Positions 1-64,000 of a stretch of DNA of 64,000 nucleotides are shown piece by piece. The notes under the pieces are model-generated. The model worked only from the letters and a program-made list of their open reading frames with translations, did not search any database and had not been told where the DNA came from. The stretch spans positions 124,001 through 188,000 of the forward strand of contig JANQKZ010000035.1 of the NCBI GenBank assembly GCA_028280845.1. The letters run 5' to 3'. Position 1 is the first letter of the stretch; each line of letters opens with the position of its first letter. Position numbers and translations under genes: made by a program. This DNA is from Opitutales bacterium (GTDB taxonomy: Bacteria; Verrucomicrobiota; Verrucomicrobiia; Opitutales; JABSRG01).

Positions 1-1
1 C

Positions 2-553
2 GATTGCCATCAGGGCCTGCAGTTGCTCTGTCCCAGCCGGGAATATTTAGATATGGCTTACGCTGATTTCCTGCGCGGCCGCCCCCCCGAGCACCCGGTT
101 CCTCTAGTCATGACGTTTTCTGCCCTAGATGAATCCCTCGCTCCTGAAGGGAAACATGTAATGTTTGTCTGGGGGCAGTATCACCCCTACGAGCTGAAGA
201 ACGGGGAACGCTGGGAAGACATCGAAGAGCGGGAGGCTGAAAAGCTAATTTCTGTCGTCGATCAATATGCTCCCGGAACCCGGGATATGGTGGAAGACTG
301 GTATATCCAGACCCCGCTCGGCATTGAGCAGCTCCACGGGATGTATCGGGGTAACGTCATGCACCTGGAAATGAGCTTCGACCAGATGTTCCTTTTCAGG
401 CCGATGCCGGAGCTGTCGGGTTATAAGATACCTTCTCTAAAAGGTTTATATTTAACAGGTTCCAGCACTCACCCCGGGGGAGGTGTGTGGGGTGCTAGTG
501 GATACAATACCGCTCACCTGATGGTCAAAGAACGCAGGGTCTGGGCAAAGTAG
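2..553 (+). CDS. FAD-dependent oxidoreductase, CrtO/PYROXD2-like (C-terminal part)
   Basis: The reading frame is open from base 2, so the gene begins before the window and only about 183 C-terminal residues are present. The end carries the hallmark of phytoene-desaturase-like/PYROXD2 flavoproteins: a 'TPLGIEQLHGMYRGNVMHLEM' type stretch, then 'QMFLFRPMPE', then 'GLYLTGSSTHPGGGVWGASG', which contributes to FAD binding. The N-terminal Rossmann dinucleotide motif lies outside the window. Family members oxidise or isomerise polyene or related lipids with FAD; the substrate cannot be told here. The downstream gene is separated by an operator-like region, so the two are probably not co-transcribed. 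Confidence 0.8.
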   Translation, partial: DCHQGLQLLCPSREYLDMAYADFLRGRPPEHPVPLVMTFSALDESLAPEGKHVMFVWGQYHPYELKNGERWEDIEEREAEKLISVVDQYAPGTRDMVEDWYIQTPLGIEQLHGMYRGNVMHLEMSFDQMFLFRPMPELSGYKIPSLKGLYLTGSSTHPGGGVWGASGYNTAHLMVKERRVWAK

Positions 554-590
554 GGTCACAACAACAACTAATTCAGTGCCCTGAAGTTAT

Positions 591-638
591 TAGGGTATTT
601 ACCCTATTTATGACTGTTAAAATAAGGTAAACACCCTA
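591..638. promoter_or_regulatory. Tandem 16-bp near-palindromic operator
   Basis: TAGGGTATTTACCCTA (591-606) is an inverted repeat with 7-bp arms. TAAGGTAAACACCCTA (623-638) matches its reverse complement at 14 of 16 positions. The two copies are spaced 32 bp apart, about three helical turns, and end 10 bp before the start of the next gene. This arrangement suggests a dimeric repressor acting on the gene at 649. No regulator is identified. Confidence 0.55.
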
Positions 639-648
639 TATTCATGAA

Positions 649-1260
649 ATGGGCATTGGTATCAGTCTCTCTCTCGCCCCCTTCGAAGACCCTCTCCTCG
701 CCGTGAGCATCGAAGGGTATTTGTGGGAAGATATGATGGAGGAACTGGACCGGGTAGCCTTTGAACTGGGGTATACGGACTATTCGATGGTTCGGGATCG
801 TCTGGAGGATCGGTGCCTTGTCCAATCCATGGCCATTGAACAGGAGGTGGTTGGCATGGTCCGTCTCTATATGGAGGCGGGCAACGGTCAGATCTCCGAA
901 TTTGATGCGCTGGAGCTGGTCAATCACATCGTGATGGCCCGGGATTATTTCCAGCTTACTCCGCAGGAGTTTAAGGATGGTTCCCCTAAAAAGATAATTG
1001 GCGATCATGGAGCGGAGTATGGAACGCTGACGGAAATGTTGGGAGAATGGAAAGCTCAGGCCCTGCGCAGCACGATTTCTAAGATGACCCGGGACTGTTA
1101 CATTGGGGACATCCGCATGCATGTCGAAAGTCCAGGCTCCGAAGCATCCGAGGACGTGAAGGATAGCAAAACCGCCTTCGAGACGAAGGTGGTCAAAGCC
1201 ACGCGGTCCAATTTCCGCCAAAGTATCTCTGCCTTATTCAAAACGGCAAAGACAGGGTAG
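649..1260 (+). CDS. Hypothetical protein, 203 aa
   Basis: Not recognised. The protein is acidic in its first two thirds, soluble, and has no signal peptide or membrane segment. Residues about 20-125 look helical with many Glu/Asp, and the last 30 residues are Lys/Arg-rich. A conserved-looking 'DALELVNHIVMARDYFQLTPQEF' like segment lies in the middle. It starts with ATG directly after two operator-like palindromes and has no good ribosome-binding site, so the transcript may have a very short leader. An overlapping reverse-strand frame (604-1221) is judged a shadow because its composition is His/Phe/Arg-rich and irregular. The operators hint at tight regulation, possibly autoregulation if the protein binds DNA with its basic tail (inference). 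Confidence 0.65.
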   Translation: MGIGISLSLAPFEDPLLAVSIEGYLWEDMMEELDRVAFELGYTDYSMVRDRLEDRCLVQSMAIEQEVVGMVRLYMEAGNGQISEFDALELVNHIVMARDYFQLTPQEFKDGSPKKIIGDHGAEYGTLTEMLGEWKAQALRSTISKMTRDCYIGDIRMHVESPGSEASEDVKDSKTAFETKVVKATRSNFRQSISALFKTAKTG

Positions 1261-1392
1261 ATCCGGCGATCGGGCCAGGGAACTGTAAAAATTTAACAGG
1301 GTCCAAAGTGGAACGCAACTTGCGGCAAGGGCCAATAAAATGGGAATAAGAACCCATTGCCAAAACCATCAGTGGAACTCAGGATAAGAATT

Positions 1393-1959
1393 ATGCGAGA
1401 TATTCAACAGGCGGATACTCAAAATTTATCAGGACAACTGCTCATTGCACATCCCTCTCTTCACGATCCAAACTTCAATAAGACTGTTGTGCTTATTAGT
1501 GCCCATACCGAAGAAGAGGGCACCCTTGGAGTGATATTGAACCGGCCGATCGGGAAAACCCTGGGTGAATTAAACGCGGAGTATACCTACAGTCCACTTT
1601 CTGATGTCCCTATCTTTACCGGGGGCCCAGTCCGGGATGAGGAAATTATCCTCACGGCCTGGTTCTGGGAAGAAGACTCCCAGGTGTTTCGTCTGTATTT
1701 CGGGATCGATGAATCGAAAGCCTTGGAAATCAAGATGATGAACCCAGAGGCGGAATTTCGCGCCTTTCTCGGCTATGCCGGATGGGATGGTGGACAACTG
1801 GAGGATGAGCTCTCCCAGGATGCCTGGGTGATGGCTCATATCGGGCATTCCGTGATGGATTCTTCGGAAGGGGAGTGGTTTTGGAAAAAGGTCATTAGCG
1901 GCGTGAGTCCCGAGCTTGGATTCCTGGCGGATCTCCCGGAAGACCCTTCCCTGAACTGA
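1393..1959 (+). CDS. YqgE/AlgH family protein (UPF0301)
   Basis: About 188 residues, the usual length of the YqgE/AlgH family. Family features visible are 'GQLLIAHPSL.DPNF..TVVLI', 'GVILNRPIGKTL', 'IFTGGPV' and 'FLGYAGWDGGQLE'. The molecular role of the family is not settled; in Pseudomonas AlgH has been linked to alginate regulation. The ATG at 1393 was preferred over an in-frame TTG at 1357 because AGGA lies 8 bases upstream. The GNAT gene follows 12 bp later, so the two are probably co-transcribed. Confidence 0.88.
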   Translation: MRDIQQADTQNLSGQLLIAHPSLHDPNFNKTVVLISAHTEEEGTLGVILNRPIGKTLGELNAEYTYSPLSDVPIFTGGPVRDEEIILTAWFWEEDSQVFRLYFGIDESKALEIKMMNPEAEFRAFLGYAGWDGGQLEDELSQDAWVMAHIGHSVMDSSEGEWFWKKVISGVSPELGFLADLPEDPSLN

Positions 1960-1971
1960 AGTGGCCTGATC

Positions 1972-2427
1972 ATGAGGAGCCATCTCCAGGAGGCTCGGCC
2001 CGGAGAAGCCAAAGCGATTTCCAAATTCATCACGCGGTCCAAAGCACATTGGGATTATCCGGAATCGTGGATGAAGCTGTGGAAGGATGATCTGACTGTG
2101 ACAGAATCCGAGCTACAGACCATCCATGCCTACTGGTTTTGCCAGAACGGCGAAGTGGTTGGTTTCTTTGCCCTCAAACCCGACGAACCCCAGTGGGAGC
2201 TGGAGCATTTCTGGCTGTCCCCAAGCCGCATTGGTCAGGGCTTAGGGGCTGGGATGTGGGAGGCCATGGCGGGCCGCCTGAAATCATTCAACCGGACTCA
2301 ACTCAGGGTCGTGTCAGATCCCAACGCACAGGGCTTCTACGAACGCATGGGCGGAACCCATGTATGGTGGGTCCCGGGAGTCCCGGCGGGCCGCCGCCTA
2401 CCTCTGCTGACGTTTCAGTTTGAGTAG
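1972..2427 (+). CDS. GNAT-family N-acetyltransferase
   Basis: A 151-residue GNAT acetyltransferase. The acetyl-CoA binding signature is the 'LSPSRIGQGLGAGMWEAM' region (about residues 82-100), following a beta strand 'ELEHFWLS'. The C-terminal 'VVSDPNAQGFYERMGG' is the typical beta-bulge and Tyr-containing helix of the fold. It likely acetylates an amine on a small molecule or protein; the substrate is unknown. It begins 12 bp after the yqgE-like gene, which suggests an operon. Confidence 0.85.
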   Translation: MRSHLQEARPGEAKAISKFITRSKAHWDYPESWMKLWKDDLTVTESELQTIHAYWFCQNGEVVGFFALKPDEPQWELEHFWLSPSRIGQGLGAGMWEAMAGRLKSFNRTQLRVVSDPNAQGFYERMGGTHVWWVPGVPAGRRLPLLTFQFE

Positions 2428-2501
2428 GATCGCGTGAAAACGGTTCCCGTCCTTGTAAAATATGTTGAGGAGGAGGCAAAATCCGTCGGAAACCCATTGA
2501 C

Positions 2502-2517
2502 AAGGATCGAAATCCTT
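2502..2517 (+). promoter_or_regulatory. Perfect hairpin upstream of rpmJ
   Basis: AAGGAT-CGAA-ATCCTT is a perfect 6-bp stem with a 4-base loop, overlapping the last base of a TTGACA element (2497-2502) and 35 bp before the rpmJ start codon. It could be an operator for the ribosomal protein pair or an RNA hairpin in the leader. It does not match the known Zur consensus. No convincing -10 box is placed 17 bp from the TTGACA. Confidence 0.3.
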
Positions 2518-2551
2518 ACTTTTCTGTCCGTTTTCCCAAATTTCTAGACCG

Positions 2552-2677
2552 ATGAAAGTCGTATCGTCCATTAAAACTCTCAAAAATCGTCATCCCGACT
2601 GCCAGGTGGTTCGCCGGAAGGGACGTATTTATGTGATTAACAAAACCAACCCGCGCTTCAAGGCTCGGCAAGGTTAA
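2552..2677 (+). CDS. rpmJ: 50S ribosomal protein L36 (zinc-free type)
   Basis: A 41-residue protein beginning [20 protein letters not shown] and ending NPRFKARQG, the pattern of the longer L36 paralogue lacking the zinc-binding Cys/His set (only one Cys remains). L36 is a small basic protein of the large ribosomal subunit. It pairs with the type B L31 gene 19 bp downstream, as in many bacteria, and the pair ends in a strong terminator. Confidence 0.95.
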
Positions 2678-2696
2678 TTCAAATTTCGTTTCATCC

Positions 2697-2942
2697 ATGA
2701 AAGCCGCCATCCATCCGCAGTTGAACAACGTCTGCTTCGTAGACGTGTCTTCCGGAAAGAAATTCCTGACCAAGTCCACCATGAAGTCGCAACGCACCGA
2801 AAATATCGACGGTGAAGACTACTTCGTGATCGTGCGCGACATCACGTCTGACTCCCACCCGGCCTTCACCGGTGAAAAGCGCTTCGTGGACACCGCAGGT
2901 CGCGTGGAGAAGTTTCAAAACAAATTCCGTCGCCGCCGCTAA
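2697..2942 (+). CDS. rpmE2: 50S ribosomal protein L31 type B
   Basis: An 81-residue L31 of the zinc-independent B type: it starts MKAAIHPQLNNVCFVDVSSG, has 'STMKSQRTENIDGEDYFVIVRDITSDSHPAFTGEKRFVDTAGRVE' like middle features and ends in a basic FQNKFRRRR tail. The CxxC zinc motif of type A L31 is absent. It lies in the large ribosomal subunit at the intersubunit bridge. It is co-transcribed with rpmJ and is followed within 20 bp by an intrinsic terminator. Confidence 0.95.
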   Translation: MKAAIHPQLNNVCFVDVSSGKKFLTKSTMKSQRTENIDGEDYFVIVRDITSDSHPAFTGEKRFVDTAGRVEKFQNKFRRRR

Positions 2943-2960
2943 CTGCGCCAGACTTTCCAG

Positions 2961-2989
2961 CCCTTCCGGTCCCCCGGAAGGGTTTTTTT
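2961..2989 (+). terminator. Intrinsic terminator after rpmJ-rpmE2
   Basis: CCCTTCCGG (2961-2969) and CCGGAAGGG (2974-2982) form a perfect 9-bp GC-rich stem with a 4-base loop. It is followed at once by seven T residues. Confidence 0.95.
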
Positions 2990-3425
2990 ATGCCCGGACC
3001 CCAAGGGGTGTCAATACGCTGTGTATATACACCTGGAGTGGGGAAGACGGCGGGATTGTGGAGGGGCGTGGAATATGGTAGCGGACTTCTGGATCTAAAT
3101 AGGAATCATACATGACGATGGAGCCGGAATCCTATGTAACGGTAGTGAAAACTGGATGGCCAGCGCTCGCGCCATGTCCTGGCGAATCGATTCCCCGATG
3201 ACCAAGTTGCTGGTCTCCCAGTGACGCAGGAAATGCCGGGTTGTCATCTGGTAGGTCCGGAAGCCTCGACATTGCCGCACCAGGTGATGACGGTGATGCA
3301 CTTGAAGGATGATGTCCGGGTCATCCCGGAAAGGGTTCATATTCATCCCGGGCTCAACGAGGCGATTCTAGCCGCGACCGTTCGGGTAATCGGGGAGGTT
3401 CGGGCCTGGCAGGCGAGACGAAAGA
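2990..3425. other. Intergenic stretch without a supported gene
   Basis: About 435 bp between the L31 terminator and the coiled-coil gene on the other strand. Short open frames occur on both strands (for example an 83-codon reverse frame at 3095-3346 and a forward frame from 3221 that runs into the next gene). None has a recognisable motif or ribosome-binding site. It may hold a decayed gene; nothing firm is seen. Confidence 0.4.
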
Positions 3426-3707
3426 TTAGCCCTTCCTTACTTTTTCTTTGGCAGCTTCCAGTTCGTCCTGGAGGCGGGTGCGTTCATCGCGGAGCTGGCG
3501 CTCCAGCTGTTCGATATCCTGTGAGTTTCCTTCCTGGCGGGCCTTGATCAGTTTATCAGACAGGAAGACCTCCCGCTCGGCAATTTTGGCCTTATATTTT
3601 TGGTCGATGTCGGCCAGGGTTTGTTTCTGTTCTGGAGACAGAGGGGTGCCAGCATCCGGGTCTTCTTTGGTCAGACGCTCCATGGCGAGTTCATATGCGG
3701 ATTTCAT
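3426..3707 (-). CDS. Small charged coiled-coil protein
   Basis: A 93-residue, highly charged protein predicted to be almost entirely helical. Heptad-like Glu/Lys/Leu patterns run from about residue 25 to the C-terminus ('IEQLERQLRDERTRLQDELEAAKEKVRKG' like tail). There is no signal peptide or membrane segment. Its start codon overlaps the stop of the comEC-like gene, so the two are translationally coupled in an operon thiD-comEC-coiled-coil. The function is unknown; a structural or adaptor role is only a guess. Confidence 0.7.
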   Translation of the reverse strand: MKSAYELAMERLTKEDPDAGTPLSPEQKQTLADIDQKYKAKIAEREVFLSDKLIKARQEGNSQDIEQLERQLRDERTRLQDELEAAKEKVRKG

Positions 3708-5416
3708 AGGGAATGGATAAACACATTGAAGAGAAAGACAGCAACTCCGAAGGGGAGAAAAAGTTCCTGTAACCAGGGAGCCAAATTAGGCGGGCTTTTC
3801 GAGCGGGGCAGAAAGAGGAATGCCCCGATACCGAGGCCGAGGGCGAGCCAGGCAGGAAAGGGAATGCCTGGCGTGGGAATCCAGGATCCGGGAAGGCGAT
3901 AAACGGTCTCGGTGAGCATGACCATCATTTGAATGTTTGTGAGGGCGACGGTGTTGAGGAGCGGCACCAGAGGGGCCAGGCCAATGAAGCCGAAGGCGAG
4001 GCTGACTGCGCCTGACCCGATGATGACCATGGCAAGGAAGACGAGGGGAATGTTGAGCAAGAAGCTAAAGGGGGAGACGAGGCCAAAAGTGGAGGCGGTA
4101 ATTGGCTGGCTACCGACAAAGGCGGCAAAGCTGATGGCGGCGCTCTCCACGATGCCCAACTTTCCCCGGTAAACGGAGCGGGTCACGATATCCGGGGGTT
4201 GACCCGGGATATGGGCAGGTGGAGACAGCGCACGTCTCCAACGTTGGGCCAGGGGAATACCAATCAGGAGGATGGCCAGGACAACCACGTAACTGAGCTG
4301 AAAACCGGTATCAAAGAGCAGTCGCGGGTTGATTAACAGATGGATGAAGGCGGACGCGATGAGGATGGAGAGTCCCTGGGGTTTGCGTTGGAGCCAGCGG
4401 GCGAGGATGTAGAGGAAGATCATGGTGAAGGCACGGAGAGCGGATTGGCTGAAACCCGTGGCGCCGATAAAACTGCCCAGAAGGATGAGCAGAAGGAGGG
4501 ATTTTGCGGAGAAGGGAAGGGGCATGAGCCGCATGAAGAGATGGAGCCACAAGGCAATGATGCCAATATGAAGCCCGCTGATAGCAAAGAGGTGCATGGT
4601 CCCCGAGCGACGGAACATATCGGCGTACTGGTCCTGGATATTCCCGGCTTCTCCGAGCATCATTGCCTTAAAAATCTGGACTTGGAGCTGGTTGGGGCGC
4701 GGCCCCCATGGAGTGGTTTCGAGAATCATTTTAGCCCGTTGATTTTGTTGGTGAAAGGCCTGTTGGAAAAGGGAAGGAGGATGGGTTTCTTTAATAATCC
4801 AGGCGCGATCGAGGTAGAACTGACACCCCTTTTGCCGAAGGAAGTTGAGGAAGGACGGAGATAGCTGGCTGTATTCGAGATAGTCGGGATTGTGAAGCGG
4901 AATGAGGATTCCAGTCACTTCGAGCCGGGAGCCCCGAATCCACGGGTGTTGTTCCGAAGGGAAGGCCTGAACCAGCACCCGGGACTCAGGAAAGCGGGCG
5001 GGTTCTCCGGGTTTGGGCGTTAGCCAGGCCAGGCCGAGAGCAAGGGAGGTGTCGGCCGGATCTCCGATCTGTTTTTCGAGGGTCAACAGCGCGGTGACTT
5101 CACGCGGCGGTAGTCGGTCCCAGGGATGTGGATTGGTTTCGAGGGGGTGCCGATGCCCCTGAGTGTAGAGGGTAAAGAGTGCGATCATGCCTGCTGAAAA
5201 GACAAATGCCCATACCCATGGTCTGAAGGGGCTGCGTTTCCAGGCTAGCCAAGTGGCTCCAGCGAGGCTGAACAGACCACATGCCCAGAGTAGTGTGGGG
5301 CTCAGGGATAGGTTGCCAAATCCCAACCAGATCCCCAGGACGAGGGGTAAGCATAACCAGGCTGAGGGGACCCGGTGGGCCTTTTCCTGCTGATCAGAAT
5401 TCTCCCTGAACTCCAT
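3704..5416 (-). CDS. comEC: ComEC/Rec2-family membrane protein without C-terminal hydrolase domain
   Basis: A 570-residue polytopic membrane protein of the ComEC/Rec2 family, which forms the inner-membrane channel for DNA uptake in transformation. It has N-terminal membrane helices (about residues 18-75), an OB-like soluble segment (about 100-200), then the competence core with the signature 'MHLFAISGLHIGI' (about 275), 'GFSQSALRAFTMIF' and 'TGFQLSYVVV'. The last helices end near residue 565. The metallo-beta-lactamase domain that many ComEC proteins carry at the C-terminus is absent. The 5' end overlaps the thiD stop by 23 bp, so it is probably co-transcribed with thiD. Confidence 0.88.
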   Translation of the reverse strand: MEFRENSDQQEKAHRVPSAWLCLPLVLGIWLGFGNLSLSPTLLWACGLFSLAGATWLAWKRSPFRPWVWAFVFSAGMIALFTLYTQGHRHPLETNPHPWDRLPPREVTALLTLEKQIGDPADTSLALGLAWLTPKPGEPARFPESRVLVQAFPSEQHPWIRGSRLEVTGILIPLHNPDYLEYSQLSPSFLNFLRQKGCQFYLDRAWIIKETHPPSLFQQAFHQQNQRAKMILETTPWGPRPNQLQVQIFKAMMLGEAGNIQDQYADMFRRSGTMHLFAISGLHIGIIALWLHLFMRLMPLPFSAKSLLLLILLGSFIGATGFSQSALRAFTMIFLYILARWLQRKPQGLSILIASAFIHLLINPRLLFDTGFQLSYVVVLAILLIGIPLAQRWRRALSPPAHIPGQPPDIVTRSVYRGKLGIVESAAISFAAFVGSQPITASTFGLVSPFSFLLNIPLVFLAMVIIGSGAVSLAFGFIGLAPLVPLLNTVALTNIQMMVMLTETVYRLPGSWIPTPGIPFPAWLALGLGIGAFLFLPRSKSPPNLAPWLQELFLPFGVAVFLFNVFIHSL

Positions 5417-6212
5417 GACTGATGAACCGCTTCCCCGATACTTGAAGCGGGTTTGTCATGGCATCCTGCAAATAGCTGTGACCCGTTGTTACCGCTTCCT
5501 CCATTGGTTTTCCCTTTGCTAACTCTGCCGCAATAGCTGAGGATAAGGTACATCCACTGCCGTGGGTGTCGACCTCCTTTTTACAATCGGTTTCCAGGAT
5601 CATGGGTTGCCCTCCGGGCCAGAGGAAAACATCCTGGATCTGCTCCTTTTTAAGGTGGCCTCCCTTGATGAGAAAGGCGGTCTGGTAGGTATCGGTCAAT
5701 GTTCTGGCGGCTTTCATCATCTCCTCCAGATTCGTCGGCATGGTGCCCAGGAGGACTTGCACTTCATCCAGATTTGGAGTGACGAGGGCGGCCACGGGCA
5801 AGAGGTCCTGTTTGAGGGCAACGATGGCTTCGGGTTGGAGGAGAACAGCCCCGCTGGTTGCGACCATGACGGGGTCGACCACGGCCGGAGCCGGGCTATC
5901 CCTGAGGATTTGGGCGACCAGCTTGATGATGGGGGATGAAAAGAGCATGCCAGTCTTGATGGCCCCGACCTGAAAGTAGGCTTGCGTCTGGTTCCATTGG
6001 TCCTGAATGAAGTCGAGGGGTAGTTGTTCTATACCGGTGACGCCATCTGGGTTTTGCGCCGTGAGGCAGCAGAAAACGGTGTTCCCGAAGACCCCTCGGG
6101 CGGCGAAGGTGAGGAGGTCGGCCTGGATACCGGCTCCACAGCCGGAGTCGGAGGTTGCAATGGATACGGCGACGGGAAGGTCTTGGCTGGAAGGATGCAA
6201 GGATTTGGACAT
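5394..6212 (-). CDS. thiD: Hydroxymethylpyrimidine/phosphomethylpyrimidine kinase
   Basis: A 272-residue ribokinase-fold enzyme that phosphorylates HMP and HMP-phosphate in thiamine synthesis. Family marks are '[20 protein letters not shown]', 'LTAQNPDGV', '[15 protein letters not shown]', '[14 protein letters not shown]', 'FLIKGGHL', and the anion-hole/catalytic '[20 protein letters not shown]' near residue 215-235. It is divergent from rarA, with only 58 bp between them, and no thiamine riboswitch is apparent there. It leads the thiD-comEC operon. Confidence 0.93.
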
Positions 6213-6270
6213 ATAAAAATTAAATCGTTGAATAGGGGTGGGGAGGAATCAACGCTGAAAGATTCTCGAA

Positions 6271-7626
6271 ATGGCGAAGGGTCACCAGGATGAATTATTT
6301 CGAGCCGCGAGTGCTCAGGAAACGGATGCTCTCCCGTCGGGGGACCGAAGCCGTAAGCCCCTCGCGGTCCGGATGCGCCCGAAGACCCTGGCCGACATTG
6401 TGGGCCAGGACCACTTGACTGATTCCGATGCTTTGCTTCCGCGTCTCATCGAAGCGGATACTTTTGGTAGTTTACTCTTTTATGGACCTCCGGGGTGCGG
6501 AAAGACCAGCATGGCCCAGGTCATCGCCGGGGAGACAGGCAGTCATTTTGTTCAGGTGAATGCAGTGCTATCCAATGTGGCAGAGCTTCGAGACATTCTG
6601 CGGCTGGCGCGCTATGAGCCTGAGCGCCGAACGATTTTATTCATTGATGAAATTCACCGTTTCAACAAGGCACAGCAGGACCTGCTTCTCCCGGATGTGG
6701 AAGCGGGTAATGTCCGGTTGATCGGTGCGACGACCCACAATCCCGGGTTCTACGTCATCCCTCCGCTGGTCAGCCGGAGTCATCTCTTTCGCCTGGAGCC
6801 TCTCACTGAAGAGGCGGTGGTCACGGTTTTGCGGCGTGCCCTGGAGGATGATACGGTAGGCTTGAAAAGCCATGATGCGCAGGTTCCGGAATCTGTCCTG
6901 GCTGGCTTGGCCCGGCTGTGCGATGGGGACTTGCGGCGCGCGCTCAATGCGCTGGAGACCCTGGTCCTCAGTCATGGGGTAGGGGCTGCAGTGTCAGAAG
7001 AGAGCCTGGAGGCTTTTGCGCGCGAGCGCCGAATTCGCTACGATGCGAATGAAGATGAACACTATGATACAGCGAGTGCGTTTATCAAAAGCATGCGCGG
7101 GGGCGACCCTGACGCAGCCCTCTACTGGATGGTGAAAATGCTGGCGGGCGGGGAGGACCCCCGTTTCATTGCCCGCCGAATGGTCATCCTGGCAAGCGAA
7201 GATATCGGGTTGGCCGATTCTCGAGCTCTCCTGGTAGCCAATGCGGCCTTTGATGCGTGTGAGCGAATCGGGTTGCCGGAGTGTGAACTCAACCTTGCGC
7301 ATGCCTGCATTTTCCTGGCCACTTCCCCGAAGAGTAATTCGTCGACGGAGGCGCTCAGTCGAGCCAAGCGTGAACTGAAGCAGAATCCCCTTCAATCTGT
7401 CCCGTTGTGGATTCGAGATGGACATGGGGCGGCCAATCGCCAGGCAGGTCACGCCAAGGATTATCAGTATAGCCATGAGTTTCCCGAAGCGATCAGCGGT
7501 CAAGAATACATGCTGACCCCGAAGATCTTTTACCAGCCGAAATCCGCGGGTTCGGAGGCGGCTATTCGTGAGCGGCTGGAACGATGGAAACAACTAAAAG
7601 TAGAGCGCAACCGGGAGGATTCCTGA
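6271..7626 (+). CDS. rarA: Replication-associated recombination protein A (AAA+ ATPase)
   Basis: A 451-residue MgsA/RarA/WRNIP1 family ATPase that acts at stalled replication forks. It shows a RarA N-terminus 'PLAVRMRPKTLADIVGQDHL', Walker A 'GPPGCGKTS' (about 72-80), Walker B 'LFIDEIHRFNKAQQD' (about 123-137), sensor 1 'IGATTHNP', sensor 2 'GDLRRALNALE', and the C-terminal tetramerisation region with 'SMRGGDPDAALYWMVKMLAGGEDPRFIARRM.I.ASEDIGLAD'. Length is normal for the family. It is divergent from thiD. The ATG at 6271 was kept because in-frame homology begins soon after. Confidence 0.96.
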   Translation: MAKGHQDELFRAASAQETDALPSGDRSRKPLAVRMRPKTLADIVGQDHLTDSDALLPRLIEADTFGSLLFYGPPGCGKTSMAQVIAGETGSHFVQVNAVLSNVAELRDILRLARYEPERRTILFIDEIHRFNKAQQDLLLPDVEAGNVRLIGATTHNPGFYVIPPLVSRSHLFRLEPLTEEAVVTVLRRALEDDTVGLKSHDAQVPESVLAGLARLCDGDLRRALNALETLVLSHGVGAAVSEESLEAFARERRIRYDANEDEHYDTASAFIKSMRGGDPDAALYWMVKMLAGGEDPRFIARRMVILASEDIGLADSRALLVANAAFDACERIGLPECELNLAHACIFLATSPKSNSSTEALSRAKRELKQNPLQSVPLWIRDGHGAANRQAGHAKDYQYSHEFPEAISGQEYMLTPKIFYQPKSAGSEAAIRERLERWKQLKVERNREDS

Positions 7627-7682
7627 GGAATACAAACTATTGCCTCCTGCATGGGCTTCCCCTAAGCTCAGGCCCTCCTTTT

Positions 7683-8168
7683 ATGAAAACCATATTCTCT
7701 CTTTTTTTCCTGTTGAGCTTAGTCGGGGTTGCCTCGGTGCAGGCCCAGGAGGCGGAAGCCCCCACGGCGGCGACCGTTCCCGTTGAAGAATGGAACGGCT
7801 CGGTAGACGAGTTTGGCTTTATTCCTGAGCTGGGGCATTATGCTGCATATAATGAGGGCTATCTCAATTTTCGGGTATGGAACAACCGGATACGCCTCTA
7901 TTTTATGGACAAAGACCGCAGGGTCATCGAGAGCCCGGTTGATTTGGCCACAGCGCGGCTCACGATTCGGGGGGACCGTAACCAGTTCATCCGGATGCAA
8001 CCCCAGGGAAAGTATTTGGGATCTCCTCAATTTTTGCGCCCCCCCTTCCTGTTTCGGGTAAACCTGGTTGTTCGGGACGGTGGGGAGAGCGAGGAAGAAC
8101 CAAACTCTGCTTTCTCCTTCATGTTTCGACAGGATCGGATCACTCCGGGAGAGGAACCGGAGTCCTGA
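7683..8168 (+). CDS. Secreted hypothetical protein, 161 aa
   Basis: The protein begins with a clear Sec signal peptide (MKTIFSLFFLLSLVGVASVQ, cleavage expected after AQA-like residues 20-22). The mature part of about 138 residues is rich in beta-strand-like segments ('YLNFRVWNNRIRLYFMDKDRRVI', 'RLTIRGDRNQFIRM', 'FLFRVNLVVRDG'), suggesting a small beta-sandwich. The start at 7683 was preferred over an upstream in-frame ATG (7584) inside rarA because it puts the signal peptide at the N-terminus. The function is not recognised; it may be a periplasmic protein. Confidence 0.75.
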   Translation: MKTIFSLFFLLSLVGVASVQAQEAEAPTAATVPVEEWNGSVDEFGFIPELGHYAAYNEGYLNFRVWNNRIRLYFMDKDRRVIESPVDLATARLTIRGDRNQFIRMQPQGKYLGSPQFLRPPFLFRVNLVVRDGGESEEEPNSAFSFMFRQDRITPGEEPES

Positions 8169-8215
8169 CCGGATATGTGTGATGACTGGTATCCCTGCCT
8201 TACCTGCTACGTGAT

Positions 8216-8740
8216 TTGCGACATCCAGCCCTAGTATTTTTAGTTAACATGGTAGCCATCGGGCTTGGCGTGGCGGCAGCCGCGGCCACCAGCTCGGGAA
8301 TCTCCTATGACACGAAGGGAACCTTGTTCTGGGTTTGTTTCTTTATGGGTATCTTTAATGCCATCCTGCGGCCGCTGATGATCCTGATGGCACTGCCCTT
8401 TGTCATATTCACCCTGGGTTTGGGAATTTTTGTCATTAATGCTCTGTTGGTTTTGTTGGTCAGCAGCATGGTGCCGGGTTTTGAGGTGACTTCCTTTTGG
8501 AGTGCACTCTGGGCGGCGGTTCTCGTCAGCATTGTGAATATGTTGTTGAACCCGCTACTGGGGACCAAACCGCGTCCGAAGGGGAAGAACTTTCGTTGGT
8601 CAGCCACTGTTCGGGGGCCAGATGGGCGTGTTCGCTCCTACGGGAATCAAAGCGAGTCGTCGGGCGAAGGCGGATCGCGACGCATCGGCCGTGGGCCGCG
8701 TCGAGAGGTGAAGGCCGATGATGATGTAATTGATGTGTGA
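8216..8740 (+). CDS. Phage-holin-4-family (PF04020-like) membrane protein
   Basis: A 174-residue protein with four hydrophobic segments (about residues 4-22, 36-55, 58-82, 90-112) in the pattern of the 'phage holin family 4'/YvlD-like membrane proteins: 'NAILRPLMILMALPFVIFTLGLGIFVINALLVLLVSSMVPGF' then 'ALVSIVNMLLNPLLG'. The C-terminal 60 residues are hydrophilic and Arg/Gly/Ser-rich and probably cytoplasmic. Despite the name, chromosomal members are not known phage holins; several are induced by envelope stress. The start is TTG at 8216, the only start that keeps the first helix. Confidence 0.78.
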   Translation: MRHPALVFLVNMVAIGLGVAAAAATSSGISYDTKGTLFWVCFFMGIFNAILRPLMILMALPFVIFTLGLGIFVINALLVLLVSSMVPGFEVTSFWSALWAAVLVSIVNMLLNPLLGTKPRPKGKNFRWSATVRGPDGRVRSYGNQSESSGEGGSRRIGRGPRREVKADDDVIDV

Positions 8741-8907
8741 CCGACAGGCATTCATCTTACCGGAGTGAGAGTGAGTGGAATGGCGTTAGGACTTATGTCT
8801 TACCGTTACGCGGTTCCACTTCCTTCATTCTCCCCATTGACGCGGCGCAGAAAACCTGTTGATTTTGCTCTCTTTGACGACACGGAAACCCCTCAACATT
8901 TTTGGAT

Positions 8908-10308
8908 ATGGCTGAGAATACAAAATATGATTTAGTCGTAATTGGCGGTGGCCCAGCGGGCTACGCCGGTGCGATACGAGCAGGTCAGCTTGGAAAGAAA
9001 GTGGCCTGTATCGAGATGGAACGCCCTGGCGGGACTTGCTTAAACTGGGGGTGTATTCCGACTAAGGCCCTCTTGAAAAGTGCTGAGTTGTTTAAGACCC
9101 TTGCGGATACCGATGCGTTTGGTTTTTCTGTGGGCGAGCCGACTGTCGATTGGGAAAAGGTGATCCAGCGGTCACGGGGCGTGGCCGACCGGATGGCGAG
9201 TGGGGTAGAGTTTCTCTTTAAGAAAAACAAGGTCGACCACTTTGAGGGGAAGGCTCAGGTCACGGTGCCGGGAATGGTGGAAGTGATTGAGGGCAAAGAT
9301 AAAGGCAAGGTGTTGATGACGGAGAATATTCTCATCGCCACAGGTTGCCGCGCGCGGACGCTTCCGGATCTGAAAGTGGATGGGGAGCGGGTCATGACCT
9401 CCCGAGAGGCCCTGGTGATGAAGAAGAAACCGAAGTCAGTCCTGATTGTAGGGGCTGGTGCGATCGGAGTGGAATTTGCCTATTTCCTGCAAAGTTTCGG
9501 GTCCGAAGTGACCCTGGTAGAAATGCTCGATGACATTGTCCCGGTCGAAGACACGGATGTGTCCAAGGTTTTAGCCCGCTCCTTCAAGAAGGGCGGCATG
9601 AAAGTGCATACGGGAACCCGAGTCGAAAACATCGAAGTTCAGAAAACCCAGGTGAAGGCAGAGTTGGTGGCCGGGGATAAGCGCGAGAAGATTACAACGG
9701 ACAGCCTGTTGCTTTCCATCGGCGTGGTGCCCAACACAGATGGCCTATTCAGCAACAAGGTTAAAGTTAATTTGGACAAGCGCGGTTACCTGGAGGTCAA
9801 TGATCGCTATGAAACCTCGGCCAAAGGCGTTTATGCGGCTGGGGATATCATCGGCCCGCCCTGGTTGGCCCACGTGGCGACTTGGGAATCCCTCCAGGCG
9901 GTGAATGGCATGTTTGGTCATGGCGTACCGCGCCGGGTGAAAGAATTCCCGGGATGCACCTACTGCGTTCCGCAAATTGCCAGTGTGGGCATGACCGAGC
10001 GCGAAGCAAAAGAAAAGGGCCTGAACTACAAGGTCGGTAAGTTTCCCTTCACGGCTTCGGGTAAGGCGGTGGCCTCGGGGCATTCCGAAGGTTTTGTCAA
10101 AATTCTGACCGAGGAACCTTATGGCGAAATTCTGGGGGCTCACATCATCGGCCATGATGCGACCGAGCTTATCGCGGAGTATGCACTCGCCATGCGGAAT
10201 GAAATTACGGCCGACGACATCCACGCCACGATCCACGCGCACCCGACTTTGTCGGAGGCCCTCATGGAAGCAGCAGCCGATTCGGTGGGAGAAGCGATCC
10301 ATATCTAG
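8908..10308 (+). CDS. lpdA: Dihydrolipoyl dehydrogenase (E3)
   Basis: A 466-residue flavoprotein disulfide reductase, the E3 component of 2-oxoacid dehydrogenase and glycine cleavage complexes; it reoxidises dihydrolipoamide with NAD+. It shows the FAD motif 'VVIGGGPAGYAGAIRAGQLG', redox-active disulfide Cys44/Cys49 in 'GGTCLNWGCIPTKALL', NAD-binding 'LIVGAGAIGVEFAYFLQSFGS', FAD-binding 'GVYAAGDI' and the C-terminal active site 'HAHPTLSEALMEA' with the catalytic His. ATG at 8908 is preferred to the TTG two codons earlier. No E1 or E2 gene is adjacent, so it is probably a shared stand-alone E3. Confidence 0.96.
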   Translation: MAENTKYDLVVIGGGPAGYAGAIRAGQLGKKVACIEMERPGGTCLNWGCIPTKALLKSAELFKTLADTDAFGFSVGEPTVDWEKVIQRSRGVADRMASGVEFLFKKNKVDHFEGKAQVTVPGMVEVIEGKDKGKVLMTENILIATGCRARTLPDLKVDGERVMTSREALVMKKKPKSVLIVGAGAIGVEFAYFLQSFGSEVTLVEMLDDIVPVEDTDVSKVLARSFKKGGMKVHTGTRVENIEVQKTQVKAELVAGDKREKITTDSLLLSIGVVPNTDGLFSNKVKVNLDKRGYLEVNDRYETSAKGVYAAGDIIGPPWLAHVATWESLQAVNGMFGHGVPRRVKEFPGCTYCVPQIASVGMTEREAKEKGLNYKVGKFPFTASGKAVASGHSEGFVKILTEEPYGEILGAHIIGHDATELIAEYALAMRNEITADDIHATIHAHPTLSEALMEAAADSVGEAIHI

Positions 10309-10367
10309 CCACCGGCTCATCAGTCTTCATACAAAAACCATCGCACGGAAATTGCGGTGAGTGGACA

Positions 10368-11192
10368 TTGGTAGGGAAATCACCAGATTCAAGAATCATT
10401 GAAGCCATCGGGCTGACTATTCGCCGCGACGGGATCACCTTGCTTGACGAGCTGGATTGGTGTGTGCATGCGGGAGAGCATTGGTTTATTCTCGGTCCCA
10501 ACGGTTCAGGGAAAACCACTTTATTGAATGCCCTGCTGGGGAATCTGGTGCCCACCTCCGGACAGGTCTCGATGCTGGGGAAAACCTATGGTGAATCCAA
10601 TTGGGACAAAATTCGAGGGCAGGTTGGATTGGTCAGCAACAGTTTGGGGCGCCGGGTAGAACCCTACCAACTGACCGAGGAAGTCCTTCTCAGTGGGTTG
10701 CGTGGTATGGTTAATTTCTGGGGTCGAGTTCAAGCCAGGGAGGCAAGCGCTGTCACCGCGATGATGGAGCGTCTCGGGGTGGCTGCCTTGAAGGGCAGGC
10801 CCTGGGCGGTGCTATCCCAGGGGGAACGGCAACGGCTCCTGATCGGGCGGGCCCTGATTGCCGATCCGAAATTACTCTTTCTGGATGAACCGTGCGCTGG
10901 CCTGGATCCGGTGGCCCGTGAGTCGTTCCTCAAATTCCTGCAGAAAACCCTGGGAGCCCCGGGAGAGTTGTCAGCCGTCCTGGTAACTCACCACGTAGAA
11001 GAGATTCTGCCTCGCTTTAAATATGGTTTGTTATTGCGGCAGGGGCAGTGTGTGGCGACCGGTCCGAAGGCAGACTTGATGACGCCTCAAATTATGCGAG
11101 AGGCCTTTGGGCCAAAAGTAATTCTAAATTCAGTCGGACAGGGGTGGGAGTTGAAGGTAAGGGGACGACCGGGTATGTTGGGGGAAAGTTGA
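10368..11192 (+). CDS. ABC transporter ATP-binding protein
   Basis: A single 274-residue ABC ATPase with Walker A 'LGPNGSGKTTLLNALLG' (about 42-58), Q-loop, signature 'LSQGERQRLLIGRALI' (about 145), Walker B 'LLFLDEPCAGLDP' (about 168) and H-loop 'VLVTHHVEEI'. It resembles the stand-alone ModF/YlmA-like group ('WFILGPNGSGKTTLL...LG...SMLGK') rather than an importer with a permease, and no membrane or binding-protein gene is next to it. The start is TTG at 10368, with homology beginning about 10 codons later; the start is uncertain. Function beyond ATPase is not known. Confidence 0.88.
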   Translation: MVGKSPDSRIIEAIGLTIRRDGITLLDELDWCVHAGEHWFILGPNGSGKTTLLNALLGNLVPTSGQVSMLGKTYGESNWDKIRGQVGLVSNSLGRRVEPYQLTEEVLLSGLRGMVNFWGRVQAREASAVTAMMERLGVAALKGRPWAVLSQGERQRLLIGRALIADPKLLFLDEPCAGLDPVARESFLKFLQKTLGAPGELSAVLVTHHVEEILPRFKYGLLLRQGQCVATGPKADLMTPQIMREAFGPKVILNSVGQGWELKVRGRPGMLGES

Positions 11193-11229
11193 TGACATTA
11201 CAGGATGAATGTGGAAAACCACGAGGCCC

Positions 11230-12393
11230 CTAGTCCACTTTCCTGAAGACCATGACAGTTTCTCCCTCTGCGTTCATCAGGTTGAGTCGGAGGTTTGCAA
11301 TGGTGAATGAAGTCGTTTCTCTGAGGGCCCTCAGGAAATTGGTTTCGAGATCACCGGGGCACATCCGGCGTGTCATGGCCCCGGGATCAATTTTGAGCTG
11401 ATTCTCACTGGTTAGAAAGGAAGCGCTGAACTGGTTGCAGCCCGTATTTCCCATTGCCCGCATATCGCGCAGGTGAAATTCGATCATGGGGTGTTGGTGG
11501 TTTTCCCGGGAGGGCTCGAACGGATTTCCAAAGACAGCAACTAAGGCCCATATATCGTTGAGACGGAGATCGGCATCTTCCGGGTAGGGCATGTTGGCTG
11601 GACGGGGACTATCGCCACCGACCTGGGCGGATTCATCCCGGAAGTCAAGGGTGCCACCACCCTGTAGGAAAAGTGTCAGCGTGTTGCCGTTGATGGAAAA
11701 ACTACGCGCCTTTTCGATGGCATCAAACAGATCGACTTCCCTGGTGTCCGGACAGGCTTTCCGGGTCAACGCAAGCGGTCGCTCAAGATCTATGGAAAAG
11801 GCGGAGATCTTGTTGATGGTGGCCTCAAACGTGTTGCATCCCGAAAAACCGGTGAGAGTCTGAGTGTCTAACTCAAATCTTATGAAAGGAGTGTTGGCCC
11901 GATCGCTTTCCCAGGATTCGCCCATTGCGGATTGAAGAATCCAATAGCCATGGGGTCGAGCCAGGGTGCTGGCGAGGAAGCTGGCCTCCCGAGTAAAGCG
12001 CATCGACCCCTCCCTGGTTTTTACAATAAGGTGTTCCCCTTCAATCCGGTAACTCATCACGGCCCCTAGAGCTTTGGCGAACCGATCGGGAAACTCACTC
12101 TGGCACGCCATCATAGTTGAGGCTAGCAAACCGATTTCGATGGTATCCTCGTTGACTTCAACTGCCCCATTGAAGTTGTTGCACCCATCATTGCCGGCAA
12201 TCCGGCCTGTAGTCGTGTCTACCATAAGGATGGGATGTTTCGGGGCCGTTTCTCCCTGGGTGAACCGTTCGCCATTAAAGGTGTAGAGGACCCAAGTTCC
12301 ATCAATAGGTGGGGTAGCCAGGAGGGATGTGGTTTGGCCAAAGCCAATTAACGTAAAAAGGAGGAGTTTAATAAAAAGGTAATCAGTTTTCAT
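11230..12393 (-). CDS. Secreted protein with three META domains
   Basis: A 387-residue protein with an N-terminal signal peptide (cleavage near residue 26). Three consecutive META/HslJ-like domains lie at about 28-135, 147-255 and 280-385. Each carries the diagnostic core: 'AGNDGCNNFNGAVEV' with 'TMMACQSEF', 'TGFSGCNTFEATINK' with 'TRKACPDTREVDLF', and 'MGNTGCNQFSASFLT' with 'TRRMCPGDLETNFL'. HslJ-type domains are linked to heat or antibiotic stress resistance and envelope function in enterobacteria. Triple repeats are unusual. An upstream PHO-box-like repeat suggests phosphate-linked control (inference). It is convergent with the ABC ATPase gene. Confidence 0.88.
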   Translation of the reverse strand: MKTDYLFIKLLLFTLIGFGQTTSLLATPPIDGTWVLYTFNGERFTQGETAPKHPILMVDTTTGRIAGNDGCNNFNGAVEVNEDTIEIGLLASTMMACQSEFPDRFAKALGAVMSYRIEGEHLIVKTREGSMRFTREASFLASTLARPHGYWILQSAMGESWESDRANTPFIRFELDTQTLTGFSGCNTFEATINKISAFSIDLERPLALTRKACPDTREVDLFDAIEKARSFSINGNTLTLFLQGGGTLDFRDESAQVGGDSPRPANMPYPEDADLRLNDIWALVAVFGNPFEPSRENHQHPMIEFHLRDMRAMGNTGCNQFSASFLTSENQLKIDPGAMTRRMCPGDLETNFLRALRETTSFTIANLRLNLMNAEGETVMVFRKVD

Positions 12394-12442
12394 AGATGAC
12401 CTATCGGTCTTATTTGGTTGGGTTAAGCTATTCAGGTAAGCT

Positions 12443-12482
12443 GTGACGACATCCTAACAGCGCCATGACAGCTCCATGACAT
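12443..12482 (-). promoter_or_regulatory. PHO-box-like 11-bp direct repeats upstream of META gene
   Basis: Read on the reverse strand, TGTCATGGAGC and TGTCATGGCGC are tandem 11-mers identical at 10 positions. They are followed in the same register by degenerate units TGTTAGGATGT and CGTCACAG. The PhoB box of other bacteria consists of TGTCAT units repeated every 11 bp. The box ends about 50-90 bp before the META gene start, a normal activator position. The spacers are GC-rich rather than AT-rich, which weakens the match. Confidence 0.45.
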
Positions 12483-12911
12483 TTGAGTTAACCTATTTGG
12501 TTCAATGTTAGAATAGGGCGTGTCGTTTGCAGCTCCTTTTGACGTCCTTTGTCCTGTAGTCCCTGCGCCCTTTGCCAACGACCGACTTCCCTCTCCTTCG
12601 ATCTTTCTCCACCATCGTGGCGGCTACCAGTGTCTACGCCTCCTGGGCTTTTTTGATTTTCGTCGAGGGGATGACCCCTTTGAAGCGGAATTCCAGTCGG
12701 TCCCTGTCTCTTGGGGGATCCACCACGAGCGGAAACTTGGATTTTCCGAGCTTCTGAAGAAAGAAACGGGTGAGTAATTTACCGTAACGCTAACCAATCT
12801 AAGAAAATTCCAATAAAATTTGGACAATTCCCGAACTGTGCATGGCTTTAGCTGTATATAGTTGTTATGGGACTGATCAAAAATTCTGCGCGAGGGGGTT
12901 GCGGAGAGATT
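12483..12911. other. Intergenic stretch, no supported gene
   Basis: About 430 bp before the next gene. Short open frames exist (12520-12777 forward, 12624-12827 reverse) but have no recognisable domain, ribosome-binding site or coding character. The last 60 bp are AT-rich and probably carry the promoter of the following gene. Confidence 0.4.
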
Positions 12912-13625
12912 ATGCGTTGGGGGGTGTTGGTGCCGTTTGCCTTATTTGGTATGGGCTGTGTTCATGATGACGTTGCGGTGCAGCCACAGCTCGCGTTAAA
13001 TCAGGAATTTACCGTCATGGGTGAGTATGAGGGGGTAAAATCCTTTGGGCCGTCCAAGAATGTATCCATCTACCCCACCCGTCAGCAGGATGGGGCCATG
13101 GATCTGCTGGTAGTTGCCGAAAACCACCACGGAGCCCCCGTTTACTTTGGCCGGAAAGACATCCAGATCCTCAATCGCAAGGGAGAGCCCCTGGAAATGC
13201 CGGAACTCGTTTTGCTACAAACAGAGTTGCGAGCCGAAGCGGAGGCCGAAGCTGAGCGGCTGGTTCGGGCCGACCGGATATCGAGCGGGGCCTGGGTGCC
13301 CCTCAATGGGGCGAATGTCAGTCCAAGTGAGCGCATGCGGAAGCAAGCAACCGGCAACCATTCCCTGAGTTCAAACGATATCCATACCTGGAGCGGGGGA
13401 AAGACGGAAAATCGCCTGAAATCCAAGCTGGAGCATTTACAGGCCGTGTATACAGAGCGGATGAAAGCTTTGGAGGAATCCTGGCTCGAAGAGGGATATA
13501 TCGGCCCTGGAGAGTTTTATCAGGGGGTTGTGCGAGCCCGGCTCCCGGAAGATCCTGTTGACGGGATCGTTCTCGAGATCAAGACGGGTGAAGAGTTTCA
13601 CCGGATCGAGCTGGCGATGCGATAG
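12912..13625 (+). CDS. Hypothetical exported protein, possible lipoprotein
   Basis: A 237-residue protein whose N-terminus (MRWGVLVPFALFGMGC) is a short signal peptide ending in a cysteine. The lipobox is imperfect (GMG-C), so lipid attachment is likely but not certain. The mature part has beta-rich segments around residues 40-90, a Glu/Ala-rich helix ('LRAEAEAEAERLVRAD'), and a coiled stretch 'KSKLEHLQAVYTERMKALEESWLEEGY' before a final beta segment 'GVVRARLPE...GIVLEIKTGEEFHRIELAM'. ATG 12912 has GGAGAG just upstream and is preferred to the ATG at 12867. The function is not recognised. Confidence 0.72.
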   Translation: MRWGVLVPFALFGMGCVHDDVAVQPQLALNQEFTVMGEYEGVKSFGPSKNVSIYPTRQQDGAMDLLVVAENHHGAPVYFGRKDIQILNRKGEPLEMPELVLLQTELRAEAEAEAERLVRADRISSGAWVPLNGANVSPSERMRKQATGNHSLSSNDIHTWSGGKTENRLKSKLEHLQAVYTERMKALEESWLEEGYIGPGEFYQGVVRARLPEDPVDGIVLEIKTGEEFHRIELAMR

Positions 13626-13650
13626 AGTCGCTGATTCGGGAAATTGCCGG

Positions 13651-14514
13651 CTACTTTAATACCTGGGTGATATCAGCCAGACCTTCAAGATTCGCCTGAA
13701 GGATGACTCTGGCGTCCGCGTCATCACGATGTGACAGGATTCCAATGGTCCCCTCGAAACCGGATTCTTTCAAGAGTTGCAACATCCATTGCTCGGATTC
13801 GCCCTGACCGATGGTGAGGATTTTGGGGCCGTCCGCATGCATGCCATTCAAATTCACGGTGTATAAGTGGGGTAACATGATTTCCAGCAACAAGGGAAAT
13901 TCATCCAGCTGGGGATGGGCATGGTGGAAGTTGTAGACGATTCCGACATTGTCCATTTGCAGGGCTTCAATAATTCGGACCTGATTTCTTGGGTCACCAA
14001 ACCAGCTCCCATGGTTGTAAAGGGACACTCGGCAGCCTTGTTCAGCCGCGACGTTGGCCAACCTGCCAATCGATTCGACCGCAAACGCTAACCGTTCATC
14101 TTCTGGCAGGGAGTCGAGGTAGCGTCCAGGGAAGCTGACCCAATAGTCGGTCTGGAGACCGGTTTTTCCGACGGTTTGAATGATGGTATCGTTGGCGTTG
14201 CCAAAGGATGAGGAAAAGTCATCGCCATCCAACCAGATCCATACGGCGTCCATGGAGATTCCATGGGCTCGCATCACCTCAATTTCATGGGGGAGTTGAG
14301 GAACATGTTCGGCACGCCAGTCCCAGGCAAACCGGGAGAGGCCGAGCTCCTTTAACATGGCCGCGCGCTCTTCCGAATTTCGTTTTTCCGAATCGAAGGG
14401 GACGATGCACCAGGCAACCAGATTCTCTTTATCAAACAGGTGCTCTCCTTTTGCATATAGGTGAGATGAGGCGAAACCGGTCAGGAGGATGAGGAGGAAA
14501 AAACGAAGGATCAT
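13651..14514 (-). CDS. Secreted sugar phosphate isomerase/epimerase-like TIM barrel
   Basis: A 287-residue member of the AP-endonuclease-2/xylose-isomerase-like TIM-barrel superfamily with an N-terminal signal peptide (first 21 residues). Barrel strands are seen at 'VAWCIVPFD', 'LSRFAWDW', 'GISMDAVWIWLD', 'RVSLYNHGSWFGD', 'VGIVYNFHHAH', 'LYTVNLNGMH' and 'GTIGILSHRDD', with metal-type His/Asn/Glu positions. Exported members of this family in Verrucomicrobiota, Planctomycetes and Bacteroides often sit with Gfo/Idh/MocA oxidoreductases and DUF1080 hydrolases and act on keto-sugars or as C-glycoside lyases. Here a DUF1080 remnant lies immediately upstream on the same strand. Confidence 0.82.
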   Translation of the reverse strand: MILRFFLLILLTGFASSHLYAKGEHLFDKENLVAWCIVPFDSEKRNSEERAAMLKELGLSRFAWDWRAEHVPQLPHEIEVMRAHGISMDAVWIWLDGDDFSSSFGNANDTIIQTVGKTGLQTDYWVSFPGRYLDSLPEDERLAFAVESIGRLANVAAEQGCRVSLYNHGSWFGDPRNQVRIIEALQMDNVGIVYNFHHAHPQLDEFPLLLEIMLPHLYTVNLNGMHADGPKILTIGQGESEQWMLQLLKESGFEGTIGILSHRDDADARVILQANLEGLADITQVLK

Positions 14515-14540
14515 GAAGCATCCGTAGTCTAATTGTGTAG

Positions 14541-14860
14541 CTACCTCAACATCGTTCGGATCTTAGGATTGCGATAAATGATCTCCGCATGCTCGAGTTG
14601 AAAGCCGATAAAGCCATTGGTTCAGAGTAGTCCACCAAATCGGGCATTTGAAATCGCATTAACCTGGACGCCATTGACATCATATCGTGCAGCGTCTCCA
14701 CGTACCTCCAGGCGAACCGTATTCCATCCGGGGCGTTCTTCATCGGACCAGTGACCCCACCAGGTAAATTCATTGTCCGGCATTTCATGGGCCTGTCCCT
14801 CGGCATCGATGCCAAGCGCGGTAGGGCATCGGATGGGGTATCGGATAGACATGGACTCAC
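14541..14860 (-). pseudogene. Remnant of a DUF1080 (3-keto-disaccharide hydrolase-like) gene
   Basis: Only the C-terminal end of a DUF1080/LamG-like domain survives. Reverse-strand translation gives 'EMPDNEFTWWGHWSDEER', 'GWNTVRLEVRGDAARYDVNG', then an in-frame TGA at 14622-14624, and, in the same frame after the stop, 'TNGFIGFQLEHAEIIYRN' and 'PKIRTMLR' before the natural stop at 14541. This matches the usual ending of the family (W-N-x-x-R...VNG...G-x-I-x-x-Q-x-E-x-A-E-I-x-Y-R-N-x-x-I). The first two thirds of the domain are missing, and the upstream region is now the start of a divergent gene. It is therefore 5'-truncated with a nonsense codon. Confidence 0.75.
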
Positions 14861-14918
14861 TTTCATGAATAAGCTTCCCCCCTATACAACGTCTAACCAT
14901 CTCACCGTTGTCTGCTCC

Positions 14919-15824
14919 ATGAATCGTCGAACCTTTGTCACGACCACTGCCCTGGCCGCCGGGGCATATCCCCTGACTGCTGCTATGAAAAAAAGCATCC
15001 CCCATATCGCAACCAACGTATATCCCTGGTTTACTTTTTACCAAAGAAGGAATCGGGATTGGAATGCAGACGTCTCCGCTGGTTTGAAGGAAGTGGCCCA
15101 GACCGGCGTGGATGGCTTTGAGGCGATGGGAAACTCGCCCGAACAGGTTCGGTCTCTCGGGCCCCTGCTGGAACTGAATCAGCTGGAGATGCGATCCATC
15201 TACGTGAATAGTGTGCTGCATGATGCCGGGCGAGCCGCGCAATCCATAGATGAAGCGTTGGCCATTGCTGAGGCCGCTAAACCGCTCGGAGTCCAGGTCG
15301 TCGTGACGAACCCCAGCCCAATCCGGTGGGGTGGCCCAGAAAATAAAAATGATGATGAATTGATGGAGCAGGCCAGCAATCTGGATCAGCTGGGAAAAAG
15401 TTTGAAGCGTATGGGACTTACATTGGCCTATCACAATCATGATGCTGAGCTTCGGGAAGGAGGGCGCGAGTTTCATCATATGTTAACGGCGACTGATCCA
15501 GAGGTGGTTAAATTCTGCCTGGACTCGCATTGGGTCTTTCGAGGCTGCGGGGATTCCGAGGTTGCCCTATTCGATGCGGTTCAGCATTACCGCGAGCGAA
15601 TCGTTGAACTGCACTTACGGCAGTCCAAGGCCGGGGTTTGGACAGAGGTGTTTGAGATGGAAGGCGATATCGCCTACCATCGGTTGTTTCACATGCTGGA
15701 TGAATGGAAGATCAAACCGCTCCTGGTGCTGGAGCAAGCTGTGGAAGCCGGGTCACCTGATACCCTTGATGCCGTAACTGCCCACCGACATGGGCGGCGG
15801 AATTTAGAGCAGGCGCTCGTCTGA
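14919..15824 (+). CDS. Tat-exported sugar phosphate isomerase/epimerase-like TIM barrel
   Basis: A 301-residue AP-endonuclease-2 type TIM barrel. It starts MNRRTFVTTTALAAGAY, a Tat-like leader. Barrel features include 'GVDGFEAMG', 'EMRSIYVNS', 'GVQVVVTNPSP', 'GLTLAYHNHDAEL' (metal-type His/Asp), 'VKFCLDSHWVFRG' (Asp/His) and 'IVELHLRQSK' (His), then 'LLVLEQAVEAG' (Glu). These fit a divalent-metal sugar isomerase, epimerase or lyase. The start at 14919 was chosen because upstream in-frame Met codons would bury the leader. It is divergent from the secreted homologue at 13651, with the DUF1080 remnant between them. Confidence 0.83.
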   Translation: MNRRTFVTTTALAAGAYPLTAAMKKSIPHIATNVYPWFTFYQRRNRDWNADVSAGLKEVAQTGVDGFEAMGNSPEQVRSLGPLLELNQLEMRSIYVNSVLHDAGRAAQSIDEALAIAEAAKPLGVQVVVTNPSPIRWGGPENKNDDELMEQASNLDQLGKSLKRMGLTLAYHNHDAELREGGREFHHMLTATDPEVVKFCLDSHWVFRGCGDSEVALFDAVQHYRERIVELHLRQSKAGVWTEVFEMEGDIAYHRLFHMLDEWKIKPLLVLEQAVEAGSPDTLDAVTAHRHGRRNLEQALV

Positions 15825-15881
15825 GGCCCCTGTATCTCTTGGAACTGTCCCCTCCCGGAAGGAGAATGTCCCCCCTTATTC

Positions 15882-16922
15882 ATGGCTTCGTCCATCACCC
15901 GAGAATTTCTCCAGTCCCTCGCTGAAGCTGAGGGATTAGCCTTGTTTGGTGTGGTGGAATTGGGAAGGGAGCCCGACTTTGAACGCTATACCGAATGGCT
16001 GGATGCCAGCATGCATGCAGGAATGGAATACATGGCCCATAATCAGGATAAGCGAGAGCATCCAACCCGACTCCTTCCCGGGGCGACGCGGGCCCTGATT
16101 TTTGGGATGCCGTACTACCTGGGGGATACCCCGGACGATCGCGAGGCGGGGCCGCTGATTGCGCAATATGCCCGGCTGCCCGATTACCATAAGCATCTCA
16201 AACGTAAGTTGAAGGCGATTCAACACGCACTGGAGGACCGGAATCCGGAGATTGCTTGCCGTGTGGCGGTGGATACGCTGCCCCTGCTTGAACGAGCTCT
16301 GGCCGCAAGGGGAACGCTCGGATTTATCGGAAAGAACACGCTGTTTATTCATCCTACCCTGGGGAGTTTTTACTTGTTGGGTGAAATCCTTTCGAACTTG
16401 GATATCCCGCCTGACACGAAAGAAACGGTCACTCCGTCGCGCCGATCGAAGACGCTGGGTGGATGCGGATCCTGCAAACTTTGCCAGGAGGCCTGTCCAA
16501 CCGGGGCCCTGGATACCGCCTACCGACTGGATGCCCGAAAATGCCTGTCTTATTGGACGATTGAGCATCGTGGACCTATCCCAAAATCGTTCTGGCATGG
16601 GGTAGGGAAGTATATCTTCGGGTGCGATATTTGTCAGTTGGTCTGCCCTTACAACGAGGCGATTCCGGCAGTGTCCACCGAGCAGGTTCGGCTGGGCAAA
16701 ACGGTAGACCTTTACCAGGTCGCCACAATGGACCAGGAGACTTACGTGACCCTGTTTGGAGGAACCCCGATGACGCGCGCAAAGAAAGTGGGGCTCCAAC
16801 GCAATGCGTTGATTGCCATGTTTGTCCATAACGACAGCAGGCTGGCCCAGGCCCTTGAGCAGCTGCAGGGGACCGAGGATCCAGGGATCCGGGAGACGAT
16901 CCAGGAGATCGAGCGGTCCTGA
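15882..16922 (+). CDS. queG: Epoxyqueuosine reductase
   Basis: A 346-residue cobalamin and iron-sulfur enzyme that performs the last step of queuosine tRNA modification, reducing epoxyqueuosine to queuosine. The N-terminal cobalamin-binding domain has 'YARLPDYH' and 'VDTLPLLERALAARGTLGFIGKN' (catalytic Asp about 131). Two 4Fe-4S clusters are formed by Cys195/198/201/205 in 'CGSCKLCQEACPTGAL' and by Cys221, 248, 251 and 255 ('CDICQLVCPYN'). The length fits the shorter form without the C-terminal HEAT extension. It begins 57 bp after the TIM-barrel gene and may be co-transcribed, though functionally unrelated. Confidence 0.95.
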   Translation: MASSITREFLQSLAEAEGLALFGVVELGREPDFERYTEWLDASMHAGMEYMAHNQDKREHPTRLLPGATRALIFGMPYYLGDTPDDREAGPLIAQYARLPDYHKHLKRKLKAIQHALEDRNPEIACRVAVDTLPLLERALAARGTLGFIGKNTLFIHPTLGSFYLLGEILSNLDIPPDTKETVTPSRRSKTLGGCGSCKLCQEACPTGALDTAYRLDARKCLSYWTIEHRGPIPKSFWHGVGKYIFGCDICQLVCPYNEAIPAVSTEQVRLGKTVDLYQVATMDQETYVTLFGGTPMTRAKKVGLQRNALIAMFVHNDSRLAQALEQLQGTEDPGIRETIQEIERS

Positions 16923-16949
16923 TAAACGACGTATTTCGCCATCTGCTTC

Positions 16950-17093
16950 ATTACTGTAATCTAACAGGGGTTTAGACAGCGGATGCCGGGCGGCCTAGGA
17001 ATTAACCCTGAAAAATATACCCTTCTGTTAAATCCCTAAATTCGAAACCTACCCACCCTCGATTCCTACCCATCGACCTTACATTACTGTAAT
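16950..17093 (+). promoter_or_regulatory. Two ATTACTGTAAT palindromes upstream of the TonB-dependent receptor
   Basis: ATTACTGTAAT occurs exactly twice, at 16950-16960 and 17083-17093, 133 bp apart and both preceded by C (12 identical bases). The arms ATTAC/GTAAT are perfect inverted repeats around one T. The second copy is 90 bp before the GTG start of the receptor. Paired operator sites upstream of a receptor gene suggest a dimeric regulator, possibly with looping. The regulator is not known. Confidence 0.45.
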
Positions 17094-17182
17094 AGGCCCT
17101 AGGTGGACTGTGCCTGAATTCAGGGAATGATCAACAAACTGAGCTATTCTGCTTAACTAGAACCCACAACCACACAAGAAAC

Positions 17183-20100
17183 GTGAAAAGTCTACAAGAT
17201 CTCATCCCTAGCTGGCCGCTGCTTCGTCATTGGGCCGGTCTGGGACTTGCCGTGGCCCTCATTGGTACAAGCACGGCATTCTCGCAGGAAGAACCTGCAA
17301 CTGAGGAAGAAGAAAGTGATATCGCGACGCTGAATCCGTTTGTCATTGAAGAAGAGGAAGGCACCTGGAGTGCGACTCAGACCTTGGCTGGAAGTCGTCT
17401 CAAAACCGACCTGACGGATGTAGCCTCGCAAGTGGAGGTGATGACCATGGATTTCATGGAAGCCTTCCAACTGAACTCCATCGAAGAAGCCGCTATCTAC
17501 TCGCTGAATGTGGAAAGCCCGCAGGAAAACACGGGTGATGGCATTTCCGGAGCAGGAAACGAACAACTCCGGGTGCGTGGTATCAGTAATGCTACACGTT
17601 CCCGTGAGTTTTTTGCGACGAGCATCCCGACGGATAATTATAATCTGTCTCGGGTGAGTATTTCATCAGGGCCGAACGCAATTCTGTTTGGCACGGGAAG
17701 CCCGGCAGGCGCAATTGACTCTACCCTGCTTCGTGCTTTGACCAATGACACCTTTGGGGAAGCCCGGCTGCAGATCGATGACTGGGGGGGATACCGTGCC
17801 CAGATTGATTACAACCTGGCGATCAATGACCAGTTTGCGGTGCGGGCGGCTGCGCTGACGCATAAGCGTGCTTTTGATGAAGACGAGGCTTTCATTCAGA
17901 ATGATCGCTTTTATGTGACCGGAACGTGGAAACCGTTCAAACGGACTACGATTTCGGCTCACGCTGAGCTGATTGATATTGAGAACCGGCGTCCCACCCG
18001 GACGGCCCCGTATGATCACATTTCTTCCTGGTTCTTGTCCGATGACATCCTGACGGCATCTGGAAGTGTGGATGCGGACAATCCCACGATACCTAATGGG
18101 TCAATTTTTGATAACAGCCTGGCGTGGCAGGACAATGGCCGCTCCTTACCCGGCAATCAGAATGCCATCTGGGATACGGGAGGAAACAACGTAACCATCC
18201 TCGGCGGTAACCAGGGCGGGCGTTTAAACACACCCCGCAGCTGGTGGGGCTCGGTCCATTCCCCGGTCCTGGCACCGAATGGGGACTTCACCTTGTTTGA
18301 AGGCGTGAACCGGGATTCCAACGGAACGACCCTGTTAAATGATGATTACCTGGATCGGGATTTTCACACGATCAATAACCTGGTAGCTCAAAACGATGAT
18401 GCCACCCTGTTGAATTTATTTATCAATCAGGAAATCGTAGACAACTTATTCTTCGATTTCGGGTATTACTACGAGAAGAACGACGACTTCAACCCGGCAT
18501 CCCTGCAGTTTACTCAAGGTTATATCGTCGAGGTAGACAGCAATCGCTATCTCCCTGGCGGGGTAGGTGGAACGGAGTTGAATCCGCTCGCCGGTCAGCT
18601 CTATGTGGACGGGTCCCCAGAGTTCTTGCGCGGTTACTCAGAGAACAGCGAATGGCGGGCTGCCCTGTCCTACGAGTTTGATGTCCGCGATTGGACGGAT
18701 AACCGAATGATCGGCTGGTTGGGACGTCACCGCTTAGCCGGGATGTACTTGGATCGCCGCCAGGAAACCATGAGTCAGTTATTCAAGTATCACATGCAGC
18801 CCCAAATGATTAATGGGGAGTTTCGTGACGGCAACTGGGAGGGGTATCCCTACAATGACCTCGACACCCGATTTGCCGTAGGTGGCCTGGGTGTCCCCGG
18901 AGTTCAGGGAGACACGCAGAGCGAAGCCTATCGGGCGGACGGACGTTCCTTGACTATCCGGTCTTACCTCGGGGCACCGGGCAGTATCACCTACCCTGAA
19001 CTTCCGCTCAATTTTGTTCCCGGCGAGGCATTCTCGATGACCGACCGGGATGGAAATGTGTTCGTCCTCGACCCTGAAAATGCCTACTTGGGCACGAACG
19101 GGGAACAACTCAGCATTGGTAATGCGGCTAATGGGACAAAGAACTTCCTCAAGACCCTGCAATTCTCCTGGCAAGGCTTCTGGTGGAACGACCGGATCGT
19201 GACGACCTTTGGTTGGCGTGAAGATACGCTGAATAGTGCCGAAGAAGATACCGGGTTTTTGACCACTGAGTGGATGCATCCGGAAACCGGTGTGGTTTCC
19301 GCGGCCAGTGACGTTCGCCTGCGCGACCACTATGACAATGTTCCGTTTGAAGCCTACGACGATAGCCTTGAAGCGACCGGACGCACCAAACTGACCGGGT
19401 TTGTCGTTCACCCCTTCCGCAACTGGGATGGCTTCAGCCTCCCGTTCAACTCGGACATTTCTTTCAGCTATAACAAGTCGGATACCTTCCAGCCGAACAC
19501 GAATGAGCGCTCAGCAGACGGAAATCTGATCCCCGGGGAAGAAGGGGAAGGGGAAGACTATGGTGTTCGGATTTCCATGTTCGACCGCCGGTTTAACCTG
19601 CGATATAATTACTATGAAACGATTGCCGGTCCGACCAAGTTGTTCCTGCCCTTCCGTCGCTGGCGTTTCCGCTGGCGGGAAGGAGGCTCCATGCGCGATA
19701 CCATCGTGATGTTAGCTGGGGCAGACAAACAGATCTTCGACAGCATCTTCCCGAATCCGGAAGACTGGCCTCTTCGGGGGACCTGGCCGGGTGTGGATGC
19801 GACCAACATGTATCCCTTCGACGCACGGGATGGTGGATTCGAAACGGGAGATTTCGACAACTATGGCGATCCCTATACCTTCACCGCGACCAGTGAGGCC
19901 GAGGGCCACGAAGTCTCGATTTCCTGGGAACCGACTCGCAATTTGAGCCTGCGGGCGACCTGGAACGATCAGCAGGTTACCCAATCGGACCTGGGTGCGG
20001 ATTGGTTCCAGTTTACGGAAGAGTATCAAGCCATCATGGACCGGACTCAGTTTGTTGAGGGGTATGTTCCTGGAATCACTGGCCTGAGCGGTTTTGATGA

Positions 20101-20764
20101 TCCAAACGGAACCGACCTGGACGGCCTCGATCTCGATCCCAATGACGGTTTGGCCCCTGGTATCGACTACTTCACCTGGGACCAGATCCCCTATGGCGGA
20201 AATAACAATGGTCGGCAAATGGTCAGCCAGCCCTGGGGTCAAAATGACGACGCCGTGGCTGGTGGCTGGACCCGTTCCACGATGAAAGAACGCCACTTTG
20301 AGCGGGTGGTGAACTCTAATAATGGAACCACGATCCTTAAGGCCTTCGATGGGCAACCGAATGACTTCCTGCGGAATAACCGGATGAATATCAATGCCCA
20401 GTATCGGTTCACCGAAGGGCGCCTGAACGGTCTCCGCCTCGGTGGTGCTCTTCGTTGGCGCAAAGGAGCCGGCATTGGCGTGGGTACCCAGATCATCAAT
20501 GGTGAAGAAGTGCCCGATACGGACGTCATCATCAAAGGCCCCGATTCCACCTTTGTCGACCTGTCCTTTGATTACCGCAGCCGGGGCGACCTCTTCGGAT
20601 TCTTGCCTGATGGGTATCGCTACAATATCGGCTTGACCGTCCGGAATATCTTCGGTGAAGGACCCTACGAGCCTGAGCTGGTAGATGCCAACACCGGGGA
20701 GACGACCAACTACCTGCGTGTGGACGGTCGCCAGTTCCTCCTGTCTGCCGGACTGGAATTCTAA
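17183..20764 (+). CDS. TonB-dependent outer-membrane receptor
   Basis: A 1193-residue receptor with a signal peptide (about residues 1-34), an acidic linker and a TonB-box-like 'LNPFVIEEEEGTW'. The plug domain (about 70-200) contains 'VEVMTMDFMEAF', 'QLRVRGISNATRSREFF' and 'SRVSISSGPNAILFGTGSPAGAID'. A large beta barrel follows, ending in the aromatic 'RQFLLSAGLEF'. It is of the type abundant in Opitutales, where such receptors import oligosaccharides or other ligands using TonB energy; the ligand is unknown. It starts with GTG after a weak AAGAAA ribosome-binding site, and two palindromes lie upstream. No SusD-like partner is adjacent. A terminator follows closely. Confidence 0.92.
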   Translation: MKSLQDLIPSWPLLRHWAGLGLAVALIGTSTAFSQEEPATEEEESDIATLNPFVIEEEEGTWSATQTLAGSRLKTDLTDVASQVEVMTMDFMEAFQLNSIEEAAIYSLNVESPQENTGDGISGAGNEQLRVRGISNATRSREFFATSIPTDNYNLSRVSISSGPNAILFGTGSPAGAIDSTLLRALTNDTFGEARLQIDDWGGYRAQIDYNLAINDQFAVRAAALTHKRAFDEDEAFIQNDRFYVTGTWKPFKRTTISAHAELIDIENRRPTRTAPYDHISSWFLSDDILTASGSVDADNPTIPNGSIFDNSLAWQDNGRSLPGNQNAIWDTGGNNVTILGGNQGGRLNTPRSWWGSVHSPVLAPNGDFTLFEGVNRDSNGTTLLNDDYLDRDFHTINNLVAQNDDATLLNLFINQEIVDNLFFDFGYYYEKNDDFNPASLQFTQGYIVEVDSNRYLPGGVGGTELNPLAGQLYVDGSPEFLRGYSENSEWRAALSYEFDVRDWTDNRMIGWLGRHRLAGMYLDRRQETMSQLFKYHMQPQMINGEFRDGNWEGYPYNDLDTRFAVGGLGVPGVQGDTQSEAYRADGRSLTIRSYLGAPGSITYPELPLNFVPGEAFSMTDRDGNVFVLDPENAYLGTNGEQLSIGNAANGTKNFLKTLQFSWQGFWWNDRIVTTFGWREDTLNSAEEDTGFLTTEWMHPETGVVSAASDVRLRDHYDNVPFEAYDDSLEATGRTKLTGFVVHPFRNWDGFSLPFNSDISFSYNKSDTFQPNTNERSADGNLIPGEEGEGEDYGVRISMFDRRFNLRYNYYETIAGPTKLFLPFRRWRFRWREGGSMRDTIVMLAGADKQIFDSIFPNPEDWPLRGTWPGVDATNMYPFDARDGGFETGDFDNYGDPYTFTATSEAEGHEVSISWEPTRNLSLRATWNDQQVTQSDLGADWFQFTEEYQAIMDRTQFVEGYVPGITGLSGFDDPNGTDLDGLDLDPNDGLAPGIDYFTWDQIPYGGNNNGRQMVSQPWGQNDDAVAGGWTRSTMKERHFERVVNSNNGTTILKAFDGQPNDFLRNNRMNINAQYRFTEGRLNGLRLGGALRWRKGAGIGVGTQIINGEEVPDTDVIIKGPDSTFVDLSFDYRSRGDLFGFLPDGYRYNIGLTVRNIFGEGPYEPELVDANTGETTNYLRVDGRQFLLSAGLEF

Positions 20765-20792
20765 CCGTTTCAAAAAAATAAATCTACCCAAC

Positions 20793-20824
20793 ACGGCGTC
20801 CTTTCGGGGGCGCCGTTTTTTTTT
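20793..20824 (+). terminator. Intrinsic terminator after the TonB-dependent receptor
   Basis: ACGGCG (20793-20798) pairs with CGCCGT (20811-20816), with additional pairing into the TCC/GGG bases inside. It is followed by a run of T residues to 20824. Confidence 0.92.
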
Positions 20825-21207
20825 GGGGGTGAACCGGTGTGAGGTTTCCCTTCCGCCGACTCGATTTCTCCGTGCGGGGTAGTTTTGAACTCTATGGCGA
20901 CCACGTGACCCCGACCCCAAGACCGGAAGGGTCTAACTCCGATCAGCATTCATCATTGGCCGTACCGGAGTCTGGTCCCCTTGAGGATTTCATTTTTTGA
21001 GGACGGCGGTCCACGGCGGGGGCGCAGGCTTTAAGTAACGAGTCGATACAAGATCTACGGGGACGGTTTTAAGGATTCTGGCATAGCAGCCATTGAAGGA
21101 AGGCTAACATTTCCGGCGCTAGCGCCGTTCCAACGGAGGAAATTTCTCCGGAGTGGAGTGCCCCGCCTTCCAACAGCATGCCGATCAGGATGGGGCCCTT
21201 TTGTTTC
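20825..21207. other. Intergenic stretch with two short hairpins
   Basis: No gene is supported. Near the sulfatase end there is a perfect 12-bp palindrome GGCGCTAGCGCC (about 21115-21126), closely followed by a CGGAG/CTCCG hairpin (about 21134-21150). These could serve as the transcription end for the reverse-strand sulfatase, but no T run follows in that direction. Confidence 0.4.
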
Positions 21208-22638
21208 CTATTTGTTTTTCGATACTTCGGCGACGGGTTTGAAGAAGTCTTTTCCGCGTTCCCGGATCAGGATATTGGACAAGTTTTCCACGAGTTCGGC
21301 GTTGGCCGGGTCCCTGGCGAGGTTGTTCAGTTCCCCCGGGTCAACAGAGTGATCATAGAGCATGCGGGCCTCCAGTTTGTCGTCTCGATCCCGCCATTCG
21401 GTGTAAAAATAGTCCCCTTTAATGAGTGTCGTCCCCTTGAACCATCGACTTACGGCAATGCCATCTCCGAGATTGGTGGGGTCCTTCATCATGGGGACCA
21501 GACTCTGGCCATCCAGCTGGTTGGGGGGCGGGGTTAAACCCGTAAGTTCGCATAGGGTAGGGTAGATATCGACAAACTCGGTGATGCCGGGAACGTGATT
21601 GGGCTGCTGACCGGGCACTTTGATGATGAGCGGGACCTGGAGCGAGGAATTGAAGAGGCAATGCTTGCACCACAATCCATGGTCGCGAAGATTCCATCCG
21701 TGATCTCCCCAGAGGACTACGATGGTATTGTCGGCCAGACCGTTGCCTTTCAGGGCGTCCAGGACTCGGCCGATTTGAGCGTCGGTGTAACTCACGCAGG
21801 CGTAATAGCCTTGGATTAAGGTTTTGGCCATCGCATCGGAGACCGGGCCGGTGGGCGGGATATCACCGTAACCTCGGAGTTCTCCAGAATGATGGAAGGC
21901 GGCCCTGGGCGCATTTTCCGGACGATGGCCAGCAGGAGGAATATCGAAGGACACATCATCGTAGAGAGCCCAATACTTTTCAGGAGCATTGAAGGGGAGG
22001 TGGGGTTTAAGGAAACCGACGGCGAGGAAGAAGGGCTGGTCTGAGTCTGCTAACGTTTCGAGTTCCTCAATGGCCAGGTCGGCTATCCGTCCATCCCGGT
22101 AAGCGTTATCCCTTACATCGGTCCGTTCTACGGGTGGACCCTTGTCATCGCTGGCCATCTCCCGGGCAATGTTTGCTTCGACTACATAGTCTCTCCACCC
22201 GCTGGGAGAAAGGATCTCATTGTCGAAGCGATCCCATCCGTCGAGGTGATCTCGGTCGTGGTGAAAGATCTTGCCGTAGGCTGCGGTCCGGTAGCCGTTT
22301 TGCTGATAAAATTTGTTGAGCGGAATGGCGTCCGGGACCTCCCGCTCGAGCCAGGTGTAGTAGTGCAGGAAGCGGTCAAACCCGCCCCGAATTCCACTCA
22401 ACAAGCTGGCCCGGGATGCACCGCAAACCGGAATGTTGCAATAGGCTCGTGTAAACAGACTCCCCTCTGCCGCCAGCTGATCGATATTGGGGGAAACCAC
22501 CTTTTCCTTACCGTAGCAATTCAGCTCAGGGCGAAGGTCATCGATGGCGATGAAGAGGACATTTGGCTTGGGAGTCTCCGCTGACATGCACAAGGCGAGC
22601 AAACTACCCAAAATGAGAAAGATAACCGGACAACGCAT
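21208..22638 (-). CDS. Secreted sulfatase (formylglycine-type)
   Basis: A 476-residue type I sulfatase with a signal peptide (about 1-20). Metal-binding Asp33/Asp34 lie in 'LFIAIDDLRPELNCYG'. The formylglycine motif 'CGASRASLLSG' starts at Cys72. 'GKIFHHD' and 'KPHLPFNAPEKYW' are typical of iduronate-2-sulfatase-like enzymes, and 'VVLWGDHGWNLRDHGLWCK' carries further metal ligands. The C-x-A-S-R form is a known variant of C-x-P-S-R. It removes sulfate esters from sulfated polysaccharides in the periplasm or outside. An anaerobic or FGE-type maturase is required and is not in the window. It is divergent from the nucleoside-hydrolase-like gene. Confidence 0.94.
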   Translation of the reverse strand: MRCPVIFLILGSLLALCMSAETPKPNVLFIAIDDLRPELNCYGKEKVVSPNIDQLAAEGSLFTRAYCNIPVCGASRASLLSGIRGGFDRFLHYYTWLEREVPDAIPLNKFYQQNGYRTAAYGKIFHHDRDHLDGWDRFDNEILSPSGWRDYVVEANIAREMASDDKGPPVERTDVRDNAYRDGRIADLAIEELETLADSDQPFFLAVGFLKPHLPFNAPEKYWALYDDVSFDIPPAGHRPENAPRAAFHHSGELRGYGDIPPTGPVSDAMAKTLIQGYYACVSYTDAQIGRVLDALKGNGLADNTIVVLWGDHGWNLRDHGLWCKHCLFNSSLQVPLIIKVPGQQPNHVPGITEFVDIYPTLCELTGLTPPPNQLDGQSLVPMMKDPTNLGDGIAVSRWFKGTTLIKGDYFYTEWRDRDDKLEARMLYDHSVDPGELNNLARDPANAELVENLSNILIRERGKDFFKPVAEVSKNK

Positions 22639-22678
22639 GAAACCATCGTAGGAGGTTATGGTGGCCTCTGGAAACCAA

Positions 22679-22690
22679 ATTTAATTAAAT
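22679..22690. promoter_or_regulatory. Perfect AT-rich 12-bp palindrome between divergent genes
   Basis: ATTTAATTAAAT is a perfect palindrome, 41 bp upstream of the sulfatase start on the reverse strand and 190 bp before the next forward gene. It could be an operator or simply an AT-rich promoter element. Confidence 0.3.
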
Positions 22691-22880
22691 GTTTAAGTTG
22701 GCCGTTTTGGTGGGTTTTCCACGCCTGCCTTCACCCTTTGATGCCTTTGGTAAAAGAGCTCCGCTACTTGGAGAATCAATAGACCGCCGCCGTAGCGGTA
22801 GAGGAATCAGCGGAATTGCTCTCAAGGCAGGGGTGCTTAAAATCATTCTAGAAACGCGGGGGGTGTGTTATATCTCCCTC

Positions 22881-24224
22881 ATGAAGACTCTGAGCCCCTT
22901 CCGGATTATTTTGGTTTATTCCCTGTTTCTTGGTTGGACCGCTTCCCTGTTCGCTATGGAGCAAGTCATCCTCGATACGGACCCGAGTTATGATCCCGAT
23001 GATATGGGCTGCATGGCCATGCTTCATGGGATGGCCAATGCGGGGGAGCTGGAGATCCTTGCCGTGATGAATGTCTTTCACCATGAAGAGTCGCCTCTGG
23101 CGATCAGTGCGACGAATGCATTCTACAATCGCGCGGCCATTCCCGTGGGGGATTACAAAGTGTTGCCGAAGGAGCCGGCTCCGGAAACGAATTATGATTG
23201 GTTTCTGGCGCATCACTATCCCAGGACGCTGGCGACCAGCGATGATGCCCCTGATGCGACCTCCCTTTATCGGGAGATTCTGGCTTCCGCCGAGCCGAAA
23301 AGCGTGACCATTCTGGTAGTGGGCACGATGCACAACCTGGAACAGCTGCTGAAGTCCGGACCCGACGCGCACAGCCCGTTGTCAGGCATCGACCTCGTGG
23401 AACGCTCCGTCAAGCTGGTCGCCTCCATGGGGGGCAATTTCATTGATGGAAAGGGGTATGACAGGACGAACTGGGGTGGGGCCGATGCCCTTTGCCGGGA
23501 TGACCGCACCTGGGCCTGCCTGGTGGAAGAACAGAATGCCGTCAGCCGCTATGTCCTCGAGCACTGTCCGGCCCCTTTCGTGGCCTCGGGTTGGGAGAAT
23601 GGAAACGGGCAGTTCAACGGAGCGGAGCAGGGGGACGTGCGCACCGGACAGGGACTCAAGAAACTCTCTGAGGGCCACATTGTACGCGTCGCTTATGAAA
23701 AGCATTTCGCCACCCGCGGGGGGTCTCACAAGATTGACCGCCATAGCAACGATCAGTGTGCGCTGCTCTATGGGGCGCGGGGGGCGCGGTATTATTACCA
23801 TGCTTTTGTGGACGGGAAAATCACGCTGTCGCCGACCGGTGAGGTGTGCTGGAAACCGACGCCGGGGGGCATCCAGGGTTATGTCGCTAAAAAAGCATCG
23901 GATGCCGCACTGGCCGAAGTTATCGAAACCTTGATGATGTCCCCGGTGATGGACCGCGATTTGACCGCTCCGACTGCGCCGGGAGACCTCAGGCTAGGCT
24001 CCGGCCACGCCGGCAAAGAACTGACCTGGACCCCCGCCCTCGAGGATACCCCTGGAAATTGGATCGCCTACTATAACGTCTACCAGGGTGATGATTTTCT
24101 TGGCCGGGCCCACGGGTTGCGCTTTGGTCTGAACGATCCGGTAGACAGCGGGGATGCCCCATACCGGGTAACCGCGGTCAACGTCGCCGGGATCGAAGGA
24201 CCGGCGGGAATCTTGGGAGGGTAA
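22881..24224 (+). CDS. Exported nucleoside-hydrolase-like protein
   Basis: A 447-residue protein with a signal peptide (MKTLSPFRIILVYSLFLGW and onward to about residue 29). The inosine/uridine nucleoside hydrolase calcium-site motif is altered to 'VILDTDPSYDPDDMGCMAML' (usual form D-T-D-P-G-x-D-D). 'VTILVVGTMHNLEQLL' and 'LVASMGGNF' correspond to later family motifs, and 'SNDQCALLYGARG' to the C-terminal Asp. The last 80 residues resemble a fibronectin-III-like module ('APTAPGDLRL...YYNVYQGDDF...YRVTAVNVAGIEGP'). It probably hydrolyses N-glycosidic or ribosyl bonds outside the cytoplasm. The start is set at the signal peptide; an upstream ATG at 22689 lacks coding character. Confidence 0.82.
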   Translation: MKTLSPFRIILVYSLFLGWTASLFAMEQVILDTDPSYDPDDMGCMAMLHGMANAGELEILAVMNVFHHEESPLAISATNAFYNRAAIPVGDYKVLPKEPAPETNYDWFLAHHYPRTLATSDDAPDATSLYREILASAEPKSVTILVVGTMHNLEQLLKSGPDAHSPLSGIDLVERSVKLVASMGGNFIDGKGYDRTNWGGADALCRDDRTWACLVEEQNAVSRYVLEHCPAPFVASGWENGNGQFNGAEQGDVRTGQGLKKLSEGHIVRVAYEKHFATRGGSHKIDRHSNDQCALLYGARGARYYYHAFVDGKITLSPTGEVCWKPTPGGIQGYVAKKASDAALAEVIETLMMSPVMDRDLTAPTAPGDLRLGSGHAGKELTWTPALEDTPGNWIAYYNVYQGDDFLGRAHGLRFGLNDPVDSGDAPYRVTAVNVAGIEGPAGILGG

Positions 24225-24279
24225 TTCGTTTTTGCCAATTACTCAATTAGCAGGGGGTCGAGAAGGGCATGCCTTGAGT

Positions 24280-26568
24280 TCAGCTTTCATGGTTTAGCGC
24301 ATAGAGGTATCCATAGAGGACAATTTTCTGCCTGAAAGTCTGTTGAGGGGTTGCCTCTCCACTCGGGACGTTGTAGCGCGTGTTCCAGAATTGTTCGCCC
24401 CAAGCCCAGGCCTCTTTGTCCCTTGGATAAGCCCTGCTGGTGTACCAGCCACATTTCACGATGTGGTCACCGTCCATCCAACCATCGCGACACATATAGG
24501 GGGTCCAGCCGGGTGTCAGGCCGGGTGCACCGTCGCGCCGACCCGGGGCAAAGGTCTGGGTGAAAGAACGCTCCGTCAGTCCGGTCATTTGAACCAGCCC
24601 CAGGGGATTGCGCCCCAGGGTCCATTCGGCCTCGGTGTAGAGGGCCTTCGCGAAGGTCCGCGCTTCCACCGGATTATCGGTAAGTCTATGCGCAATTGCG
24701 ACCACGGACATTTCATTGGAAGTCTGCAGCATGCCTTCCCATTTTCCCGTGTGCCGAACGGCTTTAGTCGGACTGTGCGGCGTTTTCGCGAGATAATCCG
24801 TTTTCGCCTGATGAATAAAAGAGGCTTTCATCCGTTCATGGAGCTCGCCGTAGTTTATTTTCCGCTCAGACAGCAGGTAGCCCACGCTGGCGAATCGTTG
24901 ATCCTTCTCATCCAGTTGAAGAAGGGAAGACGTGTTCGTAGTGGCGATGCTTTCCTGGGCAAGGATCTCTTCATAGGCGTAGTCTCCGGTCAGATTGAAC
25001 AGGAAGGCGGCAGCTGTCATTTTCAGATCGCGTCCCCGCAGACCCTGTACGGCGGTATCCAACATGTGGTCTTCCTGGCTTTCTGCCCATCCCCAGGCTT
25101 CCAGAGATTCGGCCAAATACTGTTGTTGCATCTCAAAATTTCCCGCGATGCGGAAACAGTCGGCGACCATGGCGGTGGCGGCTGCGACGCACCAACCCTG
25201 CCAGGCTACGGGAGCTCCGGCATAATTCTCCTTGTGGTCCGTAATGTTGGTCAGTCCAGTCAGATAGCCTCCAGCCGCATCTCGCATCCGAAGCCACCAG
25301 TCGATTTGCCAGAGGGCTTCATCGATAATGTCCGGTATGCCGTTGTCGGTTTCCGGTACATAAAGCTGATTATCGGTAAAGGCTTCAGGGTTGAGGTAGT
25401 AGGTGAGGAGCAAGTCAAACACACAAATAAAATTAACCGGACGTTGGTCATTGTCATAAGCATCGCTCCACCCTCCCCAGGTCTGTTGGGCAATTTCACC
25501 AGTCAGGGCCGAGCTGTAGTGCCCGCGGTTATCCGGGTTTGGCCCGGTGACCATGTCGTGTTCGGAAATATAAACGACGAAGTTTTCAGGCTCCACGCCT
25601 TGTTTGAACAGAGGCCTGCGAGCCATGGGAAACCCTCCGGCCGGGGCTTCATCACAACCCATACGCTGGTAGAACATCCCTTGCATGGATGTTTTAAAGG
25701 CTTCCTGAAACCGGTTGTGTCCAATGATGAATGGATGGCTGCTACCGATTCCCTCGATCACCAGTCGATAGGTTCCGGGCTCAGAAAAATCGGAAAAATC
25801 GCAGTCCCAGACATCTGCCCCGGTAAGATCTACTTCATAGTAGGGCTCGGGCTTGTTCTCCATGTGAAACTTGAGTTCGCCCGTGTATGCGATCGCCCCG
25901 GAGTCGGTATCAACCAGATGAAAAGGAGCGCCGGTCAGTCGGCTGAAATCGTGTTCTCCGCCGTCGCCTTTCCAGGCATAGACGTCTGCACATTTATGCG
26001 GTGCGCTGGCTTCATAGCCGATGTTGGAGATTTTTATAGCCGGCGAAATGAGTTGTTTCTCTTCAAAGGTGAAGACGACCTGCTGCCGGTCGGATTGGAG
26101 CGCGTCATCTATTTCAAGCATGTAGGTGGCCCCGCGCACCATCGGACTTTTCAGCTCGAGGTAGATCCAATGGTGCATAACCGGCATCATCTCGTCGAAG
26201 GCGGCCTCCCACACTTTGGATTTGCGCGATATGCTTCGGGTAAAAGTGCCATCTCCGTTGTATTGACGATCTCGATACGAACGCAGCCGATAACGGCTTT
26301 CCTGTTGTGCGGCCTCCGTGTCGAGGGGGTTCCCGAAAGGAATGTATTGGTCCTTGTCCTCGCAGAGGCTCCATTTTTCTGTGTGATATGGATCCCATCC
26401 ATTGCAGGAACCTTCCGTTTTATCCCAGTTATATTCTACCATCCCATCCTGGAAGTGCAGGACCAGATTCTGGTTGTCCAGAGGCTGCAGGCTCACCAGG
26501 CGCGTTGCATGGAGCCAGATTGGGCAGAGGAACAAGATGCAAAGGGTAATGGGATGACTGGGGTTCAT
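24280..26568 (-). CDS. Glycoside hydrolase family 9-like enzyme (cellulase type)
   Basis: A 762-residue secreted protein with a signal peptide (1-21). A beta-rich N-terminal part (about 22-170) is followed by a CelD-type Ig-like domain ('ISNIGYEASAPHKCADVYAW', about 180-285) and an (alpha/alpha)6 GH9 catalytic module. The usual catalytic base motif DAGD reads 'GGWSDAYDND' at 365-374, keeping both Asp. Also seen are 'TDNGIPDIIDEALWQIDWWLRM', 'TLGRNPLG' and a C-terminal 'SGEATPQQ' with the likely acid Glu. GH9 enzymes cleave beta-1,4-glucans or related glycans. The substitutions around the catalytic motifs suggest a substrate other than cellulose. No dockerin or CBM was seen. Confidence 0.85.
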   Translation of the reverse strand: MNPSHPITLCILFLCPIWLHATRLVSLQPLDNQNLVLHFQDGMVEYNWDKTEGSCNGWDPYHTEKWSLCEDKDQYIPFGNPLDTEAAQQESRYRLRSYRDRQYNGDGTFTRSISRKSKVWEAAFDEMMPVMHHWIYLELKSPMVRGATYMLEIDDALQSDRQQVVFTFEEKQLISPAIKISNIGYEASAPHKCADVYAWKGDGGEHDFSRLTGAPFHLVDTDSGAIAYTGELKFHMENKPEPYYEVDLTGADVWDCDFSDFSEPGTYRLVIEGIGSSHPFIIGHNRFQEAFKTSMQGMFYQRMGCDEAPAGGFPMARRPLFKQGVEPENFVVYISEHDMVTGPNPDNRGHYSSALTGEIAQQTWGGWSDAYDNDQRPVNFICVFDLLLTYYLNPEAFTDNQLYVPETDNGIPDIIDEALWQIDWWLRMRDAAGGYLTGLTNITDHKENYAGAPVAWQGWCVAAATAMVADCFRIAGNFEMQQQYLAESLEAWGWAESQEDHMLDTAVQGLRGRDLKMTAAAFLFNLTGDYAYEEILAQESIATTNTSSLLQLDEKDQRFASVGYLLSERKINYGELHERMKASFIHQAKTDYLAKTPHSPTKAVRHTGKWEGMLQTSNEMSVVAIAHRLTDNPVEARTFAKALYTEAEWTLGRNPLGLVQMTGLTERSFTQTFAPGRRDGAPGLTPGWTPYMCRDGWMDGDHIVKCGWYTSRAYPRDKEAWAWGEQFWNTRYNVPSGEATPQQTFRQKIVLYGYLYALNHES

Positions 26569-26866
26569 GGCTACTAGTCCTTCGGGTGCAGGGACCGAAA
26601 AAGGAAATCAGAGGTTTGGGTTCTGGGGGCGACCAAAGCAGGTGGGGTTCGGGTGGTTATAAAAAACGGATCTTATTGGAACCGCGCCGTTCGGGGTTCT
26701 CGATTGTAATTCTGCTCACCGTTCACTTCCCGGGGTAATGGGTACGATTCTCGATGTGCGGATAGCCAATAACCGGAGGACGAAAGGCTTTGTTCTCTGG
26801 TCATCTCGTGAGGGCCCGAACTGTTGAAGACGGAAAGATCAGAGGGGGGCCTTTAGTAGAGGAGCA

Positions 26867-27010
26867 ACATCAACCTCGTGCGGGTGCAGGCTGACATGCG
26901 TAAGGTTAAGCTTTAAATAGAGCCAGTCCCTTTACCTTGCTTTCATGAATAAATATCTTGTTTGTGTTCGTTTGATATGTCGATTCATCCCCTTCTTCAT
27001 TCCCCTTGCC
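26867..27010 (+). repeat. Duplicated promoter/signal-peptide segment, copy 1 (chimeric)
   Basis: This segment aligns with 28964-29105. Both contain a CGTGCGGGTGC core followed by GGCTGACATG, then an A/T-rich leader, an ATG and the first about 22 codons of a signal-peptide gene. Here the peptide is MNKYLVCVRLICRFIPFF (from 26945); the other copy gives MKKYSVCVYWIHWLILF. After about 27010 the similarity stops and the frame runs into the antisense strand of a broken lyase gene, ending at a TAA at 27107-27109. It is a rearranged, non-functional gene start. Confidence 0.7.
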
Positions 27011-27497
27011 AGATCGATGCGGTCCCCAAGCAAGTCGATCACCAGCGCAACGGCGACGGTGGAATGGGAAGCCCGCTGCACCGCAATCGATTCGCCATCG
27101 TCCATGTAAAAATCCCACCGCTCGAACTTCATGATCTCCCACACAGCGCGCTTAGCCATTTCCTCTGCCTTCGAGTCCTGGGTCATCAGGGCCATGAAGG
27201 CCAGCTCCTCTGCCAGGACACGCAGCGGGCGCAGTACCATCACCTGATCGTTGTAGCGGATTCCGTCCATCCACGCGGCCTTAGTGGCATAATCAAACTC
27301 GCCATGCGCCTGCCGCAGTTCCGCGAATTCGGGGTGATTCAGGTAGTTTTCCCGAATACGTTCCAGGTGGGCTGGATCGAAAAACAGCCCTGGTCCCATA
27401 GCAGGCTCTGCGGTACTTTGCCGCGCAGGGCGCGGGGCGTCAACAAGGTGGAAGAGGTGGAGGCCAGAATTAAGGATAGCCACAGACGCCGATTCAT
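27010..27497 (-). pseudogene. Broken heparinase/oligo-alginate-lyase-like gene
   Basis: A signal peptide beginning MNRRLWLSLILASTSSTL (start at 27497) is followed by 'KVPQSLLWD'. The mature sequence then continues in a different frame: 'GPGLFFDPAHLERIRENYL', 'YNDQVMVLRPLRVLAEELAF', 'MTQDSKAEEMAKRAVWEIMK', 'QRASHSTVAVALVIDLLGDRID'. This resembles the N-terminal alpha-toroid of heparinase II/III-like and alginate lyases. The frame shift lies around 27400-27415. Past about 27010 the sequence becomes the antisense of a duplicated signal-peptide segment, so only about 140 of the expected 600-700 residues remain. It is inactivated by at least a frameshift and a large 3' truncation. Confidence 0.7.
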
Positions 27498-27528
27498 GGC
27501 TCGAGCTTGGGCCAGCTCCTCCCATCAA

Positions 27529-27722
27529 CTCAATCCGGAACCGAGTTTACCGAAAGCTTCACCGGTCCTCCGCAAGCGGAGACCCTACAGTGGGATTAAG
27601 GTAAGGCCAGCGTTGGTCGCCGACCCTGGGGTCCTACCTCTTCCGTCTCCTCTTTTTCCTTTTCTTTATCTATTTCTTTTTCAAGTTCGATCCCGATTCG
27701 GATTTAGATCGGGGAGCGGGGA
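27529..27722. other. Polypurine/polypyrimidine tract and hairpin
   Basis: Forward-strand pyrimidine run of about 45 bases (about 27640-27685, C/T with few purines), then TCCCGAT and ATCGGGA arms about 10 bases apart (27694-27717). It lies just after the metallo-hydrolase gene on the reverse strand and may end its transcript. Confidence 0.35.
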
Positions 27723-28718
27723 TTAACCCCAGGACCAGGGGGCGGTGTAGTAACGGAAGGCGTCGCCGTCGCGGCCGATGTGGCCGATGCCGGGAAAGGA
27801 CCAGTGATAGCCGAGGCAGGGGATGTTCTGGTCGGCGGCTTTTTCGAAAATCTTACGCCGGGTCTTGGCCGTCTGGACGGGGTCGTTGTCAAAGCCAAAG
27901 GGCCAATCGGGTTCCACCGTCATGAGGATTTCGTGATTGGCGGCGTCGGCCAGGATGAGGAGACGCTCGCTCTCGGATTCCACTTTCAGGCCGATGTGAC
28001 CGGGGGTGTGACCATGGAGGTCGATGGTGTCGACTCCGGGGGTGAGGGAGGTCTCGGGATCGATTTTCGTGAGGCGATCGGCGACGCCGGTAAAGATGCC
28101 GTTGATGCCTTCGAGCATGCCGACCATAGGATTTTCTTCGGCTTTCATTTTGGCCAGTTCGTCCTTAGTCTTGCTCCAGAAGGCATGTTCCTCGCTAGCG
28201 ATCAGGACCTCGGCATTGGGATACATGGGAGCGCCGTCGGCGGTGGTCAGGCCAAAAAGGTGATCCGGGTGGGCATGGGTGATCACGATTTTGTCGATGT
28301 CCTTGGGCTGGTAGCCCGCCGCGGCCAGGCTCTTGGGCAGCCAGCCGGCGGTCTCGCCGGCGCGCACGCCATAGCCGGTGTCGATCAGGATGCGTTCCTT
28401 GCCGGTATCGATGAGGCTCAGGTTGAGTTGGGCATTGATGAATTCCGGATCCAGGTGGTGAGCGGTGAGCACAGCCTGCACAGCCTCGGCAGAGACGTCC
28501 GTCTTCCCGAAGGTTGGATGCGCCCGGAAGCGTAGATACCCATCGGTCAGCACCACGATTTCGAGCTTGCCCACGGGATAGCGATAAAAATACCCGCCCT
28601 GTAGGCCGGTGGCCGCAGGTGCTGCTTCGTCTTCATACGCCCCGGCATACAACCCACCTGATAGTCCACCCAGGAGCGAGGCCGCCCCCACCGATTTAAA
28701 AAGATCACGTCGATGCAT
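27723..28718 (-). CDS. Tat-exported MBL-fold metallo-hydrolase
   Basis: A 331-residue metallo-beta-lactamase-fold hydrolase. The N-terminus MHRRDLFKSVGAASLLGG is a Tat-type leader. Metal site motifs in order are 'ILIDTGYG', 'VITHAHPDHLFGL' (H-x-H-x-D-H), 'DTIDLHGHTPGHIGLKV' and 'LLILADAANHEI', ending in 'GYHWSFPGIGHIG'. This is the quorum-quenching-lactonase/AidC-like group of exported hydrolases. It likely opens a lactone or other ester in the periplasm; the substrate is unknown. The gene is followed by a purine-rich tract and hairpin. Confidence 0.88.
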   Translation of the reverse strand: MHRRDLFKSVGAASLLGGLSGGLYAGAYEDEAAPAATGLQGGYFYRYPVGKLEIVVLTDGYLRFRAHPTFGKTDVSAEAVQAVLTAHHLDPEFINAQLNLSLIDTGKERILIDTGYGVRAGETAGWLPKSLAAAGYQPKDIDKIVITHAHPDHLFGLTTADGAPMYPNAEVLIASEEHAFWSKTKDELAKMKAEENPMVGMLEGINGIFTGVADRLTKIDPETSLTPGVDTIDLHGHTPGHIGLKVESESERLLILADAANHEILMTVEPDWPFGFDNDPVQTAKTRRKIFEKAADQNIPCLGYHWSFPGIGHIGRDGDAFRYYTAPWSWG

Positions 28719-28963
28719 AACGCTACTATGTGTACCCGCTTTGCCCGGAGTGCAACTGCTGGCGGCGGTTCATGGGGTGGGCAGCTAAATCATGAGGTCC
28801 ATTGGTAACCGCATAGCGGAGGAACTTATTGAGCACTCCAAGAACTGATGATTTCCCAAGGGAGGTGCTTTGCCGCGGACGATCCCAAATTCATCCATGG
28901 CGGGGAGGATTTCTTTAAAGGGGTTCAAGGCGACTACCCTTGAGCGAGGTGTCGATTGGTCAG

Positions 28964-29105
28964 CTATCAACGTCGTGCGGGTGCGGGCTGACATGTGTGA
29001 GGTGGAGCTTAAAATGAAGTCACCCCTTTTGAGATGAACTCCATGAAAAAGTACTCTGTATGTGTTTATTGGATACACTGGTTAATCCTCTTCCTTATTC
29101 CCCTT
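28964..29105 (+). repeat. Duplicated promoter/signal-peptide segment, copy 2 (intact)
   Basis: Homologous to 26867-27010 and roughly three quarters identical. This copy drives an intact gene (29043-30410), so it is probably the original. The conserved block CGTGCGGGTGC...GGCTGACATG lies 60-80 bp before the start codon and probably includes the promoter. The preceding part, 28719-28963, has no supported gene. Confidence 0.65.
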
Positions 29106-30410
29106 TCCGGATTGGTTGCCCAGGGGCCCCTGGAGGTGCGTATTGTCGAAGCAGGTGATAGCTACGCGTTACATGTAAACGGAGCACCCTATTTTATCAA
29201 AGGTGCGGTCGGTCGGACACGGATGGCCGAGCTGAAAGCCCACGGCGCCAATTCTGTACGGCTCTGGAGCAATCACCAGGCCGGATTGGATGAAGCGCAT
29301 CGCCATGGTATGACGGCGCTGGTGAGTCTACCCATCAGAGCAGAGCGACGCGGGATGGACTACGATGATCCGATAGCCGTCGAGGCTCAGTTTCATGAAA
29401 TCATGGCCCTGGTGGAGTCCCTGAAGCAGCATCCGGCCCTGCTGATGTGGGCAGTAGGGAATGAGCTGGATTTCGTTCCGGGATCAGAGACCTATAAAAA
29501 ATCCATGTGGGATGCGGTGAATGATCTGGTCGAGGCCATTCAGGCGACAGACCCAAACCACCCGGTGATGACGGTCGTGGGCTCGGGACGCTTTCATAAG
29601 ATCCTGGATGTTCGGGAACGGGTTCCCGCCCTCGACCTCCTGGGGGTCAACACCTACGCCGATATGGAGGCGATACCGGCAAGGCTGTCCCAATACGGTT
29701 GGACCAAGCCTTTCGTTTTTACCGAGTGGGGCGTCAGTGGATATTGGCAAGTGCCCAAAACCGCCTGGGGGGCACCTTACGAAGAGAACACCTCGAAAAA
29801 GGCTGCAGCATACCGCCGGAAGTATGAAACCGTCGTCCTGGGTCATGCTCAGAACTGTCTGGGCGAATATGTGTTCTTATGGGGGTGGAAGCAGGAGACC
29901 ACGCATACCTGGTTCGGGCTGTTTGATGATCAGGGAAGAGAGACGGAAGGCGTGGATGTCATGCATGAGCTGTGGACCGGACACCCTCCGGAAAACCGCG
30001 CCCCTTCCATCGAGGATATTGTTCTGGAAGGGAAAGTTTACCTTGAAGATATCACCACGGAACCGGAAGCCCTCCTGGAGGCCTCCGTTCAGGGACGCGA
30101 TCCCGATGGTGACCCGCTGACATTCCATTGGGAAATCCGCCCGGAGGCGATTTATGCCGATTACGCCGGACAAGGTGAAAAGCAGCCTCCGGCTCTCCCA
30201 GGTTTAATCCAACAAACCCGGCCGCGTGCGGTAGCCGAAGGCGAGGCCGAGTCCCTCACCTTCAGGGCTCCTCACAAACCGGGAGCCTATCGCCTCTTTG
30301 TCTACATCTCTGACAACCACCACCATGTCGCGACAGCCAACAAACCTTTTCTGGTGACCGGGTCCGCAAGGGATAAGCATCAAGCGGTAACCGATTACGG
30401 AAAACTCTAG
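29043..30410 (+). CDS. Secreted GH2-like (clan A) glycosidase
   Basis: A 455-residue protein with a signal peptide (1-26). Residues 27-310 form a beta-glucuronidase/beta-mannosidase-like TIM barrel: 'VNGAPYFIKGAVGRTRMAELKAHGANSVRLW', 'HPALLMWAVGNELD' (acid/base Glu141) and 'KPFVFTEWGVSGYW' (nucleophile Glu228). The sandwich domains of full GH2 enzymes are missing. After the barrel, 'NRAPSIEDIVLEG...VQGRDPDGDPLTFHWEI...APHKPGAYRLFVYISD' is a PKD/Ig-like module of about 130 residues. It is probably an exo-acting glycosidase on a plant or algal glycan. The start at 29043 was chosen over the ATG at 29034, which would only add two residues. Confidence 0.85.
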   Translation: MKKYSVCVYWIHWLILFLIPLSGLVAQGPLEVRIVEAGDSYALHVNGAPYFIKGAVGRTRMAELKAHGANSVRLWSNHQAGLDEAHRHGMTALVSLPIRAERRGMDYDDPIAVEAQFHEIMALVESLKQHPALLMWAVGNELDFVPGSETYKKSMWDAVNDLVEAIQATDPNHPVMTVVGSGRFHKILDVRERVPALDLLGVNTYADMEAIPARLSQYGWTKPFVFTEWGVSGYWQVPKTAWGAPYEENTSKKAAAYRRKYETVVLGHAQNCLGEYVFLWGWKQETTHTWFGLFDDQGRETEGVDVMHELWTGHPPENRAPSIEDIVLEGKVYLEDITTEPEALLEASVQGRDPDGDPLTFHWEIRPEAIYADYAGQGEKQPPALPGLIQQTRPRAVAEGEAESLTFRAPHKPGAYRLFVYISDNHHHVATANKPFLVTGSARDKHQAVTDYGKL

Positions 30411-30454
30411 GCGAGGCATCAAATCAGGAGAATTGCAGACGACGCCCCACCGGT

Positions 30455-31543
30455 TCATGAACGAATCGGAGCAAACGCATCGCTTCGCAGTTCAAGCCAG
30501 TCGTGGAGCATTTGGATAGAGGCGGGTGGCTGATGCTGCTTCTCCGGGGCATTGGATTGCTGACTGCTTTTCGCGCGTTCACGGGATAACCACGTGCCTG
30601 GAGTTTCTCCGAATGCTTTCCGAAATGCCCGGGCGAAATGCGCGGGCTCCTTAAACCCACACCTTTCCGCCACAACGGCGAAGGTCGGTGCGTCGATTTC
30701 ACCTTTCGTCTCGCGTAACATGACGCGGCTGGCCAAGAGGCGCTCATATTGGACAAACGCCCGCACGCCACCCACATCCGCAAAGCAGCGGTAGACGGTC
30801 GAGCGGGAGCATTGAAAGGCCCGTTCGAGAGAGGTGACCCCCAAATCCTCGTCGCGCAAGTGAGAGCGGAGATAGTCCCTCATCAAACCGGCCACTGGGG
30901 GCAAGTCATCGCGCTCCACTTCCTCCTCGTTCTCGACTGGCGGCACCACAGCTGCAACTAAACCACGCACGGCAGATAAATACTGCTCCTGTGTTTCAGC
31001 GTCGGCCGTCCTGGCGGTTTCGGCTGCTTGCAACGCGGCAGCAAGGAGATGGCCCGTCGGTGATTGAACGGGCCATGCCCACCGGCCCGGTTGCCCACGC
31101 GCAAACAAATGGATCGGTAAGGTGTGTGCTGGGAGCCATAAGCTGCGACAGGACGTGGTGCCGGGCCGCACCCATTCACCATGGCGCGACCAATCCCGCA
31201 ATACGACGTCATGGGATTCCCCATCATAGGGTATCCCGGTGGTTTGTCCGTGTTCTACGCCAGTCGTGAGTTGTTCCAGGGCCAGCCAACGGGAATGGGT
31301 TCCGCCACGGCGTGTAAGGGGGGCAGAAAAACGCAGCGCGCCGTGCCCCAGGGAGAGGAAGACGGCAGATTGCATCCGGGTGGCCTCGAGTTTTGCCGTC
31401 CAATCCCCGTTCCCATCGATGGGGCTTATCGTGCCCCATGGTTTCCACCACGCCTTGAGCGTCGCGATGGCGTCTGCCCGATTTAGGGCCTCCCAATGCA
31501 TGTGGGGGGATTTTTTGTAGAGGCCTGGTGGCTCTTCAATCAT
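30455..31543 (-). CDS. AraC-family transcriptional regulator
   Basis: A 362-residue regulator. The C-terminal double helix-turn-helix (about 225-330) has 'LGVTSLERAFQCSRSTVYRCFADVGGVRAFVQYERLLASRVML' and 'FAVVAERCGFKEPAHFARAFRKAFGETPGTW', the AraC/XylS signature. The N-terminal about 210 residues match the cupin-like 'AraC-type ligand-binding' group seen with FeaR-like regulators ('EWVRPGTTSCRSLWLP' and 'GVEHGQTTGIPYDGES'). The ligand is unknown. A perfect 19-bp palindrome lies 59 bp upstream in the divergent region with the PEP-CTERM-like gene. Composition is more GC-rich and Arg-rich than neighbours, which may mean a transferred patch. Confidence 0.9.
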   Translation of the reverse strand: MIEEPPGLYKKSPHMHWEALNRADAIATLKAWWKPWGTISPIDGNGDWTAKLEATRMQSAVFLSLGHGALRFSAPLTRRGGTHSRWLALEQLTTGVEHGQTTGIPYDGESHDVVLRDWSRHGEWVRPGTTSCRSLWLPAHTLPIHLFARGQPGRWAWPVQSPTGHLLAAALQAAETARTADAETQEQYLSAVRGLVAAVVPPVENEEEVERDDLPPVAGLMRDYLRSHLRDEDLGVTSLERAFQCSRSTVYRCFADVGGVRAFVQYERLLASRVMLRETKGEIDAPTFAVVAERCGFKEPAHFARAFRKAFGETPGTWLSRERAKSSQQSNAPEKQHQPPASIQMLHDWLELRSDAFAPIRS

Positions 31544-31601
31544 ATTTTTACAAACTATCTCACGCCCTTAAAAAACCCTGAAAAGTTGTACTGAAATGAA
31601 A

Positions 31602-31620
31602 CAAATCTGAGCCAGATTTG
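31602..31620. promoter_or_regulatory. Perfect 19-bp palindrome in the AraC/PEP-CTERM divergent region
   Basis: CAAATCTG-AGC-CAGATTTG has perfect 8-bp arms around a 3-base centre. It lies 59 bp before the AraC start and 93 bp before the forward gene at 31713. The position fits an operator controlling one or both divergent genes. A second, wider pair TGACAATC (31635) and GATTGTCA (31706) brackets the promoter side of the forward gene. Confidence 0.5.
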
Positions 31621-31712
31621 GAACAGGGGGGCAATGACAATCCGGCACGCCTTCAATATAATCAGGTTTTTTACAAAATAGCGTTCGATTCTCACAAATC
31701 GTTCCGATTGTC

Positions 31713-32027
31713 ATGATAAATGTCTTGCTTCTCTGCCTTGCCGGGCTGTGCCTGGCACGGACGGCCCATGGCATGGGCCCCGTTTTTCAAACGGGGTTCG
31801 AAGCTTCTGGGTCCCCGGTGGGCGATCGCTTTGGGCAACCCCCTGTGGATCAGCCTGACTTCGGGATTCATGCGGTAGACTCCGCCCCCCGGAATGCAAT
31901 GGCCGCTACCACCGCTCCGGAGCCCGGATGCATGGCCTTTCTGCCAGGCGTCCGCATCGCCGGTCTTGTGGGCCTGCGCCACCGTTGTGGTCTGAGGCTT
32001 GGCCTGACAGGCGGGTGGGCGATTTGA
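31713..32027 (+). CDS. Short secreted protein with PEP-CTERM-like end (possibly internally deleted)
   Basis: A 104-residue frame that starts with a signal peptide (MINVLLLCLAGLCLARTAHG). It continues 'MGPVFQTGFEASGSPVGDRFG', typical of the start of secreted verrucomicrobial proteins. After only about 30 further residues it enters 'APEPGCMAFLPGVRIAGLVGLRHRCG', which looks like a PEP-CTERM sorting tail (Pro-Glu-Pro, hydrophobic span, Arg). Joining both ends with almost nothing between suggests an internal deletion of a larger surface protein, or a very small surface protein. The hydrophobic span is weak. Confidence 0.5.
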   Translation: MINVLLLCLAGLCLARTAHGMGPVFQTGFEASGSPVGDRFGQPPVDQPDFGIHAVDSAPRNAMAATTAPEPGCMAFLPGVRIAGLVGLRHRCGLRLGLTGGWAI

Positions 32028-32107
32028 ATCAGTTCATGAGCAAACCCTGATAATCGCTTACATCACGCACAGCCCCACCGACTGCAAATTTCTTCCTTTT
32101 TTGTCCT

Positions 32108-32824
32108 ATGCCACACACATTCACTTTATGGTTCACCGGATGCCTCCTGGTGCTGACCAGCTCCCTTGCGCAGGCGCAGCTCAACCTTTCGATAACGTTT
32201 AGCCCTACTTTTGTAAGCGGGGCAGATCCCCACGGCCTTGCCGCCTCGACCTGGACGATGTCCTTCGAAGTTCCGGATACATATGATGGTCGCATAACTC
32301 CCGGCGTATCGGCATCGCAAGGCACCCTTGAGGTGGCGGGTTCCAGTGGTGTGGATGGCACGTATAGCATTACCAGTAATGATACGGGTTTTCCCGCTTT
32401 CAGTTTCCAACCTTACTTCGCTGGCTTCGTCTTGTTTGGTCTCGCAAATACCGGACCGAATACCTTCTCATTTGCCGGGATCACAATCACCGATTTCGCT
32501 CCGCTCGGCTCGGAACCCAACCTGAGTTCCACGCCCGCAAACGATTCTGCGGTGAGACCAAGTGACTTTGATGGCGTGCGGGTCAGCACTGCGGTTTTGC
32601 GCGATAGTTTCCTGGCAAGCAGTAGTTCGGGAAACGGTCGCTTCAGCTTCAGCAACGTTCCGATCACCGCCACTGCCATCCCTGAGCCCGGGTTTGCCCC
32701 CCTGGCACTGGGGATTGTGATGGGGTTGATCATCGCGTGTCGCCGTCTGTTTCGCCCGGCGTCGAAATGCCTTCATCGGTCATCAGACAGAATGGGGGGT
32801 CAAGCCCGTGGCTCGCGTGGCTGA
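32108..32824 (+). CDS. PEP-CTERM sorting domain protein
   Basis: A 238-residue exported protein. The signal peptide covers about residues 1-23. The mature part is Ser/Thr/Gly-rich and beta-like ('TWTMSFEVPDTYDGRI', 'TFSFAGITITDFAPLG', 'GNGRFSFSNVPI'), and 'IPEPGFAPLALGIVMGLIIACRRLF' (about 191-215) is a PEP-CTERM signal recognised by an exosortase. The protein runs about 23 residues past the Arg cluster, longer than usual for such tails. No exosortase gene is in the window. It probably ends up on the cell surface or in the matrix. A hairpin element follows 44 bp after the stop. Confidence 0.85.
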   Translation: MPHTFTLWFTGCLLVLTSSLAQAQLNLSITFSPTFVSGADPHGLAASTWTMSFEVPDTYDGRITPGVSASQGTLEVAGSSGVDGTYSITSNDTGFPAFSFQPYFAGFVLFGLANTGPNTFSFAGITITDFAPLGSEPNLSSTPANDSAVRPSDFDGVRVSTAVLRDSFLASSSSGNGRFSFSNVPITATAIPEPGFAPLALGIVMGLIIACRRLFRPASKCLHRSSDRMGGQARGSRG

Positions 32825-32867
32825 TCCTGCTTTCACCCCTGCTCCGTTCCTTTTCATCCTGCCTTCT

Positions 32868-32943
32868 CCAACATTTTACTCCGTAGAGTAGACATAGCGC
32901 GAGAGTAAGCGAGAGAACCGACCGGTCCACGAGGGCCGGTCGG
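32868..32943 (+). ncRNA. Two-hairpin element, copy A
   Basis: The element begins CCAACATTTT. Hairpin 1 is TACTC-CGTA-GAGTA (32877-32890). A purine-rich linker containing AAGCGAGA follows, then hairpin 2 with CCGACCGG (32918-32925) and CCGGTCGG (32936-32943). It is followed by CCTTTTAGACTTCTTTT, so hairpin 2 may act as a terminator for the PEP-CTERM gene. The second copy at 33587 keeps both hairpins through compensatory base changes, which supports RNA structure. Strand is inferred from the gene before it. Confidence 0.5.
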
Positions 32944-33585
32944 CCTTTTAGACTTCTTTTCCGCACGAAGTTACCTCTCCTCGCGTCCCCGTTCTCTTGA
33001 TTTGAACGGGCGGATTCGAAACGATTCGGGCGTCGATGGAAAATCGTTCGGCAAAACGCGCTTATCATCGGGCCCGCCGTGGGGGACAATGCCCTCGTAT
33101 CGTCAGCAAAGTCGGCGAGATAGAGAGACTGTTGCACGACGGCTGTAAAGTCCCCACGCCCCTCCCATTGCCGTGACGAAGGCTATCAAGCCGGGCAAAT
33201 CGCATGGATGCCATGCCTTACGCCGGGAGAGGCTGTAGCCAATCGCGATAAATACTTCAGGGTTTTTGTCCGAATTGCGCAGCGTATTGCGCTTTGAATA
33301 TCAAGAGCACCAATTGGTTTCGCTCAACCAGATCAAAATTTCGCAATTTCCCGGCAATAACTCCACGACCTGCCCTTTAGGGTCTCTGGCTAAACTACCT
33401 CAACAGCACCTGCTACTTCCTTCACCATGAGATTACTGATGCGGTGCACCGCGTTAAGCGATCACCCGCATCAACCCTTCGACAGGTCCATCCCTTTATC
33501 GGGTTTTTAACGCCCTTGAAGTCTCCTCTCCCAGCTGATGAACCGCCTTAAAGAACCTTGAAGAGCTCGACTCCAGGATCCTTTC
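32944..33585. other. Non-coding stretch between the two hairpin elements
   Basis: About 640 bp with no supported gene. A reverse-strand frame crossing it (32730-33137) overlaps the PEP-CTERM gene and hairpin A and has no coding character. It may contain the remains of another surface protein gene, since each hairpin copy could mark a gene end, but no homology is recognisable. Confidence 0.4.
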
Positions 33586-33586
33586 C

Positions 33587-33655
33587 CCAACATTTTTTCT
33601 CTAGAGAATAGAGAGAGAATAAGCGAGACAACCGACCTGTCCGCGGGCAGGTCGG
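33587..33655 (+). ncRNA. Two-hairpin element, copy B
   Basis: It begins CCAACATTTT like copy A. Hairpin 1 is TTCTC-TA-GAGAA (33597-33608). The linker again holds AAGCGAGA, and hairpin 2 is CCGACCTG (33632-33639) with CAGGTCGG (33648-33655). Relative to copy A, one A-T pair is inverted in hairpin 1 and one G-C pair becomes T-A in hairpin 2. No T run follows copy B, so it is not simply a terminator. The gap to the response regulator stop (33860) is otherwise empty. Confidence 0.5.
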
Positions 33656-33859
33656 TCTCGCGGAGGAGGGAGCCGCTTCCACAAAGCGCTTTGATAGCGC
33701 AATGCCTTTATGGAAACAACAACTGGCGTGTTCCGATTTACCTATCGCCTGGCAGGTGATCCCGATGCTTATCAAGGTGGGGATGCCTTGCCCGGCTGAC
33801 CCGCTTGGCATTGGTTTGGGGTCGGTGCGTGAAATCACTTCCCGGCGACCGGATTGTAG

Positions 33860-34510
33860 TTATCGGATAAGGTAGCCCTGGCCATGCACGGTTGCGATCA
33901 GTTCCCTGCCCAGCTTTTTGCGCAGATGCGAAATATAGACGTGAATGAGATTGGTGGTCGCATCGCGGTGTTCATCGAGGAGGGATTCCAGCAAAACGGT
34001 CAGGGGCACCACCTGGCCTCGCCGCAGGACCAAGAGCCGTAAAATAGCGAATTGACGATGCGTGAGATGAACCTCTTTGTCGTCCCGGAAAACGCGGCGA
34101 GCCCCCAGATCGATTGCCACCGTCTGAATCTGGATCCGCGTCAAGGTTGCCTCCCGCCTTCTTCTCAGGATGGCCCGTAAGCGTGCGAGTAACTCCTCAC
34201 CTTCAAAGGGCTTGGTGAGATAATCATCCGCCCCACCATCGAGACCCCGGACGCGCGCGGAGAGCGCTTTACGTCCCGTGACGATCAAAACCGGGCCGCG
34301 GTAAGTCGCGCGGAGTTCCACTAGGGTCTCAAAGTCCTGGCGGTCCGGCAACCCGATATCGAGAATGATAGCGTCGTAATCGTGGATCTGGGCCTTAGCG
34401 ATGCCATCCTCGGCGTTTTTCGCGAGGTCGACGACATAGCTATCCCGGCGCAGCAGCAATTCCAATTGCTCCCGCATCCAACGATTGTCTTCGATGACCA
34501 GGACTTTCAT
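33860..34510 (-). CDS. Orphan OmpR/PhoB-type response regulator
   Basis: A 216-residue two-component response regulator. The receiver domain (1-115) has Asp8 in 'VIEDNRW', phospho-acceptor Asp51 in 'AIILDIGLPD', Thr78 in 'LIVTGRK' and Lys100 in 'DDYLTKPF'. The winged-helix DNA-binding domain (about 125-216) shows 'HLTHRQFAILRLLVLRRGQVV' and 'NLIHVYISHLRKKLGRELIATVHGQGYLIR', as in QseB/OmpR-like proteins. No histidine kinase gene is adjacent, so its partner is elsewhere or it is orphaned. Repeats directly upstream of its start suggest autoregulation. Confidence 0.94.
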   Translation of the reverse strand: MKVLVIEDNRWMREQLELLLRRDSYVVDLAKNAEDGIAKAQIHDYDAIILDIGLPDRQDFETLVELRATYRGPVLIVTGRKALSARVRGLDGGADDYLTKPFEGEELLARLRAILRRRREATLTRIQIQTVAIDLGARRVFRDDKEVHLTHRQFAILRLLVLRRGQVVPLTVLLESLLDEHRDATTNLIHVYISHLRKKLGRELIATVHGQGYLIR

Positions 34511-34535
34511 GTGGTGGCATTATACCAGACAAAGC

Positions 34536-34569
34536 TGAAGAAAGCCTGAAGAATTAAGGTTTTCTTCAG
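34536..34569 (-). promoter_or_regulatory. 11-bp-spaced repeats upstream of the response regulator
   Basis: CTGAAGAA occurs at 34536-34543 and 34547-34554 (period 11 bp), with an inverted TTCTTCAG at 34562-34569. OmpR-family regulators bind direct repeats with about this spacing. The sites lie 26-59 bp before the response regulator start. Confidence 0.5.
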
Positions 34570-34968
34570 TTCTCGCCGCCAGGGGCAGATAATCCGGTAA
34601 AGGCAACAAACAGGGGATGTTGTGGCAAACGCAGCTGACTTCCTCAATTAAAACAGAGTAAAGCAAACGAGCGGTTCGAATAGAACGCGGCAATTCAAGC
34701 CCCTGCTATAAAATCTGCTGGTGAACTTTACCAAGTCAGCAGTCAGCCCAGCGGCTTCCGGTGTATCAGTGAGCATACTGGTCGGAATTTGCTTTTCAGC
34801 AGATTTTGGAATTATAGATTCTTGCCCTGGGAACCGCATTTTTCCGCAAGATTGTATAAGGCGGCAGACTTGATGTTTGAGGGGAAGCTGTTTGGTCTAG
34901 GGAAGCCCCAACCCCAAGGAAGCCGGGCTCGAATCAGGACCGGATGTTGAAATCAGACCTGAGTGGTT
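34570..34968. other. Intergenic stretch before the GPH symporter
   Basis: About 400 bp. A 63-codon reverse frame (34648-34839) has no recognisable feature. The last 150 bp are expected to carry the symporter promoter, but no clear -35/-10 pair or operator is seen. Confidence 0.4.
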
Positions 34969-36366
34969 ATGAGATTTAGAAAAGTACCCCTTTCAGCGAA
35001 GGTGCCAGTTCACCGGAAGTTTTCTTATGGTATTGGAGGCTTGGGTGATACCTTCATGAGCGATATTCTGGAAGGGTATCTATCCTACTTCTTTATCGCG
35101 AATCTCGGGATCAATCCCGTCCTGGTGGGGATCGGGGTCATGATTCCCAGGCTGTGGGATATGGTTACCGACCCATTTATGGGGAATTTCTCAGACAATT
35201 TCCGATCCAAATATGGTCGTCGCCGACCTTTCATTTTGATTGGGGGGATTCTTGCCTGCGTGCCGTTTGTCCTGGTCTGGATGGTGCCCGAATCCTGGGG
35301 CGAGATGGGCCAGTTCGCCTGGTTGGTGGTCAGCATGCTGATCTACAGCACCTTTTACACGGTCTACTACATCCCCTATAATTCATTGGGGGCGGAACTC
35401 TCGACGGACTATAACGAGCGGACGAATGTCTCGACCATCCGCTTGTTGGTGGCCCGCATTGGTGGCCTCCTGATGGCGCCCCTGTTTGAGGTCGTTTACA
35501 ACAAGGAGTTATTTGCCAGCGAGCAAACGGGATACACGGTGGTTGCCCTGGTCTTTGCCGCGTTATCGACTCTCGGCTATATCTGGCTCTTTCTAGATAC
35601 GAAAGAAGAGACCCAGGTTCAGACGCAGGAAAAAATCAACCTGGTTGAATCGGTCAAGTATACCTTCAAGAATCCGGCTTTTGTGATGCTGCTTGTCATC
35701 ACGGTGTTGGGTGGGTTTGCTTTCTGGTCCGTGGTCCGTCTGGGGCGGTTCGTGGCGGTCTATTATGTCCATGGAGGCAGCGAAGAAAGCCTGGGGCGGA
35801 TCAATACGATTTCAGAGTATATCGGAATCGCTGTATCCTTTGTTTCAATCGTTGTCATCAACTGGATGTCCCGGCATTGGGGTAAGTTGACTACCCGGAT
35901 CATCATTTCAGTCAGTACGATGCTCATCCAGTGTTCGTCGTGGTTCCTCTTTGATCCCGAGCGCCCTTATCTGTTTATTGTGTTTCAGGGCGGGTTAGGT
36001 GTCTTTTATGCCAGCTACATCGTGGCGCTCTCGATGATGGCGGATGTAGCCGACTACGATGAGCTCCAGACGGGTTGCCGCCGCGAAGGTATGTTTTTCG
36101 GTGTCTGGGGTCTGGTGCAAAAGACTTCCTTCTCGGTGGGCCCCTTGATCAGTGGGTTGGTGCTGACCTGGATTGGGTTCGAGGAAGGGGTGAAGATCCA
36201 GTCGGAACACACCCTGTGGTGGATGCGCTTCATTTTCGCTTTTGGGGGAATGCCCATATACCTGATCATGCTTGGCATTTTGTTTAAATATCCCCTGACT
36301 GAGAAGCGGGTTCGTGAAATGCGTACGGAGCTGGACAAGCGGCGAGGGGAGAATTCGCCTGACTAG
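34969..36366 (+). CDS. GPH-family sugar:cation symporter (copy 1)
   Basis: A 465-residue, 12-helix transporter of the glycoside-pentoside-hexuronide family. Family marks are 'KFSYGIGGLGDTFMSD' at the start, the loop 2-3 motif 'VTDPFMGNFSDNFRSKYGRRRPFILIG', 'PYNSLGAELSTDYNERTNVS' and 'DVADYDELQTGCRREGMFFGVWG'. These import glycosides or uronides with Na+ or H+. A close paralogue is encoded at 48800. The protein probably brings oligosaccharides released by the locus into the cytoplasm. It is convergent with the GH4 gene. ATG 34969 is preferred over the GTG two codons earlier. Confidence 0.9.
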   Translation: MRFRKVPLSAKVPVHRKFSYGIGGLGDTFMSDILEGYLSYFFIANLGINPVLVGIGVMIPRLWDMVTDPFMGNFSDNFRSKYGRRRPFILIGGILACVPFVLVWMVPESWGEMGQFAWLVVSMLIYSTFYTVYYIPYNSLGAELSTDYNERTNVSTIRLLVARIGGLLMAPLFEVVYNKELFASEQTGYTVVALVFAALSTLGYIWLFLDTKEETQVQTQEKINLVESVKYTFKNPAFVMLLVITVLGGFAFWSVVRLGRFVAVYYVHGGSEESLGRINTISEYIGIAVSFVSIVVINWMSRHWGKLTTRIIISVSTMLIQCSSWFLFDPERPYLFIVFQGGLGVFYASYIVALSMMADVADYDELQTGCRREGMFFGVWGLVQKTSFSVGPLISGLVLTWIGFEEGVKIQSEHTLWWMRFIFAFGGMPIYLIMLGILFKYPLTEKRVREMRTELDKRRGENSPD

Positions 36367-36474
36367 AGCGTTTTAAATAATTATTGAAAGGCTCTAAGTC
36401 CCAGGCATCCACCGTTGGGATATTCCTTTATTTCCCGAGTGGGCTTCCGGGCAAGGTGTTCCGGAAGCAATCCC

Positions 36475-37959
36475 TTATTGGTAACCGGGCAGCCATTGGG
36501 CCTCTGCTTTAAACAACTCGAGGGTCATTTTTTTTATTTCCCCTGGTGAACATACCGCACTGGTCAGCGGGTCGAGGGTGAGGGCATAGATGGCCATTTC
36601 TTTGCTCTTTTCAATGGCGGCCTGGGCCCCCAGGTCGAATACGTTCATGTTGCTTCGGCAGAGGGCGGCCATCTGCCGGGGGAGGGCCCCGTAGCGGGTG
36701 GGGTTGTAGCCATTGCGATCAATCATGGTGGCCACCTCGACGCAGCCGTCTGAGGGCAGGTTGCTGATGAGAGAGCCGCCGTCGCCCTGTTTGTTGTAAA
36801 CATTACCATGGATGCGGAAGGGGTGGTCCTTCTCTCGGGCCTCGATGATCCAGGAAGCATATTCCCAGCTGCGGTCCCAGCGGATGGGGGTCCTGCCCTT
36901 GATCATGTCCTCACGCTCCTTGTCCATTTGGGTTCTCCAGTTGGGCCAGTGATCGGCGTAGAAGCTGGAGGTGCCGTCATAGGCAGGGCGCATGTATTTC
37001 TGGAGCAGGTCCCGGCGTTTGCGATAATAGGGCAGGTATTCGGAAAGGTGGCCACTGGATTCGGTAATAAAAGCCCCGAAATGTAGCATCATATCTTTGC
37101 GCACGAGGTCACGGTGGTGCTCGGGTCGCTCGATACTGAGGGGGTCAATATTGCCCTCGGGGTCCTGCCAGCCTTCTTTGAAGGCCTTGCGTAAGTCTTC
37201 GCGGGTCCGCTTTTTCAGTTGGGGATAGAGATCCTTTCCCTGGTGCTGAAATTTGGTAAACCATGCAAGGTGATTGATGCCCGCGCACTCCCATTCGATT
37301 TCTGAAAGCGGGATTCCCACCCGGTTGGCGAGGAGTTGGCTCGTGCCCTGGACCGAGTGGCAGAGGCCGACGACGGGGATATCTGAGGTGCGGAAGGCGG
37401 CCAGGCACAACATGTTCATCGGGTTGGTATAGTTGAGGACCAAGGCCCGTGGGCAGTAACGCTCCACATCCTTTAAGATTTCGAGCCAGACAGGAATGGT
37501 TCGCAAGGCCTTGAACAAGCCGCCGGGGCCGATGGTATCTCCGATGCATTGATCCACCCCGTATTTGGCGGGAATGTCATTGTCGAACCGGACGCATTCC
37601 AGGCCACTGACTTCGATGCAGTTGACAATGTAATCCGTGCCCCTGAGGACCTGTTTGCGGTTTGTACTGGCCAGTACTTTCCAGCTTTTCTTTCCCAGCT
37701 GGCGCAGGCGTTTCTTAATGAGCATGGTCATGCGCTCCAGGCGATCTTCCGCGATATCGACCAAGGCGATCTCCCCTCCCAGGTTTCCGGGGATGGAAAT
37801 CACATCGTTGACCAGTCTCGGGGTGAACATGCTGCCGGCCCCCAACATAGTGATTTTAATTGGCCGGTCCATGGCGCCGGGAAGCCCCGGTTCAGCCGCC
37901 GCCTTCACGTGTGCTGCGTGACCTTTTTCAGTGTCCAAAACCGCTTTTACTTTAGCCAT
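36475..37959 (-). CDS. Glycoside hydrolase family 4 enzyme (alpha-galactosidase/galacturonidase-like)
   Basis: A 494-residue GH4 enzyme, the family that cleaves glycosides by NAD+-dependent oxidation at C3, elimination and Mn2+ catalysis. NAD-binding is at 'ITMLGAGSMFTPRLVNDVI' (about 37-54). Mn2+ ligands are Cys199-His200 in 'GLCHSVQGT' and His229 in 'ECAGINHLAWFTKF', with 'LVLNYTNPMNML' between. The CHSV form is that of MelA alpha-galactosidase and LplD alpha-galacturonidase rather than the CNVP form of alpha-glucosidases. The N-terminus has about 34 extra residues; a start at Met30 is possible. It is cytoplasmic. Divergent from the SDR gene; a galacturonide substrate would fit a rhamnogalacturonan-like polymer (inference). 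Confidence 0.88.
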   Translation of the reverse strand: MAKVKAVLDTEKGHAAHVKAAAEPGLPGAMDRPIKITMLGAGSMFTPRLVNDVISIPGNLGGEIALVDIAEDRLERMTMLIKKRLRQLGKKSWKVLASTNRKQVLRGTDYIVNCIEVSGLECVRFDNDIPAKYGVDQCIGDTIGPGGLFKALRTIPVWLEILKDVERYCPRALVLNYTNPMNMLCLAAFRTSDIPVVGLCHSVQGTSQLLANRVGIPLSEIEWECAGINHLAWFTKFQHQGKDLYPQLKKRTREDLRKAFKEGWQDPEGNIDPLSIERPEHHRDLVRKDMMLHFGAFITESSGHLSEYLPYYRKRRDLLQKYMRPAYDGTSSFYADHWPNWRTQMDKEREDMIKGRTPIRWDRSWEYASWIIEAREKDHPFRIHGNVYNKQGDGGSLISNLPSDGCVEVATMIDRNGYNPTRYGALPRQMAALCRSNMNVFDLGAQAAIEKSKEMAIYALTLDPLTSAVCSPGEIKKMTLELFKAEAQWLPGYQ

Positions 37960-38133
37960 GCGGCATCCCTTAGACAGCTGCTAATTGTTGGCGAGAACAT
38001 TTTTCAAAATCGGGCTGATCTAGCATGAATTTACAGAATAAAGGCACGTTTGTTAAGTTTACAGCAAGAGGGGTTGGGGATATCCTAGGAGCCACTCTGA
38101 TCCCCAGAAAATTACCTCCTTGTTGTATTACTT

Positions 38134-39132
38134 ATGAAAGTACTGTTTATCGGTGGAACCGGCAATATCAGCGCGTCCTGCAGCCGACTGGCCCTTCAAC
38201 GCGGGATCGATCTCTATATCTTAAACAGGGGGAAACGTCCGCTGGAATTGGATGGCGCGCAGTCGATTGTTTGTGACATATCGGATGAGGCCGAGGCAGA
38301 GGAAAGACTGAAGGGGATGGCGTTTGATGTGGTGGCCAACTTCATCGCGTTTACTCCGGCTGATGTGGAGCGGGATATTCGTTTGTTCAAGGGAAAGACC
38401 AGGCAGTACATCTTTATCAGTTCAGCCAGCGTATACCAGAAACCCCTGTTGCACCCCTTTGTGACGGAATCCACACCCCTGAAAAATCCTTACTGGGCGT
38501 ATAGCCGGGATAAAATTGCCTGCGAGGAATTGCTGGTGGAAGCTTATCGTAAAGGAGATTTTCCTGCCGTCATTGTGCGCCCGTCACTGACTTATGATAC
38601 GGTGTGGCCGGTGGCGATCGGGGCCTGGGAGGATTACACCTTAATCGACCGATTGAGAAAGGGGCAAAAAATCATCGTGCATGGGGATGGAACCTCGCTT
38701 TGGACGGTGACCCATTCCATCGATTTTGCAAAAGGGTTCGTGGGCTTGCTCGGGAATTATACGACCTTGGGGGATTCCTTTCACATCACCTCAGATGAGG
38801 TGCTAAGCTGGAATCAGATCTATGAGATCATCGCCGACGCTGTGGGAGTGGAGGCAGATATGGTTCACATTCCCTCGGCCTTTATTGCGAAAATGGTGGA
38901 TTGGATGGAGGGCAATCTGTTGGGAGATAAAGCCCAAAGTACCATATTTGATAACAGTAAAATCAAGCGCTTTGTGCCCGATTTCAAAGCTACCATACCG
39001 TTCCATGTAGGAGTCCGGAAGACCCTGGCCTGGTTTGAATCCAAACCGGAGCGCATGCGGGTCGATGACTACACCAATGAGATGATGGATGGCATCATCG
39101 CGAAATATGAATCGGTTTATAACACGTTATAG
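38134..39132 (+). CDS. NAD-dependent epimerase/dehydratase (extended SDR)
   Basis: A 332-residue extended short-chain dehydrogenase. The nucleotide motif is 'VLFIGGTGNISASCSRLALQRG' (G-x-x-G-x-I), 'FIFISSASVYQKP' carries the SDR Ser, and 'YWAYSRDKIACEELL' the catalytic Tyr-x-x-x-Lys. The C-terminal part 'FHITSDEVLSWNQIYEIIADAVG' and 'FDNSKIKRFVPDF' is typical of the sugar-nucleotide-epimerase-like group annotated with polysaccharide loci. It likely oxidises or epimerises a sugar. It is the first gene of a forward run that continues with 14-bp and 15-bp gaps. Confidence 0.88.
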   Translation: MKVLFIGGTGNISASCSRLALQRGIDLYILNRGKRPLELDGAQSIVCDISDEAEAEERLKGMAFDVVANFIAFTPADVERDIRLFKGKTRQYIFISSASVYQKPLLHPFVTESTPLKNPYWAYSRDKIACEELLVEAYRKGDFPAVIVRPSLTYDTVWPVAIGAWEDYTLIDRLRKGQKIIVHGDGTSLWTVTHSIDFAKGFVGLLGNYTTLGDSFHITSDEVLSWNQIYEIIADAVGVEADMVHIPSAFIAKMVDWMEGNLLGDKAQSTIFDNSKIKRFVPDFKATIPFHVGVRKTLAWFESKPERMRVDDYTNEMMDGIIAKYESVYNTL

Positions 39133-39146
39133 GAAGCGGTAACATT

Positions 39147-40145
39147 GTGGTAGATGGTAAAATGAATCTGGGTGTTGTGGGATGCGGGGATTTTCTCCGT
39201 TGGCAGCTCCCGGGAATCCGGGCTTCGGCCCACCTGAACGTGACCGGGGTGTACGATCCGGTGGAGGAAAAGGCCGGGAGAGCGGCCACGCAACTTGGCG
39301 CTCGGAGGTTTAGCAGTTATGAGTCGCTCCTCTCGGATGCAGCTATCGATATGGTGGCCCTGTTCGTTCCCCCGATGGTACGCCTGGAATCGGTAGAAAA
39401 AGCGGTTTCCGCCGGAAAACATATCATCACCACTAAACCTCTGGCCTCGAATGTGCCCGAGGCCAGGAAGATCTGCGAGGTGGTAGGGTCTCGGGTCAGG
39501 GTCGGTGTCATTTACCGTCGGACAGGAGATCGCCTAATGGATACCTTGAAGTCGATCTTTGAGGCGGAGACTTATGGCAAGCTAGCTCTGCTGAAGATGG
39601 ACTGGTTGCATCACTATCCCCAGTGGAATAACTGGGCTCTGGACCCCGAAAAAAATGGGGGGCCCTTTATGGATGCCATGATCCATAACCTGAATATATC
39701 CCGCTACCTGATGGGGCGACCGATCGAAGAGAGTTCCTTGTTGTCGCTCAATCTGGCCCACCCCGACCTCGCTTGTTGTGATACGGAGCGGATGACGGTG
39801 AGGTTTGTCGAGAACGGGGTGGCAGACCTGTTTATTACCTGGGCGGCGGACCTCGCGGTTTATGGTCTGGAGGGCAATGATCGCGAGCACATGGAGCAGT
39901 TCTTCATGGTCACGGACAAGGGGTGGTTGCTGAAACCGGATGTGGTGGATGACCGGCCGGTGATCCGGGTCTCCCGTGCGGGAGAAAGGCAAGCGCTTCC
40001 CCTGCTGGAAGAAAGTGCCACTTTTTACGACCTGTATGTTGAAGCGGTGTTAAGGGACACACCCAACCCGGCAACTCTGCCCACTCTGGAGGAAGCCCGG
40101 GAAGATATTGAACGGATCACCCTGCCCGGCCCGGGAGGAAACTAA
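39147..40145 (+). CDS. Gfo/Idh/MocA family oxidoreductase 1
   Basis: A 332-residue NAD(P)-dependent sugar oxidoreductase. The Rossmann start is 'LGVVGCGDFLRWQLPGI' (G-x-G-x-x variant), and the family 'EKP' motif is changed to 'IITTKPLA' (Thr in place of Glu, catalytic Lys kept). The substrate-domain helix reads 'NGGPFMDAMIHNLNISRYLMG', with Asp and His placed as in active members. GTG 39147 has AGGAAG nine bases upstream; an ATG at 39162 is an alternative. It is followed 15 bp later by a second member of the family, and together they may form a sugar oxidation/reduction pair. Confidence 0.9.
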   Translation: MVDGKMNLGVVGCGDFLRWQLPGIRASAHLNVTGVYDPVEEKAGRAATQLGARRFSSYESLLSDAAIDMVALFVPPMVRLESVEKAVSAGKHIITTKPLASNVPEARKICEVVGSRVRVGVIYRRTGDRLMDTLKSIFEAETYGKLALLKMDWLHHYPQWNNWALDPEKNGGPFMDAMIHNLNISRYLMGRPIEESSLLSLNLAHPDLACCDTERMTVRFVENGVADLFITWAADLAVYGLEGNDREHMEQFFMVTDKGWLLKPDVVDDRPVIRVSRAGERQALPLLEESATFYDLYVEAVLRDTPNPATLPTLEEAREDIERITLPGPGGN

Positions 40146-40160
40146 GGAGCGAGTGACTCT

Positions 40161-41180
40161 ATGAAATTGAAAGTCGGAATCATTGGATCGGGACTGATTG
40201 CCTCCAAACACGCCGCTATTCTTAAGAACAGGGATGACGTCGAAGTCGCGGCGGTGGTTGATATTTTACCGGGAAAGGCAGCTGAATTCATCAAGAAACG
40301 AGATCTGAATGGAGCGAACGGTTATGAGGTCTTTTCCCTTATGCTGGAATCGGAAGACCTGGACGCACTCTATTTCTGCATCCCTCCCTTCTCCCATGGG
40401 AGGGAGGTGGAGGAGGCTGCAGCGAAGGGAATCCATGTATTTCTGGAAAAACCGATTGCCCTGGATTCAGCCAAGGCCGAACGAATGGTGTCTGCGATCG
40501 AGGATAATAGCGTGATTTCCCAGGTGGGATTTCATATGCGCTTCTTCAGGGGGGTTAAGCTTTTGCGGGAGAAGATGGCGGAAGGATTGGTGGGTCGGCC
40601 ACTCCTGATGTCATCGCGCTACTGGGCGAATTTCCAGGGACCTGATTGGTGGAAAGATGTATCCCGCTCCGGAGGGCAGGTGTTTGAGCAGGTGTGCCAT
40701 TTATATGATTTGTCCCGATTTTTCCTGGGGGAACCCCGGCGGGTTCATGGTGCCCTGGCCAACCTGACCCGGGGAGCTGAGCCGGATTATACGGTGGAAG
40801 ATACGTCCTGTGCTATTGTCGTATTTGAAAATGGGGGAATGGCTTCTTTTACGGGTTGTAACAATGCCTTGCCCGACCGGTTTATCGGCGATTTCCGAAT
40901 CGTCTGTGAGAGGGCGGTCCTGGAGTTGCATTCCACGGGGGATTGGAGGGACAAAGAAGTATCCAAACTTTACCTACATGACGGATCGAAGATCCAGGAT
41001 TGCATAGAACTGGTTGAGGATGGGGATCCCTACGGTGAAGAGACGGAGGATTTTATCAGGGCCATTAAATCCAAAGAGCAATCAACTACGCCCGCGCGGG
41101 AGGGCTTAAAGACGATCCAGCTCATCGAGCGTGTACTCGCGGATGCCAAGGCGGTGAACCAGCCGGTGGCGGCCGAATAG
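40161..41180 (+). CDS. Gfo/Idh/MocA family oxidoreductase 2
   Basis: A 339-residue enzyme with 'KVGIIGSGLIASKHAAIL' (Rossmann), 'GIHVFLEKPIALD' (canonical Glu96-Lys97-Pro98) and the substrate-domain 'SGGQVFEQVCHLYDLSRFFLGE'. In the last motif Gln/Glu replaces the frequent Asp, so the catalytic Asp/His pair may be altered; His is kept. It oxidises or reduces a sugar or polyol with NAD(P). It starts 15 bp after the first Gfo/Idh gene with a GGAG-like site (AAGGAG at 40145-40150). Confidence 0.92.
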   Translation: MKLKVGIIGSGLIASKHAAILKNRDDVEVAAVVDILPGKAAEFIKKRDLNGANGYEVFSLMLESEDLDALYFCIPPFSHGREVEEAAAKGIHVFLEKPIALDSAKAERMVSAIEDNSVISQVGFHMRFFRGVKLLREKMAEGLVGRPLLMSSRYWANFQGPDWWKDVSRSGGQVFEQVCHLYDLSRFFLGEPRRVHGALANLTRGAEPDYTVEDTSCAIVVFENGGMASFTGCNNALPDRFIGDFRIVCERAVLELHSTGDWRDKEVSKLYLHDGSKIQDCIELVEDGDPYGEETEDFIRAIKSKEQSTTPAREGLKTIQLIERVLADAKAVNQPVAAE

Positions 41181-41187
41181 CTATTTT

Positions 41188-42195
41188 ATGAATCAACAAC
41201 CTAAACTGTTAGTAAATTTACCGCCGACCTTTTTTACCCACCCCAGTTTAAAGGATGAATATATCCGGCTCAATGAGCTGGCGGATGTGCGTTATCGGTC
41301 GCATAACTCGCCGGAGGAGATTGAGGAGGACCTTACCTGGGCCGATTCTGTAATCATGTGGTCGTGGCCCCTGTTCTCCGGGGAGTTGCTCGACAAGGTG
41401 GGTGGTCTGGAATTTGTCGGCCAGATCAACTCCGGACGTCAAACCGTGGAGAATTGTTTGAGTCGGGGCATTCCGCTTTCGGAAGCCCGCCATGCCTGGT
41501 CTCCGGCGGTGGCGGAGATGGCGTTGGGCCTGGTTTTGAATGGGCTCCGCCGGATCAGTGATTTTCATGCGGCGATGCGAGAGTCCCGGGAGGAGTGGGT
41601 GGTGCAGTTTCCGGAGGATATCGACGTTCAGGAACGGGAATTGGCCGGGGCCCAGGTGGGCATAATCGGCTTTGGAGGAATTGGAACCCGCTTTGCAGAA
41701 CTCCTGGCCCCCTTTCGAACCACCCTGCGGGTGTATGACCCATTCGTGAGCGAGTCGGCGATGGAAGAATTTGGGGCGAAAAAAACCGGTTTGAGTGAGG
41801 TGTTGAGCCAGTCGGAGGTGATTGTGACTTGTGCGGCCAATTCCAGGGAAAATGAGGGGATGATCGGGGCCGTTGAGCTCAACCTGATCCAAAGCGGGGC
41901 AGTCGTGGTGAACGTGAGTCGGTCGATGTTGTTCGAAACCGAAGCTCTACTTGCCCGTGCCCGGAAGGGCGATATTGCGCTCCTGCTGGACGTATTCGAC
42001 CAGGAACCGCTGGAAAAGGATAGCCCATTCAGAAAGCTCAAAAATGTATACTGCACCCCTCACCGGGCGGGAGGAATCATTCCCTCTGTGCAACGGGCCA
42101 TTCATGCATTGATTGCCGACTACGAGGCCTGCCTGAAGGGGAAGGATATGGAGATGAAGGTGACCGAAGACATGCTGGTTTGTTTTTCTGAATAG
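41188..42195 (+). CDS. D-isomer-specific 2-hydroxyacid dehydrogenase
   Basis: A 335-residue NAD-dependent dehydrogenase. The NAD motif is 'GIIGFGGIGTRFAELL'. The catalytic triad is recognisable: Arg in 'VVVNVSRSMLFETEAL', Glu in 'LLDVFDQEPLEKDSPF', and His in 'VYCTPHRAGG'. It likely interconverts a 2-oxo acid and a D-2-hydroxyacid, which may arise from sugar-acid breakdown. It lies only 7 bp after the previous gene, so it is in the same operon. Confidence 0.9.
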   Translation: MNQQPKLLVNLPPTFFTHPSLKDEYIRLNELADVRYRSHNSPEEIEEDLTWADSVIMWSWPLFSGELLDKVGGLEFVGQINSGRQTVENCLSRGIPLSEARHAWSPAVAEMALGLVLNGLRRISDFHAAMRESREEWVVQFPEDIDVQERELAGAQVGIIGFGGIGTRFAELLAPFRTTLRVYDPFVSESAMEEFGAKKTGLSEVLSQSEVIVTCAANSRENEGMIGAVELNLIQSGAVVVNVSRSMLFETEALLARARKGDIALLLDVFDQEPLEKDSPFRKLKNVYCTPHRAGGIIPSVQRAIHALIADYEACLKGKDMEMKVTEDMLVCFSE

Positions 42196-42228
42196 GGCTT
42201 CGGGCGCTGAATTAAAAACCGTGAGGAT

Positions 42229-43797
42229 ATGATTATGTGGCAAATACCTATATTTCGGATTGGATGGTTGGTTGTATGGATGAGTGCGGGCTTGGTGGCC
42301 GGGCAGGAGAAGCGTTTTCCCGTCGCGGGAATCAATGCCGGGTGGCAGGATTTCTCGCCCGAGACGACGGCCCTGGCCTTCCCCAATGTTATCAAAAACG
42401 CGTCCCGGTGGACGGGGGGTCCCTTTGAGGCCGATGCCTTTGGATACCCGCTCCGGTTAGAAGAGATGAATGAAGCGGTCATCAGTGTGTTTCGAGACAA
42501 CGCGCGGCATTACCCTCTGGGCGATTACACGCTGGCCTGGGAGGGCAAAGGGCATATCGAAGTGAGGACGGCCGGGAAGCGTTTCAAATTTACTCCCGAG
42601 GACCAGAACCGGCAGATCATCCCGATCGAAGCGCACTCGGATTACGGTATTCAGATCTCCATTCGCTGGGTGCCAATGGGGAACCACATCCGAAACCTGC
42701 GGCTTTTTCTTCCCGGGCACGATGAGTCGTCCGGGTTCTGGACGGAGCACTATGTGGAGGATCTCAAACCCTTCGGCTTGTTACGGTTCATGTGGGGGAG
42801 TGGAGCGTGGAGCTTTTATGAGGTGGAACATTGGGAACAGCGCAGGTCGGTAAAAGACTATCACTGGATGGGTGGAGACGAAGCCATGGGCATCCCCTAC
42901 GAAGCCATGGTGGACCTGGCCAACCGGACAGGGAATGATCTTTGGGTGTGCGCCCCGCATCGGGCGAATGAGGAATACATGCGGAAAATGGCTGAGTTTT
43001 TCCGTGATCACCTGGATCCCGAGCTGACCTTCTGGATCGAGTACAGCAATGAGTATTGGCTGGATATCGATTTTTTCAAAATTGCCCCGAATGACTATCT
43101 GCAGGAGGAGGTGGCTGCGATGCCGGAATCGGCCGGCATGACGGTCGATCGCCTGTATGCGCAGAAGGCGATCCGGTTGTTTGAAATCTTTACCGAAGTT
43201 TTCGCCGAAAAGGGACAGGAGGACCGGCTCATCCGGGTGGTCTGCGGCTGCGCGGCGGAGGCGTCTTTCCTCGAGGAACTGGCTAAGGAAATCGATCGTC
43301 TCGGTAAGATGGATCTGGTGGATGCCATGGGGATCGGACCGTATTTCCGGCCCAACGAGGAGGAGACGCATTTCGAGGAAGCCCTGGATAAAGGATGGGA
43401 TGCCATCTTTAAATCGGTGCACCGCACCCTCGATGACATGTTCGACCCCCAAGGCATCGTGGGTGAGCACATGTATCGCAACGCGGCAGTTGCAGAAAAG
43501 TATGGCAAGAAGCTGGTGGCCTATGAATCTGGCCAGCACTACACGACGTGGACCAATACTCCGGGTCATATCATTGCGCCTATGAACCGCCGACCGGAGA
43601 TGTACGAAGTGTATCAACACTTTTTCCGGGGATGGGAGAGCCTGCCTGGGGCTTCGACCCTGGTACTCTTCCAGGCCTGTTCGCTCTACAACGACCACGA
43701 AGCGTTTGGATTGCGCGAATACTACGACCAGCCTGAGGAAGAATTACATAAGCGCCGGTCGACCCTGGATTGGATGGCTTTAAGGGGTGAGAGGTGA
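42229..43797 (+). CDS. Secreted clan-A-like glycosidase, unclassified (paralogue 1)
   Basis: A 522-residue exported protein (signal peptide about 1-24) without a family name I can assign with certainty. Residues about 28-165 form a beta-rich domain ('GINAGWQDFSPETTALAFPNV' start, 'HIRNLRLFLPGHD' end), and residues about 170-510 a TIM barrel: 'GLLRFMWG', 'YEAMVDLANRTGNDLWVCAPH', 'LTFWIEYSNEYW' (Asn274-Glu275), 'DLVDAMGIGPYF' and 'KLVAYESGQHY' (Glu433). The Asn-Glu pair and the late Glu fit a retaining clan-A glycosidase. It is about the same architecture as the gene at 50253, with the same motifs in the same order. Confidence 0.75.
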   Translation: MIMWQIPIFRIGWLVVWMSAGLVAGQEKRFPVAGINAGWQDFSPETTALAFPNVIKNASRWTGGPFEADAFGYPLRLEEMNEAVISVFRDNARHYPLGDYTLAWEGKGHIEVRTAGKRFKFTPEDQNRQIIPIEAHSDYGIQISIRWVPMGNHIRNLRLFLPGHDESSGFWTEHYVEDLKPFGLLRFMWGSGAWSFYEVEHWEQRRSVKDYHWMGGDEAMGIPYEAMVDLANRTGNDLWVCAPHRANEEYMRKMAEFFRDHLDPELTFWIEYSNEYWLDIDFFKIAPNDYLQEEVAAMPESAGMTVDRLYAQKAIRLFEIFTEVFAEKGQEDRLIRVVCGCAAEASFLEELAKEIDRLGKMDLVDAMGIGPYFRPNEEETHFEEALDKGWDAIFKSVHRTLDDMFDPQGIVGEHMYRNAAVAEKYGKKLVAYESGQHYTTWTNTPGHIIAPMNRRPEMYEVYQHFFRGWESLPGASTLVLFQACSLYNDHEAFGLREYYDQPEEELHKRRSTLDWMALRGER

Positions 43798-43919
43798 TTC
43801 CCCCATTCCGCCGTCCGCCAGGACGACGGAAGTGCTGGGTAGCGAGAAGACGGAGTCTAGGGGACAGAGGTCGGAGAATTTTGAAAAGGTAACATATCAA
43901 AGGAAGCAAAGGTGAATTC
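43798..43919. other. Intergenic spacer with a hairpin and GA-rich repeats
   Basis: It contains CGTCC-GCCA-GGACG (hairpin near 43810-43825) followed by loosely repeated units rich in GACGGAG/GACAGAGG/GTCGGAG. Degenerate spacers of this kind are common between genes in this phylum. The next gene has a possible ribosome-binding site AGGAAGCAAAGG about 10-20 bases before its start. Confidence 0.4.
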
Positions 43920-46130
43920 ATGAGCAAAATTTTCTATATCCTCATCCCGCTTGGCATCGTTTTTGGTGGCATCGCAGCCATCGCCGGAGATATTCAGCCG
44001 AAGAATGTGGATGCCCTTTATGCCGGGGAATCCATTGTCTTGCAGAACGAGGAGATCAAGATCGTGTTCTTCAAACGGGAGGTCGGGGTTCACCCGGCCC
44101 AGAAAGACGGATTCAGCTGGGCGGAGATTTATGGCCCGGATGATTCCGGGACCCTAAACCGTTACCTCGGGGTCATTGAACACTTCGGTGAGGTGGATAT
44201 TGAGGGGCAGAACCATCCGCTGAGGATGGATGCCCTTGATCACAAAATTGAGAAAATGCGGGAGGGTACCCGGATTACCTTTACCACGGAAATTCAGATC
44301 CCTGAAGAAGGGGTCATGACCTGGGGCAATGTCATTTCCGTTCGGGGAGAGGCTATGTTTTTTGTGCCCAAAGAGGGAAACTGGGTAGAGTACGACTTGC
44401 ATATGGAACCGGAATTCCGGGTTAATTTTCGCAGCGTGAGGGGTCCCTGGGTGAGGGTGGGAGCCTATGATTTCGGGGCGGAAAAACGAGATGCGATTTT
44501 CAGCGGGCTGGAGTGGTTGCAGGGCAAGGAATGGTCCAGCAGCGTGGATTACTTGGCGCCTGAGGAAGCGCTGCGGGTAACCCCTCACCCGAGAAAAGTG
44601 ACGGCCCCCGTCATGGCCGTTGGTCTGGACGGTCTGGCCCTTTCCCTGAGCTGGGATCCCCACCTGAATTCCTTGAGTGTGTTGAGCCGGGACCGGCATC
44701 CCCAACCTGTTTTCGCCTGCCCGAACTTTATTGATAAACGGGACGATAACCTGATGGGTCTGATGTTTCCCTCATCCGGGTATGGTATGGAGGAAAATGA
44801 CCTGAGGATCTATAAACCTCTGATGTTTCCGGAGCAGGGGATCCGGTTTCATTCACGCATTACGGTGTCTCCCGGGACCAGCCTGGATGCAATTTCCAAT
44901 TGGGTGAAAACAAACGGGTTTCCCGACCCGGGTGAGGAGCGGTTTTCCAGGGAAGATTTACTGGACCGGGTGGCGGCGGCCTATAATGCCCAGTTCTGGG
45001 AGAAAGGCGTGGGCTGGACCTACCACAAGGAATACCCGGATGAATTCTTCCACGGGGTGGCCTGGTATCTGGCATTGACCGTAGGAGAAGTGATCAAAAA
45101 GAAACCATCCTATTATGTGCCGGAGGTCGTGGATTATTATATAAAGCACGGAAAGGATCCCTCTCTGGTGGCGGGCTTGAAAGAAAAAGCCGAATGGTGC
45201 CTGTCCCAAGGGTATTATTCCAAGCGCAAACCGTCGGGAAAGAGCAGATTGAAGGCTTATCCTGAGCTTTTCGACTGGTATCCCGATGAGACCTTGAGGG
45301 CCTACGGGGAGGCCATCCTGGATTGGCAAACCCCGGAAGGATACTTCCCCTACGAGCCGGATGGGCGCCACTTAACGGAACACAACACCATGGCACGGAA
45401 TTACCGGCCTATCGGGCAACCCGGGGATGTGGAGATTCTGGATTTTTATATGACTTCCTCCATCCTGTTACTCACGCTGGGAGACGCCCTGGATGAGCCA
45501 CGGTTCATCGAAGCGGGTCGAAAGGCACTGGAGGTAGCCATGCCCCTGGAGCGGCCCGAAGGTGGCGACTGGTGGGAAATTCCCGTGCATGCGCCGAACT
45601 ATTACACGGCGGGGTGGGGCGCCATCGCCTACTATCTGGGCTACGAGATGTTTGGAGACCCCAAATACAAGAAGCGGTCCATTCATTTCCTCCGGGCTCA
45701 ACTCCCCTTTACCTACATCTGGGAGTCCCCTGTATTCCCTCTCAGCTACCATACCAAGCCGACCTTTGGCGGAACCGGGTGGCGCTATATGGCCTGGCAC
45801 AACCGATGTGTGCACTGGGAGGGGGTTTCCATTATCCATATGTCGAGGCAACTGAAGTTCGACTGGAATCTGGTCGATCCGGAAATGGATTGGGATCAAT
45901 ACCAGGCGGGCATTTTGACTGCTGGTTTGCGGCTCCTGGCCGACAGCAAAGACCCGGACTGGGTGAAACTCAGTGAAGATGTCGACGAGAAGTTTAAGGC
46001 GGGAAAGATGGATATGTTCATCGCCGACACCTTCGACCCGGTCGCCAAGCTGTATGGGGGCCTCATCGTCCGGATTGCCCCTGATCCCCTTGTGATGTGT
46101 TCCCTCGACCGGCTCTGGGAGAACCAGTAG
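43920..46130 (+). CDS. Exported toroid-type protein, probable glycan-active enzyme (unclassified)
   Basis: A 736-residue protein with an N-terminal signal peptide (about 1-22). Residues about 30-330 are beta-rich with carbohydrate-active flavour ('IEHFGEVDIEGQNHPLRMD', 'WVEYDLHMEPEFRVNFRS', 'RIYKPLMFPEQGIRFHSRITV'). Residues about 345-720 are helical and repeat-like, resembling an (alpha/alpha) toroid: 'DEFFHGVAWYLALTVGEV', 'ILDWQTPEGYFPYEPDGRH', 'YYTAGWGAIAYYLGYEMFG', 'HNRCVHWEGVSIIHMSR'. Such toroids occur in glycosidases and polysaccharide lyases. I cannot place it in a known family. It sits between two glycan-acting genes in the operon. Confidence 0.72.
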   Translation: MSKIFYILIPLGIVFGGIAAIAGDIQPKNVDALYAGESIVLQNEEIKIVFFKREVGVHPAQKDGFSWAEIYGPDDSGTLNRYLGVIEHFGEVDIEGQNHPLRMDALDHKIEKMREGTRITFTTEIQIPEEGVMTWGNVISVRGEAMFFVPKEGNWVEYDLHMEPEFRVNFRSVRGPWVRVGAYDFGAEKRDAIFSGLEWLQGKEWSSSVDYLAPEEALRVTPHPRKVTAPVMAVGLDGLALSLSWDPHLNSLSVLSRDRHPQPVFACPNFIDKRDDNLMGLMFPSSGYGMEENDLRIYKPLMFPEQGIRFHSRITVSPGTSLDAISNWVKTNGFPDPGEERFSREDLLDRVAAAYNAQFWEKGVGWTYHKEYPDEFFHGVAWYLALTVGEVIKKKPSYYVPEVVDYYIKHGKDPSLVAGLKEKAEWCLSQGYYSKRKPSGKSRLKAYPELFDWYPDETLRAYGEAILDWQTPEGYFPYEPDGRHLTEHNTMARNYRPIGQPGDVEILDFYMTSSILLLTLGDALDEPRFIEAGRKALEVAMPLERPEGGDWWEIPVHAPNYYTAGWGAIAYYLGYEMFGDPKYKKRSIHFLRAQLPFTYIWESPVFPLSYHTKPTFGGTGWRYMAWHNRCVHWEGVSIIHMSRQLKFDWNLVDPEMDWDQYQAGILTAGLRLLADSKDPDWVKLSEDVDEKFKAGKMDMFIADTFDPVAKLYGGLIVRIAPDPLVMCSLDRLWENQ

Positions 46131-46193
46131 GCGAGCTGGGTGAAGCCATCCGGAATGGCAAATCCTTTTAACCTCTTAAGACCTCAATCGACA

Positions 46194-47618
46194 ATGTATG
46201 CAAACCGGATCCTGGAACGCACTCTGGATTTTTCCAGGGGCTTATGCCTTTTAATCTTCATCAGCCTCCTGCCGGCTTTTGGAGAGCTCCCTGTGCTCCA
46301 CGAAGGGATTCCTGAAACCCGAGTGGGCACCCCGCTCTACTATAAATCGGGAACCACGTATTTTTATGTTTCCCGTGGTTACACCGACCCGTCTGATGAA
46401 AATTTCTGGGATGGGCAGGACAGCTTCCTTATCCGCATTCCCGATTCGCTTCAGAAAGTGCGGGGGATCATCATCCAGCCTGATGGGATGGGCTCCCCTC
46501 AGGAGGATGATCCGGATTATATCCGTTATGCCGCGGCACTCGGGTTCGCCACGGCAGTTTCTCCCTCCAATAAAATGGATTACGATCTGGCCCTGCGGGT
46601 GTTTGCCTCGGACGGGAAGCACCCCGAGCTGCCCAATGTCCCTTTTATTGTGGCGGGTAATTCCGCGGGCGGATGGGGGACCCTGCGCATCGCCTCCTGG
46701 ATGCCTGACCGCACCATTGCGTTTTTCCCCAATGTGACCGCTCCGGCCCGGGTACTTGACCAGGTAAACCTGGATCACCCTATCTACACCTTGCCGGCCA
46801 TTTATGCTGTGGGAGAGTTTGACGGGTTAGTTCCCTATGGCCCCCCGGAATACGATCGGGTGATATCGAAGGGCCGCCGGTTGGGATCCCCCTGGGCCTG
46901 GTTTATGCACCAGGACCGCGGGCATGAAACGGCCCTGGTCAGTTTCATCTTCTTCCCCTTCATGGAAAAAATGATAGCGACGCGTTATCCGGAGACGGAG
47001 GACCCCTCCACCGGCCGGGTGAGTCTGCACCCCGTTGATCTGAAATCGGGTTTCCTCGTAGAAAAACGTGAATACCCGGATCCTTACACATGGAGGCAGT
47101 CGGACTTGGAGGCGGAGTTCTTCCCCTCCATCAAACCGGACCAGGTCGGGACGGTGTATGAGGATCATTATTCGGTTCGCCCGGGGCCTGCCCGGATCTG
47201 GGCTTTTGTGGACTACACCGGAGACCCGGCGGATGTTCATTGGCTGCCGGACCTGGATCTCGCCTACCTTTTCCGCGGGGTGGCCGCCTGGAACCGGAAA
47301 CTGGACCTCACCCTTTCCGATTTTGACTTTCCGGCTCACAATATGAGCGCCCCGATCCGTCCTCCCGGATCCTCCATCGACTTTCTATGCAAGGTGGCCG
47401 AGGGGTTTGAATGGTCCCGGATCGACCTGTTCCGGGGAGCTGAATTAATAGATTCTGTCCGCCCTGAGCAGGTCGTTGACCCGAAGCAGTTCACCCTATC
47501 CCATATCGTAGAGGCGGATGGAATTGCACAGGGCTTTGTCCTGCTGGGATATGACCTAAAAGGGCAACTGGCTCAAGTATCCCAACCCACCTGTTTGTTG
47601 GCTATCCCGGAATCATGA
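46194..47618 (+). CDS. Exported alpha/beta-hydrolase, probable carbohydrate esterase
   Basis: A 474-residue secreted hydrolase. The first ATG that gives a proper signal peptide is at 46194; a GTG at 46140 or an ATG at 46155 would add a non-hydrophobic leader. The nucleophile elbow is 'VPFIVAGNSAGGWGTLRIAS' (G-x-S-x-G with Ser). 'YAVGEFDGLVPYGPPE' carries the likely Asp and 'HQDRGHETALV' the His. The N-terminal part has an oxyanion-type 'GIIIQPDGMGSP'. The C-terminal 150 residues are a beta-rich extra domain. It likely removes ester groups such as acetyl from the target polysaccharide. The next start overlaps its stop. Confidence 0.78.
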   Translation: MYANRILERTLDFSRGLCLLIFISLLPAFGELPVLHEGIPETRVGTPLYYKSGTTYFYVSRGYTDPSDENFWDGQDSFLIRIPDSLQKVRGIIIQPDGMGSPQEDDPDYIRYAAALGFATAVSPSNKMDYDLALRVFASDGKHPELPNVPFIVAGNSAGGWGTLRIASWMPDRTIAFFPNVTAPARVLDQVNLDHPIYTLPAIYAVGEFDGLVPYGPPEYDRVISKGRRLGSPWAWFMHQDRGHETALVSFIFFPFMEKMIATRYPETEDPSTGRVSLHPVDLKSGFLVEKREYPDPYTWRQSDLEAEFFPSIKPDQVGTVYEDHYSVRPGPARIWAFVDYTGDPADVHWLPDLDLAYLFRGVAAWNRKLDLTLSDFDFPAHNMSAPIRPPGSSIDFLCKVAEGFEWSRIDLFRGAELIDSVRPEQVVDPKQFTLSHIVEADGIAQGFVLLGYDLKGQLAQVSQPTCLLAIPES

Positions 47619-47875
47619 ATGCTGGCCCTGTTATCCATCGGGGAAGGGATTCACCTGATCCCTGCTCTCAAATGAGCCCAGAAAAGAGTATTACCCATAC
47701 AAGAGTGGTTGGTTTTATCCATGCTTTTCAGGAGTTCGAGTGGCCTGGCGAAATAAAGGGAGACATTCGTCGACTTTCCCCTGAAGCAGCCAGCGCGGTT
47801 CAAGACCGGGTGGAAATCGAGCGAGCCGGGCAAGTCACCACGCAATTTAAAATGGGAGGAAAGGGGCTCTTCTAA
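47615..47875 (+). CDS. Small hypothetical protein (uncertain)
   Basis: An 86-codon frame fills the gap between the esterase and the nitrilase, overlapping the esterase stop by 4 bp and ending 1 bp before the next start. No motif is recognised. A shorter version from the ATG at 47672 would be 67 residues with a mostly hydrophilic, possibly helical-beta sequence. The tight fit favours translation coupling, but the composition is not strongly coding. Confidence 0.35.
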   Translation: MNAGPVIHRGRDSPDPCSQMSPEKSITHTRVVGFIHAFQEFEWPGEIKGDIRRLSPEAASAVQDRVEIERAGQVTTQFKMGGKGLF

Positions 47876-47876
47876 G

Positions 47877-48803
47877 ATGAAGCGGACTCCAGAAATTGAC
47901 TTCAGCCAACCCCATGGGTTAAAGGTGGCGCTCTGCCAGGTGGCGACCGAGGAATGGAATGTATCGCAAAACGTAGAGCGGACCCTGGAGTCCCTGATCC
48001 TGGCCGGGGAGAAAGGAGCTCATGTCGCGGTCACGCCGGAATGCGTGTTCACCGGGTACCCCTGGATTGATTCGTGTGAGAAACAGGAGCAATTGATCCG
48101 GGTTTCGGACGAGATCCCATCTCCGCAAATTGACCGGGTAGTTGCACTGGCGGAGCACTACCAAATGGCTGTAGTCCTTGGGGTCTCGGTCCGATCAGGT
48201 TGTCGGCTTTACAACTCGGCCCTCTACATCAGCCCGGCGGGAAGATTGGAGCGGGTCTATGAAAAAGTCCACTGCCGGGCATTTGAGGATGCCGCTTATG
48301 GGAAACACTACAGTGCGGGAGAGGAGTTCTTTGTGGTGGATTTCAGACATGATTCCATCCATGCGAAATTGGGGATCATGATCTGTTTTGACCGGGAGGT
48401 GCCCGAGAGTGCCCGGTGTTTGCGTGCCCTGGAGGCTGAGGTCATCCTATGCCCCCTGGCTTGCGATACCTCGGTCATGGCTGACCAATATTACGATTAC
48501 GCGGACAACGAAATCATTACCCGAGTGCGGGCAGCGGAAAACGAGGTCTATTTCGTGGTGGTGAACCACGCGGAACCACGGTTCAACGGGGGCAGTTTCG
48601 TGGTGGGCCCGGGAGGAGAGTTAGTTCAGCAACTTGGCCCGGTGGCTGACGTGCAGGTCGTCGGCCTGCCCCTGGAACCGTTGCGAGTCATGCACGAGGA
48701 TCCCTTCGGTCAGAATGGATGGGGTTACCGCAAGGAGGCGCTTTATGGCAGGTATTTGAGTCCTGAGGGCCGCTCATCCTTAACCCACTCCCACGATTCA
48801 TGA
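47877..48803 (+). CDS. Carbon-nitrogen hydrolase (nitrilase superfamily)
   Basis: A 308-residue amidase/nitrilase-superfamily enzyme with the full catalytic triad: Glu55 ('VAVTPECVFTGY'), Lys130 ('RVYEKVHCRAFED') and Cys170 ('KLGIMICFDREVPE'). There is no signal peptide, so it is cytoplasmic. It hydrolyses a C-N bond of an amide, nitrile or carbamoyl compound. It is embedded in a sugar operon, with its start 1 bp after the previous frame and its stop overlapping the start of the GPH transporter (ATGA at 48800-48803), which makes co-expression very likely. A nitrogen-containing or amidated sugar substrate is a possibility (inference). Confidence 0.9.
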   Translation: MKRTPEIDFSQPHGLKVALCQVATEEWNVSQNVERTLESLILAGEKGAHVAVTPECVFTGYPWIDSCEKQEQLIRVSDEIPSPQIDRVVALAEHYQMAVVLGVSVRSGCRLYNSALYISPAGRLERVYEKVHCRAFEDAAYGKHYSAGEEFFVVDFRHDSIHAKLGIMICFDREVPESARCLRALEAEVILCPLACDTSVMADQYYDYADNEIITRVRAAENEVYFVVVNHAEPRFNGGSFVVGPGGELVQQLGPVADVQVVGLPLEPLRVMHEDPFGQNGWGYRKEALYGRYLSPEGRSSLTHSHDS

Positions 48804-50221
48804 ATTCCGTGTCATCCGCCTCTGGAGCCTCGGTTCCAACCAAGGTCCCGATGTACAATAAAATCTCCTACGGGGCGGGGAGCATGGCGGATATCGTAAT
48901 GCAGGAAACGATCGAACTGTATGTGGTGTATTTCTACATCACCACCATGGGGATCAGTCCGATGATGGTTGGCCTGGCCGTCATGATCCCTCGTTTGTGG
49001 GATACGGTAACTGACCCGGTGATGGGGAATATTTCGGACAATTTCCGGTCCCGTTGGGGACGTCGGCGGCCGTTTATTGTTCTTGGAGGAGTTCTCATCT
49101 GCATTCCCTTCACGATGGTTTGGATGGTACCGTCGTCCCTTGGGGAAGTGGGGATCCTCCTCTGGTTTGTGGTCTGCATGCTGGGGTATAGTACGTTTTA
49201 TACCGTTTACTTTGTCCCCTATTTTTCACTGGGGGCAGAAATGTCGACGGACTACAACGAGCGCACCCATATCGCTTCCGTCCGTATGTTTATTGGTCGC
49301 ATTGCAGGGTTGGGCATGGCTCCGGTTTTTGAGCTGGTTTATAACAAAGACCTGTTCAGTAACGAGCAGGTGGGTTTTACCGCGGTGGCCCTCGTTTTCT
49401 CAGCGCTGACGATTGCTGGGGCACTGTGGGCCGTATCCACGACGCGTGAAGCGACCTACGTCCAGACCCAGGAGAAGATCAATTTCATCGAGGCGATTCG
49501 ATATACGCTGAGAAACGGACCGTTTGTGATCCTGCTAATCGTCACTGTGGTGAGTGGCGTCGCTTTTTGGTCCGTGCTCCGCCTGGGCCGTTTCGTCAAT
49601 GTTTATTATGTGCATGGCGGGTCTGAATCGAGCCTGGGACGAATCAACACGATCGCCGAGCTGATCAGCGTTTTTGTGGCCTTTGCCTCCATTATCCTGG
49701 TCGACCGGATGTGCAAATATTTTGGGAAGCTGGCAGCCCGCATTGTGCTGACCACCATTGTCATGTTTTTGCAGATGTCCTCGTGGTTTCTGTTTAACCC
49801 GGATCACCCCTATCTCTACCTGTTCTACGCCGCTGGTACGGGACTCCTGTATGCGAGTACCCTCATTTATACCGCCATGATCCCGGATGTGGCCGATGAC
49901 GATGAACTGAAAACGGGTTTACGGCGGGAAGGCATGTTCTTCGGGGTATGGGGCTTGTTTGGAAAACTCACCTTTTCGATCGGGCCCCTCTTAAGCGGGA
50001 TCATTCTGGAGTTGATCGGATTCAAGGAGGGGCAGGAAATGCAGACTGAACACACCCTCTGGTGGATGCGGTTTATCTTTGCCTTCGGGGCCGTGCCCCT
50101 GTCAATCGCCACCATCCTTGTCCTATTCAAATACCCGTTGACCGAAAAACGTGTTCGGGCCATGCGGGCTGAGCTGGATAAACGACATCTGGATTCGGAT
50201 GAGGAGGGACCCTGCGAATAA
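48800..50221 (+). CDS. GPH-family sugar:cation symporter (copy 2)
   Basis: A 473-residue, 12-helix symporter, strongly similar along its whole length to the one at 34969: 'KISYGAGSMADIVMQ', 'VTDPVMGNISDNFRSRWGRRRPFIVLG', 'YFSLGAEMSTDYNERTHIAS', 'DVADDDELKTGLRREGMFFGVWG' and 'NTIAELISVFVAFASI'. Its ATG overlaps the nitrilase stop by 4 bp. It most likely imports the oligosaccharide or monosaccharide made by the locus. The presence of two diverged copies suggests two related ligands. Confidence 0.9.
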   Translation: MNSVSSASGASVPTKVPMYNKISYGAGSMADIVMQETIELYVVYFYITTMGISPMMVGLAVMIPRLWDTVTDPVMGNISDNFRSRWGRRRPFIVLGGVLICIPFTMVWMVPSSLGEVGILLWFVVCMLGYSTFYTVYFVPYFSLGAEMSTDYNERTHIASVRMFIGRIAGLGMAPVFELVYNKDLFSNEQVGFTAVALVFSALTIAGALWAVSTTREATYVQTQEKINFIEAIRYTLRNGPFVILLIVTVVSGVAFWSVLRLGRFVNVYYVHGGSESSLGRINTIAELISVFVAFASIILVDRMCKYFGKLAARIVLTTIVMFLQMSSWFLFNPDHPYLYLFYAAGTGLLYASTLIYTAMIPDVADDDELKTGLRREGMFFGVWGLFGKLTFSIGPLLSGIILELIGFKEGQEMQTEHTLWWMRFIFAFGAVPLSIATILVLFKYPLTEKRVRAMRAELDKRHLDSDEEGPCE

Positions 50222-50252
50222 GTGCTATCTGCCGCTCGGCTGGCCGACAAAC

Positions 50253-51923
50253 ATGAATCTAAGTTGTAAACCAATGATCGCTATCAAACTATTCCCCATT
50301 GTAGCTATACTAAACCTGCTCTTGAGCGCCCCCGGTGTTTTTGCGGGTAAACTCAATCCGGAGACGCTTCCCCGCACGGGATGTAATATGAATTGGGCCT
50401 CGTTTCATCCCACTTCTCCATCCCTGCCCCTGACAAATGTCCTGCGCATTGCTGACAACTGGTCCAGCGCGGCCTCATTTGAGCGCGACGCGCGGGGTTA
50501 TCCGACCCGATTGAATCCTGGTGAGGCGGCCACGACCCGATTCTTTGGACAGAATCCATATCCCACCGGCCCTGAGGCAGTCTACACCTTGCGATGGGAA
50601 GGACGGGGCACGCTGGAAATCGCCTATAGAGGGGGCCTTTACCGGATAGATGAAAAAGCGAAGAGTCCGATCAAGTTGACCTTTCCGGAGGGAACCAAAG
50701 GGCCGGTAGAACTGACCATTTTGAGCACTGATCCCACGGATCGCCTGCGAGATCTGCGTTTCTATCTGCCGGGTTATGATGATGGTTCCAACACCTGGAC
50801 GGATCATTTTCTGGAGTTCTATTCAAACTTTGACATTGCCCGTTTTTCCTGGGGCGCGGCCGTCAACCATGAAAACGCCAGCCATATCGTGGAGTGGGAA
50901 GATCGCCGCCCGCCCACTCATTTCACTTATGGGATGAGCCCTGAGCTGGGTGAGGACTATGGTGTACCCTACGAGGTGATGATCGAGCTTGTGAATACAC
51001 TGGACATCGACCTGTGGGTAAACATCCCGCACCTCGTTTCGGATGATTACCTGCGAACGGCTGCCCGCCTGTTTCGGGATCAACTGGAGCCTGGGCGCCG
51101 GGTCTGGATCGAATTGGGCAACGAGGTGTGGAATAACTGGTTCCCGGCATACCATGACTTGACTGAGGAAGCCAGGCAGGCCACGGCAGTGGAGCAGCGC
51201 CAAGTGTATCTCGGCCACATATATGGACGGCGTGCGCTGAACATGTTTCGCATTTTCGGGGAAGTATTCAGCATAACCGGGGACCGCCACCGACTGGTTA
51301 CTGTCCTGGCGGGCCAATCTGGCTGGTTCCAGCCCATGGAACAGGCTTTCGGTGAAATTGAACGCGAGGGTGGGGTGGATGCAATCGATGTGCTGGCCAT
51401 CGCTCCCTACTTCGGCCCCAACAAGTATGAGGGGGAGCAGCGACTCAAGGGATTGATTGAGGGGAAATCTCCGACGGATTATGAACTGGACGATCCCTTT
51501 TGGAATGAGATTGAGGATGTCCTGCGGTGGGCTATCGATAATCGATTTGATCCCGTCCACGAAGGCGGGGCGGAAAATATGAAGTACCGGGCCCTCAGCC
51601 TGCGAACGGGCATACCGCTCGTGGCTTACGAGGGTGGTCAGCATGTAGAGTCGTTCAGCGGGGGTGAAGAATGGATCGGGCCCTGGGTTGCCCCGATCAA
51701 CCGGCACCCGCTGATGGTCCGTCTCTACGAATATTACCTGGATGCCTGGCAGCAGTTTAGCGGCCACACCTTCCTCTTTCATGTGGATATTGAGCCTGCC
51801 ACTTCCGATTCCGCCTTCGGTTTTAAAGAGACTTATCTCCAGCCTGACGAAGAGGCGGTGAAATTTGCCTGGTACCTCGACTGGCGCGCACGTCAACTGG
51901 CTAAACAAAAGGAAACCCCATGA
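50253..51923 (+). CDS. Secreted clan-A-like glycosidase, unclassified (paralogue 2)
   Basis: A 556-residue protein with a signal peptide (about 1-31). It has the same layout as the gene at 42229: a beta-rich front ('GCNMNWASFHPTSPSLPLTNV', 'RLRDLRFYLPGYDDG') and a barrel with 'FDIARFSWG', 'YEVMIELVNTLDIDLWVNIPH', 'RRVWIELGNEVWN' (Asn290-Glu291), 'DAIDVLAIAPYF' and 'IPLVAYEGGQHV' (Glu460). Similar proteins in planctomycetes and verrucomicrobia are usually annotated only as hypothetical or cellulose-binding. ATG 50253 was chosen; 50274 is also possible. Its stop overlaps the GH78 start (ATGA). Confidence 0.78.
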   Translation: MNLSCKPMIAIKLFPIVAILNLLLSAPGVFAGKLNPETLPRTGCNMNWASFHPTSPSLPLTNVLRIADNWSSAASFERDARGYPTRLNPGEAATTRFFGQNPYPTGPEAVYTLRWEGRGTLEIAYRGGLYRIDEKAKSPIKLTFPEGTKGPVELTILSTDPTDRLRDLRFYLPGYDDGSNTWTDHFLEFYSNFDIARFSWGAAVNHENASHIVEWEDRRPPTHFTYGMSPELGEDYGVPYEVMIELVNTLDIDLWVNIPHLVSDDYLRTAARLFRDQLEPGRRVWIELGNEVWNNWFPAYHDLTEEARQATAVEQRQVYLGHIYGRRALNMFRIFGEVFSITGDRHRLVTVLAGQSGWFQPMEQAFGEIEREGGVDAIDVLAIAPYFGPNKYEGEQRLKGLIEGKSPTDYELDDPFWNEIEDVLRWAIDNRFDPVHEGGAENMKYRALSLRTGIPLVAYEGGQHVESFSGGEEWIGPWVAPINRHPLMVRLYEYYLDAWQQFSGHTFLFHVDIEPATSDSAFGFKETYLQPDEEAVKFAWYLDWRARQLAKQKETP

Positions 51924-54346
51924 AATCCTGCTCCATCCCCATCGTACCCCTGCAATGGCTAAAGATCACACTCCCTGTCAGCATGGTCTGTGGTTTACTA
52001 TCGATTGCCATTAACCTGGCCGCACAACCCAATGTCCCCATCGACCCTAAGTATCAGAACGAGCAATGGGATGCCTGGTGGATTACTCATCCCGAAGCCA
52101 GTCTGTACAATTACGAAGTCTTGAATTTCCGGAAGACCTTCGATCTGGAACAGCTGCCCACTTCCTTCTGGGTCCATGCCTCCGCGGATAACCGCTACGA
52201 GCTGTTTGTGAATGGAAAGCGGGTCTGCCGTGGTCCGGCTCGGGGAGATTTCCTGAACTGGTTCTATGAAACCGTCGACCTGGCGCCCTACCTGAAAACC
52301 GGGACAAACTGTATCGCGGCCCTGGTATGGAACGGGGGAGAGTACAAACCGATGGCTCAGATCTCTGATAAGACCGCATTCATTTTACAGGGAAATGCAG
52401 ATCATGCCCAGGTGGTCAATACGGATGAATCCTGGCGGGTCCTGCTCAACCCTGCCTACAGTCCGATCATATACCTGGACAATGACATCAGGCTTCACTG
52501 GGAGTATTATGTTGCGGGGGTCCTGGATGCCATTGATGCCCGCGAATACCCATGGAATTGGGAAACCCCGGGCTATGATGACAGAGATTGGGATACTCCC
52601 CGGCAACTGGATAGACCTTACCCGGCAGGCCGAAGTTACCATCACAAATGGGGGATGACTCCACGGGTGGTCCCCCTGTTGCAAGAGCAGTCCCACAAAG
52701 TGGACCAGATCGTCCGGATTCGCCCCGCGCTGCCCGGGATCAAATCGCGAGCACCGAAACTTCCGCTTCACATCCCGGCAAACACCCAAGTGGAAGTCCT
52801 CTTTGATTACGGTGAGGTGGCCCACGGATACCCTGAGGTCCTGGTTTCCGGGGGTAAGGGAAGCCAGATGAAAATCCGCTATGCGGAAAAATTCATCCTG
52901 CCTGGGCGGGAATCCGGCCATCGTGACGTCATCCAGGATAAACTGATCGGGATTCATGATGAGTACACGAGTGACGGGGGGAGTGAGCGCCAGTTTCGTC
53001 CTCTCTGGACCCGCACCTTCAGGTGGCTGCAGCTGGAGATTCAGACAGAAGACGAAGGCCTCACCATAAATGATGTCGCCTACGCATCGGTGAACTACCC
53101 GACCCGCATCACGGCATCATTCAGCAGCGACGACCCGGTTCTCGAGAAAATATGGGATGCCTCTATCAGAACTCAGGTCCTGTCCGCCCAGGAGACATTC
53201 GTCAGTGACCTCTACTGGGAGCAGATTCAGTACGTGGGAGATACCAATGTGCAGGGCTTGTGTTACCTGTTCCTGACTGGTGACGATACGTTATACAAAC
53301 TCGCTCTTAAGCAGATCGATGATTCGCGGTTGCCCTCCGGGCTGACTCAGTCCCGCTACCCGTGCAACCTGGTGCAGTTGGGCCCCTCCTATTCGCTTTC
53401 CTGGGTCACTATGCTATACGACTACTGGATGTATGGGGAGGATCCAGAATATATATTTCAGTTTCTACCGGGCGCGGAACAGGTTCTGGAATGGCATGCC
53501 CGGAACCTGACCGAAAATGGGCTGTTGCCCAGTCTGGGTTTCATCGACTGGGCGTTTATCCCGCGGGTGGAACAAATCCGGGAGCTTGGCGAGAACACGG
53601 AATCCACCGTGCATTCCCTGTTCCTGGCCTTCACCTTGAAGCAGGCGTCCGAACTGTTCAGGGCTGCGGGAATGCAGTATCAAGCGGACCGATACATGGA
53701 TTGGTATCGGCAGCTCATCCAGACTATTCGATCCCGCTGTTTTGACCCTGAAAAAGCACTGTATGTGGATGTCCCCGGAACGGATCTTGTCAGCCAACAC
53801 ACGAATGTAATGGCGGTTCTGGCCGATGCCAGCACCGGACGGGAAGCCACGGCCCTTTTGGATAGGGTGCTGAACGATGAAACCCTTCTGTGGGCAGACA
53901 TGTATTTTAAATATTACCTTGGAAGGGCGCTACGGAAATCCGGCATGGGTGGACATTACCTCGATACCATTGAACCCTGGCGTCAGGCCATAGATATGGG
54001 GATGACCAGTTTTGGTGAAGCGATGACCGAGCCGCGCTCTGAGTGCCATGCCTGGAGCACGAGCCCGGCTTTTGAATTCCTTTCCACCATCTGTGGAATA
54101 GAGTCCCTTGCCCCCGGTTTTGCTTCCATTCAGATCAAGCCGGAATTGAATGGCCTTGAGCATGTTGAGGGCAAGATGAAGCACCCTGATGGCATGATTA
54201 GCGTGGAGCTCTGGCGGGAGGATCAGCGGCTGAAGGGTCAGGTGTCCACTCCCCCAGGGGTGCCGGCGGAATTCATCCATGGAGCTCAATCCATTCCCTT
54301 GAAGGGTGGAGTTCAGGAGATCGACCTGCCCTGGGAAGGGTCCTAA
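51920..54346 (+). CDS. Alpha-L-rhamnosidase (GH78)
   Basis: An 808-residue secreted enzyme (signal peptide about 1-35) that releases terminal L-rhamnose. N-terminal beta domains ('FWVHASADNRYELFVNGKRVCRGPARGDFLNWFYETVDLAPYLKTG' style, Rham_N-like) precede the (alpha/alpha)6 catalytic domain. The catalytic stretch is 'VSDLYWEQIQYVGDTNVQG', corresponding to the E-R-x-G-x-x-G-D region of GH78; 'SLFLAFTLKQASELFRAAG', 'LWADMYFKYYLGRALRKSGMG' and 'MTEPRSECHAWSTSPAFEFLSTICGIESLAPGF' follow, with the C-terminal beta domain last. Length is normal. With RhaT nearby it points to a rhamnose-containing glycan. Confidence 0.93.
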   Translation: MKSCSIPIVPLQWLKITLPVSMVCGLLSIAINLAAQPNVPIDPKYQNEQWDAWWITHPEASLYNYEVLNFRKTFDLEQLPTSFWVHASADNRYELFVNGKRVCRGPARGDFLNWFYETVDLAPYLKTGTNCIAALVWNGGEYKPMAQISDKTAFILQGNADHAQVVNTDESWRVLLNPAYSPIIYLDNDIRLHWEYYVAGVLDAIDAREYPWNWETPGYDDRDWDTPRQLDRPYPAGRSYHHKWGMTPRVVPLLQEQSHKVDQIVRIRPALPGIKSRAPKLPLHIPANTQVEVLFDYGEVAHGYPEVLVSGGKGSQMKIRYAEKFILPGRESGHRDVIQDKLIGIHDEYTSDGGSERQFRPLWTRTFRWLQLEIQTEDEGLTINDVAYASVNYPTRITASFSSDDPVLEKIWDASIRTQVLSAQETFVSDLYWEQIQYVGDTNVQGLCYLFLTGDDTLYKLALKQIDDSRLPSGLTQSRYPCNLVQLGPSYSLSWVTMLYDYWMYGEDPEYIFQFLPGAEQVLEWHARNLTENGLLPSLGFIDWAFIPRVEQIRELGENTESTVHSLFLAFTLKQASELFRAAGMQYQADRYMDWYRQLIQTIRSRCFDPEKALYVDVPGTDLVSQHTNVMAVLADASTGREATALLDRVLNDETLLWADMYFKYYLGRALRKSGMGGHYLDTIEPWRQAIDMGMTSFGEAMTEPRSECHAWSTSPAFEFLSTICGIESLAPGFASIQIKPELNGLEHVEGKMKHPDGMISVELWREDQRLKGQVSTPPGVPAEFIHGAQSIPLKGGVQEIDLPWEGS

Positions 54347-54413
54347 GATGAATCCCGGGTTCAACGAGTCATTAGTGAAGTCTTATGCATCCGATTTATT
54401 CTCTCCCCTAGCC

Positions 54414-54854
54414 ATGAAAATTCTGCAATTACCCTGCCTTTTGTCTTTCACCCTGGTGTTCACTGCGTGCCAAACGACCGAACAAGGAATGGAAGAGCCT
54501 TTTGCCGAAGCGTCTCCGGGTTATGTCAAAGATATGCTCTTACTGGCAGGTCTCCAGCAGGAGGCCGTGCTCGAACAGATCGGGAGTCCTGAACAACGTG
54601 TTTCCACCCGCTACCTCGAGCAAGCTGCTGAAGTCTGGATTTACAGCGAGCTGATCCGGAGTCATTCCACCTCTGAGATTGTAGACTTCAATGAGTTAAC
54701 ATACGTGGACCAGAATACCGGTGCCAGCCGAACGGTGAAGACCGGGGTAACGGAAAGTGTGGTCGTAAAGACCTACTGGGTGACGGAGTTGATATTTGTG
54801 GACGGAACGCTGAGAAAATGGAACGAGGGTGAATTGGATAAAAAGGCCTACTAA
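54414..54854 (+). CDS. Small predicted lipoprotein
   Basis: A 146-residue protein with a lipoprotein signal MKILQLPCLLSFTLVFTAC (lipobox F-T-A-C at about residue 19). The mature part has 'LLLAGLQQEAVLEQIGSPEQRVSTRYLEQAAEVWIYSE' and 'KTYWVTELIFVDGTLRKWNEGE', reminiscent of BamE/SmpA-like small outer-membrane lipoproteins that carry a 'G-x-P' turn, but the match is not certain. It is the last gene of the forward run. An upstream in-frame ATG at 54348 would put the signal peptide inside the protein. Confidence 0.7.
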   Translation: MKILQLPCLLSFTLVFTACQTTEQGMEEPFAEASPGYVKDMLLLAGLQQEAVLEQIGSPEQRVSTRYLEQAAEVWIYSELIRSHSTSEIVDFNELTYVDQNTGASRTVKTGVTESVVVKTYWVTELIFVDGTLRKWNEGELDKKAY

Positions 54855-55175
54855 GCCATTCCCCAACCAGCTTCGTTTCCCCAACTAAAATCACATTTTG
54901 TCATACTGGCCGACTCAGGGATTATGGTAGTTTTCTCTATAATTCCTGAAAGCAGCGTTGTCCGCGAAGCCGGTCATATTATGAGGCCCGAACCCTGCTC
55001 CGTGCCATCGTTAGTCCGTATGCTGCTGATCCTTTATTTAGGATTGGTTTTAATCCCGATAGAGGAAGTCGAGAGATAGGCGTGCTTTCCATCCACTGGA
55101 TCGTATCCTTCTAAGAGAGATTTTGCCGAACGCCTGGCAGCTTTTGCGGAGGCATAAGCTCAACGGGTTAATCCG
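54855..55175. other. Intergenic stretch between convergent genes
   Basis: No gene supported. A short hairpin AACGG-GTTAAT-CCGTT lies at about 55159-55174, directly next to the stop of the reverse-strand glycosidase gene. No T run follows it. Confidence 0.4.
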
Positions 55176-57392
55176 TTACTCCTCTAACAAGACATACAAC
55201 GCATCCGGCGGGAACTGGAGGGAGATCCAATCGCCGACGCGCTGGAAGTCCAATGCTTCCCTAGCGTAACCATTAGCATCGAGCACGGTGGCTTTGGAAA
55301 TTGAGGCATTGTTCAAGTCAATCCGGGTCTGGTTTTGCCTGGGGCTCCAGGGAGGGGTTCCCACGTGATCAATTTGATAACCTTCGATTGGTCCGGTGTC
55401 TTCCGTCTCTAAGGTTGCCGGGCTTTCTTTCCAACCTTTGGGCCGGGTTACAGTACCTGTTTGGAGCAGGATTCTTTTCGAATCGACCAGAGGTTGCTCG
55501 TCCATTGAAACCGCCATGACCGTGCCATATTCATTTTTGGAGTGTATTCTTAAATCACGGGTATTGACGATCCCTCCGACATCGTGGAAAAAAGCCGCGG
55601 TCCCCTGGAAACAGGGTGTATCGACGATGCAGACCCCCTGTTTAAAATTGAGCAGGACCTCGTCGGTTAAGCTGCGAATCGTGCCGGACTCCCGATTGAT
55701 ATAACGGCTCAGGTCCACGGTTTCGGTTTGGGATCGGGTTGCGTCCAACTCCACCTTGACCGGTCCAACGAGGAAGGCCAGCGGGTCGATCTCTCCTCCT
55801 TTTTCCATGTCAGATTGGGTGTAACTGGAATCCCGATTAGGATCGAATCCCTGTTCCTCTGAGGGCTGGGCGGGAACACGGTCCAGCAAGTCGGCCTTTG
55901 TTCGCCTTTCCAAGACCGCCGGTGTGGCCGCCTCGGTGATATACCCCAGCCGATGGGCAAGAGCCGGGGCGGGAAACTGTCCGGCAAATTGCGGAACATT
56001 GGCATGCCATTTGTGGATGCTGCCGGGGTAGCTGCTTATCGAGGCATCCCGTTTCCATTCCACGCTGTCCGAGCTGAAAAAGAAGGCGCTATCAAAACCG
56101 GTGAGTCCCATGTAGGCAGCAGCGACAAAGGGGCCCTCGACCTGCCACGGGTTGGGGGCCACCCATGTGGTTTCCGTCAACAGGAAGGGAAACCCCCTGG
56201 GTGCTCTTACTGATACCGGTAATGCGAGCGGATTCTTTAACGTGGACAGGGGAACATAGCGATCCCCTGCCTCAATCCTCCAGCCAGGTGCGGCCCCTAC
56301 ATGGGGGCCGGTGACAAAACGATTCACGGCCATGACTTCCAGGCCGGCATAGGTATACCGTTCCAGGTCATCGAGTGTAGGGGAGTGGGCGGTTCTCCAA
56401 TTACAGGCATTGAGCAGCTGTTGGCAGCCGACCTCATCCCTGAGGAATCCGGCCATTTCATCATAAAACCGGCGCTGGATTTCGACCATGTATTCCATTT
56501 GATCGCGCAAGCGTAGACCATCCGGCCCCTCTTTGGCATTCATCAGTACATGCAGTCCCTGCATGGCCAGTACACCCTCATCGATGGAGTCTCCCTCGAT
56601 TGCCCCGCCCCATTTGGAAAGGGCCTTTGGGAGGGAGCCATAGCGCTGCGTGACCCAATCGGAAAACTGGGCGCCGACCACTTTGAGCTGCCGGGGGGTT
56701 AGGGCATTAAAGGTCCAAAACAGAATGCTGTCCTCGTTGTGCACCTGGATGACAGCCACCGACGGGTCATCCTTGATCGCCATCCCGGTGTAGGGGTTAA
56801 CCGTTCCATAGATTTTCCGGAACCAATCCTTGTAGGCCTGCTGCAGGTGCTCTTCCCAGAAGACCATACTGTATGGCATGTCGCCTTCTCTCTGTCCCCA
56901 ATCCGATTGAAATTCGACCTCATGCCCCCAGTAAGGGGTGAGGAAGAGGTAAATACCGTGCTGCTTCGCCACAGCCACATGCCGGTGCATAACATCCAGT
57001 TGTTTCGGGTTAATGGTGGACAGGGGTTTGTCGGGATCCAGCAATGGCAACTGCCCAAAGACTCGAACCAGGTTGACCCCGCGTTTGGCCAGAAACCGAT
57101 AGAAGGACTCAATTTCCTCCAGGGTCCAAGCCGGTACCGGATGCAGGTCGATGCGGGTGCAGGCGGACCAGAATCGCAGGGGTCGGCCATCGCCCCGGAC
57201 AAAAGACTCTCCATCCTCGGACAAAGCGACAAATCCGTGCTGGCCAGCCTCTGCTTCATTGAGGTAACGCAGATCCAACATAGCCTCATCGAGGAATCTA
57301 TCCTCACCCGGGTTGAAGGACCACTCCCGGGCGGTTACAAAGTGGACTGCGCCGGCCACACAAAGAGAAAGAATGAGGGTAATTTTCATCAT
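55176..57392 (-). CDS. Secreted clan-A-like glycosidase, 738 aa (unclassified)
   Basis: An exported protein (signal peptide 1-21). It begins with a motif shared by large cellulase-like hydrolases: 'VRGDGRPLRFWSACTRID' and 'FLAKRGVNLVRVFGQLPL'. The barrel shows 'DPSVAVIQVHNEDSILFWTF' (Asn219-Glu220 as acid/base), 'GLEVMAVNRFVTGPHVG' and 'FPFLLTETTWVAPNPWQVEGP' (Glu as nucleophile). A beta-rich C-terminal part of about 200 residues follows with 'TPCFQGTAAFF' and 'VLDANGYAREALDFQ', probably the agarase/GH2-like C-terminal sandwich. The family is not recognised with certainty. It is oriented against the main operon. Confidence 0.78.
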   Translation of the reverse strand: MMKITLILSLCVAGAVHFVTAREWSFNPGEDRFLDEAMLDLRYLNEAEAGQHGFVALSEDGESFVRGDGRPLRFWSACTRIDLHPVPAWTLEEIESFYRFLAKRGVNLVRVFGQLPLLDPDKPLSTINPKQLDVMHRHVAVAKQHGIYLFLTPYWGHEVEFQSDWGQREGDMPYSMVFWEEHLQQAYKDWFRKIYGTVNPYTGMAIKDDPSVAVIQVHNEDSILFWTFNALTPRQLKVVGAQFSDWVTQRYGSLPKALSKWGGAIEGDSIDEGVLAMQGLHVLMNAKEGPDGLRLRDQMEYMVEIQRRFYDEMAGFLRDEVGCQQLLNACNWRTAHSPTLDDLERYTYAGLEVMAVNRFVTGPHVGAAPGWRIEAGDRYVPLSTLKNPLALPVSVRAPRGFPFLLTETTWVAPNPWQVEGPFVAAAYMGLTGFDSAFFFSSDSVEWKRDASISSYPGSIHKWHANVPQFAGQFPAPALAHRLGYITEAATPAVLERRTKADLLDRVPAQPSEEQGFDPNRDSSYTQSDMEKGGEIDPLAFLVGPVKVELDATRSQTETVDLSRYINRESGTIRSLTDEVLLNFKQGVCIVDTPCFQGTAAFFHDVGGIVNTRDLRIHSKNEYGTVMAVSMDEQPLVDSKRILLQTGTVTRPKGWKESPATLETEDTGPIEGYQIDHVGTPPWSPRQNQTRIDLNNASISKATVLDANGYAREALDFQRVGDWISLQFPPDALYVLLEE

Positions 57393-57552
57393 GGGGTGAT
57401 CCCTAGTTCAGCGATGGAAGCTAACGGAGGCAAAATCCTATCTGTATAAGTAATTGCCGGGCTTTATAAAAAATTGCCCACCGGAACCCGCTTCACTCCA
57501 TCAGGGGTGACCTTTTGGCAACGACGATACCGGAAGAATCTCTGCATAACTC

Positions 57553-58332
57553 TTATTTTTTTCCCTTTAGCTCGAGTGAGTCCTGCTGTCCTGCGGCCCA
57601 GGCGATGCCGCCGTAGATGTGTTGGAGGAAGAGCTCGTTTCGGTAGGCCTCGGGGATGTGGCCGATGGCGGTGTAGAATACACGGGCGCCTTCGAATTCA
57701 TGGTGCCAGGCGATGGGATGCCAGTCGCCCATGTTGTTGTCAGCGTCGGGGACATAAGTGCTCTCGTCTACGGTGAGGACGACGTTCAGGTGGTCGGGGA
57801 AGGGCGGTTTAAAGACATACCATTCATCGGTCCACAGCCACTTGGCGGGCAAGTGCAGGCAGGCGGGGAAGCCGGGCTCCTCCGTGGTCAGTACGCCGGT
57901 CTGTTTGGGGGGATGGCCGTTGAAGGGGCTGCCGATCAGTTTCTCAAACCAGGGCCAGGGGGTAGGCATGTTCCGGGTGGCGCTGGCGGCATGCACACCG
58001 ACAATGCCCCCGCCGTTGTGGACGAACTCCTTAAACTCGGCACGCTTGTTTTCATCGAGCCAAGTGGCGTTGGCGCTGATGAAAACAATCACGTCGTAGT
58101 CGGCAAAGGTCAGTTTGGCGAAATCCTTGGCCCGGTCCACGAAGGTGAGCTCGAAAAAGTGGAGTTCGGCCAGCTTCTCGAAAGACTCTTTGGCCACCGG
58201 CACATTCCGGTAGTGCCATTCATCATAGGCATCGGCAAACACCAGAACCTTGAACTGGTTGGCTTGGAGGCAGAGGACCGGGAAGAGGAATAGAAGGCCA
58301 AGTAAGCAGGATCGGGTGGGGTAGCGGTTCAT
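57553..58332 (-). CDS. ThuA domain protein 1 (exported)
   Basis: A 259-residue protein with a signal peptide (about 1-25) and a ThuA/glutamine-amidotransferase-like fold: 'FKVLVFADAYDEWHYRNVPVAKESFEKL', 'YDVIVFISANATWLDENKRAEFKEFVHNGGGIVGVHAASA', 'FEKLIGSPFNGHPPKQTGVLT', 'WLWTDEWYVFK' and 'HHEFEGARVFYTAIGHIPEAY'. ThuA of Sinorhizobium works with the Gfo/Idh enzyme ThuB in trehalose use via 3-keto sugars; its precise reaction is not settled. A second ThuA gene lies directly upstream on the same strand. Confidence 0.9.
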   Translation of the reverse strand: MNRYPTRSCLLGLLFLFPVLCLQANQFKVLVFADAYDEWHYRNVPVAKESFEKLAELHFFELTFVDRAKDFAKLTFADYDVIVFISANATWLDENKRAEFKEFVHNGGGIVGVHAASATRNMPTPWPWFEKLIGSPFNGHPPKQTGVLTTEEPGFPACLHLPAKWLWTDEWYVFKPPFPDHLNVVLTVDESTYVPDADNNMGDWHPIAWHHEFEGARVFYTAIGHIPEAYRNELFLQHIYGGIAWAAGQQDSLELKGKK

Positions 58333-58363
58333 GCACTCTTACTAGTGGTATTCAATAAGGAAG

Positions 58364-58376
58364 GCAATGCGTTTGC
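58364..58376. promoter_or_regulatory. Imperfect palindrome upstream of ThuA 1
   Basis: GCAATGCGTTTGC has GCAA/TTGC arms around a CG-containing centre and lies 32 bp before the ThuA 1 start on the reverse strand. A related motif lies upstream of ThuA 2 (59494-59505). Both share G-x-AAT-x-CGTTT, of the kind bound by LacI-family regulators. The match is weak. Confidence 0.3.
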
Positions 58377-58505
58377 ATCAACATAACGGGAGGTATGCTC
58401 AATCGCTTCCTGTGGCCCAGTTCAATCCATGGGTATATCGGGATCGCCCAAGGGAGACCCCTGCCGGATCGATGGACTTTGAACAGTTAGGGAGTGAGCC
58501 GTCGG

Positions 58506-59453
58506 TTATTGCCTTGGTGTGTCGTCGGCTTCGAGATCACCGAGGGCGTATTGGATGCCGGCCAGGGTAAATTCCAATAAGGCGGGGTCCCAGAAGACAT
58601 GAGCGTTGTGGCCGAAACCGTTGTAGAAGACACGGCCCTGGCCGTAACTGCGGATCCAGCCTATGGGGAAATCCATGTCATCCTGGCGGACGGGCAGGAC
58701 CCGGCTTGGGGAAACTGTATTCGCTACATCGATACTGAGGAGAATGCGCAGCTTGTCGCGAAAGACCGGCTCCTGAAGCTGGAAGGCCTGGTCGGCGATT
58801 TGGAAGGATTTTCCGCCGAAGGCGGCGGTAATGGGGCTGTCCTTGTCCTCCACCTGAATCATCATGGGTTCGCCGTTCCAGGGGTGTCCTCCGTTTTCGG
58901 TGCCGCCCAGCATCTGGCCAAAGGCGGGCCACTGGTCGTAGACGGGGTATTGGACGAAAGTGGCAATGGCATCGTGGATGCCGATGAGCCCTTTCCCGCT
59001 GGCGACAAACTCCAGTAGGGATTGTTTGAGCTCTTCGTCCTCCCACAGCACGCCGACAGAGTTGAGAAAGCACACCGCGTCAAATTGCCGGAGTGTATCC
59101 GGGCGAAACATCTCCACATCGTTGCTGAAGACGGCCTCGTAGGCTCCGGTTTGCTTCCCCATCTGGTCAAAGGCGTAGTTATGCACCGGGATGATCGCAT
59201 GGGAGGAGCCTTGCCAGGGCATCCCGTCGCGCATCGCGAGGTTGGTCACGAGGATGCGGCGTGGTTTCCCCGGTTCGGCGGGGGCTTCTTTCGGCAAGGC
59301 TGCATCAATCAGGGCTTTGTGTTCCGGTTTGAGGTCATCCGCGGAGAGGGCAGGTCCCATTACGAGCAAACCGGCAAGAACGAGCCTGAAGGAGATTTTT
59401 TGCCAGCGTTGGAGTAGTGAGTGGTTTCGGGGCATTTGATTAAATATATTCAT
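58506..59453 (-). CDS. ThuA domain protein 2 (exported)
   Basis: A 315-residue ThuA-like protein. Starting at the ATG 59453 gives a leader of basic residues followed by 'RLVLAGLLVMGPALSADD', a plausible signal peptide; the longer frame to 59552 would cover a candidate operator and adds nothing family-like. Key stretches are 'RRILVTNLAMRDGMPWQGSSHAIIPVHNYAF', 'FDAVCFLNSVGVLWEDEELKQSLLEFVASGKGLIGIHDAIAT', 'FGQMLGGTENGGHPWNGEPM' and 'PIGWIRSYGQGRVFYNGFGHNAHVFWDPALLEFTLAGIQYALGD'. The role is as for ThuA 1. Two neighbouring ThuA genes suggest related but distinct substrates. Confidence 0.88.
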   Translation of the reverse strand: MNIFNQMPRNHSLLQRWQKISFRLVLAGLLVMGPALSADDLKPEHKALIDAALPKEAPAEPGKPRRILVTNLAMRDGMPWQGSSHAIIPVHNYAFDQMGKQTGAYEAVFSNDVEMFRPDTLRQFDAVCFLNSVGVLWEDEELKQSLLEFVASGKGLIGIHDAIATFVQYPVYDQWPAFGQMLGGTENGGHPWNGEPMMIQVEDKDSPITAAFGGKSFQIADQAFQLQEPVFRDKLRILLSIDVANTVSPSRVLPVRQDDMDFPIGWIRSYGQGRVFYNGFGHNAHVFWDPALLEFTLAGIQYALGDLEADDTPRQ

Positions 59454-59493
59454 CCTGTTTCTGATGTGCCACATAAACCTTTTGAGGGCCAAA

Positions 59494-59505
59494 GGAATCG
59501 TTTCC
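59494..59505. promoter_or_regulatory. LacI-type operator-like palindrome
   Basis: GGAATCGTTTCC is a palindrome with one mismatch around a central CG, 40 bp upstream of the ThuA 2 start and on the far side from rhaT. The central CG with GAA/TTC arms is typical of LacI-family operators. No LacI gene is in the window. Confidence 0.4.
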
Positions 59506-59869
59506 AATTTCTCAAAAAAGAATACAGAGGGATAGCTAGACAGATTTCTCATAGGGGGGTTGCCCCGGAGGTGACAGCCTGTTGCCTTCCCTTGACTAGG
59601 TTTACCGTTTTTTTGACTGCCAACGCATTTTATTCATCGCCTTGGTTCGGTGGAGCATTAGCCTTTGCAGGGGAAAGCGATTGCGTAGAAAAGGTGTTTG
59701 AGAATTATTGACCCCTATGAGCCCCATCAAGCCGACTCCTCAGGTTCGCATGGGTTTATACTCCATTAGGCATTCCTATTGTTGAGCCAAAAACATTAAG
59801 TATTCCGGAAGCTGGACACGCCCATAGACGATCTTTCCTGAGACAGTAACCCGTTAATCCGCATATATC
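59506..59869. other. Intergenic stretch before rhaT
   Basis: About 360 bp with no supported gene. Two TTGACT elements (59592 and 59613) occur but neither has a matching -10 box at proper spacing. The rhaT frame is first open after a TAA at 59855-59857. Confidence 0.4.
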
Positions 59870-61039
59870 ATTACAGCATTAATTGGAGTCTTCTTTCACT
59901 GGCTGGGGGGTCTTGCCTCCGGTTCATTTTATGTCCCTTACCGAAGGGTGCGCAACTGGTCCTGGGAGACCTATTGGCTGGTGGGTGGAATTGCTGCCTG
60001 GTTATTGTCGCCCTGGGTGTTCGCCCTCAGTTTGACTACGGGGCCCGTCGAGATCTTACAGCAAATCGCTTTCTCGGATATTATGAAGACCTACTTCTGT
60101 GGGGTATGCTGGGGCTTGGGGGGGCTGACCTTTGGCTTGAGCATGCGCTATCTGGGTATGTCGCTCGGCATGGCGATTGCCCTGGGGTATTGTGCGGCCT
60201 TTGGGACCTTGATTCCCCCGATTGTTGACGGATCTTTTGTGCCCTCGGTCTGGGTTCCTTTTCATGGGAAAATTGTGCTCCTGGGAATCCTGGTTTGTTT
60301 GTTGGGAATCGCCATTGCGGGTAAAGCGGGCATTGAAAAGGAGAAGGGCATGACAGAAGCTGCCAAAAAGGCGGCGATCCAGGAGTTTAACTTCCCCAAG
60401 GGGCTTTTGGTTGCCACGTTTTCCGGAATCATGAGCGCCTTTTTTGCGTTTGGGTTTAAGGCCGGAACGCCCATTGTGGAAAAATCCATGGAATTGGGTA
60501 CTCCGTCACACTGGAGTGGGCTGGTTACCCTCATCGTCATCCTGGCAGGCGGTTTGACCACCAATTTTATCTGGTGCCTCGTGCTCAACTTGAAGAACCG
60601 AACGGGGTATGAGTATTTTGCCCGTTACCAGCGTCATGCTGCCCACGGGAAGCCCCTATCCGCCATCGAAACCCCCACGATTGCCCAGGGTAAAGAAACC
60701 GCTTCGGGGTTGGAGCCACAGGCGGATGTGTCCGCCTCGAAGATCCCGGTGCTGAATAACTATTTCTTCAGTATGCTCGCCGGGCTTGTCTGGTATTTGC
60801 AGTTTTTCTTTTACCAGATCGGAGAGTCCAAGATGGGGGCATTCAAGTTCTCCAGTTGGACCCTGCATATGGCATCGATCATCATCTTCAGCTCGCTGTG
60901 GGGGCTGTTCCTGGGAGAGTGGAAAGGATCCAGCAGAAAGGCACGGGCCTTATTGTTCATGGGCCTGGGCACATTGATTGGTTCCACCCTTATAGTTGGT
61001 ATTGGGAATTGGATCGGGGCGGTCAGCCTATCGCATTGA
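59870..61039 (+). CDS. rhaT: L-rhamnose-proton symporter RhaT, with a non-canonical start
   Basis: A 10-helix L-rhamnose transporter of the RhaT family: 'NWSWETYWLVGGIAAWLLSPW', 'FCGVCWGLGGLTFGLSMRYLGMSLGMAIALGYCAAFGTLIPPI', 'GLVATFSGIMSAFFAFGFKAGTPI' style core and 'WYLQFFFYQIGESKMGAF.FSSWTLHMASIIIFSSLWGLFLGEWKG'. The first start codon of usual type is GTG at 59948, but the family N-terminus continues upstream in the same frame ('IGVFFHWLGGLASGSFYVPYRRV', encoded 59882-59950), matching the first helix of E. coli RhaT. Between the upstream TAA (59855) and that helix only ATC, ATT, TTA and CTG codons occur. I set the start at the ATT 59870, a guess. Confidence 0.88.
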   Translation: MTALIGVFFHWLGGLASGSFYVPYRRVRNWSWETYWLVGGIAAWLLSPWVFALSLTTGPVEILQQIAFSDIMKTYFCGVCWGLGGLTFGLSMRYLGMSLGMAIALGYCAAFGTLIPPIVDGSFVPSVWVPFHGKIVLLGILVCLLGIAIAGKAGIEKEKGMTEAAKKAAIQEFNFPKGLLVATFSGIMSAFFAFGFKAGTPIVEKSMELGTPSHWSGLVTLIVILAGGLTTNFIWCLVLNLKNRTGYEYFARYQRHAAHGKPLSAIETPTIAQGKETASGLEPQADVSASKIPVLNNYFFSMLAGLVWYLQFFFYQIGESKMGAFKFSSWTLHMASIIIFSSLWGLFLGEWKGSSRKARALLFMGLGTLIGSTLIVGIGNWIGAVSLSH

Positions 61040-61098
61040 GTCGTTTTTCCCCATCCGCTCCAGCTTGGGGAAACGTATTTCGATGCGCGGGTATGCCA

Positions 61099-61118
61099 GG
61101 ATCGCCCGGGGGCGATCC
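61099..61118. terminator. Hairpin between convergent rhaT and aldo/keto reductase
   Basis: GGATCGCC (61099-61106) and GGCGATCC (61111-61118) form a perfect 8-bp stem with a CGGG loop, directly next to the reverse-strand stop at 61119. It is symmetric and may end transcription from both sides, although no T run follows in either direction. Confidence 0.5.
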
Positions 61119-62219
61119 CTAACTTTCCGATTTCTCTTTTGGGATGTGGAGTTTTGGAGTGTAGTGGGGTGGTTTCGGACCAACTGAGGTGCCGCCGGCT
61201 ATGGTCTGTTGGAGTTTGTTTTGGAAAAAGGTGTACGGGAAGGGCACGGGGGGGGCGCTGACGGTGTTGAGCTTTTTGAGTAGCTCGGACGGGATCTCAA
61301 AACTGAGGGCGGCGAGGTTGTCCTCGAGTTGTTTCATTTTGGTGGCGCCGATGAGGATGGAGGCGACGCCCGGGCGGTTGGCTACCCAGTTGAGGGCGAC
61401 CTGGGCCATGGATTTTCCCAGCTCGTTGGCTACGCCTTCGAGGGTGGAAAGAATCTCCAGGTTCTTTGGGGAAAAGCGATTGGCGACCGGTTCGCCGTGG
61501 TTCTGGATGGTCACCTGCCGTCCCTCCCCTTTGACCCCGCTGTGCGTGGTTCTGTATTTACCGGAGAGGATACCGCCCGCGAGAGGGGACCATGCAGTGA
61601 TACCTGTTCCTGTTTCCTGCCCCATGGGGACAAACTCGTGCTCGATGTTGCGTTCGAGCAGGGAGTATTCGAGTTGGATGGAGGAAACCCTTTCGTATCC
61701 TCGCAGTTCGGCTATGGATTGGGCCCGGGCGGCATACCACGCGGGGACATCGGACAAACCAACATAGCGGATTTTTCCTGAGCTGATAAGGTCATCAAAG
61801 GCGCGCATGACTTCCTCCGCAGGCGTCAGCTGATCCCATGCATGCATGATATAGAGATCGATGTATTCGGTGCGGAGGCGTTTCAAGGATCCCTCTACAG
61901 CCCGCATCATATTTTTGCGGCCGTTTCCTCCGGCATTCGGGTTTCCCGGTTCCGCGTTGAAGGTGAACTTGGTGGCAAGCACAACCTTGTCGCGGACTTT
62001 ACGATCTTTCATCAGCTTGCCGAGGATGCGTTCACTGCTGCCGTTGGTGTAGAGGTCCGCGGTGTCGAGGAAATTGCCCCCGGCTTCCAGGTAGTGATCG
62101 AAGATTTCACCGGACGCGGATTCCTCGGTGCCCCAGCCCCAGTCTTTCCCAAAAGTCATGGTACCGAGGCAGAGTCGGGTGACGCGCAGACCTGTTTTGC
62201 CAAGTGTGTAATAATTCAT
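61119..62219 (-). CDS. Aldo/keto reductase
   Basis: A 366-residue NADPH-dependent aldo/keto reductase of the YajO/Tas-like group. 'LGLGTMTFG' type start reads 'LCLGTMTFGKDWGWG', 'FLDTADLYTNGSSERILGKLM' has catalytic Asp and Tyr, 'VVLATKFTF' the Lys, 'YIDLYIMHAWDQ' the His, 'IRYVGLSDVPAW', and 'ILIGATKMKQLEDNLAAL' binds cofactor. It may reduce a sugar or sugar-derived aldehyde/ketone. It starts 2 bp after the URO-D-like gene stop and forms an operon with it and the GH127-like gene. Confidence 0.93.
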   Translation of the reverse strand: MNYYTLGKTGLRVTRLCLGTMTFGKDWGWGTEESASGEIFDHYLEAGGNFLDTADLYTNGSSERILGKLMKDRKVRDKVVLATKFTFNAEPGNPNAGGNGRKNMMRAVEGSLKRLRTEYIDLYIMHAWDQLTPAEEVMRAFDDLISSGKIRYVGLSDVPAWYAARAQSIAELRGYERVSSIQLEYSLLERNIEHEFVPMGQETGTGITAWSPLAGGILSGKYRTTHSGVKGEGRQVTIQNHGEPVANRFSPKNLEILSTLEGVANELGKSMAQVALNWVANRPGVASILIGATKMKQLEDNLAALSFEIPSELLKKLNTVSAPPVPFPYTFFQNKLQQTIAGGTSVGPKPPHYTPKLHIPKEKSES

Positions 62220-62221
62220 GT

Positions 62222-63337
62222 TTACAATTTTGATTGTTCTAAAAGTCGGGCGTAGCGTTCATCTCCTAAAACAGCCTCCAGCATGGCCAGAATATTTGCG
62301 GGTGGGGTGCCGGCCTGGATGGCGTGACTGGGTGCGGCGATGTAACCGCCATGTTCGCCCAGGGTGTAAATAAGTTTGGTGATCTCTGTTTTTATGGTCT
62401 CCGGGGTTGCGGTGGGCAGGAGCTGCTGAACACTGATTGCGCCCTGGAAGCGCAGGTGGGTTCCATAGGTGGAGCTGAGACGCTGCGGGTCCATGCCATC
62501 GCATTCGGTCTGGACGGCCTCCAGAAGGTCGATCCCGGCATCGATTAGGTCCGGGATGATGTCAAAGACGGTCCCGTCGGTATGGTAGGCGATTTTGGCA
62601 TGTGGGAGGATTTCGCGGATATGGGAGGTCAGCTGGTGGTGAAAGGGCTGTATGCGCTTCCGGTAGATTTCAGGCGAGATGAGCAAACTGGTTTGGCAGC
62701 CCAGGTCATCTCCGATCTGCACGATGTCGATATTGCCCTCAAACGCTTCGGCCATGCATCGGGTCCTCTCCTGGAAAAAGTGGGTGATGATGGCCATGGT
62801 CGCCTCCAACCGTTCTGGTTCGGTGTAGAGGTGGATAAGGGCTTCTTCCATGCCGTTCATCCAGCAATAGATTTCGAAGGGATTCCCCCCATCGATACGG
62901 ACCGCATGGTCCAGGTGCGGATCAATATGTGTGTAGATAGAGGGGAGGGACTTGTAAGCAAAATCCGAAGCCCTGGGCCAGGGGTAAGCCTCAATTTCGG
63001 AAAGGGATTCCATTTCCGCCAGGGGGGACCCGCAGATCTCATCTTCATAATGGGCTTCGCCTGAATGAACGCTTCGGGTTTTTATGCCCCAGATAGCCAT
63101 GTAATCCGGTTGCCCCTCACGGACCTTGTCTCCGGTGTAGGGGGCGCGAACCCAATTGATGTCCTCGCTATTTCTCTGGAGTAAATCCCAATCCAGTCCG
63201 AGGGAGATAAACTGTTCCCTAAGGATCTGCCTGCAACGGTAGTTAGGACCGAAGCCCCAGGAAAACGGAGTATCCCCCGTTTTTTCAAAGTGCAGCGCAG
63301 AGAGGACGCGCTCCTTGGATGTTAGTGGAGTTTTCAT
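62222..63337 (-). CDS. Uroporphyrinogen-decarboxylase-fold protein
   Basis: A 371-residue URO-D superfamily protein: 'SKERVLSALHFEKTGDTPFSWGF', 'WGIKTRSVHSGEAHYEDEICGSPLAEMESLSEIEAYPWP', 'DIVQIGDDLGCQTSLLISPEIYRKRIQPFHHQL', 'KIAYHTDGTVFDIIPDLIDAGIDLLEAVQ' and 'GTHLRFQGAISVQQLLP'. It lacks the heme-pathway N-terminal signature, so it is one of the many paralogues, including corrinoid-linked methyltransferases such as MtaA. In sugar loci of this phylum the role is unknown. It may act on a methylated compound (inference). The His/Asp/Cys-rich part (about 185-240) is near the usual substrate or metal site. Confidence 0.85.
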   Translation of the reverse strand: MKTPLTSKERVLSALHFEKTGDTPFSWGFGPNYRCRQILREQFISLGLDWDLLQRNSEDINWVRAPYTGDKVREGQPDYMAIWGIKTRSVHSGEAHYEDEICGSPLAEMESLSEIEAYPWPRASDFAYKSLPSIYTHIDPHLDHAVRIDGGNPFEIYCWMNGMEEALIHLYTEPERLEATMAIITHFFQERTRCMAEAFEGNIDIVQIGDDLGCQTSLLISPEIYRKRIQPFHHQLTSHIREILPHAKIAYHTDGTVFDIIPDLIDAGIDLLEAVQTECDGMDPQRLSSTYGTHLRFQGAISVQQLLPTATPETIKTEITKLIYTLGEHGGYIAAPSHAIQAGTPPANILAMLEAVLGDERYARLLEQSKL

Positions 63338-63349
63338 TCAACACTCAGA

Positions 63350-64000
63350 TTAGACTTGAGTGGATCGCAAGGGATTGCCCGGAGAGAAGTCGGCCATGGG
63401 AATGTTGTTCATGGGCAGCCAGGAAGAGTAGGGGGTGCCCACTTCACCGGCACTGCCGAAGTCGCACAGGTTTATGGATTGGCCATCCGCTGCGGTGACT
63501 TGAAAGAGTTGTTGTGGGGGTAACCAGTCCTCCCATGGAATAGGGTTCAAATCGATGGATTTGGCATCGAGGACAGGGGGTTGGAGGAGGTCGGGTCCGG
63601 TGGTTTCCCACTTGTTGTTGCCCCGGGAGACCGGTTCACCCGGAACGGCATGTTCCAGATTATACCGCAGGTCGAAGGTTAGCAGGATGGGGCCCCGGAA
63701 CAGGGAACCGTAACCTTCGCATTTATCTTCGCCCTTCCATACATGGGGGGACAGGTCCAACTCAATGTCGATTCGGTCATGGGTGTGCCACACGCGTGTG
63801 AGCGACAGGTATGATCCGGAATGGACGGCCTCGATTTCCTTCCCTTTGAGGGATACGCGAGTATTCCTCGACCAGTAGGGGATGCGGAGTTTGAGGGTGA
63901 ATTCCTGTGGCCGGGTGGGGGCGAAATGAATGGCAATTTTTCCATCCCGTGGGTAATCCGTCTCCTGGATAATATCCAGAGACTCTCCCGAATCCAGGGG
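63350..64000 (-). CDS. GH127-like (DUF1680) glycosidase, C-terminal part
   Basis: The frame is open to the window edge, so only about 216 C-terminal residues are seen. Upstream of the visible GTG the sequence continues as 'ETDYPRDGKIAIHFAP' and 'PQEFTLKLRIPYWSRNTRVSLKGKE', typical of the beta-sandwich following the toroid of GH127 beta-L-arabinofuranosidase/DUF1680 enzymes. 'DIELDLSP' and 'FRGPILLTFD' are also typical of the family. The catalytic Cys/Glu region lies outside the window. It is transcribed in the direction of the URO-D gene, 12 bp ahead of it, and is probably in the same operon. The substrate may be an arabinofuranosidic side chain. Confidence 0.82.
   Translation of the reverse strand, partial: PLDSGESLDIIQETDYPRDGKIAIHFAPTRPQEFTLKLRIPYWSRNTRVSLKGKEIEAVHSGSYLSLTRVWHTHDRIDIELDLSPHVWKGEDKCEGYGSLFRGPILLTFDLRYNLEHAVPGEPVSRGNNKWETTGPDLLQPPVLDAKSIDLNPIPWEDWLPPQQLFQVTAADGQSINLCDFGSAGEVGTPYSSWLPMNNIPMADFSPGNPLRSTQV

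Follow-up and report, generated by a model that had tools for sequence, protein, structure and literature searches.

Background

The closest described systems to the locus analysed here are the tandem sibling small RNAs, the intrinsic (Rho-independent) terminators and the REP and MITE-like extragenic palindromic repeats. In E. coli, OmrA (88 nt) and OmrB (82 nt) are encoded in tandem; their sequences are almost identical at the ends and differ in the middle (PMC4211561). Two compensatory changes can arise together in a single event through template switching, as has been documented (PMC8794818). We analysed a stretch of 64,000 nucleotides from an Opitutales bacterium (hereafter the window, to which positions refer unless the contig, C6, is named), in which an earlier note had described two copies, A and B, of a two-hairpin element.

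Position and homology of the two copies

The features of the locus were assigned as follows.

32108-32824, + strand: 238-aa ORF whose C-terminus, IPEPGFAPLALGIVMGLIIACRR, resembles PEP-CTERM (from the ORF list; the label is given by the motif alone)
32825-33859, no strand: intergenic gap (1,035 bp) between the two convergent genes, in which A and B lie; no recognisable gene or promoter-like site
32862-32947, + strand: copy A of the two-hairpin element, 86 bp (alignment with B; RNA fold z-score -4.6)
33581-33659, + strand: copy B of the two-hairpin element, 79 bp (alignment with A; RNA fold z-score -7.8)
33860-34510, - strand: gene for an OmpR-type response regulator, directed towards the gap (Pfam Response_reg and Trans_reg_C)

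The two copies lie about 0.7 kb apart in direct orientation. Their local alignment score was 67 (mean 14 and maximum 28 in 5,000 dinucleotide shuffles), and the blastn E value within the window was about 3e-10; the similar segment has sharp borders and a length of about 80 bp, and the 300-bp flanks of A and B were no more similar to each other than shuffles. A and B are thus homologous beyond doubt. Their divergence is clustered in alignment columns 17-32. The copy coordinates in the earlier note were correct, and the words that it had reported as common, CCAACATTTT and AAGCGAGA, are present in both.

About 40 nt separate the stop of the 238-aa ORF on the + strand from the start of copy A, and copy B is located about 200 bp beyond the stop of the response regulator gene. 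At the limits used, searches of Pfam and NCBIfam returned nothing for the 238-aa ORF. For the response regulator, no orthologue was available in the family relative G001 for synteny comparison (best match, 38% identity). The gap between the two genes is one of four gaps of at least 900 bp on the 369-kb contig, of which the median gap is 74 bp. A decayed gene in this gap was considered and rejected, the peptides of the gap being without any Pfam match; a sigma70-like promoter was not found upstream of A or B, and the promoters of this phylum may differ. The proposal that the element is a gene-end element of surface-protein genes was not borne out, because none of the nine other PEP-CTERM matches in the genome (0 of 9) carries it downstream; it is therefore not a general gene-end element.

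Two further observations concern the surroundings. Just upstream of the PEP-CTERM-like ORF is an ORF of 104 aa (31713-32027) whose start (MINVLLLCLAGLCLARTAHG...) resembles a signal peptide. It matched nothing in Pfam or NCBIfam and may be a piece of a gene for a secreted protein. The longest gap of the contig (1,276 bp; C6 126428-127703, window 2428-3703) is likewise convergent; it contains no gene of at least 150 aa and has a clear terminator hairpin with a T5 tail (C6 126959-126984).

Structure of the hairpins

Base-pair probabilities were used for the following assignments.

32875-32892, + strand: hairpin 1 of copy A, proximal form, TTTACTC-CGTA-GAGTAGA
32918-32943, + strand: hairpin 2 of copy A, an inverted repeat of 11 pairs with the loop ACGA, followed by CCTTTTAGACTT (pair probabilities about 1.0)
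33592-33620, + strand: predicted form of hairpin 1 in copy B, in which a pyrimidine-rich arm forms 12 pairs with a purine-rich one; it is not the TTCTC/GAGAA stem of the earlier note
33632-33655 within 33623-33661, + strand: hairpin 2 of copy B, with the outward extension GCGAGA/TCTCGC and without a U tail on this strand

Hairpin 2, which had been claimed for both copies, is firm in each: its core is the same in A and B, with pair probabilities near 1. Between the copies, two substitutions were found in the 22 stem positions, and these face each other and change G-C to U-A; both copies retain a U.G wobble, which lies two pairs inward of this swap. When two random changes were simulated in the stem of hairpin 2, all 11 pairs survived in about 5% of the trials. 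Since random changes keep all pairs standard at this frequency, the single double change is suggestive and is no proof of a selected structure.

The compensation in hairpin 1 (TACTC/GAGTA to TTCTC/GAGAA) had been overstated. The TTCTC/GAGAA stem would close a loop of two bases in B (TA only), so that its innermost pair is impossible, and the alternative with four pairs around a CTAG loop is worth only -0.3 kcal/mol. Instead, positions 33592-33603 of B were predicted to pair with 33609-33620 at probabilities of 0.85-1.0. In A, the 5' arm of hairpin 1 has two competing partners, a proximal one (32886-32892) and a distal one (32899-32909), at about 53:47. A and B pair in different registers here, the partner in B being the more distal. 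Three pairs of hairpin 1 were flagged by RNAalifold as changed on both sides, because of a one-base shift in the alignment of A with B. Of the compensatory change claimed in each stem, one true double change, that of hairpin 2, thus stands and that of hairpin 1 does not, and the pair-by-pair evidence of covariation reduces to one base pair.

The preservation of folding strength was evaluated by simulation. When A was randomly mutated by the observed amount, 0.4% of the variants (0.004) were as stable as B, and the corresponding figure for B mutated towards A was 0.1% (0.001); with random letters placed at the observed positions of A, the figure was 1.35% (0.0135). Folding strength was kept better than random change predicts, and we conclude with moderate firmness that the structure has been preserved. 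This preservation fits either selection on an RNA or copying of one arm onto the other at the DNA level, and does not discriminate between them. The earlier interpretation is accordingly supported, to a moderate degree, as to preserved folding; its covariation part shrinks to one pair, which is obtainable by a single template switch.

Terminator features

A GC-rich stem-loop does follow a gene end, hairpin 2 of copy A being located 93 nt beyond the stop of the + strand ORF, and a U-rich tract right after the stem, as in intrinsic terminators, was found in neither A nor B. The + strand tail of A, CCTTTTAGAC, scored -2.48 (weak), and that of B was about equal (-2.65). On the minus strand, the two tails were equal and moderately T-rich (-3.56 for A and -3.58 for B), somewhat better than those on the + strand; the 5th percentile of the tail-score background was -3.15. 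Clear terminators on the same contig have T5-8 tails with scores from -4.83 to -5.77, and such a tail is missing from both A and B; no terminator was called at either copy by a consensus terminator scan. The statement that only A has a T-rich tail consequently depends on the strand. Thirteen strong intergenic hairpins, the clear terminators among them, were counted on the contig; they tend to lie near gene ends, several of them without T tails, and strong hairpins in such positions are ordinary here.

Search for further copies

A covariance model was built from copies A and B and was used on their own and on related genomes. In the own genome (97.7% complete), exactly two places were found with the model, A and B themselves; no third copy was detected by DNA search, patterns or the model, nor when the model was run unfiltered over 100 kb of the contig. 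For the relatives, overlapping draws of 372 order, 387 phylum and 384 class genomes were searched, and only background matches were obtained; G001 had no copy. Outside the genome the model scored at best 32.0 bits in the order draw and 29.8 bits in the phylum draw, compared with 97-110 bits for A and B. Rfam gave no match, either for the window at the gathering threshold or for the region when E values up to 5 were admitted, and none to A or B was found in phage and plasmid collections. The search with the covariance model that had been proposed thus brought no further covarying copies, and the suggestion of a mobile hairpin gained no copies beyond A and B. To gain more weight, the covariation claim would need close relatives.

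Several candidates were rejected. Among the order matches at 20-32 bits, one (L049) was located inside an ORF, and several were hairpins resembling terminators and preceded by A-rich leaders. Seventeen-base pattern matches in the relatives were not two-hairpin elements. The genome-wide pattern CCAACATTTT-gap-TAAGCGAGA had 41 matches (about 46 were estimated by chance), none above the model background (best, 19.5 bits). Pattern matches in viral contigs were not above background under the model either, and the short matches that the gap had elsewhere, in other genomes, were attributed to chance.

The 29.8-bit phylum match belongs to a modular hairpin repeat of about 143 bp in a 2.7-Mb genome of the same phylum (G385), with about 50 matches, copies or pieces (L105:1440-1582 on the minus strand, and L113-L132). 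The first approximately 78 bases of this repeat are also found alone, and it carries a short, probably spurious ORF (MFPIWGDDAKESGKTSF...). It looks like a family of the REP/MITE type. Its layout is similar to that of A and B; as a relative it was rejected, since shuffles did at least as well at frequencies of 0.02 (A) and 0.2 (B). On the contig itself, a hairpin of 13 pairs (L148; C6 59765-59795) has CTAAGCGAGAG across its loop; this word is also present in A and B in a different arrangement, probably by chance.

Discussion

The reading that we tentatively prefer is that A and B are a locally duplicated 3'-end hairpin element in the 1,035-bp convergent gap. The pair looks like a small local duplication and not like a new RNA family, because no other copy was found in the genome or in the relatives searched. 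A hairpin unit of about 80 bp would have been duplicated locally, and its GC-rich hairpin 2 could be the 3'-end stem-loop of a + or - strand transcript, acting as a weak, possibly bidirectional terminator or, alternatively, as a barrier guarding an RNA end after Rho-dependent termination. Since the duplication, the folding would have been kept, and the purine/pyrimidine-rich segment of hairpin 1 upstream would have drifted and re-paired. The sharply bounded homology of exactly two copies side by side points to this reading, as do a hairpin 2 that is stable in both with its G-C to U-A swap and retained U.G wobble, folding better than random change allows, the position of A after the + strand gene and of B in the gap beyond the - strand gene, and the other strong hairpins near gene ends of the contig, several of which are without T tails. 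Against it are the lack of the T5-8 tails of the genome's clear terminators and the distance of about 200 bp from B to the nearest gene end. A terminator also needs no common 5' leader (CCAACATTTT), which a young duplication would, however, retain anyway.

The same layout could be that of tandem sibling small RNAs, that is, two candidate RNAs of about 80 nt from one duplicated gene. The two would share a 5' leader, which could serve as a seed, and a 3' hairpin, and would differ in the hairpin between them. Length and layout resemble those of OmrA/OmrB (PMC4211561), the divergence is concentrated in columns 17-32, the gap is among the longest of the contig and holds no protein gene, and the units are related with RNA folding preserved; but neither copy has a sigma70-like promoter upstream (the promoters of the phylum may differ), B has no U tail and that of A is weak, and there were no orthologues in the sampled order, class and phylum relatives and no Rfam match, so that we consider such RNAs possible but unlikely. 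A narrower form, a lineage-specific pair of sibling regulatory RNAs beside the response regulator gene, with hairpin 1 two-state in A (about 53:47) and fixed in B, is quite improbable. The double change in hairpin 2 may have arisen at the DNA level, by a template switch at a quasi-palindrome that copied one arm onto the other without selection on RNA; this would explain the pattern of change and is compatible with any identity of the element. Such an event can make double compensatory changes at once (PMC8794818) and only one pair was changed, yet the U.G wobble two pairs away is uncorrected in both copies, which would restrict the copying to a short patch, and overall folding is preserved beyond random expectation; we regard this origin as rather unlikely.

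A small REP- or MITE-type mobile hairpin that made one extra copy, became extinct and left A and B as its remnant would account for bounded homology without similar flanks, and hairpin repeats of this sort occur in the phylum (about 50 copies or pieces of about 143 bp in G385). We find it doubtful, given that this genome, 97.7% complete, has only two copies, adjacent and in direct orientation, that no clear target-site duplication was seen by eye, that viral, phage and plasmid collections gave nothing, and that the G385 repeat is not convincingly related (0.02 for A and 0.2 for B). That the repeats are DNA dyads bound by a regulator, such as the neighbouring response regulator, and not RNA hairpins, is very improbable: a perfect 12-bp palindrome, TTCTCTAGAGAA, is contained in B and the regulator gene adjoins, but both copies lie past gene ends and not upstream of genes, and the palindrome is not retained as such in A.

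If A and B are gene-end hairpins, as in the reading preferred here, the main lesson of the case is that one double change between paralogues is poor evidence of a new RNA family, and that re-pairing of hairpins and template switching can mimic covariation. If they are sibling small RNAs, they would be candidates in a lineage of the Verrucomicrobiota type in which little work on RNA has been done.

Compared with known systems, A and B are like intrinsic terminators in having a GC-rich hairpin after a gene with a weak T-rich tail, and unlike them in their tail scores (-2.5 to -3.6, versus -4.8 to -5.8 for the clear terminators) and in the extra conserved 5' segment. With the REP and MITE-like repeats they share an extragenic, bounded, hairpin-forming unit; those repeats, however, have many dispersed copies, whereas A and B are just two, adjacent, in one genome. 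Unlike OmrA/OmrB, the pair is known from its sequence alone and has no promoter-like site, no U tail in B and no orthologues found; like OmrA/OmrB and other tandem sibling small RNAs, it consists of two tandem units of about 80 nt with conserved ends, a divergent middle and a 3' hairpin.
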